From Aporrectodea caliginosa (lineage: Eukaryota; Annelida; Clitellata; Crassiclitellata; Lumbricidae): a DNA stretch of 64,000 bases. The notes under the pieces are model-generated. The model was not told the origin of the DNA, ran no database searches, and worked only from the letters and a program-made list of their open reading frames with translations. The position numbers and the translations under genes are program-made. Location: contig JACEVL010000019.1 in assembly GCA_020284085.1 (NCBI GenBank), positions 3,773,997-3,837,996 on the forward strand, given 5' to 3'. This document shows, one piece after another, positions 1-64,000 of the stretch (the stretch's first letter is position 1; the number at the start of each line of letters is the position of its first letter).

Positions 1-426
1 TTTAAAGGTAGGTCGATTAGCAGACAGAGTTCGCACTCAGTGACACCTCGGGTGCCAAAAACATTTTAGACAGATTTTTTTAATGATTAATGGGTATGAC
101 ACACAAATATGATAACACCTCTCCTCTCCTCTTCTCTGCTCTGCTCTCATACTCTAATATAAGCTGGGTGTACGAAAATGAAATAGATATTAACGAATTC
201 ATCTAACTTTTAATCTTGATATTTTCTCCTCATTGACGATTATTTCGAAGTTGAGTTGTAACTTTTGGAACTGCATCGCAAAATGCGTTATATTCTTTCG
301 TTACTAACTGCATTAAATTTTCGGTTTGACTTCGTCATATTATGGTCATATGTAAAGTAATGTGAAGACAACAGATGTGTCGACTATAATAATATTATAT
401 CATTTCGTTAAACTCTGGATACGCCT
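1..426. other. AT-rich sequence, no gene seen
   Basis: No recognisable coding domain, RNA gene or terminal repeat. Reading frames here are short and have no family signature. Confidence 0.5.
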
Positions 427-458
427 ATTGTTGTTGTTGTTGTTTTTATTATTATTTA

Positions 459-529
<71 letters not shown>

Positions 530-557
530 AAACCATTCATTTTTATTATTATTATTA

Positions 558-600
<43 letters not shown>
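427..600. repeat. (ATT)n microsatellite
   Basis: Two runs of ATT separated by a short interruption near 530-545. The long Ile or Leu/Asn peptides that translate from both strands are artefacts of the repeat. Confidence 0.97.
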
Positions 601-616
601 TTTACAATCCAATTCG

Positions 617-786
617 ACACCTTTAAATCGTTTCTAAACGACGCTACAATAACTGCAATTTCTTTAAGTCACACGTAAACTCCGCCACTGTTCGCTTTCT
701 GACAGTGCCAGTCCCAAGCCTGGATAAAGGAGTAGGGCGACGCTAATAGTCCTTGTTACCAAACAGGTAGTCGTTAAACAGAAAAC
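617..786 (+). repeat. LINE 3' block followed by SR1 copy
   Basis: Positions 617-650 hold ACACCTTTAAATCG with GACGCTAC about 15 bases later, the block found upstream of LINE tails in this window. Positions 684-786 are an SR1 copy. SR1 is a repeat of about 105 bp running from CTCCGCCACTGTTCGC through TGCCAGTCCCAAGCCTGG and GGAGGGCGACGCTAAT to TCGTTAAAC. It has no tRNA A/B boxes and ends like the LINE tails, so it is probably a LINE-mobilised or LINE-end repeat. This copy has one base change in the GGAGGAGG core. Confidence 0.7.
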
Positions 787-1162
787 CACCACCAGTCACA
801 CGTATTAAAATTTGTCTGAGTAACTTATACGGTCGACTTATTGGGCGCAAGATGTCGTTTAAAGACAAGAGTCAACTAATAATATTAAAATCTACTTCGA
901 CACCTTTAAAAACGTACTAATCGAGGATATATAAACCGTTGAACTTGAATCTTGTCAGTTGTTAGATATGTGTTTCGACTTTCCGCTGATAGTCCTAAGT
1001 GTGATAAAATCGACGACAACTGCCATGTGAGCCACAATATGTCGTTAGATATGTATAAACTATTTAAATTATATATTATTATATTTGCTATTATACATAT
1101 TATACATATATACATAAGCTGTAAAAGCTCCTTTTAAATACATAAAATGCAGAGCTCAATTT

Positions 1163-1253
1163 ACCCTGCCAGTGCCAGTCTCAAGCGTGGATAAAGGAGG
1201 AGGGCGACGCTAATGATCTTCGTTATCACACAGTGTCGTTAAACTGAAACTAC
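1163..1253 (+). repeat. SR1 copy
   Basis: 5'-shortened copy with the full core and the ending TCACACAGTGTCGTTAAACTG. A LINE tail has inserted just after its 3' end. Confidence 0.75.
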
Positions 1254-1261
1254 TACAATTT

Positions 1262-1321
1262 TTGTCGTCAACAGCCTTTGGTGGCATAAGACGACGTTAA
1301 AAGTTGGATTAAATAAAATAA
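1262..1321 (+). mobile_element. 60-bp LINE 3' tail insertion
   Basis: Only the terminal hairpin region (GTCGTCAACAGCC...AAGACGACGTTAAA plus a TTAAATAAAATAA end) is present. ACAATTT flanks it at 1255-1261 and 1322-1328, as expected for a target-primed insertion truncated almost to the 3' end. Confidence 0.65.
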
Positions 1322-1339
1322 ACAATTTCATTTATACTA

Positions 1340-1975
1340 CAATAATACAACAGTACTTTGTTCCAATAAGAATACTAAAGTTATGATCTGAAACCAAACT
1401 TTAAACAATTGTAATACATTACAATGCTCATGTAATTTCTGTCACCCAATGAAATTTATTTTCAAGTGTTTAACATACCTGAACAGCCTAAAATGGTGAC
1501 TTTGTAAACTACCTGTTTCATTTAACATGCATACTTTGTGTGAAATGGTTTTTATATTTGAAATATGATATGATTGCGACAATAAATGTTGTCACTAGAT
1601 GACATTAAACTGAAGATTAATAAATAATCACTGAAAATTGGAAGCAGAATAAGAATCTAATGTCATAATTAATGATTATACTTATAATCATAAATATGTA
1701 TAATGCATTTTTGATTAAAGTTGTGCTTTTACATATCTTGTATGGTACCATTGCTATAGAATATTGTTTTATTGGCATCAAATCATTTAATCACAAAATG
1801 TATATTATTAACAGTGTCATATGCATTACTTAATGTTGTTGAAATAGTGACTTTGTAAGGACTGTTTTTACACCTTTAAATGGTGTCTTTTCGACGCTGT
1901 AAGTTTCTCTTTTCATTGTATGTTACACATTGTGTATTGTCGTCAACGGCCTTTGTATTGATATCATAACCTTGG
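1340..1975 (+). mobile_element. LINE 3' UTR relic
   Basis: The segment ends with GTGACTTTGTAAGG, ACACCTTTAAATGGTGTC, GACGCTGTAAGTTTCT and GTCGTCAACGGCCTTTG. This order and spacing match the 3' UTRs of the better-preserved LINEs at 11292-12787 and 58700-59707. No coding part is recognisable. The 5' limit is uncertain. Confidence 0.55.
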
Positions 1976-2024
1976 AATGGTAATAGTTTCATTAAATTTT
2001 ACCCAAAAGGTCTAAACATAAACT

Positions 2025-2290
2025 GGACGCCGCTACTGGCTCAACTCGTGTAGTGCAAGTCCTAAGCCTCAAAATTAAGGAGGGCGACATCTTAAACACT
2101 GTATAATAATAGATGAAAGACAGTTCTCATCCATACGCCCTTCATTATAAACTATTAATTTATGTGGCGCGTTTATTTTATTTAATCCCATCATAACCTA
2201 TTATCATTGTAAGATACAGCCGATATCAACGGCCCTTGCTGCCGTAAGATGTCGCTATAGTCTTTAAATAATTTGAATAACACTGCAATA
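2025..2290 (+). repeat. Degraded SR1 and LINE tail
   Basis: 2025-2100 is a decayed SR1 (GTGCAAGTCCTAAGCCTC, AAGGAGGGCGACATC). 2205-2285 resembles a LINE tail (CAACGGCCCTTGCTGCCGTA, AGATGTCGC). Confidence 0.5.
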
Positions 2291-4090
2291 AAAATAAGCC
2301 TTTTTACAGCGATATATTTAGACATAAAGTGTATACGTATGATCGTATATGCAGGACAGATCAAATGCGAGTGCATCTATAAATTAACATTTATATATTT
2401 CCGTTTGTGTGCATACGTGAATGAGAATTACATGAAATATATAGGCTATGTCTTTCAACATGCAAACACCCGAAAATTGAAGTTTCTGCAGAAATTTAAG
2501 AGGAAGACCCAGATGTTTCAACACCGTACTCCGTCACTACCCTACCTGCTGATTGTCTCTCTGTCTGTCTGTCTCCGTCTCTGTCTGTCTCTAACACACA
2601 ATGTATATATATACATATATATATATTAAATATATATACATATATATAGGGATTATACTATACATTGATATACATGTAATATATAGGATTCAACATGGCC
2701 TCATAATTGCTTAACGTTCACGCCTATTTCCCAAACAATCTGTCAGATTTTTAAACGTGGTGATATATGGATATTCTTCTGCAGTCATCCAGTGCACGAT
2801 TCAAATGTATTGTACCGCAATATAACTGATAATTATTTCTATAACTTTCTGCTAGTGGTAACTGTACTTAAATTGGCAGTTTTGTTGCGCCGTTTTGTTA
2901 CACTAAAACTAACAAAAGAGCTCAAATGTTTAAATTTGGGCTGACTGATACTAGTGTAAAAAATGTAAGTAGTTATCCGCCGAAAAGTCTTCATTTGATG
3001 ACTTATATTTAAATATTTACGCATTAAAATGCAGAGTCTTATAAACACCCATATATTGTTATCAATAGGTAATATAAAGGGCCATAGGGTAACCAATGAT
3101 AATCAATCTTTACCACCGCTGGTTTAAATTGTCAAAAATAATTTGAAAGAAAATTATACCACAAAGATATTCTGCATATATTACATTTTATAGATACCAT
3201 TATGACTTTTGTCCAACTAATAACTCTGAAATAGTTTGTCCACATTGTTTTACACGCACGTACAAAAAGCTACATGTTAATCTGAATAATTCTTAGATTT
3301 GTATTAATATTTAGGTGCATAATTATATACTAGTCATATAAATCATTTTAAATTTGTACTATCTTTATTAATCTAATAGATTTACATAATTTACGCATAT
3401 GATAAATTTTACTTATAAGTAATTCATTTTCCAGTCTGTATATTTTATGTCGATAATAAACGAATATTTCCAAATATATTATATGTATTTTATATGGACG
3501 TGCAAATAAATAAAGTATAATACATATGTGCATGTCTATATATGTAAATAGGTGTATTTGTGCAAATGTATTCGTCCTCCACCTCCTCCACATCTAACAA
3601 AAACGCAGAAATGCTTTCATGAGTGATAATGGATAATTAAAGTTCATTAGACGATTTTAGAATAAACTAGTAAATCTTTTTATATAATGATCTGGGAATA
3701 AATTGAGAGTTGTCCTTGGGTGGAGAATATGGTTGTGTGCTCTAGGTCTTAATTGGTGAGAGGAGATGGGTCGGAGTGGAGGTAGGAGTTGGTGAAGTAC
3801 ATGCTTGGGGTTGTGTAATATGGAGAAAAGGAGTTTCTCCTCTCAGCACCATTTGAAGATACTAACCAGATGGATCTCCAAGGCCTTCTTGAACAACTCG
3901 ACATCTCTCTGGAGTAAATATTCTTACATCCACTCAATACACGCTTACCTGCAGGGCAGGTATCAACCCTGGCTGAATGCGTATGCGAGTGCTCGCCAGT
4001 GGTGACTCTGCTGGTTTAGTTACCTCAGCCTCATTAACCTTTTATTTTTAATGGTATTTAACAGCCTTTGTATTGAAGCAGGCAGAAATG
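2291..4090. other. No gene recognised; short simple repeats
   Basis: Mostly AT-rich single-copy-looking sequence. A TCTG run and a TA run lie at 2555-2650. Small frames near 2839-3096 and 3749-4005 show no domain I recognise. Confidence 0.45.
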
Positions 4091-4194
4091 GCAGGTTACT
4101 AAATACATACACACATGCACAAACATACATACAAATATACATGCATACAGAAAAATATGCACATACATGCATGCATACATACATACTTGTTTCC

Positions 4195-4500
4195 TCGGGC
4201 TGTCACGCTAAGACTAAGAGCGCCTCTGAATAGCTAGTACTGTATAACTGTAAGAGGCGCTTTACAAATTCTCAGATACGATACGATACGATACTTTACT
4301 ATATACAAATACGCACATATATACATACAAATATAAACACATGCAAATATGCACAAACATACATACATACACATACACACATTTACATACAAATATACAC
4401 ACATATATACATACATATATATACGCACATACATACAAAGAAATATGCACGTGCATTTTATACATACATGTACAATTGTACATACATTTTCTATTCAACT
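4195..4500 (+). repeat. SINE 3' end with (ATACG)n and ACAT-rich array
   Basis: 4215-4262 matches the 3' end of the dimeric SINE at 45769-46178 (AGAGCGCCTCTGAATAG, then AGAGGCGCTTTACAAATTCT). (ATACG)n follows directly, then a degenerate ATAC/ACAT array to about 4450. A similar array at 4093-4180 lies before it. The microsatellite starts at the retroposon tail. Confidence 0.6.
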
Positions 4501-4865
4501 AATATCAAATGATGTTACTTAGTATTAGAGGATTATTAAATAGCACAGAGATATATAGGCCAAGCTTGGCACTCACAGTATATAGCCCTATAGTAGGCCT
4601 ATACGTATGAATGCGTTGTAGGGCTACATCGTGTTACATAGAAGTTCAATCTAGGCCTAAGAACTACCGATCCTTTGCCATACACTACACACGAATTGTG
4701 CATAAGTATATTTCGCGTAATAAAAAAGTAATTGCTTTAAATAGGATTACAATATTAAAGTCACAATTGAGCAATAGTAACATTATAAAATGTCAGTGGA
4801 TTACAAAATCTGTCTAGATAAATCAGTAAAAAATATATAGAGGCGAATGTATCAATGTTTCCGTC

Positions 4866-4990
4866 GTGTTATTCATTCATCATCATCATCATCCGTTCCT
4901 GACGCCAGCCATTTTGGCGGCGATGAGTACGAATAAATTATCTACATTGTCCTCGGTCATTTGTCAAGTCAATTGCTTCCCTTAGCATTA
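4866..4990 (-). mobile_element. RTE-type LINE 3' end, fragment
   Basis: Shares GGTACGAATAAATTATCTC-like sequence and CCTCGGTCATTTGTCAAGTC with 47019-47165 and 47462-47645. On the minus strand the longest of these copies encodes an AMDLTKLTEDN-like stretch, resembling the end of RTE reverse transcriptases. A CAT run marks the tail. Confidence 0.5.
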
Positions 4991-5218
4991 GTATATATTA
5001 TATTCATTTATATTGTGATTATATATCCATATAATTTATCTATGCTGCAATAAATAAATGTGATTTATAAGAATATTATGTTATTGCAGCAAATACACTT
5101 ATATTCATAGAACGTACTCTATTATACGTTCTCTTATTTAAGACACAAGATATTAAATAACTTGTCTATACATTTTATGTTATATATTCAGTATGTATCA
5201 TACTGATGACAACTGTTG

Positions 5219-5440
5219 GATCCACAGTTTAACGGCAGCTTATGACAACATAGGCCGTTGCCGCCGACAAAGATTAGTTTTTGGCATAATGACAACTGTT
5301 GTTACTTTCTTTTCCTTACAAAAATTGCATAAAAATGCTGATAGAGGTGTCGAAAAAGTCGTTTGAGATTGAAAGAGTGACTTTTATGCTGGCGACCTAT
5401 TCAGGAGACGTATAAACGGAAACATACTTTATGACCGATC
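5219..5440 (-). mobile_element. LINE 3' tail relic
   Basis: Minus-strand tail with GTTTAACGGCAGC, CATAGGCCGTTGCCGCCGAC, and further in a GATAGAGGTGTCGAAAAAG block. The same pair of blocks occurs at 62571-62703. Confidence 0.6.
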
Positions 5441-5767
5441 ACACCTTTTAATGACATGGAAATTTTTTACCTGTTCCTCTACGATACCAAACACTCTGCT
5501 GAATGATCTTTCGGGTTTTTTCAAAGAAAAAGGTGTCATAACTGTACAGGTGTCATTTGAATAAGCATTTTAAAAGAGAATTTGAATAATTCGCTTCTGA
5601 TTAATTATAGTAGTACAACAATAATAATATATAGAATATGATACGATATATAATATAAATATTATTAGTACAATTATATCAAATTTTATTAAGATAGCTA
5701 AGAGGGCTGCGCATGCGTTAACAACCAGAAAGGCGCCATATAAATTGTCTCAAATGCATATATATAT

Positions 5768-5814
<47 letters not shown>

Positions 5815-6260
5815 TACGTACAAGCTTGCATGTATTCATAAATAAACGCATACATAAATACAAACGTATAATAAATACATATATGCATACATTCATAAAT
5901 AAACATTCGTACATGCATACATACATATTTAAATAAATACATAAGTAACTACATGCACACATACAAACATGCATAAATACATGCATACGTATATGTGTAC
6001 ACAAATATTTAAGTAAATGAATAAATGAATAAATGAATAGATAAATACATTCTCAAATGCATCTTTACATGCATTAAGTTAATTTATACACTTTACAGCC
6101 TTGAACGCACACGCTTAGGTCAGCTAGAAAGCCATGCCATCATCTTTTAAAATGTAATATTAAGGCGCTTTATTAAGAATCGTAATACATATATAGCGAT
6201 ATATATACACATTAATTTACTTCACTGCAATATAAGGCAAATGGCGATAAATATAATATA

Positions 6261-6291
<31 letters not shown>

Positions 6292-6345
6292 GTTTATATC
6301 GAACCATATTTAAAATCCTTAACGTCTTATATATTACACTCGATT
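5441..6345. other. No gene; AT and ACAT simple repeats
   Basis: (TA)n at 5757-5812, a degenerate AAATACAT-type array at 5815-6045 and (TA)n at 6252-6292. The rest shows nothing recognisable. Confidence 0.6.
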
Positions 6346-6430
6346 AAGCAGAACTGCTCAAAAATAGTTACACACCTCTTTTAAACGTAATATTCGACTT
6401 ATAAGTAACAGCAGAAGAGCTGTTCACAAT
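6345..6430 (+). repeat. Dispersed ACACACCTCTTTTAA block
   Basis: Carries AACTGCTCAAAAATAGTTAC, ACACACCTCTTTTAA and CTTATAAG in the order seen at about eight other places (6930, 10721, 14777, 15633, 17123, 18603, 54163). The copy at 54163 runs into an SR1-like ending, so it belongs to a retroposon family. Confidence 0.5.
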
Positions 6431-6484
6431 AATAATATTTTGCCCTACAGATGGAGTTACTACCATTGTTGACTGCCATTGTTG

Positions 6485-6540
6485 CATCATCATCATCATC
6501 ATCATCATCATCATATCATCATCATCTGCATCATCACCAC

Positions 6541-6573
<33 letters not shown>
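6485..6573. repeat. (TCA)n / (CAT)n microsatellite
   Basis: Interrupted trinucleotide run giving Ser, His or Ile tracts in the three frames. It precedes a LINE fragment. Confidence 0.95.
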
Positions 6574-6578
6574 TCGTC

Positions 6579-6905
6579 TTTCACCTCTGCAGTCGGTCTT
6601 AAATGCAGCCGCCAGTTTAATAGCCCGCCTACCACTCTACTCTCACATTTCTACCATCATGCACTGGCTTCCTCTCTCTGCTCGCATTAAATTCAAAATC
6701 CTCAGTTTTGGTACTCAAGGCACGAAGGGTCTTGCCCCAAAATATTTAGCTGATGTATTACTCCGGCCTCTATCAGCCTCCTCGCGCATCGTCCACTCTG
6801 CTCTGCACACATACTTGATCTTCGTCATCCAAGAAAAACAGCTATGGCTGAGTCCAGGTCCTTTACCTCAATTGGTCTCTCTTTGGAATGTCGTTAAATA
6901 GAAAC
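6579..6905 (+). pseudogene. L2/CR1-type LINE reverse transcriptase C-terminal fragment
   Basis: The frame contains LQSVLNAAASLIARLP, then MHWLPLSARIKFKILSF, then KGLAPKYLADVLLRPLSASS. These are the hallmark segments just after the RT catalytic core in L2/CR1-like LINEs (LQ.V.NAAARLI, HWLP...RI.FKI, G.AP.YL). The 5' part, including the catalytic motifs, is missing. Small deletions and changes relative to the family break the following LWN region, although one frame stays open to a stop near 6901. It is a dead fragment. Confidence 0.8.
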
Positions 6906-7331
6906 AACCAAACCAAAATTACAGTTATTTCAACACCTCTTTTAAGCGTTCAATTGGTCTTATAAGTACGAGCAGTATAACAAAATGTTTAATCGCACTC
7001 AGTAGTCGTAGCTCAATAATAATATATTTTCGAGTGTATGAGTTTATTTGCACAGGAAACGGTTTATGTTTTCTTTGTGAATTTCTGAAGATCCATGTGA
7101 TCCGTAGAACTCAACGGTTTGTTGAAACAATAAGGCAGTATTGTCCAAGCTATATATATACAAAAATAAACGTAAAAGCGGGTGTTTAAAGTGCACCAGA
7201 AACACCAATTGAACACATGCACAAATCGTCAATTTTGTTGGATACCAAATCATTCAAATTATAAACCCAGTTGCATAATGTCAATGTAAAATGATTAATT
7301 TGTAAACAAATTAACTAAACAAAGATATTTA
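6906..7331. other. No gene; one dispersed block
   Basis: Contains the ACACCTCTTTTAAGCG block near 6930-6975. Nothing else is recognisable. Confidence 0.5.
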
Positions 7332-7334
7332 TGT

Positions 7335-7368
<34 letters not shown>

Positions 7369-7373
7369 CAGAC

Positions 7374-7432
<59 letters not shown>

Positions 7433-7461
7433 TAGACAGACAGACAGAGAAAGAGAGCGAG

Positions 7462-7532
<71 letters not shown>
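7332..7532. repeat. (GATA)n, (GACA)n and (TA)n compound microsatellite
   Basis: GATA then GACA repeats to 7446, an AGAGAAAGAGAG bridge, then pure TA to about 7532. Confidence 0.97.
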
Positions 7533-8160
7533 TTTATTTCGCACAAAGCAGAACAGAGAATCTAAGCAAACTTAGCAAAGTAAGCATAGCAGAGGGATAC
7601 TTTCATTTTAAATTATTATGTATCTTTATTTATATATATTATGCAAATGCGTATTGTATATGTGAATGTATGCATGTGACACTGTGTGTGCATGCAGTGT
7701 GTGTGTGTGTGCATGCAAATATAGAATGACGAAGCTGTGGTATTTGTGTTAGGTTTAATCGAAATGCACAGCAGGAGTTCCGCAAAGCCATTTCTCTTCT
7801 TCTCACACCACATGAGAGGCTGAAGGAGGCCAAGATAAAAATCAGGAAACAGTCTCATTTTTTTCCCTTACCAATCTCCGTATAGAGCCCAGAGATTCTC
7901 TTTAGTGCGCAGTTAGGTAATTGTGGTAGGTACCGCCCCGATACACGTGTCGCAGTTTGGCGTTCCACTGTCGAGCTAGAGAGGGCGACGGACGCAGCGC
8001 TCTGCATGCACTCGTGGGGAAATGCGGGAGCCGCGCTTCTAAACACCAATTGCAGGCTATCGTTTCTACTTGTGAGTTTTCTTTTTAATCTATAAATGCG
8101 CCACTTCAAAAGTAACTTGTCATTATTAAATTACAACCTTACGATACACTATGGTATTGT
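7533..8160. other. No gene; CpG-rich stretch at 7870-8060
   Basis: Most is AT-rich, with a short GT run at 7698-7713. 7870-8060 is clearly richer in G+C and CpG (CCGCCCCGATACACGTG, GGGCGACGGACGCAGCGCTC) and free of simple repeats. No coding domain recognised. Confidence 0.45.
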
Positions 8161-8162
8161 GT

Positions 8163-8395
8163 TGCATGGCCGATTGATAAGAGCGCTCGGTCTAAAACGT
8201 GGAGAGTACGGGTTCGATCCTCGTCAGAGGCAGTTACTGTGTATGGGGCACTGAGCAAGTCCTTCGCTCACAATTGCTCAGCGCCATCGATGCTCTGTTG
8301 TATGGTTGCGTGTGCACTTCTATAAACTTTGGAAGGAGAGCAATATACATATATCCATGCACAGTTGAATTGTATGGTGTTTAACGGCAGTGCAT
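8163..8395 (+). mobile_element. tRNA-derived SINE
   Basis: 5' part has an A-box-like TGGCCGATTGATAAGAGC and a B box GGGTTCGATCC about 50 bp downstream. The body has GAGCAAGTCCTTCGCTCAC and AATTGCTCAGCGCCATCGAT, shared with copies at 26693-26880, 34335-34480 and 56155-56265. The tRNA-like head does not fold into an intact tRNA by eye. Confidence 0.7.
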
Positions 8396-8460
8396 TGGTT
8401 TGCGTTGTATTATACTGTGAACCTGACTTTAGAATTTTCGCAAACTGCAAGCCGTTTAAT

Positions 8461-8880
8461 GCTATCTCTACCCTCTCCTTTCCCTCATCCTCTCTCTCTA
8501 CCTCTCCCTCTACCTGGCACTCTCCCTCCTCCCTATCCTTCCCCTCTCCCTATTTCTGTGCCTTTCCCCTCTGCCTCCCGCTCTCCCTTTACCTCTCCCT
8601 CTCCTCTTCTCATTCCCTCTCTCTCTCCGACTCCCTCTCCTTTCTATCCCTCACTGACTCCCTCTCCCTCTACGACACCCTCTTTTGCTCCCTATACGTC
8701 TCCCTCTCCTCCTCTCGCTCTTTTTATCTGCCTTTCCTTTTCCCTCTCCGTCTCCCTCTCCGCCTCCCTCTCCGTCTCCCTCTACATTCCCGCTCCCTCC
8801 TCTCTCTCTCTCCTCTCCCTTTCCGCTCCCTTACGCCTCCCTCTCCTCCTCTCCTTCTCTCCCATTCTCTTCCTCAGCCC
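8461..8880. repeat. Polypyrimidine (CTCCCT)-rich tract
   Basis: About 420 bp of nearly pure C/T on the plus strand, built from imperfect CTCCCT, CTCTCC and CCTTTC words. Long Ser/Pro/Leu frames across it are artefacts. Confidence 0.9.
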
Positions 8881-9279
8881 TCCTGAATGTTAATCGCCCT
8901 CTTAGAGAGCGCACCTGCTTGCATTGTTTGTTTTCCCGCGCGGCGATGCAGTGGTCGATTTGGTCAGAGCTTCAGTTGATCTCAATGCACGGCAGACGTA
9001 CAATGCATCTGGGGCCTTCAATCTATTGTAATCATTGCTGTTGGCAAAGAACAGTAGCTTCTGCAGCGCCACTATCCAATGCACAATATGCAATTATGCA
9101 TCAACTCATGGCATACCCAAGCCAACCCGTAATCAGGTCAATACCTGGAATACCTATCTCACTGTAAGACATAGAGAGATAGCCTATGCTTAATAAAACC
9201 TTCTTTCGAGAATAGGAGTCAAGCAAATCGCTACCGCGTTTCACAACTATAATATAACATCAGTTGAAAACTGTTGAAG
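8881..9279. other. No gene recognised
   Basis: Mixed composition, somewhat less AT-rich than the flanks. No domain, tRNA-like box or terminal repeat found. Confidence 0.4.
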
Positions 9280-9625
9280 GCGTCAAAAGAGTGGTTTTTT
9301 TTGAATTAACGACAATGTTCTATGCATAATATATGGCATCGTTTAACAACGTTTTAGAGGTGTCCAAGAGCGCCGTCCGTAAGACAGAAATGCGGCCGAT
9401 GGTAAGTAATTTGAAATTGGGAAAGACATCAACTTCGTCATGAAAACTATAATTTTATACTATCAGTCGAACACGTTTTAAAGGTGTCAAAGGAGTGCGC
9501 TAATTAACCACGTTGTTCCATGCTTAATATAGCATCGGGTAATACGTTTTAGAGGTGTTTATGAAGCTCCGTCCGTAAGATGGAGATGCAGCCTATATGG
9601 TGGCTAAGCAATTTGAAAGCGGTAA
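9280..9625 (-). repeat. Two tandem LINE 3' blocks
   Basis: Two similar segments of about 190 bp. Each has CGTTTTAGAGGTGT followed by CCGTCCGTAAGA and a GTAAGTAATTTGAAA-like end, near 9345-9420 and 9540-9620. They match the LINE 3' block read on the minus strand. Confidence 0.5.
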
Positions 9626-9639
9626 GCCTTAAGTTGACA

Positions 9640-9935
9640 ACCATATCAAACAACCAAACAGAACGGAGAGATACAGGAAGAGATATACTGAGCGAAAAAA
9701 ACAGACACAGGGGAGGGTGTTGCAAAATCTAGTTCTATTAACAGAAAAAGCTCGTTCACCAAGTGCAGGTTGCAGTGTAATTAGATAAGACCAGAAAAAG
9801 ACAATCAGATGACCTTGACGAATTCCGACAAAGTCTCTGGAACAAGGATTGAATTTGAGTGTTGAGGATGATAATTGATGCAACGCTTGGGTCCAGGACA
9901 TTCTTTCAGGAGAGTTATTTCGGCGCAAGACTTTT
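9640..9935 (-). pseudogene. LINE RT C-terminal fragment
   Basis: The minus frame includes GERAFSVNRTRFCNTLP, comparable to the R.FS.AGP..WNSLP element near the C-terminus of L2/CR1-like LINE polyproteins. The W is replaced and no catalytic part is present. Identification rests on this one segment. Confidence 0.5.
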
Positions 9936-10009
9936 ATAGTTAGAATGTTGTTCTCATATTGACAGTTGATTGTTATTAGGACGTATGTACACCAGAGTGC
10001 GGATATGCA

Positions 10010-10090
10010 ATTGGATTAATAAAGAATATACTTACTCTTACTTACTTACTAACTAACTCACTTACTTACTGTACTTACTTACTTGCATTC
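10010..10090 (+). repeat. (TTAC)n array after a retroposon tail
   Basis: AATAAAGAATATACTTAC leads into TTAC repeats. The same AATAAAG-then-TTAC arrangement occurs at 20280 and, inverted, at 25005 and 41602. Confidence 0.7.
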
Positions 10091-11098
10091 CAGGACCAAG
10101 AAGATATGTGGGAATGGAGCCAAAAATGGAGGTTTGCTAAGTGAGTCAAAGTTAACTTTTCGAACCTCTGCAAGAGTTGTTTTTTGAAAGAAATCCATGG
10201 CAGTAGGTGCAGAGTTTGGATGAAGAAATTTCTCAAATACAAAGAAAAACGACAATTGTAGACTTACACAAGAAATTTTGATGGGAAAAGTTCCAGAATA
10301 AACTTTCATTTCGTGGGTAGCTAAGCGCACAATATAAATCAAACGTAACTTCTCCCCATGTTGGCATTTATTTTAGGCCAACCACGAAGGGATTTTAGTG
10401 ATCACCCAATCAATCAATCATATTTATTGATCCGCATGTGAGGGCCGGTGGCCAGTCCTCTCCCTCGCCGTCTCTATTTAACACATGTTAAATATTGATG
10501 GCGATATTTAAAATGTGACACTATTCTCTATCAATGGAAAACAAGTAAACTGAACAAACTATGTATAAATACATGCAGAATTTCAGCCATCAAATTAGCT
10601 AAATATGCAGATTGGGCAGATGTAGCAAGTTTTCGTACACGCTTACACTGCTGCTCAAACCTACAAAAGACTAAATTGTGTATAAGTGTAATTAGTAAAA
10701 AACTGTTCGAAAAAATTAGACACCTCTTTTAAGTCTAAATTAGTCATATAAATAAACAGAGAATGTTTGGAATTTTCAATACGTGATGACCCTTACGGCT
10801 CACAATGTCTGTTGTTGAATCAATAAAACTGCTCAATCATTCAATCAGTTTAGCTTCTGTAGCAATGGTGTTTATAATGTACAAGGCATGAACCGATGGC
10901 GCATCCAAACCAGGCCGTAATCAGGTCTATATACAGCGTTTAGCTTCAGAAATGGGAGCGGTAAAAAAACGCTGTAATGTGCTTTCTACTGTATGTGCAC
11001 TTTGCTACACTGTCTATAGTCTAACAGGAATTTGTTTTCTATAAGTATTGTAATTGTAGAACCGTAGTATTACTACTCTGTAGTAATATTGTGGTATT
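10091..11098. other. No gene recognised; dispersed block at 10700-10775
   Basis: 10390-10440 has a CAAT run next to TTTATTGATCC (a minus-strand LINE tail). 10721 carries ACACCTCTTTTAAG. A minus frame at 10079-10342 has no family signature. Confidence 0.45.
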
Positions 11099-11291
11099 CG
11101 AGTACTAGTAGCAGCTGATGACAATGCTGAGGTATATTTTGTAGTTTCTTTGTAGCTTTTCAAATGTCTTGGGTATTTTTCCTCAGCTCTCCTTTGGTAG
11201 TGTTTCGTCCGCTTAGAGCATTCTTTTACATACCTCAAAAATGTTGTAAAAGGATGCTATATACAGTAGACTTTGGAAAGGGAAACGAGTA

Positions 11292-12787
11292 CTAGTAGCA
11301 GCTGATGACAATGCTGAGGTACATTTGGATCCCAAGTCACATTGATGTGGCAGGCAATGATAGAGCAGATACTTTGGCTAAAGAGGCTCTTACAATTGAT
11401 CACATAAATTCTATTAATTATCTTGAACTTCAGGAAATTTATACTTTAATAAAACTTTATATAATAAATAAATGGCAAATAGAATATAGTGGTGATAGTA
11501 GAGGTCATTTTTATAAATCTATGTGTCCAATTGTTAGTACAGATATTAAATATTTAGAACCTTTTAGACATAAGGAAGTTCAAATTTCTAGACTACGTCT
11601 AGGAGTAGCCAATACTAATCAAAGGCTGTTCATTATAAAAAGGCATGATGATGGTCTATGTGATACTTGTAAGGTCAAGGAGACAATCCATCACCTCTTA
11701 CTTGATTGTAAAAAAGAAGATATTTCAGAGGTATTAAGAAATAAATGTCAATTATATAAACATGAAGTTTCCGTTAAAACCCTTTTGACGGTAAATTTAT
11801 TTCAGAATGAAGTGTATAGGTTAGTTAAAATAATTAATAAAGGTAAAATTTTGTAAATGGATGTTTTAGTGTTTTTTTAATGCAACTAGTTTTATATCTT
11901 ACTCAAAACTGTAAATATTTAATTACTCTTTTACTAATACATTGTTATTATGCAATTACATGTATGTACTGTGTTGCAATTTTGGTTGCAATGCTGGTTA
12001 CCATATTATTATTATTCAACTTTGGTTTTTCAATAATACATATTACATGTGGTGTGGTTTGGTTATTATATCACAGTAGATATTATGTTGCATAATACTG
12101 TAGTACTGTGTTGCAATGCAGATTATTGAAATATTCATAAACTACTTCTTATCAACTGTTGATTATTGAATATGTTATGTCAAAATAACAAGAACTGATG
12201 TGAGAAAATTTTAAATATTACCTATTGGTAAATGAATTTCTGTTATTACCATATTATTGTTATTCAACTTTGGTTCCTCAATATAAGATATGATTTGGTT
12301 TGGTTACTGTATTACAATAGCTACTATGTTGCATAATATTCAGTAATGTGTTATAATAAGAGATCTGTGATTATAATTTTAATGTATTGAAACTATACTT
12401 TAAACAATTATTATAATACATGTATGCTATGTTATTGAATGAACTTTTATTACATGTATAGTAGGCTATGTTAGATACATGAACAGTTTAAAAGAGTACT
12501 TAGTAAATTTTGTATATGGATCAATTGCTGCATAGTTACATAACATTGTTTAATTTGCATGGAATCTTTTGTCAGAATATAGAAATCATAGACAGAATAC
12601 GATGAACTACCTTATGTTAAAAAAAATATTGAATATAGTGAGATTGTAAAGCTCTGTTTGACACATTTGATGGTGTCATACGGATGCTGTAAGTTTCTTG
12701 TAATCATTGAATTGTATCTTTCCTGTATTGTCGTCAACGGCCTTTGATGTCATAGGACGACGTTAAACGTTGGATTAAATAAAATAA
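11292..12787 (+). mobile_element. 5'-truncated non-LTR retrotransposon (LINE) with target duplication
   Basis: A 1.5-kb insertion flanked by GGAAACGAGTA at 11281-11291 and 12788-12798. It holds the end of the polyprotein (RNase H tail and zinc-finger-like region) and an AT-rich 3' UTR of about 900 bp. The 3' end is GTCGTCAACGGCC, then GGACGACGTTAAAC and a TTAAATAAAATAA end. The first 30 bases (11292-11321) copy flanking DNA at 11105-11134, so the true LINE sequence begins at about 11320. A second truncated copy of the family is at 58700-59707. Confidence 0.85.
11305..11856 (+). pseudogene. LINE polyprotein C-terminus: end of RNase H plus HC-rich domain
   Basis: The 183-codon frame contains RYIWIPSHIDVAGNDRADTL, the C-terminal RNase H signature (W.PSH.G..GN..AD), with the usual G after SHI replaced by D-V. 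It ends with LRLGVANTNQR and CDTCKVKETIHHLLLDC, the CC-H-C zinc-knuckle-like region typical of the tail of LINE ORF2s that carry RNase H. The frame is uninterrupted, so the insertion is fairly young, but endonuclease, RT and most of RNase H are missing. The Met shown is not a real start: its upstream sequence comes from flanking DNA. Confidence 0.85.
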
Positions 12788-12845
12788 GGAAACGAGTAAT
12801 TGACTCAATATCATTGTTGTCCTGATACGTATGTTCCTCGTTGGT

Positions 12846-13265
12846 TGATTAGATGCTGTTTAAAGGGTCTTGAGTCACGACAAACATGATTGGCGTCGCC
12901 CTCCTTTTTTAAGCTTGAGTCTGGCACCGCCCGAGTATCATGGGCAGAAACGAAGTTGACTTGTTGAACGATATACACACCACGAGTTGAGACACATATA
13001 AAAGGAGAGTTTTGCTTATATAACGTAACAGAAAAGCGAGTTAAAGGTGTCTTTACAGGTTATAAAATACTAGCAATTTTCAGTAATTTCCGGTGTTTAA
13101 CGATATTTCTTGGATGTCAGGGCAGCTGACATTACTTTACATTACAAAATGCTACAGGACATCGCCCAGTTGGTACTTCTGTTTAACAACGTTGGTGAGA
13201 TTAATGTCGCCCCCCTCCTTTACCTAGGCTCGAGACTGGCAATATCACAGTACGGACAGTGGCGG
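12846..13265 (-). repeat. Two SR1 copies
   Basis: 12846-12960 and 13180-13265, minus orientation (GCGTCGCCCTCCTTTTTT, GTCTGGCACCGCC; GTCGCCCCCCTCCTTTACC, GACAGTGGCGGAG). A GTTAAAGGTGTC block lies between them. Confidence 0.65.
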
Positions 13266-13419
13266 AGTTTCACCTCCAATTCATCCTTATCACCGCTACA
13301 CTCAGCCCTCTTAACTCTACTCCTCCTTACACTCAGGAAGCGACGTTTAACACTCCCTTTTATCACCGTCAATGAGCGAACGAATAAAGAACGAAACAAA
13401 GAGGTCCTATCTCCACCCT

Positions 13420-14110
13420 GCTAGTAGTCCCACACCAACTCGACAACATCAACTCGTTCCACAACTCGCCGCTCGACCGATTACCGCCTTATTAACCATT
13501 AAATCCGCATAAAACCTTCATCCGCTTACGGCTTATATACCATCAGATCTAACGCCTATATATTTATCAACACAGCAGATACAGCCCCGTGTATATTTAT
13601 CCACGTATCGCATTCGGACTAGTGTATTTGTATCTGGAAAGCGAAGAATTAATTTATGGCCGACGCCTGGCCCGTGTTATACAGGCCGAGCAATTTATTA
13701 CCTATCGCGTTCTCCGCCATTTCGACTCACCTGTATTTCGTTCTTTTCCCTTCTTGGCTCTTCTGTTCTCTGTCTTCCTCGCTCGTCGAACAATTGCGCT
13801 CTATAAATGATGGCTTCTTAGGAAAACGGCGAAAAATGGAGATAGACGTCGACTACTTTTTCTCGACATAAATTATACTTTGTTTTATACGACCGAGAGG
13901 GCGACCGCATCACCCGGCGCGCTACTTTCGGCCGTATCGCTGCGCGCAGCATCGACCAATCACCGGCGAGCGTCTGCAAGCGTCCACCTAGCGCCCGTTG
14001 CGAGAAGCTGCCCTTATCCATCAAAGTGACATGGGCCGATGAACCGAGAGATTTAGACGGTTGCACTGGGTGGCGTACGAATTTATATAATGGGGAGTTT
14101 TTGAGTCTTC
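13420..14110. promoter_or_regulatory. CpG-rich, repeat-poor block (possible regulatory element)
   Basis: Unlike its surroundings this block has no microsatellite or SR1 and many CpGs, especially 13890-14080 (CACCCGGCGCGC, CCGTATCGCTGCGCGCAGC). It ends near TTATATAATGGGG. Short frames exist, but none has a recognisable domain. It could be a first exon or an enhancer; the sequence alone does not decide. Confidence 0.25.
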
Positions 14111-14361
14111 GTTGGACAAATATGGACTTATATTTTACAGTCCAGAGTCTACAAAAGTATTTTATTAAAACGGAAATTTTCGTTTTCTTATTATTTTATC
14201 TATTTATTGATTCGTTCATTGGTTTTTTCTTAATGTTGCTAATTTTTAGATTTATGTTAAACACCGTTAAATAATGATCCCTCGAGACTTAAAATTTTCA
14301 GAAACCTACTGTGAATCAATTTGGTTTATTTGAGCCTCTAAATTCTTGAGGAATCGCTAAT

Positions 14362-14940
14362 TGCGCCACTGTTTGTTCTCTTGCAATGCTAGTCCAAAGC
14401 CTGCATGAAGGAGGAGGGCGACGCTAATGATCTTTGTTATCACAGTGTCGTTAAACTGAAACTACTACTATTGATCAATTATTGTGCGCAAACCATACGC
14501 AGTTATGAGTACAACATGTCACCGACCTCAATTTCTTAGTCTCGGCATATGATGTGGGGTGTTACCGACTTCATTTTCTTAGTCTCGACATACCATATTG
14601 GGTGTCACTGACTTCATTTTCTTAGTCTCGGCTTATGTTGCTAATGTAATTATGTAACTTTGACCTGAAATTCTTATTCTATTTTTAATAAGTTTCGAGA
14701 AGTTTTCATTCTTTTCAAAAGCCTCATTATTCTGCTGTTATTTGTCTACTGTGTTTACTTATAGTGCAAATGTATGACTTAAAAGAGGTGTGTAAGGAAA
14801 TGATCATATGGCACTGCTATCTGTGAAAAGACTATACCAATTAACTCTGCCAATGCCAGTCCCATGCCTGGATAATGGAGGAGGGCGAAGCTAATGATCT
14901 TTGTAATCACACAGTGTCGTTAAACTGAAACTACTACTAC
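14362..14940 (+). repeat. Two SR1 copies
   Basis: 14362-14466 and 14838-14940, both with the GGAGGAGGGCGA core and GTGTCGTTAAACTGAAAC ending. Confidence 0.7.
14505..14640. repeat. Three tandem copies of a 43-45-bp unit
   Basis: Each unit has GTCACCGACCTC or a near variant, TTCTTAGTCTCG, and CATATGATGTGGGGT or similar. The unit derives from the body of the tRNA-derived SINE at 15000-15235, where the same words occur once. Confidence 0.6.
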
Positions 14941-14999
14941 TACTAACTATCAATCAATATTACCGCGACCAAACGGAACGCAGTTATGAGTACATCATG

Positions 15000-15235
15000 T
15001 CACTAACTTCAATTTCTTGGTCTCGGCATATGATCTGGGGTAGCCTGTCCAGTCCCTCGCCATTTGATCTCCAAACCGACAACGTATGCTCAGTCCTTTC
15101 TCAATTCATAGCTGAGCTCGCTAGGGGGCGCATGTAGGGCAGAAACGTCTGAAACATCTTGCTGTCTTTGAAGGGAATTGAACATTGGACATCCGGGTTG
15201 ACAGTCCAGCTCGCTATCCACTATTGTGCACCTCC
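15000..15235 (-). mobile_element. tRNA-derived SINE, possibly Asp-like head
   Basis: On the minus strand the head reads GTGGATAGCGAGCTGGACTG, then TCAACCCGG and a B-box-like GTTCAATTCC. The body contains GGCGAGGGACTGGACAGG and CATATGCCGAGACCAAG. The anticodon-like position reads GTC. Related copies: 18225-18475 and 16735-16990. Confidence 0.65.
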
Positions 15236-15624
15236 CCTATACAATAACAATAGTGTCAACATTAGAATTAGCATCTTCAAAGCGTCACAAAAAGTACTCG
15301 TAACTTTCTGCAGTTTTGGACAGCTTTTAAACTTGTCTTCATGTACTTCAACATTTTAACGACGAAAGTGGACTAAAAGCGATTATGGAACCAATGCAGC
15401 TCGTTGATAGATACAGTGTTAAAGGTACATTTTTTGCTCGACTTTTGTTATTTTTGTTCTGCCCCACCCAACCCACGTGAAGTGCATAAAGTGTTCCTAA
15501 TTGTTTAGCCATTACCACGAATGAAGTTTAATACAGACTACAGAGAAATTCTTAAGCCATGGATTCTTGAAAAAGTTGCAAGAGGAAGATTACAACGATT
15601 GTCTTCTTTCACTTATAATGGTGA
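15236..15624. other. No gene recognised
   Basis: No coding domain, tRNA box or terminal repeat found. Confidence 0.4.
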
Positions 15625-15860
15625 ATATTACTCTTAAAAGAGGTGTGTAATTATTTTGAACAGTTTTCACCGTTCGCTGTTCGCATAGTATAAAGAAGCC
15701 TTAATTTCTAACTGTTGTTCTTGTGTTTCTATTCCAAGGTTTAACGCCGTCATATGACATCATATGCGCGGCAGTTGACGACAATTCGAAACCATAAACA
15801 GTGGAAACAAAGAATTCACAGTTTTCGAAGACACCATTAAAGATGTCAAAACTATACTTT
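15625..15860 (-). mobile_element. LINE 3' tail relic and dispersed block
   Basis: 15630-15690 has TTAAAAGAGGTGTGTAATTA. 15738-15790 has GGTTTAACGCCGTCATATGA and GCGGCAGTTGACGAC, the inverse of the LINE tail. 15825-15860 has a degraded ACACCATTAAAGATGTC block. Confidence 0.55.
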
Positions 15861-15911
15861 ATAGTGTCAGTAATACTCATTGTTTTAGACAGCTATGTAT
15901 TGCGATAAGAT

Positions 15912-16335
15912 CAGTGCGACCACTGCTTGGGATTTTCCCCAAAAACCTTGGGATTTTGAGTGGGTCGGACTTAGGATCTGGGAATTTGCCTAGCAATCTT
16001 GGGATTTTTCTAAGGTCTACAGACTAGTTTATACCGTACTTCAACAGTGGCAGCAAATCAGATTAGAAAAACTCGTTTAGTCTGAAAGACATTTATTATT
16101 ATTGTAACTTTTAAACATTGTTAATTCAATGTTATGCTCCGGTTTTTTCTTTGCGAGTTCTTAGCTATAGGCATTTTTGTGAATAATTGTGATTGTTAAA
16201 AGTTAAAACGCATTTCATATTTCATCACCACTTTTTCCTTGTCGTTAACTTGGGATTTTTTGGACACTTTTGGCCAATCTTGGAATTGTTCTAGCAAGAG
16301 CTTGGGATTTCATTAAATGGAGAGTGGTCGCACTG
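15912..16335. mobile_element. hAT-1: non-autonomous hAT element (MITE)
   Basis: Ends CAGTGCGACCACT and AGTGGTCGCACTG are a perfect 13-bp inverted repeat. GATAAGAT is directly repeated outside at 15904-15911 and 16336-16343, the 8-bp duplication typical of hAT. The interior (CTTGGGATTTT words near both ends) has no transposase frame. Confidence 0.92.
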
Positions 16336-16343
16336 GATAAGAT

Positions 16344-16734
16344 GATATTTGATGCAATTTAAGCAGTTTTTAGCAGCAATTGTCATACAAAAGGAACTTT
16401 AAATATTAAAGGATTCTTGATGAGCAATATTCATGTGATTCGTAACCTAGTTATTCTGATTATAAAACAGCTTCGGTCACAAGTGACTCCTATGCATTCA
16501 GGGCTCTGCTACCCGTCTCTATGAGGCCATTTGGACTAATCCTGGCCAAGATTCCTCCATGTTCTGCATAGACTGCTGCCTCCAATTATACACCTGCGGT
16601 TTCCTCCCTACGTCTAGGAGCCCACGACATAATTGTACCCATCGCCGACAATTTGGCACATTAAACATTTATTATTCAGATGATTTACTCAGGGCAGAAA
16701 ATTTGATTCGAGATTTCTGTTCCACCAGAACCCC
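16344..16734. other. No gene recognised
   Basis: No supported feature. Short frames lack a family signature. Confidence 0.4.
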
Positions 16735-17000
16735 CTAACAAACTCAGCCATAATGAGTACATTGATTGTACATTGTCGGTGGGAAGATGAGACAGCAAGG
16801 GAGAGGACTGGACCCCACACTCATATGCCGAGGCTAGAAATATGAAGTCGCTAACACTTCATCCCCATGCACAGCTTCTTCAGGATCAGCTTAAGGGACT
16901 GCGCTTCTGTTCTTCTTACTCTTGACTCACTACTTCAGATTGTACACCAAAGTGCGGTCAACAGCTGTTTTAAACAAAGGTTTTACTTACTTACTTACAA
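16735..17000 (+). mobile_element. 5'-truncated SINE of the 18225 family with (TTAC)n tail
   Basis: Shares CATAATGAGTACA, GGTGGGAAGATGA, GAGGACTGG and CATATGCCGAGGCTAG with the SINE at 18225-18475. It ends in TTTTACTTACTTACTTAC. Confidence 0.55.
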
Positions 17001-17227
17001 TATAATAACTTTGACATGAGATTCTTGTTCTAATAAGTTTCGAGAAGTTTTTATTCTTGGCCATGCAGCAAAGTTACTGCTGTTGTTTGTATAATTTGCA
17101 ATCTTATATGGCCATAGTAAGACTTAAAAGAGGTGTGTAAAGAACTGGCAATATGGTGCTGTTACCTGTGAAATTAATGCATCTACCGCACACTGCCCGT
17201 TCAATTAAAATGCTCATAAGCCTAAGC

Positions 17228-17490
<263 letters not shown>

Positions 17491-17635
17491 TAATTACTTA
17501 TATTTTTGGACAATCGATCAATACTGGAGCTGGATTCTTATCGGATCGGGTGCGGTTTGGACTTGAGCTGTAAGTCGATTTCGCGGTCTTTTTTATTGCA
17601 TTGCCAAACGACCGTCTCTCCAGCAGACGATCAAT

Positions 17636-18230
17636 CTTCTTCTTCTTCTTCTTCTTCTTCTCTTTGGTCGGATCAAATAGTTCGTAGGCAACCCTTTCCC
17701 TACTGGTTTGACGCAGCGCTCAACTGGCGAGTAGTAGGGGTGGTGGTTCAAGTCCGGACGTTAGCTTTTGAAATTATACCCAGTAACATGACATGACATG
17801 ACTTGATATGAAATGACATGGCATGAAGTGGCATTCAATTGTGACATGACATGGCATGAAATGACGTGACATGAAATAATATTGGAACGGCGAGAAGTGA
17901 CGTGAAACCACATGACAAACATGCCATGACATGACAAGAAATGCTACGACGTGACATAACATTACACAACAAAACATGACATAACATGACATGACGTGAC
18001 ATGTCATTGCGCAGCACAAAAAAGCATTGCATAGCATAGAAAGGCAAAACGAACACTGTACCACAGCAAGACATTGCACTACAATGTATGCATGTATGTA
18101 TGCAGATCTGTGTGTGCATGTATGTATGCATATGTGGGTATGTATGTCTGTATGCATGTATATATGCATGTGTTTATGTCTGTGTATGTATGTGTGTTTG
18201 CATGTATGTATGCATCTATGTATGTATGCG
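17636..18230. repeat. (TTC)n, tRNA-like remnant, then ACATG and TATG arrays
   Basis: TTC run at 17636-17662. 17705-17760 has GACGCAGCGCTCAACTGGC and GGTTCAAGTCC, a tRNA-like head related to the repeat at 48328. 17780-18050 is an imperfect ACATG pentamer array; 18080-18230 is TATG-rich. Confidence 0.8.
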
Positions 18231-18475
18231 TGAGAGTCTAATGGTTAGCCTGTTGGACTGTCAACGGAAGGTCGGCGGTTCAAGTCCCAAATCTTCTATC
18301 ACCCCTAACCAACTCTGCTATAATGAGTACAGTGACCACCGCACACTGTTGGCGGGATGATGACACGAAAAAAGAGAGAAAACTGGTCGTCTGCGATCAT
18401 ATGCTGAGACCAAGAAAGGTAACGTCGCTAACACTCCATGCCCATATAATTATACGCTTCTATTGGCTAGCTTAT
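18225..18475 (+). mobile_element. tRNA-derived SINE
   Basis: Head: CTAATGGTTAGCCTGTTGG, then CTGTCAACGGAAGGTCGG and B box GGTTCAAGTCC. Body: CTATAATGAGTACAGTG, GGCGGGATGATGA, CATATGCTGAGACCAAG. It is preceded by the TATG array. Confidence 0.75.
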
Positions 18476-18584
18476 GGCATTAAACTTTTTTAAATTCAAA
18501 GAATTCTTGTAAAGTTCTCACCGCTGCTTACAAATATGCATAATCCTACTTAAAAATTATAGGTCCAGGTGCTTCTACTCATAC

Positions 18585-19345
18585 ATATAGGACTAATGCA
18601 ATGTTTAAAAGAGGTGTGGAGAACTTTTTTGTTTTTTACCACTTGCAACAGTGCAAAAACATCTTTTACCGTTAAAAGTAATTTATTTCGTCAGAAAACA
18701 TATTTTAACAGTTTCCAACCACTTCGTTAGTGCTATAATAGTTTCTATTGTTTAACTAGTCTATATCTTATGACAACAAAGGCCGTTGATGTCGCCAGAA
18801 ATTCCTAGAAAGGTCCTCACGGCATAATATACCATTGTGCCAGGGATTATACTTGGATTATTCTGCTAATCGTCGTTGTTATGACACGACTTCTTTAAAC
18901 AGGTTCTACCTATTCAATTGTAATCTAAGTGACGCGAGGTAAGATGTCGTTAAACATTGAATATCAATATCGCAACTTAGCACCTTTAAATTATGTTACA
19001 ATTATGGTATAAAACAACGCTAAACACTGGATTTATTTACTGCCACTCTTGCTGCTCAGGGAAAGACTTAATACGTTACGCGCCTCTATTGTGTTGCTGC
19101 GAAAGTTGAAGTTCTTACATATACATTTACATTACAAGGTTCATACATTTACATTTACATTACAAAGTTCTTACACTTACATTTACATTTACATCTGCTA
19201 TTCAGCGGCCGGCCGTAAGCCCTGCCTGCAGTCTAAGTGATGCGAGGTAAGTTATCGTTAAACGCTAAATGGCAATATCGCAACTTAGACACCTTAAAAT
19301 AATACTTAAACGGTGCTATAAAAGGTCAGTAGACACAACATTTAT
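18585..19345. mobile_element. LINE 3' tail relics with TTACAT repeats
   Basis: 18600 has TTTAAAAGAGGTGTGG; 18745-18800 an inverted LINE tail (ATCTTATGACAACAAAGGCC). 18920-19025 and 19225-19345 are two related copies of GTCTAAGTGAYGCGAGGTAA, TCGTTAAAC, CAATATCGCAACTTAG and a CACCTTAAA block. A short TTACAT array lies at 19110-19195. Confidence 0.5.
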
Positions 19346-19439
19346 TGCGTAAAACCAGCGCTTTGAAGTTCGGGAGACTGTTTTAGGAGAGACTTCACAC
19401 TGTGACTCGGCTTTTCTTCTTTGGCGCTGAGAAAGGTCT

Positions 19440-19590
19440 TCTTACATTACCATTTACATTACATTTACATTTACATTTACATTTACATTTACATTTACAT
19501 TTACATTTACATTTACATTTACATTTACATTTCATTCACATTCACATTCATTTACAGCGGCCGGCCTTACATTTACATTTACATCTGCTA
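19440..19590. repeat. (TTTACA)n hexamer array
   Basis: ACATTT hexamers, continuing imperfectly past a CAGCGGCCGGCC interruption that also occurs at 19204. Confidence 0.93.
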
Positions 19591-19799
19591 TTCCGGCCGT
19601 CCGTGAGCCCTGCCTGTCTAATTGGACGTGGGTCGGTGGCCCAGTCGAGACTTTAAGCCGCCTAAAGCGACATGAGTAATGGGCGCAGACGCCAAAGCAA
19701 GATGGATGGATGGAAATCTGTCGGATCTCATGTATACAGAGTTACAGACCTACAGCGCGGCTTAGAAATCGGTCGATGTGAGATATACGCTGTTCATTT
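19591..19799. other. No gene recognised
   Basis: Includes GGACGTGGGTCGGTGGCC, more GC-rich than the flanks. No domain seen. Confidence 0.4.
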
Positions 19800-20245
19800 G
19801 TATGCCTCTATGTATGATTGGATGTATGCGTGTATGTATGTGTGTATGTGTTTATATTTTTAACTATGTATGTTACTATATATTATATGTGTGTATATAT
19901 ATGTGTGTATGTTCTCATTTATTTATGTGTGTCTGCATCTATGTATTTATGTATGTATGTATGTATGCATGTATGTATGGATGTATGTGTTTTCTGTGTG
20001 TATATGTGTATGTATGCAAGTGTGTAAGCATGTGTGTATGTGTATGTATGTATATATATATATATACATACATACATAGGTGGGTGTACGTATGCACGCA
20101 TTTATATTTCCATTTACATGTATATTATATATGTATGTGTATATATTTATGTATTTTTATATATGTACGTATGTATTATGTGTATGTGTACATATGCAGG
20201 TATGAATATACATAGACTATATGTATCTATGTTTGTATGCATGTA
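19800..20245. repeat. Degenerate (TATG)n array
   Basis: TGTATGTA-type sequence with TA runs. Cys/Tyr/Met-rich frames are artefacts. Confidence 0.9.
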
Positions 20246-20269
20246 TCTATTACAGTGCTGTGCGTTTGC

Positions 20270-20990
20270 TAGTGCTTCTCAATAAAGGAAATACTTACTT
20301 ACTTACTTTACTATGCATGTGTGTATATACGCATGGTTATTTGTGTACGTGTGTATAATAGTCTATACGTATGTGTGTATTGGGGCTTCCAATTTACAGT
20401 AGCTCTTACAAACGCTGTGATTATAATCTCGAGGTTTCTACAGCTCCTAAAATTTCTAGTCGCGCCAAACAATTTATTAAAAGGCGCTTAGTCAAAACAC
20501 AACAGATGGGCATGTTTAGCTCGGGTCAAGATCTTAGGGGTAAGACAGTGGGGCGTCAACGGTGGGTGGTGCTAAGAATTGGGGAGACGACAGAGATAGG
20601 GGAAGAGGAAGAATCAGGATAGGATTTGAGGGAAAGGACTGCTCCAGTTTTGAGCGGAAGTGTGGAGATATAGAAAGAACTTCTATAATCTATGCTATAA
20701 TATGCAATCATTTGTTATACTGATGCAATACAATACAACTGTAATTTGTTAATGTCGGTCGGAAAACCCATTTTCAAAGGTGCACATGGAAGCCGATCTT
20801 ACATGAAATGAACTGGAATACATGTTTTTTAGCATTATTATATTTTTCGATTATTATTGTTATTCGGTTCTCTCTCTCATGCAGGATACTTTGTGAACAT
20901 GAGAACGTTGAAAGTTGCAGAATGAGGGACCAGCAACTGTGAATGCAATTATATATTTGTTTTATTTATATAATAGCAATATACAGATCC
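20270..20990 (+). other. Retroposon tail, then unrecognised sequence
   Basis: 20275-20310 has CAATAAAGG leading into TTAC repeats. 20440-20510 (TCTAGTCGCGCCAAACAAT, AGGCGCTTAGTCAAAAC) resembles 31255-31320, so it is part of a shared repeat whose class I cannot name. A frame at 20371-20622 has no domain. Confidence 0.45.
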
Positions 20991-21152
20991 CTATTATATA
21001 TATATATACATACATTTCCATGGATAACATATATATTACTATATATATATATATATATATATACATATATATATACTAAATCTGCTACATAATAGTCAGT
21101 ATTTTATGTACTGTGTTATATACATAATTACATATAGTCATATTATTATATA

Positions 21153-21191
<39 letters not shown>

Positions 21192-21382
21192 CACATTCAT
21201 GCACTTATATTATATATATAGATATATATATACATATATTTTAACACATCATACTTATATTATATATATACACACACTGCAAAACACATAAGCATTTAGT
21301 TAATATATATAATGTATACATATGCATAATTGCACATCTAAGGATATATATTTTGTGCATTGTATAGCCAATATAATACGAG

Positions 21383-21449
<67 letters not shown>

Positions 21450-21465
21450 ATATATATAGCATCTG
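20985..21465. repeat. AT-dinucleotide-rich region
   Basis: Several (TA)n runs, the longest at 21385-21440, with near-duplicate ATTTTAACACATCATAC-like segments between them. Confidence 0.9.
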
Positions 21466-21564
21466 TAATAACATTCCATTATATGCGTTGCTCTCTATAT
21501 TATCTAAAAATACATAGATACATGTACATCACACATGAATGCACCTATGATCTATAATCTATAC

Positions 21565-21735
21565 AACAAACCTTTCGCCGACACAAATACCCGACTATTC
21601 TCGGTCAGATATGTAGGGACTTCATCATGGAAAGAGATTCCATTATCTATTAGACAATTCCCTAATTTATGACTCTTCAAAAAATGGGCTGCGCCACTTT
21701 TAAATTGGCAAAACTAATTGACGCACGGCTCCCAA
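21565..21735 (+). pseudogene. LINE RT C-terminal fragment
   Basis: Reads PFADTNTRLFSVRYVGTSSW, then KEIPLSIRQFPNL, a stop, then LFKKW. This matches the TR.FS..Y.G...WN.IP..IR....L..FKK tail of LINE reverse transcriptases. The in-frame stop and missing catalytic part show it is dead. Confidence 0.75.
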
Positions 21736-22055
21736 AGAATGTGTCTGATAGAACAGCAGATACTGTTCCACCTCACACTCATCTTTGTTCCAAATGCGAT
21801 TATATGTGGACCTGAATTGTGTCATAGCTATTCACTTAAATCGACTGTTAACCTGAAAGCCTTTTGCTGAGTCATTCGGTAAGATTTATAATTTTTGTTT
21901 TTTAATATGCTTAGTTTTGACTAGTTAACTATATTGGTTTCCTTCATGCGGCTGTACTGCTACCTTAGCGGGTCTACAGATCCCTTCACGGTGCCTGCCT
22001 GACCGTACATTTTACTTCATCGAGAGCTACTGTTCTTAGTTGACCATCGAATAGT
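21736..22055. other. No gene recognised
   Basis: No supported feature in this stretch. Confidence 0.4.
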
Positions 22056-22059
22056 AGTA

Positions 22060-22262
22060 GTAGTTTCAGTTTAACGACACTGTGATAACATATAATCATT
22101 AGCAGCACCCTCCTCCTTCATCCAGGCTTGGGACTAGCACTGATAGAGTATGATCAGTGGCTCCCCAACCACCGAGTATTCACGTGGTAACAAAGACCTT
22201 TAACGGCTTTATCCAGGCATGGGACTGGCATTGTCAGAAAGCGAACAGTGGCGGAGTTAGCC
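22060..22262 (-). repeat. Two SR1 copies
   Basis: 22060-22165 is near full length (GTTTAACGACACTGTGATAAC to CACTGATAGAG). 22190-22262 lacks the CGCCCTCCTCC part but has CATGGGACTGGCATTGTCAG and GAACAGTGGCGGAGTTAG. Confidence 0.7.
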
Positions 22263-23046
22263 ACAGAATAAAATGATTTGATGTTTCAATGCATGTATTT
22301 ATTCAGGTGTGTCAGAAAATATTACATACAAAATATATACATTCATACATGCTGTTGGTATGAGTGTATGTATGTTTGTATATACATGTACGTAGGTATG
22401 TTTTTATGTGTGTATGGGTGCATGTGTCTATGCATGCTTGCATGTGTGTATGTATGAATTTATGCATAAATTATTATTTCTGTAGTATGTATTATTACGT
22501 ATGTATATATATTTATATATACATGCCATCATGCATGCTTACTTGTACAAAAGCAGTAAACTTACATACATGCATGCATACGACACATAATGTACGGATA
22601 CATACGTACATTCATACATACATAAACAGGCAAAAGAACACACAATAGACCCTACTTGCCAACTCGCAGCATCTTTTCACTCATATGTCAAGAGATCAAA
22701 TAGTTTATTTTGGCCTTTGTGTAAAATCGTCCCTGTGAAGTAGGTAAGTGAGTAATGTTTATTAGCACAAGACAAACTTTCATCCACGCCTTGGATTCGG
22801 ATTTACTTAATTTGCCAAAGCAACAGTGCTCTAAATAAATAAATATAATATAACAGTATGTAAAATATATGTAAATAATATATGCATATGCATATGCATA
22901 CACATATAAAGGTGATAAAAATGGTATATGACATATATATATGTGTGCAAGCACAAAGCACATTGTTACAATGTAATAAAAAATGTCACCGTAAAATGTT
23001 TGAAGTGAATGACGCAAAACGATGATGAAGTCCTTGACCAGTTACG

Positions 23047-23110
<64 letters not shown>
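22263..23110. repeat. TATG/CATA arrays and (TA)n; no gene
   Basis: 22330-22640 is a degenerate GTAT/ATAC array. 23048-23110 is pure TA. The sequence between shows no domain. Confidence 0.7.
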
Positions 23111-23112
<2 letters not shown>

Positions 23113-23827
23113 AAAAAAGAATGTAATATATTACTTTGACTTTCTTGTAAATGGTTGGTAGGCCTATATTACACTATAGATATTGCAGAATGCCTGTACT
23201 ATAAATTATGCTGATGTTCTTGTAAATTCTTTCAATATTACGTTACAATTATTCTTATACTGTAGACCTCGCAAAATGATTTGATGAGTTTCAGAATGCT
23301 TTTATATGATAAGAGTAACCAAAGAAATGATCAACAGCTGATTTGTGAAGAAAGCTAACAGTAAAGAGGAAACTGTTCGCTTTTTATTTTTATTTATTGT
23401 CTTTCTGTATTGTTCGTTGCATGTATTTTACCTGTATCATAATTTAGTAGCTCGGATTTTCGTTATCCAATGGAAGTAACTATTTACAACAACGGATTAT
23501 ATTGCAATATGTGAGCGTGTGCCTTCCATTAATAATAATATGCATGTACGATTGTTTTTATACATATGTATACATTTACCATATTTTAGATAGGCATATA
23601 TACATATATTATGCATCTACTTTCAGTTTATATATATATATATATAATAATAATAATTTTATTACATATAAGATATTTATGTGAGCCTATGTCAGGGCAT
23701 AATCGTGTGTATCTATTAAGAGTTCACACATACATACACACACTTGCACACATATCATACACACACACACACACACACACAATTATATATGAATATATGT
23801 ATGTGCATATTTATATATATCTATATA

Positions 23828-23858
<31 letters not shown>

Positions 23859-24239
23859 CACCAAATATAATTTGATTACACAATTATATACACAGAGATG
23901 GTGATATTAAGCACTAAAAGAACAAAGCATGCTGTTAGATCGTTTATCTCATTATAAAAACAACAGAACAAAATAGGATTACTGCATGAGATTCAATTTA
24001 AAAAATGATTCATGGTCTGAGAACATGCATGATGATAACACGATTTGAAAAATAAGAAAGTTTACATTACCTACTGTTCGTATGAGTTCTGCTGCAAAAA
24101 TTTCTTGTTCTCAAAATAACAAGTTGATTGTAACTCTGTCATGAACTAACACGAAAGGTAACACAAATATTATGCGTTCAAAAATTAAAATTAATATTCA
24201 ACCATACTATGTGTTTGATAATAGTAGTTTGCAAGCGGG
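23111..24239. other. No gene; TA and AC simple repeats at 23620-23860
   Basis: (TA)n near 23628-23645 and 23815-23858, (AC)n at 23757-23780. The remainder is AT-rich and unrecognised. Confidence 0.5.
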
Positions 24240-24320
24240 TCAGGGTAGACGATTCGTTAGAGCGTTCTCTTTATTCACCTTTAAAACGTTGTCAACCGAT
24301 GCTATAAGAGCATGGCACAA
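24240..24320 (+). repeat. Dispersed LINE 3' block
   Basis: CACCTTTAAAACGTTGTCAA with CGATGCTATAAG after it, the spacing seen at 25240, 55862, 58630 and 63470. Confidence 0.5.
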
Positions 24321-24479
24321 AATTCCGGGAAGTTAAGTGGTTCGCATATATATACAATGTCGTAGCTATGGGAATGTTTTGGGTGTTTGAGCACCACCGG
24401 AAATTAAATAATGTAAAAACGAAAAAATGCATTTACTAACACACGGTATAAGAACTAGGAGGACTCTTAATCTTATTAA

Positions 24480-24790
24480 TGGGGGGAGCGGCCGATAGCG
24501 CATTGGATAACATCTGGCACAGAGAGCGAGAGGTACCGAGTTCGAGCCCCGTTATAGAGAGCCAGAGGTACTGAGTTCGAGCCCCGTAGGAGAGACATGC
24601 TTTGTAGGCTGCTATTAGCGCCGTGTATTGTAGACCGTCTGTTCTGTTAGTATTTAAGATTGATGTCTTCTGTCATTTGCGTTCTTGTGAATTGACGGCA
24701 CCAACTGCATAACTGTAAACTGTACCGGTTGCGATGTGTCAACCGGATTGTTTCAATAAAGGAAGAATTATTATTATTATATTATTATAC
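24480..24790 (+). mobile_element. tRNA-derived SINE with duplicated B-box region
   Basis: Head GCGGCCGATAGCGCATTGGA, then B box GAGTTCGAGCCCC. A 36-bp segment containing the B box is tandemly duplicated (24530 and 24567). The body includes TTTGTAGGCTGCTATTAGC and CGGTTGCGATGTG. It ends TTCAATAAAGGAAGAATT plus a TTA run. A minus-strand relative lies at 58000-58200. Confidence 0.75.
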
Positions 24791-25300
24791 ATTTTAACTG
24801 ATGCGGTTCTACAGAGCCGTTGTAGCAGCTTCTCAAATAGCGCTTGTGTAATAGGTGCTACTTACTTTACTTGAATGCATATTTTCAGGCTGACGTAACG
24901 TCATTCACAAGGCTGGGCTAAATGTTTAAGTTTATAATAAATATTGGCGATAAAGCGTATATAATGTAGTCTACACGGCTAGTGTTATAAGTAAGTAAGT
25001 AAGTAAGTACCTGCTTTATTGAACCGCCTGCAAACGCAGTGTAAAATATAGTATATTAGTTTATTTAAATTTACGCAATCAGGGATGACTGCCGACGGAA
25101 CCAGCTCCATAAACTGTAAATCCATCAACTCCGCCACTGCTTGTACTCTGGCATTGCCAGTCTCAAGCCTGGATGAAGGAGGAGGGCAAAATAAGTTAAC
25201 TACTACTGCCGCTTATGTATAGAGCGCTCCCTTTAAACACCTTTAGGGCATTGTTCACTGATGCTATATAAGCCTGGGACACGGGCGTCAATCGATTAAT
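24791..25300. repeat. Retroposon tail, SR1 fragment and LINE block
   Basis: 24992-25040: an inverted (TTAC)n tail (AAGTAAGT, then CTGCTTTATTGAACCGCC). 25128-25195: SR1 truncated after GGAGGAGGGC. 25235-25280: ACACCTTTAGGGCATTG with GATGCTATATAAG. Confidence 0.55.
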
Positions 25301-25380
25301 ACCTCAAAGCCCGTTGACTACGTCAATTATTGGTTAGCGCGCTCCCCTTGTAGCGCTGATAGGACTGTAGAGGTTCGAAC

Positions 25381-26692
25381 TAGAGAGTGACATGGGGAAT
25401 TTCCCCGCGGGAAAAAACCGCGGTAATGGGGACAACAATTGCGGTTATACCGCGTTAATGCGGAATGAGCCGACAATAAAACCGCCGTGATGATAAGGAG
25501 ATTTTTTTATTTCCTGAAGCCTACTAGTCAGAAATAGTCAGGACTTGGTTAACCCCTTAGCTGCCGTATTGACGAGCGGTGCTCGTCATGCATTATCTGT
25601 ATGCTGTGTGCCCTTATGACGAGCGGCGCTCGTCATACATACAGTCACCACTATGCTTAGTGTGGCACTGTAGGCAACTCAATATTATTCAAAGCCTAGG
25701 CACATGAAAGTCAGTAGAGTATATTCTGATATGTTTGGTCTACTATTGGGCTATTTTTGTGCTCTATTTGTAAAGCTGATGTCAGTGCTAGAAGTGCTAA
25801 ATGTGTTGCGCGTTTTTAGGTGTTTTATCACAGATGCTTTGCAGTTACTACTCGTATTTTATTATGATAACGTTCGACATTTTTCGATAACTGTTGACAA
25901 TTTTACATGGCTGCAAAGGGGTACGTTAGAAGACCGCGATTTTAGTGTCGTGTTTGTTCCAAGAAAGCAGTGGCTCGGAAAGTGTTTGAAAGTTGTGTAG
26001 CCTATCCAGCCTCAGCCATGTACATACCTAAGGTTGATAAAGTTATACATTATATCCGATATCAGAGTATATCACTGTATTATTTTTATATCAATGATTG
26101 TTTTGAAGCATATCATACCAAAATAAAATTCTGGAAATATCATGTGGCTGAAATAATGACCCAGTCTGCAGGAGTTGCTCTGAACATTCAGTTACAAGTA
26201 CCCATACCTTTCTAGCATACTAGGTACTCAGTATCTATTGAAAATAAATGAGCAATAGCAATGTTCACATAAACATGATATTTTTAGTCTTATTATTACG
26301 GATTATAGTAATTTCTACAGTGAATGTAGCACAGAAACTACAACTGCAACAATAAAAAATATATCTTCGTTTTGGCTGTCGGCACACGAGGCTTTGTCTC
26401 ACCTATGATCGCTCGGCAGCTAAAGGGTTAATGTAAACTGTCGATAAGATAATAACAGAATAATTCAGTCAGCAATACAAATAACTTTGTAAGCTAAAAA
26501 ATGTAATTTTAAAATTTGAATTTTTGTTGAATGTGTTTTTGCGGGGAATGTGATGATCGTCCTTGGGGTCAAATGGGGCGGGGATGGGGACAAACCATGC
26601 GGGGATGGGGACAAACCATGCGGGGATGGGGAAGACTTACTTGTTGCGGGGTGGGGATAGGGACGAGATTGTATCCCGCGTGCCACTCTCTA
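25381..26692. mobile_element. hAT-2: non-autonomous hAT element inserted in a SINE B box
   Basis: Ends TAGAGAGTGACA and TGCCACTCTCTA form an inverted repeat with one mismatch. The 8-bp duplication GTTCGAAC lies at 25373-25380 and 26693-26700. The interior is CCCCGCGG-rich on the left and has GCGGGGATGGGGACAAACCAT repeats on the right. No transposase of its own is visible; element TTAA-A sits inside it. Confidence 0.85.
25553..26427. mobile_element. TTAA-A: piggyBac-like non-autonomous element
   Basis: TTAA lies at 25549-25552 and 26428-26431. Ends CCCCTTAGCTGCCG and CGGCAGCTAAAGGG are inverted repeats with one mismatch. Two short palindromes (GACGAGCGGTGCTCGTC near 25573 and ATGACGAGCGGCGCTCGTCA near 25617) lie just inside the left end. 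Plus frames at 25704-26215 have no domain I can identify. The TTAA duplication is the piggyBac signature; the superfamily is assigned on that alone. Confidence 0.75.
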
Positions 26693-26880
26693 GTTCGAAC
26701 CTTCTCTGATATAGACGCTTATTGTGCAGTGACCTTGAATAAGTCCTTCACTCACAGCTGCTCAGCGCCATCGATGCTCTGTGTAATGGTGGTGTGTGTA
26801 CTCTTAACTTTGGAAGTAGGGCAATATCAAAGTACAGTTGTACTGTATTGTCTTTAAACTACAGTTCTGTTGTATAGTAT

Positions 26881-28900
26881 TGTCTTCAAGCTATACCTTG
26901 TATTTTATTGTCTTCAAGCTACTGTTGTTTAGTATTTTTATTGTGTGGACGGCAGCGGACGAGCTAACCGTGGAAAATTATGTAATCGATGGGCACAGTT
27001 CTCTCATCTCCCGGCGTCAGGTTTCGAAAGCCAAGGTTGCAAAGCTATGGAGTAAAATTCCAAGGGATGCGCTGTTTATAAAGCACTGTATACTAAGTGA
27101 GTTACTCAAGATGCGATATATCAAATGTCCGGATGCCCAAATGTACACATACTTCTTATATTGATTGAGTAATTTATTAATTCATTCATTAATCGATTTA
27201 TCTAGTTAATTAATTTATTGATTTAGTAATTTTGATTGGCATACTATAACGCTACATATAACCTACAGTAGTAGTTGGATAGGTTAATAATCAAGGGTAG
27301 CCTACACGTATGTTTGATGTCTCATCATGTTTGATCTACATGTATATATAAGTCGGGGAGACCGTAATTACATTTCGTTCTCCACGTCTAAGTACAGGGT
27401 GACGGGCAGCTACCAAGAGACCAGAGTTACGCTACCATGCAGAATATTTGTACATATATGTATATTGTATACGCACAGATGTGTATAAACGTATACGCAA
27501 TTAATAACTTCTATCGCGTCGCCGTCTAAGGTACACAGCATCACAGAGAGAGATCACTGGAAAAACAGATAAGTGGTTGAAATCTAGTTTGATCTTTTTA
27601 CGCTTCACCAAACCTGGCCTTAATTCGCTGATAGGATGGGACAAAATGAGGAAGTAGATAGCGTGATGACACAGCTAGTTACTGAAGCTCCAATGACCCA
27701 TACAGTCTTTGCACAGTTGTCCACTTGTGGAGCTACTATAGCTAATATAACAGGTGCTTTCGGATAAGTTTTGGTACCTTAAAAGGCGTGGCACACATTC
27801 GAACAGCGGTTGTGAAGGATCTCATCCTATCAGTACATTGAAATTGCGCGGGATCGAGTCATTACGGTCGCCATAGGAGCACATTTACATTGGAATAGGA
27901 GCAGAGAGTTGAAGCTACTAAACACTGTGTCGATTAGAAGGTGTAGTGTTTGGTACAGCGACGTACTATTGGAATGGCAGAGTATCGTAATATATGTATA
28001 TAATTCACCGCGCCACCGTCCCCGTACTTTGCTTCAATAGTATTAATTTACAGTGAGATTAGAGATAGGCGTCAAACTTTTGGCCGAAATTCTAGACATA
28101 TTTATTAGCTTCATAGACAGAATTTTTGGATACTATGACAGAATTTTTGGATACTATGCGGATCGGATTTGCGATACGACCAGTACATGGCGGCTGCTTG
28201 CAACGGGAAAGTTCGCAATGGTGAGTGAATACTTTAAACAACGTACTTTTTTCCAGGGTGATTCTCCTTACAGATTTTATTTTAGTTATAGTAACAGTTA
28301 TAATTAATGGATTTTCATTTAAGTTACAGTTATAGTTATTAATTTTTTTAGTTACAGTCATAGTTATAGTTACTGGATTTTTATTTTAGTTACTATACTT
28401 GGTTACAATAATTAAGGCTACAAACAAAATTGTGCGTATTCACACGCTGTTTCACGATTTGCTCAGAGTTTCGAAAGACTTTGAAGAATGGGCGCATTCG
28501 TCATGAATAGGCTACATGACGCTCCAAATTCACCGACAAATTGCATAATAAAAAACCAATAATTAAAGTTACTGGAACTGACAGACGAATGGTGATGCCT
28601 GTGTCAATATAGAAGGCAATTTCATATTAATTTTACTGATGTGTTAACAAATACACAGAGAGCAGGAAAGCAATGAATGATTGATTCAGTACAACGCGTG
28701 CAGACAATTCAGTCATAACAATAATTTCTCTAAGTAGTCTGTCTTGAACATTCAATTTAACTCGGTTGACCCTGGTTCACAGCGTTTCTTTCTTTCGAAA
28801 CACTGTGCTATGGTTGACTCGACAGTGGAACAGTGGGCGGATGGCTTACCAAGCTCTGTAAACAGTTACATGTACAACATGCAGCTAGAGTGTATTTTAT
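26881..28900. other. No gene recognised
   Basis: Contains a TAAT-rich stretch at 27170-27240, a 20-bp tandem duplication (CAGAATTTTTGGATACTATG) at 28119-28159, and a TTATAGTTACAGTTA-rich stretch at 28270-28410. Frames at 26838-27164 and 28744-28926 lack a family signature. Confidence 0.4.
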
Positions 28901-29580
28901 ACTTGCACAAACAGAAACACCAGTAATACATACTTAATCATCATGCAAACGCAAAAATTCATTAATGTTATCTGTTAATAGCCATTACAGAGTGATCTGA
29001 CAGCCCTGTTTTGAATTTTTGTTTTCACTAGCAGCCTAAAAAGCAAATTACCCTAACGAAAATTATATCAGCTGTAACAACACTCATTCTCTTAAATTTA
29101 TTATTCCTCGGTCTCGTAACTTGCACAAACAGAAACACCAGTAAATACATAACACATGCTAATATTTCTATTATTAATGACACCTAATAGCAATGGGAGA
29201 GTGATCTGTAAACCCCGTTTTGAATTCACCAAACGCATTGAAACAACACCCATTGGCAAATTAACCCTAACGAAAATTATATCAGCGAGAGGTAACGAAC
29301 ACTCATTCTCTTAAATTTATTATTCCTCAGTCTCGTTCTGTTAGTAGAAATATTGCATCATAGCAGCACGGTACAGTGAAGCACTCTTATTAAATACATG
29401 ACACATAGAAATTATATTATATTATTATTATTATGACACCTAGGAATTAATGGGATTACGTTGTAAAGCCCGCAAAAGTCACCAAACGCATTGATAACAT
29501 ACACCCATTGGCACAATTAAGTAATGTTAATATTACTACACACTATTATCTCACCAGTTTCGATTATCTTCGCCGAGTTC
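28901..29580. repeat. Three diverged tandem copies of about 220 bp
   Basis: Units near 28901-29110, 29120-29335 and 29390-29575. Copies 1 and 2 share CTTGCACAAACAGAAACACC, TACCCTAACGAAAATTATAT-like and CTCTTAAATTTATTATTCCT. Copy 3 shares the CACCAAACGCATTGA and ACACCCATTGGCA parts with copy 2. Confidence 0.65.
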
Positions 29581-30731
29581 CTTGTTCACACCTCTTTCTA
29601 TCACTCTCTGCAGCGCTGACTTCTTTGTATGTTGGTGGGTGGTGATACTGAGGTGATCGAGTAGATCAGTCGTGTTTTCACCGGCTGTGAGACGGCCACA
29701 TAACCTCCCTTCATTAACCCATTAGTGCCAAAAGTTGTAAAACTGAACAGATTGAGTTATAGTTTCAGTAATCTCAACAACTGAGCGCAGTAACATTGCT
29801 GACAACTTATTTATTGGTACCTGGTTCGATATGAGTATTTTACATACTGTCCCAGTTATAACCATAACTTAGGTTTTTGTCACAGAACGAAGCCTCTTAG
29901 CTATTTCATACAATATTTCCAGAATGTTTTGATAATTTTTCACATTTATATACTATATGAGGTTGATTGTAATAATAAACTTCACATTTATAAAGTGCTA
30001 TTCTATAGCTAAGTGCAAGGCATCTGCTGTTCATGAACGTTTTATGCAGTACAAGAGCACTTGCGACAATCAGGATAAAGGCCTGCATCATATTGCTCAA
30101 GCCTTGCAATGTCAGTTTTGTCTTCTCGTATAATCTAGTGATTGCTAGCATCGTACCGTACATCAGAGAGTACTGCAGAAGCATGTCGACCTTGAACAGA
30201 TGGCACACCATGCCAATTGAACAGTCGACTGAAGTCGAGCAAACTGTTACCGCCACCCTAAACTTTACGAGAGAGATATCATGAGTTGACCACTGTTACG
30301 TCAAAGAGGTAGACAAAGGTTGACCATCACCACCCATTGCCTGATCCTTAGTCTGCAACAAGCAACCTGCTGATCGTACTTATCAACACCATGCACCGTG
30401 ACCTTGATTGTAGATGTGGAACATGGGAGGTTGCGAAACCCAAATTCACTTTCTTCTGGGGCCGATGCTCACACAAGTTTTGTCTCTGTGGCCCCAGGGC
30501 AGGGGCATGCTCACACAACTTTTGGAAACATTAATACTATATGAAAGCAACAAAGTCATGGACACCGGAAACCTTACTCTTTGGGCCTGAACGGTACAAC
30601 AGGTGCCTTAATGTGGTCGATGAAAGCTGGAGGTCGGCGGAGGAACTCCTGATGTGACACGCGCAATTTATCATCCTAAAAGACTGGACAGCGAGCGGCT
30701 GCAGACTGGACATCTGAGTACTAAGACAGCT

Positions 30732-30732
<1 letters not shown>

Positions 30733-30777
<45 letters not shown>
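30733..30777. repeat. (AT)n microsatellite
   Basis: Pure TA run. Confidence 0.95.
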
Positions 30778-31369
30778 TATATACATATATATATGCCTAC
30801 TATTCAGTGTGTGGGCTCTGAGAGTGCGAGAAGAAATGGAGGCTGGATCAGTTCTTCTAGAGACTCCATTCGAATGTAGGCTGTATACGTTCGATTACAA
30901 TTAATTTTGAATAGGCCTAAATAAAATTGATAAATAAAGACAGTGCTGCAATGTCTAGCGGACCGCCTTTGAAATCATTTAAACGGTCTTATCTGTCGTT
31001 TTCGAAGGCATCAGCAGGGAAGTGTGATGGTAAGTACATCTAAACAAGTGCAGACTACTTTCACTTTTGAGTTTGCATTTCACATATATTATACAAACAG
31101 TTTGCCACAGCATAATTCTGTGCATAAGAATATGTTTACAAATGGCATTATAGATGACCAATTCCTGTAAATTTCATTTTCTTCCACGCAAAAAGCCGTC
31201 TTGGTATAGCATTTTAAAATTTATAATCTCAATCGTAATCGTTTTCTCGAGATTTACTAAGCGCCCACAAAAGCTAAGTCGCTGGAACCAGCTTATTCAC
31301 AGGCGCTCAGTCAAAACAATATATAATTGTAAACAAAATCGATATAACCATGTGCACAGTGTCAAGACC

Positions 31370-31428
31370 CAAAGGCCTCTTATGGTGTTCAGGCCTCTTA
31401 TGGTGTTCAGGCCTCTTATGGTGTTCAG
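31370..31428. repeat. 18-bp tandem repeat, three copies
   Basis: Unit AGGCCTCTTATGGTGTTC, three consecutive copies with no change. Confidence 0.9.
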
Positions 31429-31429
31429 T

Positions 31430-31645
31430 GGATGTTGTTTAGAATTGAAGTGCAAGTGAAGCAAGAAGAGGAGGAATAAGATTTGTGAAAGAGCAGTCTT
31501 TTCAGCGAGAGACCTGTGGAGAGATAGCAAGACTGAAAGAGGTGAGGCTTTGGTGAGTTCGTATACGAAGGATCTGATATTTTTCGTAATTCTGGCGGGA
31601 ATTTCTTCCAGAGAGACAGAACTGCTATGGTATATATGAAGCGAT
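31430..31645 (-). pseudogene. LINE RT C-terminal fragment
   Basis: Minus-strand words LWKKFPPELRKISDPSY and FHKSYSS, in shifting frames, resemble the W..LP.ELR.ISDPSY ... LFHKSYS end of L2-type LINEs. Frameshifted and truncated. Confidence 0.6.
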
Positions 31646-32004
31646 TTGTAAATTTTAGCAATGAGGTGACTGATGGTGCAGGGGGTGGGAAGTGTTAGGG
31701 CGGAAGAGGAGCGGGTTGAGCGGAGTGGTTGGACTGTGAATAACAGTTAGCCTACTGACGAATATAGGAGAAATGGATACGTAGAAATGGATAGTGACAT
31801 TGTTTGTAATGGATAATTTTATCCACTTCAAATCTGTACGTGGCTGAGGTTGGCTCACACAACTTTTAAGCACTTCCCGGGCCACTGGGTCGGGCACTAA
31901 TGGGTTAACGTCAACACTCCTAATGATGCACGAACTTGAAAACACCGTATACTTGAAATGACTGCAGAGAGCATTCTCACGCTTGCGGCCGCGCAAGGTC
32001 TTAA

Positions 32005-32859
32005 CCTTCGGGCTACCAGGGGGTGGTTGCCACCCCTTTAGGTTTTTTCATCTCAAACTTTTTCCGTATGGAATAAAAATTTGACCTTTTAGGTAGCTCT
32101 AGGGGTTCATTTACACACGTTTTGAGGTAAAATGTGAGATGATACAGTTCAAAAGTTATACCCAATATACCCGAGGAGACAGAGGGGTGGATACACCCCT
32201 AGATTTTCGACTATATCTTATCCGTCATTTAATATTTACCATTCTATAGAGGGAATGTGGGGCTACATTTCTATGGTCACTGAGTTGACCTGAGACAACC
32301 GGAAGTGCTCAAAATAAATAATAATACGCATATGCGTGAAAAATGGCTGAATGGAAACTCCCCCTTAGTTTTTTATCTGTAGCGTATTCATTTATCTTCC
32401 TGGAAGAGAAACAAAGATACCATTCTTTAGAGGGAATGAAGGGCTTCATTTGCATACCTACATCTTTGTCTTTTTAATACCACAAATAAATAATAATACG
32501 CGTAATCTGTGTGAAAATGGCTGAATACAGCATTACAACGTAAACCGATATATATGTATGAATATATATGTATGGATGTACATTTATACTATATAAACAT
32601 GTGTAATGATTTTGTGTATCTTTATACATAGATTAGTTTCAAAACACACATAATCTTATATTTGTTTGTCCAAAAGTTGTACGCAATAATATACAATATT
32701 GCAAATTAATACTTGAAATGACTGTAATTTCGAGAGAGCATTTAATGTACAACTAAATATACCATTCTGTGCGAAATGAATGCTGCAATGCAATGGAAAT
32801 CCAGGGGGGTGGTAACCACCCCCTTTTGGTAGTCCGTGTTACAAAAAAAAGCCCTAGGG
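32005..32859. mobile_element. TTAA-C: piggyBac-like non-autonomous element
   Basis: TTAA at 32001-32004 and 32860-32863. Outer ends CCTTCGGGCT and AGCCCTAGGG are inverted repeats with two mismatches. Palindromes GGGGTGGTTGCCACCCC (32020-32036), AGGGGTGGATACACCCCT (32183-32200) and GGGGGTGGTAACCACCCCC (32805-32823) lie at both ends. An internal duplication links about 32240-32355 with 32420-32530 (AGAGGGAATG, AATAAATAATAATACGC, AAAATGGCTGAAT). Confidence 0.75.
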
Positions 32860-32983
32860 TTAAGATACATTTTTACTACAAGAATACTGACTACTAATTT
32901 GCGCTAGTCAACTTTGGTCGCAATTGCATAGAAACGTTACAAAATAGCCAATAATAAAATGCGCCATCACTACTTGGTTACTT

Positions 32984-33337
32984 CACAAATAAAAATCCGG
33001 GGCGAACATAGGTTATAATTTATAACGCATTTTAACGTTCTTATTTATGTCGATATTGCACTTCTATTTTTCTGCATTAACAAATATAATGATGAATTTT
33101 CGTAATTGTTATTGTTATTTTCGTTATAGTTAATGATATTTTTTAGTTACAGTTATTGTTAACGTTAACGAAATCATTTTATTTTCGTTAGCGAGCATTT
33201 TCGTTACCGTTGTCGTTACACTGCTTTTCCCAGTTCATGGGGCGCTCGATAGTTTTCTGGTTAAGGTACAACAGCAACTAAACCTTTGGGTGCCAGAAAC
33301 TGTGCCAACATCACAAATAAAAATCCGGGGCGAACAT
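32984..33337. repeat. 26-bp direct repeats 302 bp apart
   Basis: An identical 26-bp sequence (starting CACAAATAAAAATCCGGGG) is at 32984-33009 and 33312-33337. The segment between has TTAACGTTAACGAAATC and TTCGTTA words. It may be an insertion with a long target duplication or a local duplication. Confidence 0.6.
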
Positions 33338-33489
33338 GTCATCTTCAGCTGTCGCCATCTTCAGCTGTCGACGGGAATCCGTTGGTTGGTTCCTCGTGTG
33401 TGCGTGGGCCAGCCACTGGTGACTCTTCTAGCTTACTCTGCATTGTTTTGTTAACTGATTTAATATATTCGTTTGTAATGACATTATGA

Positions 33490-33575
33490 CATTTAAGCAT
33501 GATAAAGGCTAGCGCAGAAAGCACCTCTGAGTAGATATCTTGAAGAGGCGCTATATAAATATTACATTACATAAC
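33490..33575 (+). mobile_element. SINE 3' end
   Basis: AAGCACCTCTGAGTAGATAT, then TTGAAGAGGCGCTATATAAA. This corresponds to the 3' end of the dimeric SINE family with a TATATAAAT ending. A TTACAT tail follows. Confidence 0.6.
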
Positions 33576-33659
33576 CTGTTTGTTTGTTTTGCTCAGTCGC
33601 TTATGTCAGTTGATTCTCGGTTTAAAACGTATCTTTTCATATTGCTTATCAACCATAGG

Positions 33660-34072
<413 letters not shown>

Positions 34073-34334
34073 CTACTGATTGACCTGATTACGGCTTGGT
34101 TTTGTGTGCCATCGCTTTGATGCCTTGCGCATTAGAAACAGCACGATAGAAGTTAATAATTATTTAACATCACGATTTTTGTAACCAACCTATAACAAAG
34201 TTAATAGTTTTAGCCTTTAAGTAATTGCTGCAATGTAGAGCAGATTACAACCTAGTTTCGTGATAAGTGTTCAAAAATGTTTACAAAACAGCACAGCAAC
34301 GAATTTCTGTGAACGTATTCGGCATTTCAGAAGT

Positions 34335-34480
34335 GCATACAAGACCATGCGACAGAACATCGATGGTGCTGAGCAATTGTGAGCGAATGACTTGCTCAAG
34401 ATCCCTGCACAGAATCCTTCTGCGTGGAGAAGGCTCGGCCACGCTCTCCGCGTTGCAGGGCGAGCGAGAGCTCTAATCAA
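34335..34480 (-). mobile_element. tRNA-derived SINE body
   Basis: On the plus strand GAACATCGATGGTGCTGAGC, AATTGTGAGCGAATGACTTG, the inverse of the 8163-8395 SINE body. The tRNA-like head is missing or too diverged. Confidence 0.6.
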
Positions 34481-34656
34481 TAGCGGGCCGTGTTCCGCAA
34501 ATAGATTTATATGTATAATTTGGCCCATAAATCATAAAATAATAAATGCTTTGGTTTGCCGCTACAATAACTATGCCCGGAGAACAGTCTGGCACCCCTA
34601 AATAATGAACTGACCCAGACACCCCTAAGGAATGATTTATCCCGCGTTCTCTATAC

Positions 34657-35483
34657 CGGTGCTTCTCAATCTTATTCGGCTTGGGAAACGTTTTCATATG
34701 AAAATTATTTTTTTCGTCGGACCTCCGACCCAATCTCATACACTGCTTGCCTGAAGACTCTATGCTGCTCGTGCCATAAAGTATGATGATTGTAAAGAAT
34801 GATTAAGTATATGCAATTTTAATCCATGAAAATTAGATTAGAAATTATATTAAATAAAATTTCTGAGCCCTTGTCTTCACACGGAGTTTGATTTATGATG
34901 TAACAACTAGGGCTGTTAACGATTACTTTTTTGATAGTTAACTATTTGCGAATTAAAGATTAATTACTAGTTAACTTTGACTAAGTGTATTCTTCAATAA
35001 GTAATGACAAATACAAAATTTATATTTTTCATTGTTTATCTGCTAATAGTTGTATTAATATTTAGTACTAGTTAGTAGTTAGTTAGTAGTTATTTGTTTA
35101 TACTAGATTCTTGTTTAAGTTTTTCAATTCAAATGTCTTCCTTCAACCAATTATACGTAAACAAACCAGATTGTTAACACTGCTAGGCTCTAGTGAGCAA
35201 AGTGTTTTGCTGACAATAATTATAACCGGCTGAGCTCAAACGTATCTCACACAGAACGGATGTCGCAGATATACACAGAACAGTTTGGATGGTTTTCGAT
35301 TAATCGTTAAAAATAAATGTAATCGTTGAAATTAATTAACGATTAATCGATTGATTAATCGTTAACTTCCGCAGCCCTAGTATAACAACTCATTCAAACA
35401 ACACTTATCCAATTTCTTCCCGGAACCCTTGTCTTCCCTTACGGAACTCTAGAGTTCCGCGGGACACACTTTGGGAAACGCTG
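34657..35483. mobile_element. hAT-3: degraded hAT element carrying hAT-4
   Basis: Left CGGTGCTTCTCAATC and right TTTGGGAAACGCTG resemble the CAGTG.TTCTCAA / TTGGGAAACGCTG ends of Charlie-like hAT elements. The flanks CTCTATAC and CTCTACTA match at only 5 of 8 positions, so this rests mainly on the termini. Confidence 0.4.
34907..35380. mobile_element. hAT-4: non-autonomous hAT element
   Basis: Ends CTAGGGCTG and CAGCCCTAG are a perfect inverted repeat, and TTAACGATTA / TAATCGTTAA follow inside. Flanks TGTAACAA (34899-34906) and TATAACAA (35381-35388) match 7 of 8. The interior is made of TTAACTAGTTA-like AT words and no frame. Confidence 0.85.
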
Positions 35484-35506
35484 CTCTACTACACGCGGTA
35501 TAGCGG

Positions 35507-35682
35507 CAGTGGCGGCGCCAGGATTTCAGATTTGGGGGGCTAAAGCTCAAAAAGCCATGGTAAGTTATTCCCATTGGGATGCGACGACCTTCTTTTTTGT
35601 TGCTTAAAACCTTTCCTTTTGGGGGGCTGAACCGCAGTTAGGGGGGGCTAAGCACCCCCTAGCCCCTCTGGCGCCGCCACTG
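35507..35682. mobile_element. hAT-5: 176-bp hAT MITE
   Basis: Ends CAGTGGCGGCGCCAG and CTGGCGCCGCCACTG are a perfect 15-bp inverted repeat. Flanks TATAGCGG (35499-35506) and TATAGTGG (35683-35690) match 7 of 8. The ends resemble those of the larger hAT-6 at 51572-53282, which may have mobilised it. Confidence 0.93.
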
Positions 35683-35712
35683 TATAGTGGGTGCCTTTCT
35701 CTTCTATTATTA

Positions 35713-35815
35713 GAACTCCACCACTGCGCCTACTCGGTATTGCCAGTCCTAAGCCTGGAGAAAGCAGAAGGGCGACTCTAATCATCTGTGTTATGAAAGT
35801 GTCGTTAAACAGCAA
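35713..35815 (+). repeat. SR1 copy
   Basis: CTCCACCACTGCGCC through TTGCCAGTCCTAAGCCTGG and AGAAGGGCGACTCTAATC to GTGTCGTTAAAC. Confidence 0.7.
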
Positions 35816-36105
35816 TTAAGCCTTCTGGTTAGAATTAGATACACACATTGGAGAGTTTCTTCACTGTAGTTTATTATAAGTCTAAATTGCTCGTATTTAA
35901 AAAATATAATATATTTGCGAGAAAAACATACATTGTTTGTGGCTTATTGTCCTCTTTTTTAACGCTGCAATGCTTGTTTTCAGCTATACACAACAGAATA
36001 ATTTTGCATTACTTAGTTTTGAGCCTTTAGACAAAATTTTTGCGAGGCCCATGTACCTGACTCTGGCCCTTAACTAATACAATCCACACCGAATGGGATC
36101 CATAT

Positions 36106-36430
36106 CTATTGAAGTTTATACCCAATGAAGTCTGTAGTCTGTACCCAAGGAATTCTATAGCCAATGAGGCTGTATACACAGAAGCCTATACCCATTGAAG
36201 TCCATACCCAGTGAAGTTTATACCCAGTGAAGTCTATACCCAGAAGTCTTTACCCAATGAAGTCCATACTCATTAACCAAGTTCACTTCACCTAAAATAA
36301 AGTCCATGTTAATGAAATTCATACCCATGAAGTCAATACCAAAATTCACCGCAACAGAAGTCAAGGCCTTTGAAGTCTATACCCAGGGGGTCCGTACCCA
36401 TGGAAATCCCTTCCAAATGACCTCCACACC
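36106..36430. repeat. AGTCTATACCCAATGA minisatellite, left block
   Basis: Imperfect units of about 16-17 bp built on GAAGTCTATACCCA. The same unit resumes at 36957, so the homeobox exon lies inside this minisatellite. Confidence 0.9.
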
Positions 36431-36485
36431 CTAGAACCGTTCCCCGGCACCGCACCCGGTGTCATTTACCCTGCCCGGCGCCAGT

Positions 36486-36760
36486 CTACAGGTCAGGTGA
36501 CGAGTCACGTGACGACGAGCGTCGGCCATCTTGGTCGGCCATATTGAGTTCCTTGATCAGTTCCCGTTCCTTCTTCAGTTTCATTCGTCGGTTCTGGAAC
36601 CAGATCTTGACCTGCCGTTCGCTGAGGCAGAGCGCATGCGCGATCTCGACCCGTCTCTTTCGCATCAGGTAGTGACAGAACTGAAACTCCTTTTCCAGTT
36701 CGAGCGTCTGGAACCGCGAGTATGTCTGGCGACCTCCTCGCCGATGCAACGAGTTCGGAC
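36486..36760 (-). CDS. Lox2/Lox4: Hox gene, exon 2 (homeodomain and C-terminus)
   Basis: Encodes the 60-residue homeodomain (residues 194-253 of the predicted protein), a DNA-binding helix-turn-helix of a nuclear transcription factor. It keeps Q50, N51, W48, F49 and R53 of helix 3 ([15 protein letters not shown]) and the LELEKEF core. KKER is followed by ELIKELN, matching the UbdA peptide position of Ubx/abd-A and lophotrochozoan Lox2/Lox4. Unusual residues are G3, C23 (normally N), M27 (normally T), V32, S41 and V45. The C-terminal tail is 25 residues after the homeodomain, Ser/Asp-rich, ending SPDL and TAG at 36488-36486. Acceptor: TATGTTCCAG/GTCCG at 36762/36760; two bases complete a Gly codon begun in exon 1. 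Frames on the other strand over this exon are shadows. A TTTATT (minus AATAAA) at 35870 is a weak poly(A) candidate. Confidence 0.93.
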
Positions 36761-36959
36761 CTGGAACATAGCGCAGGAACAGGCGCTATAGAAGTACGTC
36801 TTAGCAAATCTCGTCATATCTCATTGCTATGTCTAACGGAGACAGAGACAGACAGACAAACGGACAAGCGGAGAGACAGACAAGTAGACAGGCAGACAGA
36901 CGGAAGGACGAACAGAGAGACAGAGACATAGGGTCACGTGACTCGTCGTCTGACCTGTA
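36489..36959. repeat. Inverted repeat flanking the homeobox exon
   Basis: 36489-36515 (the last codons and stop of the Hox gene) is repeated inverted at 36933-36959 with only a few changes. TCACGTGACTCGTC and TGACCTGTA occur in both arms. The arms enclose the homeobox and its acceptor. Confidence 0.85.
36839..36930. repeat. (GACA)-type microsatellite in the Hox intron
   Basis: Imperfect GACAGACA words starting about 75 bp upstream of the exon 2 acceptor, ending at the inverted-repeat arm. Confidence 0.9.
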
Positions 36960-37395
36960 AAGTCAATGCCCAATGAATTCTATACCCAATTAAGTCAATA
37001 CCAAATGAAGTCTATATCCAATGAGTCTGTACCCACTGAATTCTCAATCAAAGAAACTTGATATGGCACCCCTTCAAGATATACTATGAGGCTCTCTATT
37101 TCCAGTGAAGTCTATACACAACAAGTCTATCAATGAAGTCGATACCATATGAAGTCTATATCCAATGAATTCCATACCCAATGAATTCTATTCACAATGA
37201 AGTCTAATCTATACCCATTGAAGTCTATACCCAATAAAGTCTATACCCAACGAAGTCTATACCCAATAAAGTCTATACCCAACGAAGTCTATACCCAACG
37301 AAGTACTCTATACCCAACGACGTCTATACCCAACGAAGTCTATACCCAACGAAGTCTATACCCAATTAAATCTATACCCAACGAAGTCTTGTGCA
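36957..37395. repeat. AGTCTATACCCAATGA minisatellite, right block
   Basis: Continuation of the 36106-36430 array. It is most regular at 37200-37390, where GAAGTCTATACCCAAC units are nearly identical. Confidence 0.93.
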
Positions 37396-37884
37396 TTAGA
37401 CACATTATAGACATGTGTATATATATAAATACCCTTTGCGTCACGTTGACTCGTGACGTGCTCTGGCACGCCTCTTCACCAGATATTTCCCAACGGTCGT
37501 TTGACGGCGCCACAGTTCAACGATGTTGGTCCCACCCCTCCCCACAACATACACCCCTCCCACTTCACCCACCATCCACCACCCACCCTCTTGAACAGCG
37601 CGGTTCATGTTTGGAAGCCGTTAGCGTCGTGGCTTTGGCTATACGTACGTGATTAAAGGAGTTTGGCATCGTGAGCCGTCATCATTCACCCTCTCTCTTC
37701 CGTTGCCACACGCAACGCCTTTGGGTAAGAAGAAGAGGGTGACGACCGATGATGGCTGCATCGGTCGATTGACCAGAAGTCTCCTCTGCCTCTCAACAGA
37801 GCATCGCTGATTCGAATCCACAGGAATGCTTTCGACCTGGCTGATCGCTCTTTGACTGCTTTTGCCTTAATTTAAGCGACATAC
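37396..37884. other. Intronic sequence, no feature recognised
   Basis: Contains a C-rich stretch CCCACCCTCTTGAACAGCGC near 37585 and CACGTTGACTCGTGACGTG near 37441. No domain recognised. Confidence 0.4.
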
Positions 37885-38530
37885 TGGAAGGGAAGGGAAG
37901 GCAAGGCAAGGGAAGGCAAGGGAAGGGAAGGCAAGGGAAGGGAAGGGAATGGAAGGGAAGGGAAGGGAAGGGAAGGGAAGGAAGGGAAGGAAGGGAAGGG
38001 AAGGGAAGGAAGGGAAGGGAAGGGAAGGGAAGGGAAGGGAAGGGAAGGAAGGAAGGGAAGGGAAGGAAGGAAGGGAAGGAAGGGAAGGAAGGAAGGGAAG
38101 GGAAGGGAAGGGAAGGGAAGGGAAGGGAAGGGAAGGAAGGGAAGGGAAGGGAAGGCAAGGGAAGGCAAGGGGAAGGCAAGGCAAGGCAAGGCAAGGCAAG
38201 GCAAGGCAAGGCAAGGCAAGGCAAGGCAAGGCAAGGCAAGGCAAGGCAAGGCAAGACAAGGGAAGGCAAGGGAAGGCAAGGGAAGGCAAGGGAAGGGATG
38301 GGAATGCAAGGAAAGGGAAGGGAAGGCAAGGGAAGGCAAAGGAAGGGAAGGCAAGGCAAGGCAAGGGAAGGGAAGGCAAGGCAAGGCAAGGGAAGGCAAG
38401 GCAAGGCAATGGAAGGGAATGCAAGGCAAGGCAAGGCAAGGCAAGGCAAGGCAAGGCAAGGCAAGGCAAGGTAAGGGAAGGGAAGGGAAGTGAATGCAAG
38501 GCCAGCCAAAGCAAGGGACGGCAAGGGCAG
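37885..38530. repeat. (GGAAG)n / (GCAAG)n pentamer tract
   Basis: About 640 bp of GGAAG and GCAAG pentamers with strong strand asymmetry: the plus strand is almost all purine. Long Pro/Ser/Leu and Gly/Lys/Arg frames across it are artefacts. Confidence 0.98.
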
Positions 38531-39640
38531 GGCAGGGCGGGAACTGTTGTCTTCGTGCGTTGTCATATGTCATGTATGACGCTATATAAATTGTAGGATT
38601 AGTATGATATTTTTTTCTGACGATTCGTTGTCTCTGCGATATACATGTACAATCCGTATTTCGATGCTTTTCCTTAGCTATCTTCTCTACTTCATCTTAT
38701 TACCACTCTTCCTTATCTTATCTTATACCTCTCCTTATACCTTGTATCAACGGAAAATATCTCTCTAATCACGTGTGGGTGCCTTCCATTTCCGTTCGAA
38801 GTACACGCAGAGTCTACTCCGAACGTATTACAAGCAGGCAGGCAGACAAATAGACAGACAGACAGACAGGCAGACAGGCAGACAGACAGACAGACAGACA
38901 GGCAGACAGACAGGTAATCGTGAGAGAGACGGAATACATCAACTGGAAGAGGCCATTGGCGAATTCTGTTTCATGGTCTGCGCTGTTGGCCAAACGAAAG
39001 ACATTGAGACTCAACAGAATCACGCAATAGAATCGCAGACAATCGTTTCACGTCATGGAATGTCAGGCAGCATCACCAGAAATCGTGGCTGCCTCGGGGT
39101 CAAGGGCAGTTTGATTAAAGAACCTTTATACAACGTTTTTGATATACACGCCATGTATAAATAACAAAATACATGGACGATGCAAAGTCAAGGCACAGTT
39201 TCGATTATTGTTGTCCCGTCCTGATGCGATTTATTCATTACGTTTCCTAGGAGCGGAAAATCGCATGTGATTAGATAATTTGTAACAGATGCATGTATTT
39301 GTCTGGCTAAGCTTTTATTTAGCGCACCTATATCCATTCGAAAAGCGCAACGTAAAAGCTGGGTGAAAAGTCAAGAACTGGTTTCCGAGTCTTCAGTCCC
39401 AGGCTAGATGTGATTTATGCATCCCATTTGGAGCGATGAGTAAATCGCACGGGATTAGGAAACTAAGACTCGTCTAATTGTAATAAATCTTCGAACGCCA
39501 ATGGTCTTTGGATTCAGAGTGGCTTTTCGTGTCGAACGCTAGATGGCGACACAATGAAAGATGCATGCCGGGAACGGGCTCGACCGGAAATAGTCTGGTC
39601 GGTGGAAGACTAGGAATGGCACTATATAAGGTCTCCGAAT
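38531..39640. other. Intronic sequence; (GACA)n at 38839-38915; SINE-like end
   Basis: 38575-38600 has GACGCTATATAAATTG, and 39610-39635 has GGCACTATATAAGGTC, both like retroposon 3' ends. A TATCTTATCTTATC stretch lies at 38690-38730. No coding domain. Confidence 0.5.
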
Positions 39641-39762
39641 GCATGCATGAATGAATGAATGAATGAATGAATGAATGAATGAATGAATGAATGAATGAAT
39701 GAATGAATGAATGAATGAATGAATGAATGAATGAATGAATGAATGAATGAATGAATGAATGT
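39641..39762. repeat. (GAAT)n microsatellite
   Basis: About 120 bp of pure GAAT, starting shortly after the retroposon-like end CACTATATAAGG. Confidence 0.98.
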
Positions 39763-39814
39763 GGTTCTCTGGTGGATACTGGGGTTTATGATCGTTGGGG
39801 AATGTGGTGACTAC

Positions 39815-40110
39815 TTTAAGTTGTCACTTTAAGTCATCACTTTAAGTCATTACTTTAATTCACTACTTTACAAATGATCAAATACTTGATAAATTATCAA
39901 ATATAATACAATACCTTAAATCATCACTTTAGTCATTACTTTAAGTGTTAACTTTAGGTCATCACTTAAAGTCTTTACTTTAAATCATTACTTGAAGTCG
40001 TCGCTTTAAATCACTGCATTGAGTTATCACTTTAAGTTATCACTTTAAGTTATCACTTTAAGTTATCACTTTAAGTTATCACTTTAAGTTATCACTTTAA
40101 GTTATTTGCC
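39815..40110. repeat. TTATCACTTTAAG minisatellite
   Basis: 13-14-bp units. The first half is degenerate (CATCACTTTAAGT, CATTACTTTAA); seven near-perfect TTATCACTTTAAG units run from 40022 to 40104. Confidence 0.92.
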
Positions 40111-40192
40111 ACTTTTTGATTTGTTTTTATACCATTTAAAGTTCTGTGGTTGGTCAATTCTCCAACAACATTTCTCCCAAAGTTTTCCCTCA

Positions 40193-40257
40193 ACTTGCAA
40201 GAACCGAAGCGCAAATTTCGAAAAATTTCGAAATTTTGCGCTTCGGTTCTCGTAAGA
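40193..40257. repeat. Long hairpin in the Hox intron
   Basis: Arms of about 30 bp (AGAACCGAAGCGCAAATTTC and its inverse) with a 2-base centre and one extra T in the right arm. The loop is too small for a usual miRNA precursor. Confidence 0.85.
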
Positions 40258-40347
40258 CACCTTTATATAGCTTGAGATCGACGATTTATAAACCTACGTT
40301 TTTCTTTCGTACATTGATGAAACTTTTTTTTTTGTTAAGAGCTTTAA

Positions 40348-41415
40348 CACATTGACCGCCACCACGGTTTCAATCCCTACGCCACCGAAATTTGCAAAAA
40401 ATGGAAATTTTTTCTTCACATATTTTAGTACATATATAATTTTTTTTACTATTTTCAACATGTATACATCGCAAAGTGACATGTTTGCAGTCTTGTCTCT
40501 TTGAGGAAACAATGTTCCCCTCAGATTTCAGCTTCGCAGTGGTAGACTTCGAAACATCGAACAACACACAGTGCTGGCTTCGACAAGCACGTTTTGCAAC
40601 AGTGACCTGGTTCCCTTCGAATGCCTTTCATGTTGCTTGGAAGTGACTTCTATCTCACTTGTTGGCAACAAGTCCAGGATGAGTTGTTCAATAAGTCTGG
40701 ACATGTCCAGTGCTTTGTGATGAACAAATGCACGAGACTGATCAGCTGCCACCACAGGGCAAATAGGCCTAATATCATTCAAGAGACTGTGCATTACTTG
40801 CAGTCTAAGCCGTTTCTGCCATTTGATACTGCCACATTCTTGTATAGCAGATACGAAGTTGTCTGTGCTAGATCAAGGAAGCGTAGAACGATATTCCTGT
40901 ACCACTTCAGTGATTTTCGAAGAGGAGAATATTATAGTTAGATGTCAGTTGGTCGCTTCGGTCGACTCCGCACGTCTTGATGTTGCATGTGAGGATGGAA
41001 CCTGGCTTCCATGCAAGCTCTCCTCTGTCTGTTCAATTTCACTGAAGTTGTCAGGTTCCCAGTATGATGTAGCCTAAGCTCAGCATCACTAGGCCTACAT
41101 CTCGTTTGTTCTTCCATTTATGATAACAATCCGCCCGTGTCGACGACAAAACAACATCACCTTTTTCTGAACATTTCGACCAAAATTAACAATGATAATA
41201 AAAATGCGATAAAAAATTTAATTCTTTTCCGATTTTCAAAATTTCTTCGCCAATATGTCACTAGTGTATCGTGCTATTATTACCACGCCAATAGATGTAT
41301 TACCCACACGCCAGATATTATATAGCAACCGTTCTCTGAAGGACGAGTATACTCGTCCTCGGCGTCTGCATAATCTTCTGTAGGACGAGATAACTCGTCC
41401 TTGGCGGTCAATGTG
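40348..41415. mobile_element. TTAA-D: internally deleted piggyBac element
   Basis: Ends CACATTGACCGCCA and TGGCGGTCAATGTG are a perfect 14-bp inverted repeat. The left flank is TTAA (40344-40347); the right flank is GTAA, one change from TTAA. Palindromes GGACGAGTATACTCGTCC (41340-41357) and GGACGAGATAACTCGTCC (41383-41400) lie inside the right end. Encodes transposase remnants on the minus strand. Confidence 0.85.
40390..41070 (-). pseudogene. piggyBac transposase remnant
   Basis: Minus strand, in order: an acidic N-terminal-like stretch (YWEPDNFSEIEQTEES, near 41068-41020); then RKSLKWYRNIVLRFLDLA and TTSYLLYKN (40920-40835), matching the KW....F..LDLA..N.YILYK segment at the end of the piggyBac catalytic domain; then in another frame HKALDMSRLIEQLILDLL (near 40720-40670), matching the H..FR..L..QL segment; then a Cys-rich tail (CKHVTLRC, YICTKIC). 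The N-terminal part and the catalytic aspartates are missing, and stops and frameshifts separate the pieces. It cannot encode an active transposase. Confidence 0.8.
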
Positions 41416-41601
41416 GTAATATGCCAAAACTAATCTTTGTCGGCGGCAACGGCCTATGTTGTCATAAGCTGCCGTTAAACTGTGGACACACATTTATAAA
41501 CCTACGTTTTTCTTTCGTACATTGATGAAACTCTCCGGAAACGTATTTTATAAGGCGTCGATCCTAAGCTATTTAAAGGTGTCTTAGGAGAGCTAGACAT
41601 T

Positions 41602-41990
41602 GGTAAGTAAGTAAGTAAGTAAGTAAGAATATTCTTTATTTGACTACCAGCAAACGCACAGTAGCTTACAGAAAAATAAATAATACAAACATTTATGCAA
41701 AGTCATATAACATTCTCATAATAAAACTTCTTTTAGCAAAGGCATCAATTCTAGGTAGGGTGAGATCATGTGGTCTGGGTCGCGTATTGTATGGAGTGAC
41801 CTTACGGGGAGGGAGGAGGTCGTGAAGGACGTGACAAGGGTTTGAGAGAATTGAACGGAAAAGAGTAGAATCAGCTCTAGAACAGTGTTTGTCGAAACTA
41901 GGAAAATTGGCAGGGAGTAAGCCAGAACGGGTCAATTTTCTCAGAATACCGAAAATCCGAGACCCAAGCATGGGCTCCTTCATTCATTCA
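41602..41990 (-). pseudogene. LINE RT C-terminal fragment with (TTAC)n tail
   Basis: Minus frame: MLGSRIFGILRKLTRSGLLP, then SILSNPCHVLHDLLPP, then YNTRPRPHDLTLPR and FIMRMLYDF. This fits the end of L2/CR1-like LINEs (NP.H.LH.LLPP......Y.LRPR.H...LP). The stop is followed by AATAAAGAATATTC and TTAC repeats. The frame is open over 95 codons but lacks RT motifs. Confidence 0.75.
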
Positions 41991-42054
41991 TTCATTCATT
42001 CATTCATTCATTCATTCATTCATTCATTCAGAGCATTTATATAGCGCCCCTTAA
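41982..42054 (-). repeat. (ATTC)n and SINE 3' end
   Basis: ATTC run, then GAGCATTTATATAGCGCCCC, a SINE end in minus orientation. It is interrupted at its TTAA by TTAA-E and resumes at 44210 (TTAAGAAGCTACTCAGAAGC). Confidence 0.8.
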
Positions 42055-44209
42055 CCTTCGCAGGACCAAGCGGGGTAAATAATTACCCCAGGGGTATTTG
42101 GATGTTGATTGCGGAGCAACTGTGGGGAGTTATAATTTGACGTTTCATGTGTTTACAAGTTAATACCCCAGACATATTCTGACACCATAACTACCTTGAT
42201 CTCATGTTGTGGGGAAAAGATATTTGAGTCCAAAGTGTCATGGGGTAAATATTTACCCCGCTTGGTCCTCGACGTCGTTATTTTTTCGAACATAGGAAAA
42301 AAATATTTTTAAAATATCTGAGCTCAGAAGTAACTTAAAATCATAAATAAAGTGTTGAATCTACCAAAGAATTAAGTTTTGATAGTAGCATAATTGTGGA
42401 GAGTCTACTTTCCAAGATGGCGGCCAATATGGCCGCCAAAAACACAAAAATATGCATATCCCAGCTCATAGACAAGCTATAATAACAAGCGAAGTGGCGA
42501 ATTTAGTATTTTCAAGGTCAGGGATTCAATCTATCGTAACGGCAATAGTATGAGAGTGTTTAATTTCCAAGATGGCGGCCAATATGGCCGCTAAAACACA
42601 AAACTATGTGTATCTCAGCTCACAGGTAAGATACATTAACAAATAAAGTGTCAAATTTAGTATATTCAAGGTCAAGGAATTGACTTATCGTAGTGGCAAT
42701 AGTGTGTTAGTGTTACTTTTCAAGATGGCGGTCAATATGGCGCCAAAACACAGAAATGTGTATATCTCAGCTCATATTTTGCTTTTGGCGGCGTTAATGG
42801 AAGCCATCTTGTATAGTAACGCTCCCATACTATTGCCACTACGAGAAATCGATAAGTTGATCTTGAATGTATTAAATTTGACACTTCTTTTGTTATTTTT
42901 AGGTAAACTTAAAGCTGAAATATGCATGTTTTGTTTCTGCGGCCACATTGGTCGCCATCTTGGATAGTATCATCCCGACACTCTTGCTACTGCGAAAAAA
43001 CGACTGTTTGACCTTGAAATAATACAATTTGACACTTCATTTGCTATCGTAGCTTACCTATCAGCTAAGATATTTATATCTGTGTTTTGGCGGCCATATT
43101 GGCCGCCATCTTGGAAAGAAACACTCGCACACTATTGGCACTACGAGAAATAGATTCCTTGATCTTGAAACTATTAAATTCGACACTTTATTTCTTACGG
43201 TAACTTACCTATGAGGTGAGACATAAATATTTTGTTTTGGCGGCCATATTGGCCGCCATTTTAGATAGTATCAATCTAACACTATTGCAACTACGAGAAA
43301 TCGATTTCTTGATCTTGAAACTATTAAATTTGATCCTTCATTTGTTATTGTAGCCTATTTTGATCTGAGATATACAAATTTTTGTGTTTTTGCGGCCATC
43401 TTGTCCGCCATCTTGGATAGTAGCATTCCTACACTATTGCTACTATGAAAAATCGATTGACTGACCGTAAAATTATTAAATTCGACGCTTCATTTGTTAC
43501 TGTAGCTTGCCTATGAGCTGAGATATGCATTTTGTGTGTTATGGCGGTCATATTGGCCGCCATCTTGGAAAGTAACACTCGCACACTATTGGCACTGCAA
43601 TAAATCGATTCGGTGACCTTGAATCTATTTAATTAGACACTCTATTTGTTATGGTAGCCTACCTATAAGCTGAGATAGACATTCATTTGTTTAAGCGGCC
43701 ATATTGGCCGCCATCTTGGAAAATAACGCTCCCACACTATTGGCACTACAAAAAATGGTATCCTTGGCCTTGAAACTATTAAATTCGACACTTCATTTGT
43801 TGCTGTATCTTGCCTATGAGGTGAGATATGCATTTTGTGTGTTATGGCGGCCATATTGGCCGCCATCTTGGAAAGTAACACTCGCACACTATTGGCACCG
43901 CAATAAATCGATTCGGTGACCTTGAATCTATTTAATTGGACACTCTGTTTGTTATGGCAACTTAACTATGAGCTTAGATATACATTTTTGTGTGTTTTGG
44001 CGGCCATATTGGCCGCCATCTTCGAAAGTAATACTTGCACCCTATTGGCACTACAAGAAATGGATTCCTTGACCTTGACACTATTAAATTCGATACTTCA
44101 TTTGTTATTGTAGCTTACCTGTGAGCTGAGATATTACAAATTTTGGTGGGGTTAAAAATTACCCCGCTTGGACCTCGACGTATCGTAAAATGTTTTGGTC
44201 CTGCGAAGG
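42055..44209. mobile_element. TTAA-E: 2155-bp TTAA element carrying a YY1-motif array
   Basis: TTAA at 42051-42054 and 44210-44213. Ends CCTTCGCAGGACCAA and TTGGTCCTGCGAAGG are a perfect 15-bp inverted repeat. The SINE sequence on the two sides joins cleanly at TTAA, so the insertion is certain in outline. Just inside both ends are GGGGTAA...TTACCCC palindromes (42072-42089, 42242-42259; imperfect at 44148-44165) and a CCCCGCTTGGTCCTCGACG-like repeat (42256, 44162). No transposase frame. Assigned to piggyBac-like elements by the TTAA duplication. Confidence 0.9.
42405..44100. promoter_or_regulatory. Eleven-unit array of YY1/PHO-like and ERR/FTZ-F1-like motifs
   Basis: YY1-type motif AAGATGGCGGC or its inverse GCCGCCATCTT. 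Inverse orientation units at 42414, 42569 and 42722; forward units at 42951, 43102, 43252, 43404, 43556, 43707, 43859 and 44012. Spacing is 150-155 bp within each group. Seven are exact and four have one change. It sits in the larger palindrome GGCGGCCATATTGGCCGCC. TGACCTTGA or its inverse is exact at 42512, 42666, 43009, 43614, 43917 and 44070, with variants in most other units. The binding proteins and any activity are inferred. Confidence 0.85.
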
Positions 44210-44213
44210 TTAA

Positions 44214-44560
44214 GAAGCTACTCAGAAGCGCTCCCCGGCCCAGCCACGACTAAAGAAAAAGAATTGAGGGACTTGTAAAACCCTGCCGGATGGCTCACAA
44301 GTAAAGAGCAGTCCTGGGATTTAATTAGAGTATGTTCGGGGGCTTTTAGGGACATCAGGATAACATTTTAAAAATTATGTAAAAATATTTCTAGACAATA
44401 TATGAATAGAATAATCGGAACAAATAGGGAATGGTTGGTTTCTGCAATGTATCATTTTTCTGGACACCCCTAAATACCTCACCGTACCGTATGACTCGGC
44501 AAGATGAACTGGCGCTATATAAGCTCCATAATACGTTACGCAAATTACTAAATGACTGAC
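44214..44560. other. Intronic sequence near the donor; SINE remnants
   Basis: 44210-44250 is the remainder of the split SINE. 44505-44525 has GAACTGGCGCTATATAAGC, another retroposon end. No other feature. Confidence 0.5.
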
Positions 44561-45122
44561 CGATGACGTTCATCCATGGATAGACCGGAACTTCATTCTC
44601 CATTTCTTCGCCGTTGTTGCTATGGACACCGACGGGCGCCCATCGACCCAGCGACCTCTCCCGGTCGTAATCGTCACTTCCGGTTGCGTCATATCCGTAC
44701 TCGTCGGCGACCGGGATCTGACTTCCGGTCACATGACTTCCGGTCACACGACTTCCGGTCACATGACTTCCGGTCACATGACTTCTGGTCACGTGACCAT
44801 AGGCGTCGTCGGCCTCGAACTGAAGATGGTCCCACCGGAAGTGCCCAGCACCGGCGAATCCCGCAGCATCCGACGATGTGGTCACGTGACATCGGAGCGC
44901 GGTAGAACTTCCGGTCTGTGTCGGGTGTCTTTCAGAACGTGGGTCAGCGGCTCTGACCACATCTGGGTCGAACCCGACCTTCGCTTGACCACCCTCGTTG
45001 GTCCATCCGGACTGATGATGATGATGATGCGAGGTAAGAGAAGCTGCGGCTTGGCTGCTGAAACAGTCACCATAGCAACGGGGCGTTAGAACGTCCATAA
45101 AGTGTGAATGATTGGCGGCCAT
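44561..45122 (-). CDS. Lox2/Lox4: Hox gene, exon 1 (N-terminus to hexapeptide)
   Basis: 187 codons plus one base. The chosen ATG (45122-45120) has AAAATGG context and an in-frame TAG four codons upstream; the next Met is residue 9. The protein begins MAANHSHF and has a His run (residues 32-36), five HVT-G-S-type pentapeptides (residues 110-134), an acidic stretch (EYGYDATGSDDYDRE), and the hexapeptide VPVYPWMNVI with YPWM at residues 181-184. YPWM binds the PBC/Exd cofactor in Hox proteins. The exon ends at ATCG before GTCAGT. With exon 2 the protein is 278 residues, a usual Hox size. It acts in the nucleus as a DNA-binding patterning factor, by family knowledge. The N-terminus is not conserved enough to decide between Lox2 and Lox4. 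Confidence 0.88.
44715..44795 (-). repeat. 15-bp in-frame coding minisatellite in Hox exon 1
   Basis: Five units of ACTTCCGGTCACATG on the plus strand, with single-base variants, encode HVTGS on the minus strand. The 15-bp length keeps the frame. Confidence 0.95.
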
Positions 45123-45565
45123 TTTGACACACTAGCGCCATCTATCATTAGTCGTCGCTTTCCATCTTAAGACGCCACCTGTCGGCAGCTGATAACTTTA
45201 CCTCAGCTTCCTACGCCAGTCGATAGAGGGCTTCTTCCGTAACTGTGTATTCCTACGCTGATAATAACAGCCTCACGTAGTCTGTATCGAGGCGCGTGGA
45301 AAGCAGTCCGCGCTATGCAGGTGAAAGGTCATTAGGCTAACAAACCATTGCAATGACCCGGTGAACCAGATATGAATATATTATATTTTATATATTTTGT
45401 ATTATGTATATTATATGTATAAAACCGTATACGTACTTTGTACATGTATTCTTATGTAGGTAATTGGGTTATTAACGTAATTATAATTTACATAAATATT
45501 CACCACATGCACACACGTGAATATTGAGCACATAGATGAGATTCACTAGAACATATATATACCAA
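45123..45565 (-). promoter_or_regulatory. 5' flank of the Hox gene
   Basis: No repeat near the ATG. CAAAATGGCCGCC overlaps the start codon and resembles the YY1 motif. The stretch 45365-45425 is very AT-rich and includes a minus-strand TATAAAAT near 45385, a weak TATA candidate because of the base composition. Transcription start not determinable. Confidence 0.3.
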
Positions 45566-45761
<196 letters not shown>

Positions 45762-45768
45762 TCATTTA

Positions 45769-46178
45769 CTTGGCCGAGTGGGTTGAGTACCCCTCCCAAA
45801 AATATATACATTAATTTCGCGGAACGGCCGGGTCGGATTATCAGAGATTAATTTCTCGGATCTTTACTGCGGGTGGCTCGGTCGCATTATAAACGTGGAG
45901 TACAATACAACACACAATACAACACATCACAATATACTGGGGCGCGGTGGTTTAGGGGTATGTTCGGTGCCTTGCAGCTGGAGGGTTGCGGGTTCGAATC
46001 CACCTCAAAGTCGCCGCGTAGGGACCCTGGGCAAGTCCTTCACTCGCAATTGCTCATGCGCTTCGGCGTGAAACTCCGATTCAGCGTCCGCGCAGTAGTC
46101 GGGAGCGCCTCTGAATGGGCAATCTGGTAGAAGCGCTATAACAAGTGTTCAAATACAATACAATACAATACAATACAT
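45769..46178 (+). mobile_element. Dimeric tRNA-derived SINE
   Basis: First unit 45769-45905: CTTGGCCGAGTGGGTTGAG (A-box region of a Ser/Leu-like tRNA), then GAGATTAATTTCTCGGATC. Second unit 45938-46150: GGCGCGGTGGTTTAGGGGT (A box), GGGTTCGAATCC (B box), GGGCAAGTCCTTCACTCGC, CGCCTCTGAATGGGC, GAAGCGCTATAACAAG. A short ATACA-type linker lies between them and an (ATACA)n tail follows. In this copy the B box of the first unit is deleted. Confidence 0.85.
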
Positions 46179-46344
46179 TGGATGTTTTTGAGTTTATTTA
46201 CCAATTTGTCTTAAACGTGTCTCTGTATATGCCTGCATTCAGACATTCGATTACTTTTCTTCCTTTCCCTTGTGGCGATAATTGCTGATGGTGTTTACGA
46301 CGGATGACCGCCAGAGGGCGACCACGCCTCAACTACGCATGGAT
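46179..46344. other. No feature recognised
   Basis: Short unique sequence between the SINE and the GGAA array. Confidence 0.4.
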
Positions 46345-46725
46345 AGAACTGAAGGAAGGAAGGAAGGAAGGAAGGAAGGAAGGAAGGAAGGAAGGAAGGA
46401 AGGAAAGGAAGGAAGGAAGGAAGGAAGGAAGGAAGGAAGGAAGGAAGGAAGGAAGGAAGGAAGGAAGAAAGGAAGGAAGGAAGGAAGGAAGGAAGGAAGG
46501 AAGGAAGGAAGGACGAATGAAAGACGAAAGTTAGGACGGACAGACAGAAAGAAGGAATGGATGGAAGGACGGAAGTGATGGATGGAAGGTAGGAAGGACG
46601 GACGGATGGACGAAAGGACGGATGGACAGGACGGATGGAATGAAGGACGGACGGAAGAAGGGTCGGATAGAAGGACAGACAAAATGGAGGAAAGAAGAAC
46701 GGAAGGAAGGACGGATTGATGGACT
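46345..46725. repeat. (GGAA)n microsatellite with degenerate GGAC/GGAT extension
   Basis: Pure GGAA with rare slips to 46512, then degenerate GGACGGA/GGATGGA words. Confidence 0.97.
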
Positions 46726-46879
46726 GATGAGTTGTAACAAAACTGCATTCAGCAGTATTTATACAGACAGCGACTTCTATAGCGCACATATGAGTGACGA
46801 AAGAGAATAACAATTCTTTGAACACTTTCTTGACACTTGGCTTTAGTCGTTGATGAAATCCACCATTACACGTACTATT

Positions 46880-47165
46880 GTGGTTCCCGGATCAAGTCTA
46901 GATAAGAGGGGAGGTAGTCATCAACGTAAATAAGACGTCGCTAAACATATCTACTAACTTACTTACCGTTGACTACAATGTATCACACTGAAATAGACTA
47001 GAATAAAATCATCAGTTTGTGAAGCCATCCAAATGGCAGCGATGGGTACGAATAAATTATCTCCATTGTCCTCGGTCATTTGTCAAGTCCATTGCTCCTT
47101 TTAGTGTTAGTTCAAGTGATGTTATGTCCTCATTTATAATTATTATCTATCCCAATAAAAAATAT
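46880..47165. mobile_element. SR1 remnant and RTE-type LINE 3' end
   Basis: 46880-46950: decayed SR1 (GATAAGAGGGGAGGTAG, AAGACGTCGCTAAAC). 47019-47165: minus-strand LINE end related to 4866-4990 (GATGGGTACGAATAAATTAT). Confidence 0.5.
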
Positions 47166-47229
47166 AAACATCAGAGTCTGATTCAGAGAGCAATAAATGA
47201 GTAAGGCCGACGTGAACTACAGTACACTA

Positions 47230-47395
47230 ACAGCCACAAATGTTGTTCAACTCTAGATACTTTAAACACCTTTAAATAGCTGATAATGACGCAATATATA
47301 CTATTCAAAATTTCGTTCAATAAACGCCAAAAGAATTGCTCATTTAAGCTGTGATAGACGTTAAAGGCTCTGGCCGCCATAAGCTATTGTTAAAA
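47230..47395 (+). mobile_element. LINE 3' end with both conserved blocks
   Basis: ACACCTTTAAATAGC and TGACGCAATATATAC, then about 90 bp later GACGTTAAAGGCTCTGGCCG and CATAAGCTATTGTTAAA. Shows the two blocks joined in one short relic. Confidence 0.6.
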
Positions 47396-47461
47396 ATGGG
47401 AACACAATCATGCTTGCAGACACGCACACCCAGGCACACACCCATATATACACGCAATATC

Positions 47462-47645
47462 ACCATCACCATCATCATCCGTTGCTTGCTTACATACATG
47501 GGTACGAATAAATTATCTCCATAATTGTCCTCGGTCAGTTTTGTCAAGTCCATTGCTCCCCTAAGTGTTGATATGATGTTATGTGACTTATGTCCTCATT
47601 TATATTATCTATCCAGCGTAGTCTTGGTCTGCCTTCGTTTCTTTT
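47462..47645 (-). pseudogene. RTE-type LINE C-terminal fragment
   Basis: Minus frame: RRQTKTTLDR, a stop, then LRGAMDLTKLTEDNYGDNLF. This resembles the R.GRPK..W.D ... AMDLTKDR..WR end of RTE reverse transcriptases. A CAT-rich tail follows. The stop and frameshift show it is dead. Confidence 0.6.
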
Positions 47646-48327
47646 TCCTTCGAATCGTGCATGTAGTGCATTGTGTGTGGGATTATGTCAACTGGCATTT
47701 CTCTACATTTACAAACCATCGGAGTTTAGACGAGCCCGAAATTCTTAAATTACGCCAAGGCTTATTATCTTGGTAATCGTTCGCTAATGGCGCCTTGCAC
47801 TACTTATCTCTGCCTCGCCGCCTGGCGACTATTCCACCATTCAGCCGATAATTCATGGCATTGGCCACCTGGCGATTGACAGAGACACTGCACTTGATGG
47901 ACTGCGCGGACTCATATCTAATCTGTTGTTTATGTAAGCGTAGATAGGGAGAGTCAAACCATGACGCCAGCCATGGAAAATCCATTGATTGTCATTCCTA
48001 AAATATGCCTTGTCTTATTTGACGAACTGCAGAGTAGGCGAGTGAGCCAATTGATTAGCAAGTAGGTAAGTAAGGAGCTATCTCGTTTTCTGGATTTCTC
48101 CATCATGCCCTGAGTCTATTCGAGATTGAAGACTGTTTTTATTCGGCTAAAGAAATCCAGGACACTGCTTTTTCTGCTGAGGATATTTTACTACGCGTTT
48201 GAATATAAAATAAAAACAGCAATTCCTTGCAACCTCATTTAACATCTGCTCTAACATCGGCTCTATTATCCTGACACTCTGGAAACCGGACTTGGACCTC
48301 ACTCGGGACTACTCTTTTGGACAACCC
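47646..48327. other. No gene recognised
   Basis: A minus frame at 47800-47985 has no domain. Composition is mixed. Confidence 0.4.
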
Positions 48328-48480
48328 CTTTGACTAGACGCAGCGCTCGTGAATAAGCTGGTGCCCTGCGCTTGGCTTTCGAGTGGCGCTTTAGAAGTTT
48401 GGAGATTACGATTACGTTTACGATTACCATGCATGTACTTCGGAATGTCATCAATAAGATGTGCTGCAGAGTTTAAAACG
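48328..48480 (+). repeat. SR2: tRNA-like or LINE-end repeat
   Basis: TAGACGCAGCGCTCGTGAA, GCCCTGCGCTTGGC, GTGGCGCTTTAGAAGTTTGG, then GATTACGATTACG. The inverse is at 61322-61405 and a related head at 17705. On the minus strand QLRSVLNSAAHLIDDIP near 48480-48430 hints at an L2-type LINE. Confidence 0.5.
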
Positions 48481-49904
48481 GATCGAAGTTGATTAATCTG
48501 ACAGAGAGGGAAGCCCACATAAATGGCATACCATCATCCAACCTAGTGCATATGAATGCATCATTAAATTTAAAGTTGAGTCATACTGAGAGGCACTTGT
48601 TTTCAGTATCAACATATGAGATGTCTATTGTAAAGCAAGAACAGTTGCAGTGATGTAGTCTTCATGGTAAACTGGTATGTAAACAGTAAACTTATGTGTA
48701 ATAATATGCTGATCTGCTGTATTTTTGCGAGTGGTGACACTTCTAGTTTTCCAAACACTGTTTGCTTATTGATTAACTTTGTTGTTCCCAATAACTCAAA
48801 CATCATTTATACAAGTATTTTGTGTGCTCTTTTGTCTCATTTTTCAGATCTTATGGCAATTCTAGTTTGCAATCGATTCCATACCATGTTAAAAAAAGTG
48901 GTAAATATAATCNATTGCAGTCTCTTAGAGAAAATAGCATATCCAAAAATAAGTTGCCAAGGGCGGCATTTTGGGCCGTCGTCACGGGCGGCATTTCAGC
49001 TCCGTACGCCACTGATGCCTACTAAAGAAAGATGGAATAAAAGTGTCTTTAAAGAACAGTTTTCTTTAAGAAATCATCCCTCACCAGTACGGATTTAATC
49101 CTAGTCAGTACATTCAGCATGCATTACTCTAAATATATTAATATATTACTTAATATGTAGTATGAAACTATTGTAAAACTATTGTAAAACTCCTATAAAT
49201 GTGTTTTCTTTAAGGTCATCCTGGTGACTCTTCTAGTGAGAAATGTTATCCAGCCGACAAATATTCTGTAGCCTCCGACATTTTAACATCATGAGACTAG
49301 CGCCGACAAAGTTTCTTTATTTTTTTCTTTTACGCGCTTTCGTGCAAGAATTTTTGTTTATGCGCGCTATAAATAACACTTTAATAATAACAATAATAAT
49401 TAATAATAATAATAGTAATCCATATTCGACCCATAAAGAATATTGTTATATATATGCATATGTATATATACAGATCTATTGTATGAATATTAATAGCATA
49501 CATGTAATATAAATATAATTTTCGTGAAATAAATATAAATACCTTAAAAATAATCAGTATATAATACTCGTGTAATTCGCCATATAGTCTGAAACTTTCA
49601 ATAATATGTTATTGAGATTAGGTATCAATGTTTCGTTAATAAGTTAATTACAATTTATGATCTTCCGAGTTTATTTTGCAGTTTATGTAAGCATGATATA
49701 CTTGATTTTGAACCATTCATTGAGGTGTGTAAAAATTACGTCAGACAGCTTTTCAAACGCCTTATATTTAATCATTGATCATTGATCAAAATGTCAGCCT
49801 TCGTTTTTTGAGTAGATGTATTTATTATATTACACAGAATATTATTTACCATAGAATACACCATATATCATTTACATAATAAATTATGTACATCAATCGT
49901 TAGG
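48481..49904. other. No gene recognised; ambiguous base at 48913
   Basis: A plus frame at 48664-49098 has no family match and includes the N. 49000-49015 (GTACGCCACTG) resembles one hAT end without a good partner. 49380-49420 is an ATA-rich run. Confidence 0.4.
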
Positions 49905-49985
49905 TAGTTACGCTATGTCGTAACAAAGATGATAACTGTCGCCCTCCTCCTTTCTCCAGGCTGGGACTGGCACTGCCGGAGTAAG
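49905..49985 (-). repeat. SR1 copy
   Basis: ACTGTCGCCCTCCTCCTTTC, CCAGGCTGGGACTGGCACTG. Confidence 0.7.
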
Positions 49986-50034
49986 TGCAGTATTGGCGTT
50001 TGTACATTATGCATCATGTATGGATAGATGGAGA

Positions 50035-50169
50035 GTTTAACGACATCTTATGGCAGTAAGGGAAGATATTATTTCGATCAGATCTCACAACACAACACGC
50101 GCGCGCACACACACCATGAAGCGCAGCAAAACTAATTTAAAAACTTTTGGCATATACAGTATATATTAT

Positions 50170-50203
<34 letters not shown>

Positions 50204-50430
50204 TTTTATATATGTATGTATATATTATATACCAAATCTATTATATAGCAGACGAAATACACAATAGCATATGCAATTTATCTGTATAGAATAAGTATAA
50301 GTATGTATAAGTTTCCTGTTACTAAATACGATACATATTTCGAATTTTATTTTGCTTCTAATATAACATAACGAATAATATAGGAAGCAGCATATAAGTT
50401 GTCGACAAAAATAATAAGAACAACAAGGAC
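50035..50430. repeat. Long inverted repeat, left arm
   Basis: 396 bp, repeated inverted at 50913-51304 with few differences. The outer end is GTTTAACGACATCTTATGGC, a LINE-tail-like sequence. The arm includes GCGCGCGCACACACACCATG and a TA run. Confidence 0.93.
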
Positions 50431-50814
50431 AACCAGAACAACAAACAACAAGTACAATAGAGATATTAATAATAATGAAAGCAGTAATGCGCTCTCTGGT
50501 TATTGAGAAAGTCTATGGGTGTAAAATATAGAAATAATGTGAAATATTATTGTCATACCTTATAAGGGTTATGTGTATCAATATTATTAGTACAGAGTAC
50601 ATACATACAAGAATACATCAATAGGTCTACATATTATTACAATGTCTTTCTGATTTTAAAATGTATCATATCATCATAAACGTAATACGAGGGAATAATT
50701 ATATCAATACATTATCTGTATTTTGAAGAATATTCATATATATTTTATATTTATATAGTTACTATGTATAATGATAATAATTCTCTGAATGGTGTTCTAA
50801 GTATTATAGTCTCG

Positions 50815-50848
<34 letters not shown>

Positions 50849-50912
50849 TGTCAATCAATCAATCAATCAATCAATCAATTTATATAGCGCCTCTTCAAGG
50901 TTTAATATATAT
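50431..50912. other. Spacer of the long inverted repeat
   Basis: 482 bp. The right part has a CAATC run at 50848-50878 followed by TTTATATAGCGCCTCTTCAA, a SINE end in minus orientation. Confidence 0.7.
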
Positions 50913-51405
<493 letters not shown>

Positions 51406-51571
51406 GCTTACTATGATATAACCCCGCTAAGTTTCGTCTGGTTAAAACGCTGCATTCGTGTTTACTATAAAATTTAGTGACACCTATTAGCGTATCGTTA
51501 CACACCTTAAACTTAGTTTCCTATTAGACTACAAATATGGCGCAGTTGAAGTGAAATTACTGGGCTACAAT

Positions 51572-53282
51572 CAGAAGCGGCGCTGGGTTTTTAGTTCTGG
51601 GGGGTCCACGAAAATGAAATTAACTTGCAAGCTGCGTGGCAGGCGCCCGAGTGCGAGGCACTGCGAGCGCCGAAGGCGCGAAGCTGCCCACGATTAGGGG
51701 GTCTGGGGAGCGTCGTAAGCTCCCCAGTGCTTTTTGGAGTATAATGTTGCCATATGGAGCTCATTTTAGCCACTCTGAACTAAACATTTATAGCTTAAAA
51801 ATGAACTTGATTTGTTAGTTGTTACGTTGACTTGGTCAAAAATTTGCAAACATGTAATTACTATTTTATCTTAATTAATTTGATTTTGTAAACATCCAGT
51901 TAAAACATTGAAACAGAAGAAAACATCAAACATCAATATGTGTCGTGACAAGTTTAAAAGATATTTAACTATTGCTTATAAGTTTTTGTCTCTCTTATAG
52001 TGGCAAGCCTCTTGGGCTTAAGGCAAATTTAGCAACTATCGTGCGGGGATCAAGAGCGTCAAGAATGTTTTTTTCAGACGAAATAAGTACAAAATCTTCA
52101 AGTCTTTCAGAGCCCATGGAAGCTCTTACAGCAGATTTGATTAAATCAACCTTGCTGTGAGATCTTTCGCAAGTAGCTGATGTGACTGGTAAGGTAAGTA
52201 GATAAACAATCAATTTGTAAAAGTGTTTGTACACCACGGAATGTTTCAAAGAGACCATGGTAGTAGCGATATGCTGTAAATTAGCAACCACATCTTCAGG
52301 TAACTTGTAAGCGTCGTTGCTCAGGGCCAGGCGACCTTCTGCTACACATAGATCACCATCTAATTTGGCAAGTGCAGATAACTGTTTGACAGCACAGTCA
52401 AACTTGTCATTAAGAGTTATCACGGAAGAAATGTCTTAGCACAATCATTAGACATTCAGGACTGAATCTGGACTGCAGGGAAGCAATGATTTTATCAAGC
52501 ACAGGCACAACAAAATCTACTCTTAACTAAATCTTCAACTGAGCTTCAGGATTATCAACTTCAATAGCATCAGAAGAATTCGACAAAAACCAATCCATGA
52601 CACAATCATTGAGATAGGCTATGAAGGCCGAGCTTTCTTTCTCTTTCCTGATTCAGCAGCAGAGCTGATACCTATATCTGCGCAAGTAGCCATGGCAGCA
52701 TCATACATGCGGATGTATTCATTGTCGCACAGTCTTATCTTAGCCACCCCTTTCTTTAAGTCTTCAATAGCAGATGCTGCTGAAGAAAGATTAATGTCAA
52801 CCTTCTGCAATGCTTCTGATGCTGCATTGGCAAAGCACAAAGAGATGCGTCAAAAATTCTAATGCAAACACAAATCGGCAATCCTTTAGAGCTTCCAACA
52901 AACCAATCGAGTCCGCATCCCTTTGTGCCTTTAGAAACTCCAAAATTGCCATAAAAATTATTATTGTTATTATTTTCACTAAGAGTCAACACTGTACACA
53001 CGGACCAATGACGTACCAATCATAAGCACGCAGTGCAGAGAGGTTTAGTAAGTAAGTTAAATATAATTTAAAGAATTTGAGTAGACCTAATAAATAGTGA
53101 TGATCATAATATTAATTTAATATATTGGAAAGAGTTACAAAGTCATGACATTAGTTGCAAGGCTGTCAGCGAAACCAGACCCCCACCAAAAAAATCTATT
53201 CGGATTTACACGAATTGGAGAAATGGTCTGAACGACAGCTGGGAGGTCCGGACCCCTGGACCCCCGGCCAGCGCCGCCCCTG
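51572..53282. mobile_element. hAT-6: hAT transposon with transposase remnants
   Basis: Ends CAGAAGCGGCGCTGG and CCAGCGCCGCCCCTG are inverted repeats with two mismatches. Flanks GCTACAAT (51564-51571) and GTTACAAT (53283-53290) match 7 of 8. At 1.7 kb it is shorter than a full ZMYM1-like hAT of about 3 kb, so the 5' part of the transposase is deleted. Confidence 0.93.
51995..52985 (-). pseudogene. hAT transposase (ZMYM1/DUF4371-like) remnant
   Basis: Minus strand. 52985-52797 reads AILEFLKAQRDADSIGLLEA then LKDCRFVFALEFLTHLF. 52840-52619 reads LQKVDINLSSAASAIEDLKK. 52423-51995 holds the C-terminal dimerisation (hATC) region with LPVTSATCERSHSKVDLIK and SSEKNILDAL. The segments are in different frames, so the gene is broken. 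The order and content match the second half of ZMYM1-type hAT transposases; the zinc finger and first catalytic residue are absent. Confidence 0.85.
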
Positions 53283-53514
53283 GTTACAATGACGTCAGTA
53301 GTAACACGTCTCAAAAACTAACGGCAGCTAAGATCTGCCGCGCTAAAATAATAACACAAAAAAATGGTCATTGAAACACCTCTGAAATAAATGTCAGCGA
53401 CATTACGCTGCTCAATCTACATTATTGACATATGAACGGTGAGAACTATTCGAAATAATTACACACACTAAAAAATGACAATACGAAAAATGATGAGATA
53501 GGATAAGGTTATTG
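53283..53514. other. No gene; degraded dispersed block
   Basis: 53365-53385 has AACACCTCTGAAATAAATG and 53430-53470 GAACGGTGAGAACTATTCG, both from the dispersed retroposon blocks. Confidence 0.45.
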
Positions 53515-53840
53515 TAATTGTAATCGAACATTTATATAGCGGTGCTCAAAATCACCAGCACTCTCGACCTGCGTCAGTGCCTGAATCAGGGAACAGGAAA
53601 GTCTTAAGACGTCTACGGAACTGTGAGGGTGAGATGGCTTGTAACTCTAGGCGAAGAGACTGGGGAAGACAATTCCAAGCTGATGGGCCAACACGGGCAA
53701 AGCACCTAGAGTGGGCCGTATAAGGAAACAAAGGTGCAAAAGACCTCAGGTAGGATGGGGCCACACCAACAAGGCAGTTAGTTCTTTAATTAAACAACTG
53801 CAATCCGCATTTTGGTGTGCAGACATGGTAATAAACATAC
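53515..53840 (-). pseudogene. L2/CR1-type LINE C-terminal fragment
   Basis: Minus frame: RCFARVGPSAWNCLPQSLRL, then SPSQFRRRLKTFLF. This is the R.F...GP..WN.LP..LR ... S...F..RLKT.LF signature at the end of L2/CR1 LINEs. The 3' end continues to GCTATATAAATGTTCG near 53530. RT domain absent. Confidence 0.85.
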
Positions 53841-54249
53841 GTAATCATTCAGCTCATCGAAATATTTAAATATTCTAAAATCCCACAAATTATTCTATAG
53901 ATATACATTCCATAAAATTATATGAAAGTATCTCTAATCATGCCATCTGCCGGAGGGATTGTTCTGTCATGGGACCGTGGGCGAAGTTGGTAGAAGGCCG
54001 TTTAGATCGATGGGAGCAGGTACAAGGCCCCATCCACCAGGACAGCAGTAAAGAGGCTGGAAACCGTATGTTGAACTGGAACCGATCCTGGTCTGTGACC
54101 TTGTTCAATCAATCTGCATTAGCCTATGCTAAAAGACCGTCGAGAACTGATAGAAATAATTACACACCTCTTTTAAGGGTAATATTCACCCTATAAAAAG
54201 TAAAGCAGAAGAGCTGTCTTTGTAACCACACAGCTAGTCGTTAAACATA
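53841..54249. other. No gene; dispersed block with SR1-like ending
   Basis: 54150-54245: ACACACCTCTTTTAAGGG, CCCTATAAAAAG and CACACAGCTAGTCGTTAAAC in sequence. This joins the 6345-type block to an SR1-type end. Confidence 0.5.
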
Positions 54250-54703
54250 AAAACCACCACTGTTTGTGAATGGTCCATCTCTCCCTAGTAATCCTCCCAG
54301 GAACTCAAATTCTGTGACTCGCTCCAGCTCCTCTCCATACAATCTCACCTTCAGCTCCAAACTTTCTATAGGCCTATAGGCCTACTACTGTCATGTACAC
54401 TGTCTGCCAGTTCCTGCAGTTAGTCCGGCGACTCTGCTCAGTCTGCTGCCATGTCAACATCATCAGCAAAACGCAGGTTGTTAAGTATAATCCATTCAGT
54501 GTCAGTGCAGCTTGGACATTGCACAGCTCTTCGTGGCTTTAAGAAGCAAGTTAAACAAATCTTGCGACAATCTGCATCCCTGCCTAACACCTACTGTGAT
54601 CTTAAACCACTCCGTTAGTTCTTCATCCACTCTGACTGCACTCATTGACTTGCTGTATTGATCTTCTAGTAGTATCACCAACTCCTCTGGAATTCAATAG
54701 TTC

Positions 54704-55128
54704 CGTATTGTATTGTATTGTATTGTATTGTATTGTATTTGAACACTTGTTATAGCACCCCTACCAGATTTCCCATTCAGAGGCGGTCCCGACTACTGCG
54801 CGGACGCTGAATCGGAGTTTCACACCGAAGCGCATGAGCAATTGCGAGTGAAGGACTTGCCCAGGGTCCCTACGCGGTGGCTTTGAGGTGGATTCGAACC
54901 CGCAACCCTCCAGCTGCAAGGCACCGAACATACCCCCAAACCACCGCGCCCCAGTTGTATTGTGTTGTGTTGTATTGTATTGTATTGTACTCCACGTTTA
55001 TATTGCGAGTATAAAGATCCGAGAAAAAGAAATTAATCTCTGATAAACCGACCGACCGGGTGTCGAACCCGGAGCGCCGGCGTGGGGAGCGGGCTACCAA
55101 CCCACTCGGCCACTCAGGATCCCTATAT
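54704..55128 (-). mobile_element. Dimeric tRNA-derived SINE inserted in the RT relic
   Basis: Tail (TGTAT)n at 54706-54741, second unit 54742-54955 (GGATTCGAACCCGCAACC is the inverse B box), first unit 54990-55127 (GGGTGTCGAACCCGG, CTCGGCCACTCAGGATCC). Both units are nearly complete. Confidence 0.9.
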
Positions 55129-55143
55129 AGTAGTAGTACATGC

Positions 55144-55175
55144 CGATAGCGTATGCCATACGGCATACGCTATCG
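55144..55175. repeat. 32-bp palindrome at the SINE 5' junction
   Basis: CGATAGCGTATGCC, ATAC, then GGCATACGCTATCG. One arm is the RT sequence after FKQAVDS; the other is its inverted copy facing the SINE. Confidence 0.9.
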
Positions 55176-55299
55176 ACTGCCTGTTTAAAATCTATAAAGT
55201 TCAATTTCAAGTACTTCTCTGATAGCTGTCGAGCAGTGAGGACTTTTCCATGACCACTTAACAGACTAATACCACGATAATAACGATCATGATACGGTC

Positions 55300-55748
55300 A
55301 GCTTAGACACCTTTCTATGACTTATATCCGGCGCTATACTCGATGTTTCGCCAACTCGATGTTTCGCCGCCACTGTTCGCTTTCTGACAGTGCCAGTCCC
55401 AAGCCTGGATAAAGGAGGAGGGCGACGCTAATGGTCTTTGTTACCACACAGCAAGTCGTTAAAAAGGAAACACACTCGATGTTTCGCCAAATCGGCAAGA
55501 CGCAACTCCGTCACTGTTCACTTTCTGACAGTGCCAGTCCCAAGCCTGGATAAAGGAGGAGGGCGATGCTATTGGTCCTTGTTACCACACAGCTAGTCGT
55601 TAAACAGAAAAACCACCACCATCGGCAAGACGAAACTCAACCACAGCTCGTAATCTGGCAACGTCAGTCCACAGCCTGTGTGATAACAAAGATTATTAGC
55701 GTCGCCCTCCTCCATTCACCGAACTTGGGACTGGCACTGCAGAATATC
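55300..55748. repeat. LINE block and three SR1 copies
   Basis: 55309-55345 LINE block (AGACACCTTTCTATGAC). Plus SR1 at 55364-55470 and 55505-55612; minus SR1 at 55677-55748. ACTCGATGTTTCGCC recurs before the first and between the plus copies. Confidence 0.75.
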
Positions 55749-55783
55749 GAACACTATAATTATTATGGTCCATATTTTCGCTA

Positions 55784-55915
55784 CGCTAAGGTGACAACGC
55801 CCTGGTAGCCAAAAGATGTCGCTAGGCACGAAACGTTGCAATATATGTTATGATTATACAATACACCTTTAAATCGTGTCTATCAAACGCTATATAAAAA
55901 AAGTTTGGTTACATC
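55784..55915 (+). mobile_element. LINE 3' end relic
   Basis: ACAACGCCCTGGTAGCC, AAAAGATGTCGCTAGGCACG, then ACACCTTTAAATCGTGTC and AAACGCTATATAAA. Confidence 0.55.
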
Positions 55916-56154
55916 GACCACTATATCTCGAGAGAATCGATAGGCCATAAAACGGTGAGAACTGTTCAAAATTAAAGAAATCGATTAATTGTCTTCAAGG
56001 GACTTTAATTATTTTTGAAAGATCGAAGTTGACCACAGATTTTAATAGGAAAAAAGATACGTCACTGATGACAAAACTGCTCTTGTTGCATTCTGATATA
56101 GTTGGTCTATACACGGATATAATAGTGAACTGAATAAAGTACTTGTATACTATA

Positions 56155-56265
56155 CAATACAATACAATACAATACAAATGCATTTGCTATAATTGCCCTC
56201 CTTCCGATGCACACAAGACAGAACATCGATGGCGCTGAGCAATCGTGAGTTAAGGACTCTACTAC
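56155..56265 (-). mobile_element. SINE body fragment with (ATACA)n
   Basis: CAATACAATACAATAC, then GAACATCGATGGCGCTGAGC and AATCGTGAGTTAAGGACT, the inverse of the 8163 SINE body. Confidence 0.6.
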
Positions 56266-56360
56266 CTTCCTACTTGCTACTTGACTAGCTATAGGCCTAC
56301 TTATTCCCAAGGAATCTATACTTAGAGTTACTAGTACCAACAGTTAGATTTTTCTGTCAC

Positions 56361-56535
56361 GTTACCTGACGTCACGCACTTCATTCACAGAAAATGGCGT
56401 CTCATCGATGCAAACAATGCGTTGAAAATTCGCTGGTTTCAGTGTCTTTATACAGTGGTAACACAGTTACAGACTTTACAGTTAGCCGTAAAATGCATTT
56501 TATTTACCTGACGTCACGCACTTCTTTCAAAGAAA
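56361..56535. repeat. Pair of short direct repeats
   Basis: TTACCTGACGTCACGCACTT at about 56364 and again at about 56503. Confidence 0.8.
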
Positions 56536-56559
56536 ATGATGATGATGACATTATCATGT

Positions 56560-57430
56560 TGGACTGGATGATGGTTGATGGATGCAGCGAACTGAAGGAC
56601 ATAGCCCAGCATCGAGAGGAGTGGCGCCATTGGACGTTAGAGTATGCACAGGGGCAGAGAACTTGAAGAAAGGTCGACGTCAACGCTACTTGCAGTAAAA
56701 AGATGTCTCTAATCACTGAATGCTGTAAATAACGTTACGATCTGCTAGGCACCTTTAAAAAGTTCGAAAGCAATGCTATATATTCTACATTTTCAGTCTT
56801 CAAGTATTAGAAGACAAAATAATTTCGTGAGGAATATTTACTTTCGTTGGATTTTAAACCCGTTTCCTTGCAAATATCTCGTCTGTTTGCTGGTATATCT
56901 CGTCTGAGTTCACTTCTGTGATGTTTGTCAACTCAACCGCGTTGAATGTTTTCGTTTTCTATTATTTTAATAATACTTGCAATAACGACCGCATGGCAGC
57001 CGACACATGGTTGGTAACAGCTAAAAACGAACTGCCTGGAATAATCCCACATGCTTCTTCTGTATTCTTTCATAAATGGATTAAGATTCCATCAAAACAA
57101 CATCTGTTGGCAAGTCTATCTCGAATGCAGTTTTATCGATCACTGTACTTCGAACATGTATGTATGTATGAGCACTTGTTATAGCGCCCCTTCAAGATTT
57201 CTACTCAGAGGCGCTCCCGACTACGGCGCGGACACTGAATCGGAGTTTCACGCGGCGGCTTGAGGTGGATTCGAACCCGCAACCCTCCGGCTTCAAGGCA
57301 CCGAACATACCCCTACACCACCGCGCCCCACAGACTCTGCATCTCCGGCTACCAATGAACTCGCCATTTTTAAAACAGTTTAGCATCTTGAACCGAGTGT
57401 CAGTATCGCTACTGGCGGCTGCTAATAGCT
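56560..57430 (+). mobile_element. LINE-derived repeat, copy 1
   Basis: Begins with an RTE-like C-terminus (GCSELKDIAQHREEWRHW), then CGACGTCAACG, AAAAGATGTCTCTAATCAC and an ACCTTTAAAAAG block with ATGCTATATATTC. It continues through TGTTTGTCAACTCAACCGCG and AACAGCTAAAAACGAACTGC to CTACCAATGAACTCGCCATT. The same order is found at 62860-64000. A SINE interrupts it at 57157-57330. Confidence 0.75.
57157..57330 (-). mobile_element. SINE, second unit only, internally deleted
   Basis: GAGCACTTGTTATAGCGCCC, CAGAGGCGCTCCCGACTAC, inverse B box GGATTCGAACCCGCAACC. It lacks the part with the GCAATTGCGAGTGAAGG sequence. Confidence 0.85.
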
Positions 57431-57924
57431 GGCTGGCCGTATTGAGTTTTCTGATCCAGCGACAGACACATTTACATCAACTGTCTGTTTTGGAAAATGT
57501 GAGCCTTTCCCCTGCATTTTTACGAGGCTACTTGCTAACTTACTTACCTACTCACTCAACCACTATGGATAGCAACTGAACAATACAGCTTTATATCGAC
57601 GTCAATGTCAATGTTCCCAACCACTTTCAGAGCCAGGAACCCTAACTGAATTGACTCACTCAATCAACGGCACTTGGACTTAATTTCATTTATTGACTTT
57701 CCAATTAGTTCTTTAATGAAGAGAAACGTTCCTTTAATTCAGTCGCAGTGTTGCAACTATTTCTATACTACTTTTGGTCTTAGAGATAGTTCAGTGTTTT
57801 AGCTGTGGGTGGGGGATTTAACTCCCATTGTTCATCTTCTTACCCCTAAGTTCCTGAAAAGATTATGGGCTCAGTGACCTTATCTATTTACTAAAGCTTT
57901 CACAAGTGAAAGTGAAATTAACTG
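57431..57924. other. No gene recognised
   Basis: A short CTTACTTACCTACTCACTC run at 57536-57560. Otherwise nothing supported. Confidence 0.4.
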
Positions 57925-58200
57925 GATGCAGAGCTTAACTACATCTTATGGCAACAAAGGCCATTGACACAAACATAAATAATAAAAAAAATTCTTTAAT
58001 GAAGCGCCTGACAAACGCACTGCGCTGTACATTTACATGTTATGCAATTGAAACAATCTTAACTACTAACAGAACAGACAGCCTTCAATACACGGCGCTA
58101 ATAGCAGCCTACAAAGCATATCGGCCCAACGGAGGCTCGAACTCGGTACCTCTCGGTCTCTGTGCCAGATGTTATCCAATGCGCTATCGGCCCCCCCCTT
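57925..58200 (-). mobile_element. LINE tail and tRNA-derived SINE
   Basis: 57928-57975: inverse LINE tail (ACATCTTATGGCAACAAAGG). 58000-58200: minus SINE of the 24480 family (ACGGCGCTAATAGCAGCCTA, GGCTCGAACTCGGTACCTC, GCGCTATCGGCC). Confidence 0.7.
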
Positions 58201-58234
58201 AGAGTTTAGAGTAATAATACGTTGGTTGGTTAGT

Positions 58235-58597
58235 TGCTATTTAACGACACTGTGTCATAACAAAGATGATTAGCATCGCCCTCCTCCTTTCTCAAGGCTT
58301 GGGACTGGCACTGCGAGAGATCAAGCAGTTAGTTAGCTGCTGTTTAATGACACTGCAGAAGGCCTACTTGGACACCTTTACATCGCTTTCAACTGACGCT
58401 ATATGACCCGTATTTTCTGTAACGTTACCCTGAGTAATATAGTTTCAGTTTAACGACGCTGTGTGATAACAAAGATCATCATTAGCGTCGCCCTACTTAC
58501 TGTTTGCACTCTGTCAGTGCCAGTCCCAAACCTGAATAAAAGAGGAGGGCGACGCTTATGATCTTTGTTGTCACACAGTGTCGTTAAACTGAAATTA
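58235..58597. repeat. Cluster of three SR1 copies and a LINE block
   Basis: Minus SR1 at 58235-58330 and 58440-58495 (partial), plus SR1 at 58490-58597, so two are head to head. LINE block at 58372-58410. Confidence 0.75.
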
Positions 58598-58699
58598 CTA
58601 CCAAGCACCAAGCGTTGCAATTTGTAATGATATGTAACACACCTTTAAATCGTTTAAATCAGATGCTATATATAAAATCGTTTCGTTGAATCGACAATT

Positions 58700-59707
58700 T
58701 ATTTCAGAATGAAGTGTATAGGTTAGTTAAGATAATCAATAATGGTAAAATGTTGTAATTGGATATTTTAAGTTTGTTCCTGTGAATAGTTTTGTTTCTT
58801 AGTTATAACTATAAATATTTAATTAGTCTTTTATTAATACATTTTTATATTTTTGAAGTAAATAATGCATTATTGTGATTCACAAGTTGTAACTGGATTA
58901 TTATACTTTGATTTGGGTTATATGTGTGCGTTTTGGTTGCTGAAACACTCTTAGATAATATCTTTTCAATTGTTAATTTTTAAATATGTTATGTCATATA
59001 ACATTTATAAAAACATTCTGATGTTATAAAATTATAAATATTAATTATTGGTTAATGAATATCGATATTGCCATATTACTATTATGCAATGTTGGTTGCA
59101 ATGTTGGTTGCAATGCTGGTTACTATTATTCAACTTTGGTTCTTCAGTATTATACATTACAAATGGTTTGGTTTGGTGGCTGTATCAGAGTGGCTGCTGT
59201 GTTGCATAGTATTGCAGTACTGTGTTGCAATGCTGGTTACTGAAATAGCTATAGACAACTTCTTTTCAACTGTTGATTTTTGTTTAAAATATGTTATGTC
59301 ATAATAATAAGAACCCGATGTTAGAAAATTATAAACATTACTTATTGATTAATGAATATTCATATTACAATATTACTATCATTCAACTTTGGTTCTTCAA
59401 TATTGCATATGGCTTGGTTAATGTACATGAACAGTTTAAAGGAATACCTTAATCAATTATAATACATGTATGCTTTGTTAGTTAATGAAATTTGCCAGGA
59501 CATAATAATCACAGACAGTATGAGATGAAATACTTTATGTTGCAAAAATGTTGAATATTAGTGAAATTGTAAAGCTCCGTTTCGACACCTTTAATGGTGC
59601 TGTTCGGATGCTATAGGTTTCTTGTTCTGATTGTATTGTATATTTTCTGTATTGTCGTCAACGGCCTTTGATGTCATAGGACGACGTTAAACTGTGGTCA
59701 AATAATA
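58700..59707 (+). mobile_element. 5'-truncated LINE, second copy of the 11292 family
   Basis: Starts in the last codons (TTTCAGAATGAAGTGTATAG, compare 11800) and runs through the 3' UTR to GTCGTCAACGGCC, GGACGACGTTAAAC. Flanked by ATCGACAATT at 58690-58699 and 59708-59717. The 3' UTRs of the two copies are clearly diverged, so they come from different source elements. Confidence 0.88.
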
Positions 59708-59722
59708 ATCGACAATTGCATT

Positions 59723-60100
59723 TAAATTTAAATATTTGTGTATGATTAATGACTATTTAAGTCAGTTGATTGTTTGTTTGATTGTTTGATTATTTGATTA
59801 CTTTTGTTTTGTTTGGTTCTGCATGTAAATAGGATGGCATGTTATTGTAGAAAACGAAAAATTATGTAAATACTTGTATAAAAATGTTGGAAAAAGAGCC
59901 TAAAGGCCATAAAAGAGCCAGAGAAGGCTATCAAAATGACTTAAAAATCATTAAAATCATTTAAGGAAAAAAAAGAAAAAAAAGATATAATAAAAAAGCC
60001 TATGTGCAAAAATTTAAAGGAAATAAAGAAGAAAACCATTCAAAGACGTCAGCGGCCATAGAAGCCATAAGACGTCGTTAAACTCTTGAAAAGAAGAAAA
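59723..60100 (+). mobile_element. Retroposon inserted beside the previous LINE's target repeat
   Basis: Flanked by GACAATTGCATT at 59711-59722 and 60101-60112. The 3' end is GACGTCAGCGGCC, AAGACGTCGTTAAAC and an A-rich tail. The 5' portion includes GATTGTTTGATTATTTGATT. No coding domain recognised. Confidence 0.75.
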
Positions 60101-60112
60101 GACAATTGCATT

Positions 60113-61089
60113 ATGGTTATTAGATCATAAAACGGCGAGAACTGTTCAAAGTAAAAAAATTGATGAATTGCTCTAAAATAACATTAATTGTTTTGAAAGG
60201 TCTAAGTTGACCCAAGACGGGAAGGGAGGGGAAGGCAGAGGAGGGGCACAGGGACTACACTCATTTCTTTTCAGTAGATGACGCTCCTATCGTATACGAT
60301 ATAAAAAGCAATGTAACCGTCTTAGGATGGGCAAATGTCTAGTATACATTTAAGTCTATAAACGTGACTGTTTACGGTTATTTTGTGGCTAATAGGATCT
60401 CTTTTCGATGGCTTTAAGGTTCTTTTCGGTGGCCATTGTGGCTCTTTTCCAGTGGCCGTAAATTAAAAGAGCCTATCTGGCAACGGAATAGAGCCATGAA
60501 GGCTATAGACAAAACCTCAATGAAGAGGCCTTATGTCTTAATTATTGGCGACTGGATGGATCCAGAGTTTTACATCATATGGCATCAAAAGCAGTTGACG
60601 ACGACTTAACCATAGAACACATTCAATTAGCAACTGAGCGTAAATTATGAACGTAAATTATGATTATTATAGTCCAACTGTAACTCTAATTTAAGGTGTC
60701 TAACGTTAAAGAACTTTATTCATACATGCATGTGGATATTATATCTCCAACTTTAATGAATTAGATAATGTGTTAATATTTCGCCCTTGAACGTAATTTT
60801 TGTGGTATAGCATTATAGTACGAGTAGCTTTCAATAGCGTGTGAAAACGTAGTAAGTGGTTATCATAGAAATATAACGACTTAATTCAATCAATCAACTT
60901 CGTTGACATTGTGGTAATTAATCTGACATAGACGCAACTTAAACAGGCAATATAACTGTTGAGGGCATTCTGGAGACAGTCACAGAGCAGAGATTAAATA
61001 TGTTAGTAGACGCGGTTATAAAGAATACGTGATATATACATGTAGTTACGGTGATCTTTAATTGGTGATGTGAAGTTATGTAGTAGTGG
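60113..61089. other. No gene; LINE tail at 60548-60612
   Basis: 60120-60150 has ACGGCGAGAACTGTTCAAAG. 60548-60612 is an inverse LINE tail (TTTTACATCATATGGCATC, AAAGCAGTTGACGACG). The rest is unrecognised. Confidence 0.5.
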
Positions 61090-61405
61090 TTTCAGTTTAA
61101 CGACACTGTGTGATAACAAAGATCATTAGCGTCGCCCTCCTCCTTTACCCAGGCTTGGGACTGGCACGTCCAGAGTTAGAGCAGTGGCAGAGTTTGCCTT
61201 CATCAACTGTGATGGGTTTATTTAAAGGTGTAGTTGTTGGAAAATAAAAGTAAAAGGCGTGCTAGATAATTCTAAGAATTCATAGGAGTCGCTATAAAGA
61301 TGGATTTGAACTTGATGTGCATAATCTGTAATCGTAATCGTAAACCCCAGATTTCTAAAGCGTCAGGGCATCTGCTTATTCACGAGCACTGCATCGTATC
61401 AAAGG
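61090..61405 (-). repeat. SR1 copy and SR2 copy
   Basis: SR1 at 61090-61190 (GTTTAACGACACTGTGTGAT to GGCACGTCCAGAG). SR2 at 61322-61405 (TAATCGTAATCGTAAACCCC, TTCACGAGCACTGC). Confidence 0.7.
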
Positions 61406-61536
61406 CTTTTACACAAAGCGATGCCTTGTGGATGTCCGAATTCGGTTGCTATATCGATTAGACAAAGTAGACAGATAAATAATTATTCATTAAATTAAAA
61501 TCGATCTCTTGTATATGTAGCGTGTGTGTGTAGTTC

Positions 61537-61690
61537 CTTTTTAGCGACTAGCTGTGTGGTAACAAAGACCATTAGCGTCGCCCTCCTCCTTTATCCAGGC
61601 TTGGGACTGGCACTGTCAGAAAGCGTGTGTGTCCACAGTTTAACGGCAGCTTATGACAACATAAAGCGAACAGTGGCGGAGTATATGTAG
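61537..61690 (-). repeat. SR1 copy interrupted by a 38-bp LINE tail
   Basis: SR1 at 61537-61624 continues at 61664 (AAGCGAACAGTGGCGGAG). Between lies an inverse LINE tail, 61625-61662, flanked by AAAGC at 61620-61624 and 61663-61667. Confidence 0.85.
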
Positions 61691-61699
61691 CATTAAGAG

Positions 61700-62205
61700 G
61701 GACCGTTTTAAAGGTTTCTAAGGAAAGCTTTTAAGCAATTGATTACCTTGTTTCATGCTAAAATAAAGTCGATTCAATATGTTTTAAAGGTGTCTAAGGA
61801 AGGCTCTGCTACAATTCGGCGGACGAGCAGCTGTCTATGACAATTACAGTTACAATGAAGTAGTTCGTAATGAGTAGGGACCACTTCGATGGCTTTTCAC
61901 GCATTAACCTTTTGAATGGCACCTTTTAATTTATAAAGCATGAAGTTTTCATTCATACTCTTTTAGTGCTATACTTTCTCTTTAACGACCCTGCGTTATA
62001 ACAAAGAAGATTAGCCTCGCCCTCCTCCATTTTTGACTGGCACTACCTGAGTACGGGTAGAGGCGGAATTTAAAAGACATATGCAAGAGGTGTTGGCTGT
62101 TTCAGTTGCTTGATTTGGTTTTAGGTTGGATGACTGCTTTTCCACGGCACTGTGTCATAACAAGGATGACACCACAGTACGAGTAGAGGCGGAGTTAATT
62201 AGCAT
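61700..62205 (-). repeat. LINE blocks and two SR1 remnants
   Basis: TTTTAAAGGTTTCTAAGG at 61708 and TTTTAAAGGTGTCTAAGG at 61780. SR1 remnants at 61978-62065 and 62136-62200; the second lacks the CGCCCTCCTCC core. Confidence 0.6.
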
Positions 62206-62345
62206 TTAAAGGCATCTTGTGGTTGCCGTGTATATTAACGACGCTCTTAACTTACACATCCTGTGCTATCACTCCTATGTTTTCCTCCTAAAGTTTTATC
62301 GAAAAAGCAATTTAAAGGTTTTGAAGCAGATTGTTTGTAACATTT

Positions 62346-62392
62346 TTAGAAGTAGCCAATGTCTGACAATGTCAGACATTGGTTACTTCTAA
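62346..62392. repeat. 47-bp near-perfect hairpin
   Basis: 23-bp arms (AGAAGTAGCCAATGTCTGAC and inverse) with one mismatch and a single-base centre. Confidence 0.92.
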
Positions 62393-62570
62393 TTTATAGA
62401 TCGTGAAGTATTCACTCATGCTGTCTGAGTGCTGTACTTTCTCCTTGACAACCCTGTATTATAGCAAAGATGATTTATAAAGATTTATAAAGTAGTTCAT
62501 CTCATACTGTCTGTGATTATATATTTTTTAAATTTATTATTATTTATTTATTTAATCTGGATTGGATTGG

Positions 62571-62703
62571 ATCCAGAGTTTAACGACAGCTTATGACAAC
62601 ATAGGCCGTTGCCGTCGACAAAGATTAGTATGGCATATTACAGCTCAATCTCTCTGGATATGTAGCATCGGTAAAAAGACGTTTAAAAGGTGTCTAAAGA
62701 GAT
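62571..62703 (-). mobile_element. LINE 3' end with both conserved blocks
   Basis: GAGTTTAACGACAGC, CATAGGCCGTTGCCGTCGAC, then GTTTAAAAGGTGTCTAAAG. A short relic holding only the terminal 130 bp. Confidence 0.65.
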
Positions 62704-62859
62704 CTAGGCTGCAGGGGCCGTTAACGCGACCTTCATTTCAAATGGTGGCAGTAATCTTAAAGCAATATGTGGCATGATACGGATCAAAGACATGGATAAA
62801 CATTGAGAAAGAGGATATAAGAAGGCTATTAGAAGTAGACGGATGCTTTCTTATTGGAT

Positions 62860-64000
62860 GATGATGGTAGGTGGATACAGCAAACTGAAGGAGAAAGCCC
62901 ATCATCGAGAGGAGTGACGCCAATGCAGGCTAGAATCTGCCGAGGGGTAGAGAACTTGAAGAAAGGTCGACGTCAACGGTCCCGGAAGCCAAAAGATGTC
63001 GCTAATCACTGAATATTGTATTGTATTGTATTGTATTTGTATTTGAACACTTGTTATAGCGCCTCTACCAGATTTCCCATTCAGAGGCGCTTCGACTACT
63101 GCGCGAACGCTGAATCGGAGTTTCACGCCGAAGCGCATGAGCAATTGCGAGTGAAGGACTTGCCCAGGGTCCCTACGCGGCGACTTTGAGGTGGATTCGA
63201 ACCCGCAACCCTCCAGCTGCAAGGCACCGAACATACCCCTAAACCACCGCGCCCCAGTATATTGTGTTGTGTTGTGTGTTGTATTGTACTCCACGTTTAT
63301 AATGCGACCGAGCCACCCACAGTAAAGATCCGAGAAATTAATCTCTGATAAACCGACCCGACCGGGAAGCGAACCCGGGGCGCCGGCGCGGCGAGCGGAC
63401 ACCAACCCACTCGGCCACTCAGGATCCCTAATACTTTGAATATTGATAATGACGCTACGATCTGAAAGACACCTTTAAACATCTGTTAACCGACGCTATA
63501 TATCTTCGACATTTTCAATAGCTTCAACTATAATTCTGGTTATCTTTTTGGTCGGAACATCCCATCGATGCCAAATTTCATTCGGAAAGAATGTGAACCG
63601 TTATTGGATTTTTATCGTCTATCGTCTCGTCTATTTGTAGAAAAATTGCGTCCGAGTCCGTTTCTCTGATGCTTGTCAAGTAAACAGCGAGGAATATTCC
63701 AGTTTTCGACATTTGTAATAACCTCCACCACATGATTGTTGGCTACAACTAAAAACGAACAGTCCGCAGTTTCAGCGTGCTTCTACTTAAAGCCTTCAGA
63801 ACTTAACTATAAAGATTCTATTAACGCAACACCTGTTTCCAAGATATTCGAGGGTGTAGTCTAATCGAACGCAATACTTTGAATATGTAGAGCTTGCATC
63901 ATCGTCTACCAATGAACACGCCATTCTTCAGACAGTTTACCATTTTAAGGCAATCTTCAATATCGCTCATAGTAACTGCATGTAGCTGAAGGGCCGCTTG
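62860..64000 (+). mobile_element. LINE-derived repeat, copy 2 (runs off the window)
   Basis: Same order of words as 56560-57430: GATGATGGTAGGTGGATAC, CATCGAGAGGAGTGACGCC, AGGTCGACGTCAACGG, AAAAGATGTCGCTAATCAC, AGACACCTTTAAACATC, GACGCTATATATC, then CAACTAAAAACGAACAG and CTACCAATGAACACGCCATT. The RTE-like coding end is more decayed than in copy 1. Interrupted by the SINE at 63013-63428. Confidence 0.75.
63013..63428 (-). mobile_element. Dimeric tRNA-derived SINE, full length
   Basis: Tail (TGTAT)n at 63015-63035, second unit to about 63256 (inverse B box GGATTCGAACCCGCAACC), first unit to 63428 (AGCGAACCCGGGGC, CTCGGCCACTCAGGATCC). The most complete copy in the window. Confidence 0.9.

Follow-up and report, generated by a model that had tools for sequence, protein, structure and literature searches.

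The 64,000-nucleotide stretch of DNA analysed here (the window) carries an ordered array of YY1/PHO-like sites within a transposon, and the transposon lies in the intron of a Hox gene. The question raised by this locus is whose interest the array serves. In an earlier note on this DNA two options were named: the insertion may act on the Hox gene, as a Polycomb response element, boundary or enhancer, or the transposon may use host YY1 for itself. We addressed this question by examining the anatomy of the element, the number of its copies in the genome, the occurrence of the same repeat unit in other transposons and the conservation of the sites.

Anatomy of the TTAA element and its site array

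When one mismatch is tolerated, AAGATGGCGGC is matched 13 times in the whole window, and 12 of these matches are located within 42414–44022 (in shuffled windows the mean number of such matches was 0.53 and the maximum was 3). When the best site of each unit is considered, seven sites are exact (42414, 42569, 43102, 43556, 43707, 43859, and 44012) and four contain one change (42722, 42951, 43252, and 43404), and the twelfth match, at 43392, forms a pair with the site at 43404. The motif scan and the shuffles thus confirmed the eleven sites of the earlier note, seven exact and four with one change at a spacing of 150–155 bp. This spacing is maintained throughout the array except at the inversion point, with three sites pointing rightward and the remainder leftward, and an extra, more decayed unit (∼42787–42811) is located at the turning point of the array. 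Each unit contains two 12-mers that are arranged head-to-tail, with the consensus CAAGATGGCGGC followed by CAATATGGCCGC; the general form of the pair can be written as CAANATGGCNKCCAANATGGCNGC. The ordered YY1/PHO-like sites that had been described are therefore present, but as a head-to-tail pair and not as one site per repeat. The extended YY1 site, CAANATGGCNGC, occurs 14 times inside the element (the shuffle mean is 0.01), and the published YY1 consensus, as quoted in PMC1088961, is AANATGGCG. The coordinates of the array, the element and the Hox exons are collected in Table 1.

Table 1. Positions in the window of the TTAA element, its site array and the neighboring Hox exons
Feature	Position	Strand	Remarks
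Left target-site duplication, TTAA	42051..42054	.	Flanks joined and copies compared
Non-autonomous TTAA element, 2,155 bp	42055..44209	+	Ends; copies compared
Left terminal inverted repeat, CCTTCGCAGGACCAA	42055..42069	+	Begins CCTT, like piggyBac-type ends
Array, left arm	42413..42745	+	Three rightward YY1-like pairs: 42413, 42568, 42721
Array, right arm	42783..44140	-	Nine ∼152-bp units; leftward pairs 42787, 42938, 43089, 43239, 43391, 43543, 43694, 43846, 43999
Right terminal inverted repeat, the 15 bases of the left end in inverted orientation	44195..44209	-	
Right target-site duplication, TTAA	44210..44213	.	
Hox coding exon 1	44561..45122	-	Holds VYPWMNVIG; GT donor at 44560; limits by eye
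Hox exon 2, homeodomain, Ubx/abd-A class	36486..36760	-	Preceded by AG at 36761; limits by eye

The element with its TTAA duplications occupies 42051–44213 (2.16 kb); the TTAA at both ends had been recognized correctly before, but the extent given for the element was too small. No recognized coding frame is present in the element, in which the longest stop-to-stop frames comprise 106 and 100 aa. All six complete copies (the window copy, L015, L017, L045, L051, and L052) have TTAA on both sides, and although the end pattern with which they were located itself contains TTAA, it allowed up to three mismatches, and none was seen. The diverged copy L011 is also flanked by TTAA on both sides. The complete copies L015, L045 (first copy), L051, and L052 are 2,130–2,183 bp long, and L011 and L017 are shorter relatives. 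The layout of L015, L051, and L052 is the same as in the window, with identities to the window copy of 94.7%, 82.1%, and 96.6%, respectively. L045 (G000:C14:2039500-2045000) contains a 2.5-kb near-perfect inverted duplication (98.4%) of the TTAA element with its flank.

When the flanks of the window element are joined, a single TTAA remains within a short dispersed repeat, and the pattern of the uninterrupted target repeat has 3,283 matches in the genome (e.g. CCCCTTCAAGAAGCTACTCAG, compared with CCCCTTAAGAAGCTACTCAG in the joined flanks). As the uninterrupted target repeat is common in the genome, insertion at a TTAA is well evidenced. The ends of piggyBac-type MITEs start with CC[C/T]T (PMC2872659), and the window element combines a TTAA duplication with short inverted ends of this kind. 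Of 1,806 candidates, those that were scored include at least 116 matches to piggyBac transposases, and in many of these the frame is open. Among the matches listed, none was located by eye within ∼15 kb of a listed TTAA-element end, and in these lists no coding element was seen to share the ends of the TTAA element. Several groups of the transposase matches share the same score and frame length, suggesting recent bursts in the genome.

Copy number in the genome and the Hox gene at the insertion site

A genome-wide search for further copies, as proposed in the earlier note, returned hundreds of them; such abundance, if random in its spread, is among the three outcomes that the note would count against its proposal. 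In the 1.098 Gb that were scanned, with reversed patterns as controls, exact AAGATGGCGGC was found 11,169 times (105 for the reversed control), TTAA followed by the left end of the element (28 bases, up to three changes) 520 times (none in the control), and exact 21-base site pairs 4,250 times (none in the control). These counts of motif, left ends, and site pairs rule out that the array is unique. With the left 280 bp as the query, the best 40 of 1,279 candidates were all 98–100% identical, the window copy included, and at least 39 other copies are 98–99% identical to the window copy over this region; the best-40 set is a selected one, and older copies also exist, as shown by L015 and L051. 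The window copy is a member of a numerous family with many recent members. If copies were evenly spread, 0.03 left ends and 0.25 exact pairs would be expected per 64 kb, and on that footing a single insertion in one intron would be unremarkable.

The position of the element in the intron of a Ubx-class Hox gene, as described earlier, was borne out by splice sites read by eye and by comparison of the Hox protein with solved structures, among which Ultrabithorax was the first of the best matches, which also included abdominal-A. The intron spans 36761–44560, and the element is located in it 347 bp from exon 1. In exon 2 the homeodomain is followed by IKELN. The relatives of the protein include homeobox proteins from Lottia and Aplysia, of which the Aplysia protein bears the name abdominal-A homolog. 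In molluscs and annelids, the label Lox4 is used for proteins of this kind.

The Hox gene has several further features. Two adjacent YY1-like sites (AATATGGCCGACCAAGATGGCCGAC), which encode NMADQDG, are present in the exon end past the homeodomain (36521–36545, minus strand), and a divergent relative (P0124) has NMADKDG at this place. The probable start codon lies within the YY1-like AAAATGGCCGCC (45114–45125, minus strand), which is similar to the TISU start element as well. The homeodomain (36486–36760, minus strand) departs at several positions from most of 13 relatives, for example where these have FNHYLTRKRRIE, which could reflect either a divergent paralogue or a fast-evolving lineage. 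In exon 1 (44719–44797), a 15-bp tandem repeat encodes repeated HVTGS.

The repeat unit in AcademX-like coding transposons

The ∼152-bp unit of the window type recurs in coding transposons of this genome, whose long inverted ends are built from it. In family A, each inverted end contains approximately two to five copies of a 153-bp unit, and the unit consensuses of the window element and family A align end to end. Open frames with 96–97% protein identity to the query piece encode 1,472 aa in locus L033 and 1,403 aa in L034. At the likely N-terminus, the first ATG is in phase with the long frame in L033 but not in L034. The L034 element spans 334–6436 (6.1 kb) and has a CTC target duplication, and the left end of L033 lies beyond the sequence stretch examined. 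Identical 3-bp flanks were observed in eight of the nine distinct family A elements for which both ends were located (16 loci examined), with L028 as the exception.

A profile of nine frames of this genome matched Exonuclease 1 with an E-value of 3.5e-5, the nuclease being of the XPG type, and seven acidic positions of the nuclease region are unchanged in all nine aligned proteins. With single sequences, the Pfam XPG_I family was matched by one frame only (E 0.02); Pfam analysis of the coding protein gave weak matches only, plus one unrelated fusion, and neither single protein pieces nor a 45-protein profile had a convincing relative among solved structures. AcademX transposons are described as having 3- or 4-bp duplications and a nuclease where AcademH encodes a helicase (PMC10045372). 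The coding elements are called AcademX-like here because of their XPG-type nuclease domain and 3-bp target duplications. The conserved acidic residues 453, 456, 851, and 855 are candidates for the Academ DDD/E residues, although this assignment is only suggestive. The ends of the coding protein are cysteine-rich, among them the C-terminus, where a motif of this sort goes by the name CXC. In the protein collection, 403 relatives of the coding protein were found, and those named among the matches listed include proteins from Patella, Chionoecetes, Paramuricea, Petrolisthes, Nymphon, and Actinostola. In viral contigs no site pair was found, and none of the 17 pattern matches of the protein scan is a relative. 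Six related open frames (1,312–1,562 aa, 32–37% identity) are located in loci without YY1 arrays (L041–L044, L046, and L049). One of these loci, L041, carries a different tandem array with a period of 179.

In none of the six array-bearing TTAA loci (L011, L015, L017, L045, L051, and L052) was an AcademX-like end found; in the window element the ends are unrelated to those of AcademX, and the duplication is TTAA. Comparison of the TTAA loci with the family A loci thus places the same array in elements with unlike ends and target duplications. This is also visible in the first eight places among the exact AAGATGGCGGC matches, three of which are in TTAA-type elements (L001 and L002, which form one array, and L004) while L006–L008 lie by family A ends; as judged by eye, L005 is part of a family D-like pair and L003 part of another head-to-tail pair. 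Two array loci, L012 and L019, showed neither a TTAA-type nor an AcademX-like end.

The site pair persists between families A and B. Family B, with 48% protein identity and 160-bp units, retains the pair as CAAGATGGCGTC-CAAGATGGCTGC, and the best alignment between its unit and the window unit spans the pair and ATATCTCAGC (score of 53; the maximum in 200 shuffles is 31). The units of families A and B align over the pair alone (score of 38; the maximum in shuffles is 26), and family A differs at the ATATCTCAGC box that the window-type unit shares with family B. Family D (∼35% protein identity) contains an inverted pair, and its resemblance to the other units is only suggestive (its scores were reached by 10 of 200 shuffles for family A, 4 of 200 for the window unit, and 6 of 200 for family B). 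Within families, when units are picked without using the pair, its conservation in the window-type units is 0.84 and that of the rest of the unit is 0.77; in family A, the pair falls outside the best-kept windows of the unit. In twelve hand-read sites, 12 of 17 differences are located at positions 4 and 10, which are the free positions of CAANATGGCNGC (p ∼0.002, a value that counts only positions unfixed by site recognition and treats sites that are not independent).

Private changes in individual copies were also compared between the pairs and the remaining sequence. In the window copy they affect 6 of 252 positions in the pairs and 29 of 1,724 positions elsewhere (Fisher p 0.44), in a comparison of limited power (if the pairs changed half as fast as the sequence outside them, six changes or more would be expected with p 0.02). 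The pairs do not differ from the rest in L015 (7/253 versus 64/1,757) and L052 (4/250 versus 29/1,710) either. In L045a there is an excess in the pairs (6/252 versus 3/1,698) and in L045b the pairs are free of changes (0/231 versus 12/1,600), L045a and L045b being 98.8% identical parts of one inverted duplicate and thus not independent.

Possible roles of the site pairs and comparison with known systems

In the interpretation that we favor, and to which we give somewhat better than even chances, the pairs would be promoter or enhancer sites through which host YY1 acts on the transcription of transposons, and their carrier in the window would be a non-autonomous TTAA element that landed in the Hox gene incidentally. 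Of the two options named at the outset, the one in which the transposon uses host YY1 for its own purposes is the best reading of the present sequence evidence. The feature in the window would be a foldback-like non-autonomous transposon with piggyBac-type TTAA ends and an interior of ∼152-bp units, which may have been taken from, or be common to, the long inverted ends of AcademX-like transposons in this genome. The transposase gene of the coding elements would be preceded by paired YY1 sites in an array and, in inverted orientation, followed by them, and the pairs would recruit host YY1 and so drive or boost transcription of the transposase, as the monomers of mouse L1 Tf do. A piggyBac-type transposase probably moved the TTAA element, whose interior is the array, and the landing in the Hox intron would be one of hundreds of insertions, most likely incidental. 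The sequences themselves show the anatomy, the copy number, the target duplications, the unit common to the TTAA element and coding transposons, the pair retained in families A and B, and the YY1-like and piggyBac sequences of the genome; YY1 binding, its transcriptional role, the direction of transfer, and the mobilizing transposase are inferred.

Host-YY1-driven transcription is favored because of a site in the leader of the coding elements, precedents in human promoters and L1 Tf, and the presence of YY1-type loci in the genome. In L033, the stretch TGACGTCA-AA-CAAGATGGCCGCC, which includes a YY1-like site, is located ∼140 bp before the start codon, and the same stretch is present in L034. 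We take TGACGTCA to be a CREB/ATF site, and the YY1-like site beside it is placed like a core promoter. Among the loci examined, the TGACGTCA block was found in L033 and L034 only and was absent from all others. In L033, the terminal sequence occurs a third time, as a partly degenerate copy (703–880) between the array and the gene, and since the leader YY1-like site closes this copy, it is not independent of the ends. Human promoters have YY1 sites near and downstream of start sites (PMC1088961), and in mouse L1 Tf the promoter activity of the monomer is reported to need its YY1 site, with monomers cooperating through YY1 (PMC11602158). Three host loci contain YY1-type zinc fingers in two parts each, with 87–93% and 74–86% identity. 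Both C392 parts are stop-free, and stops are present in both C113 parts and in one C497 part, where they perhaps correspond to exon edges or decay. Several observations weigh against host-driven transcription: the array is present at both ends of the coding elements, and sites for a transposase can occur in long inverted ends; six related frames are open in loci without arrays; the pair is only mildly better kept within families; the leader site depends on the terminal copy and its block is confined to L033 and L034; the resemblance of family D is marginal; two of the three YY1-like loci have stops; and the TTAA element lacks a coding partner among the matches listed. In the TTAA element, which has no recognized gene to drive, the array may be a passenger, an aid to accessibility, or part of some mobilization step. 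A broader scenario is tentative and, taken as a whole, rather doubtful: a YY1-pair cassette traded between AcademX-like and TTAA/piggyBac-type elements, which belong to two unrelated superfamilies, would drive the transposase and, with more than 10,000 exact sites, load the genome with YY1 sites that possibly compete for YY1 or link promoters and enhancers, with up to three host YY1-type genes.

The alternative that survives best is that the pair is a binding site of the AcademX-like transposase, subterminal as in Galileo, of which the TTAA element holds a captured copy. Several such sites in long, internally repetitive ends would then confer specificity on the transposase, as has been proposed for Galileo. 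The position of the units in inverted ends, in mirrored orientation, would be expected of such sites, and the THAP domain of Galileo is described to bind sites in tandem repeats of long inverted ends (PMC3688188); the cysteine-rich transposase ends could bind DNA, and in L033 the leader site, too, is part of a terminal-sequence copy. However, the unit is abundant in TTAA elements in which no AcademX-like end was found (six loci) and which must be mobilized by another transposase, the 12-mer agrees with the YY1 consensus and most of its variation falls at the free positions, and the related frames in array-less loci are likewise open. We consider transposase docking unlikely, but with a substantial minority chance. 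Much less probable is a tandem repeat with no role, a satellite-like passenger spread by foldback elements in which the pair was kept only through recent amplification. The foldback transposon Tetris is described as having given rise to a satellite in Drosophila virilis (PMC4079207), and within a family the pair is hardly better conserved than the rest of the unit, but the best alignment of the A and B units keeps the pair, and that of the window and B units keeps the pair and one downstream box.

A role of the insertion as a Polycomb response element, boundary or enhancer of the Hox gene would be suggested by its position in the intron close to exon 1, by the YY1-type loci in the genome and by 24 GCCAT cores in 2,155 bp (the shuffle mean is 4.8). 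The recruiter motifs of fly Polycomb elements also include GAGAG, YGAGYG, RRGGYG, and GAAAA, and none of these is enriched in the element, in which GCCAT alone is, although motifs defined in the fly may not be valid for this animal. Stronger fly Polycomb elements show a weak tendency to contain several GCCAT cores, but the extended YY1/PHO motif of the fly goes with promoter binding and not with the strength of binding at Polycomb elements (PMC4091789). A Hox-specific Polycomb element was rejected, and the regulatory role proposed in the earlier note is unsupported and to be regarded as very improbable, since the insertion is one of hundreds of copies (520 left ends, at least 39 others nearly identical to it over the left 280 bp), its site pairs show no excess conservation (p 0.44), and the other fly motifs are not enriched. 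A warning follows for similar loci: genome copies should be counted before clusters of YY1/PHO sites close to Hox genes are called Polycomb elements.

Among known systems, the coding elements resemble AcademX in their XPG-type nuclease domain, 3-bp duplications, cysteine-rich C-terminus, and size (6.1 kb in L034), as far as AcademX is described in PMC10045372, and the window element differs from AcademX in its lack of a recognized gene and in its TTAA ends. By description only, it can be compared with the CMITEs of corals, which also have TTAA duplications, CC[C/T]T ends, and tandem arrays, and whose interiors are better conserved between families than their ends; CMITEs, however, are ∼100 bp long, and the window element is 2.16 kb long, with an inverted array of ∼152-bp units (PMC2872659). 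Long, internally repetitive inverted ends with repeated sites are shared with Galileo and Foldback-like elements, the sites of Galileo being protein-binding. They are bound there by the THAP domain of Galileo's own transposase, whereas the motif in the present elements matches a host factor, its predicted ligand (PMC3688188). An array that is common to differently ended elements is a natural test of whether subterminal repeats serve transposase docking or host transcription. A literature search, mainly of freely available papers, returned no description of YY1-site arrays in the ends of Academ or other DNA transposons; two papers contain the motif, and judging by their titles neither deals with transposons. 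A close parallel is the 5′UTR of mouse LINE-1 Tf, a promoter region of tandem monomers that each contain a YY1 site with a GCCAT core (PMC11602158). L1 Tf is a retrotransposon with a 5′ array, and the elements described here are DNA transposons with arrays at both ends and two predicted head-to-tail sites per unit. Should the present elements be driven by host YY1, promoter arrays of tandem YY1 sites would have arisen not only in mouse L1 but also in DNA transposons, and YY1 would be a hook that selfish DNA has used repeatedly across animals.
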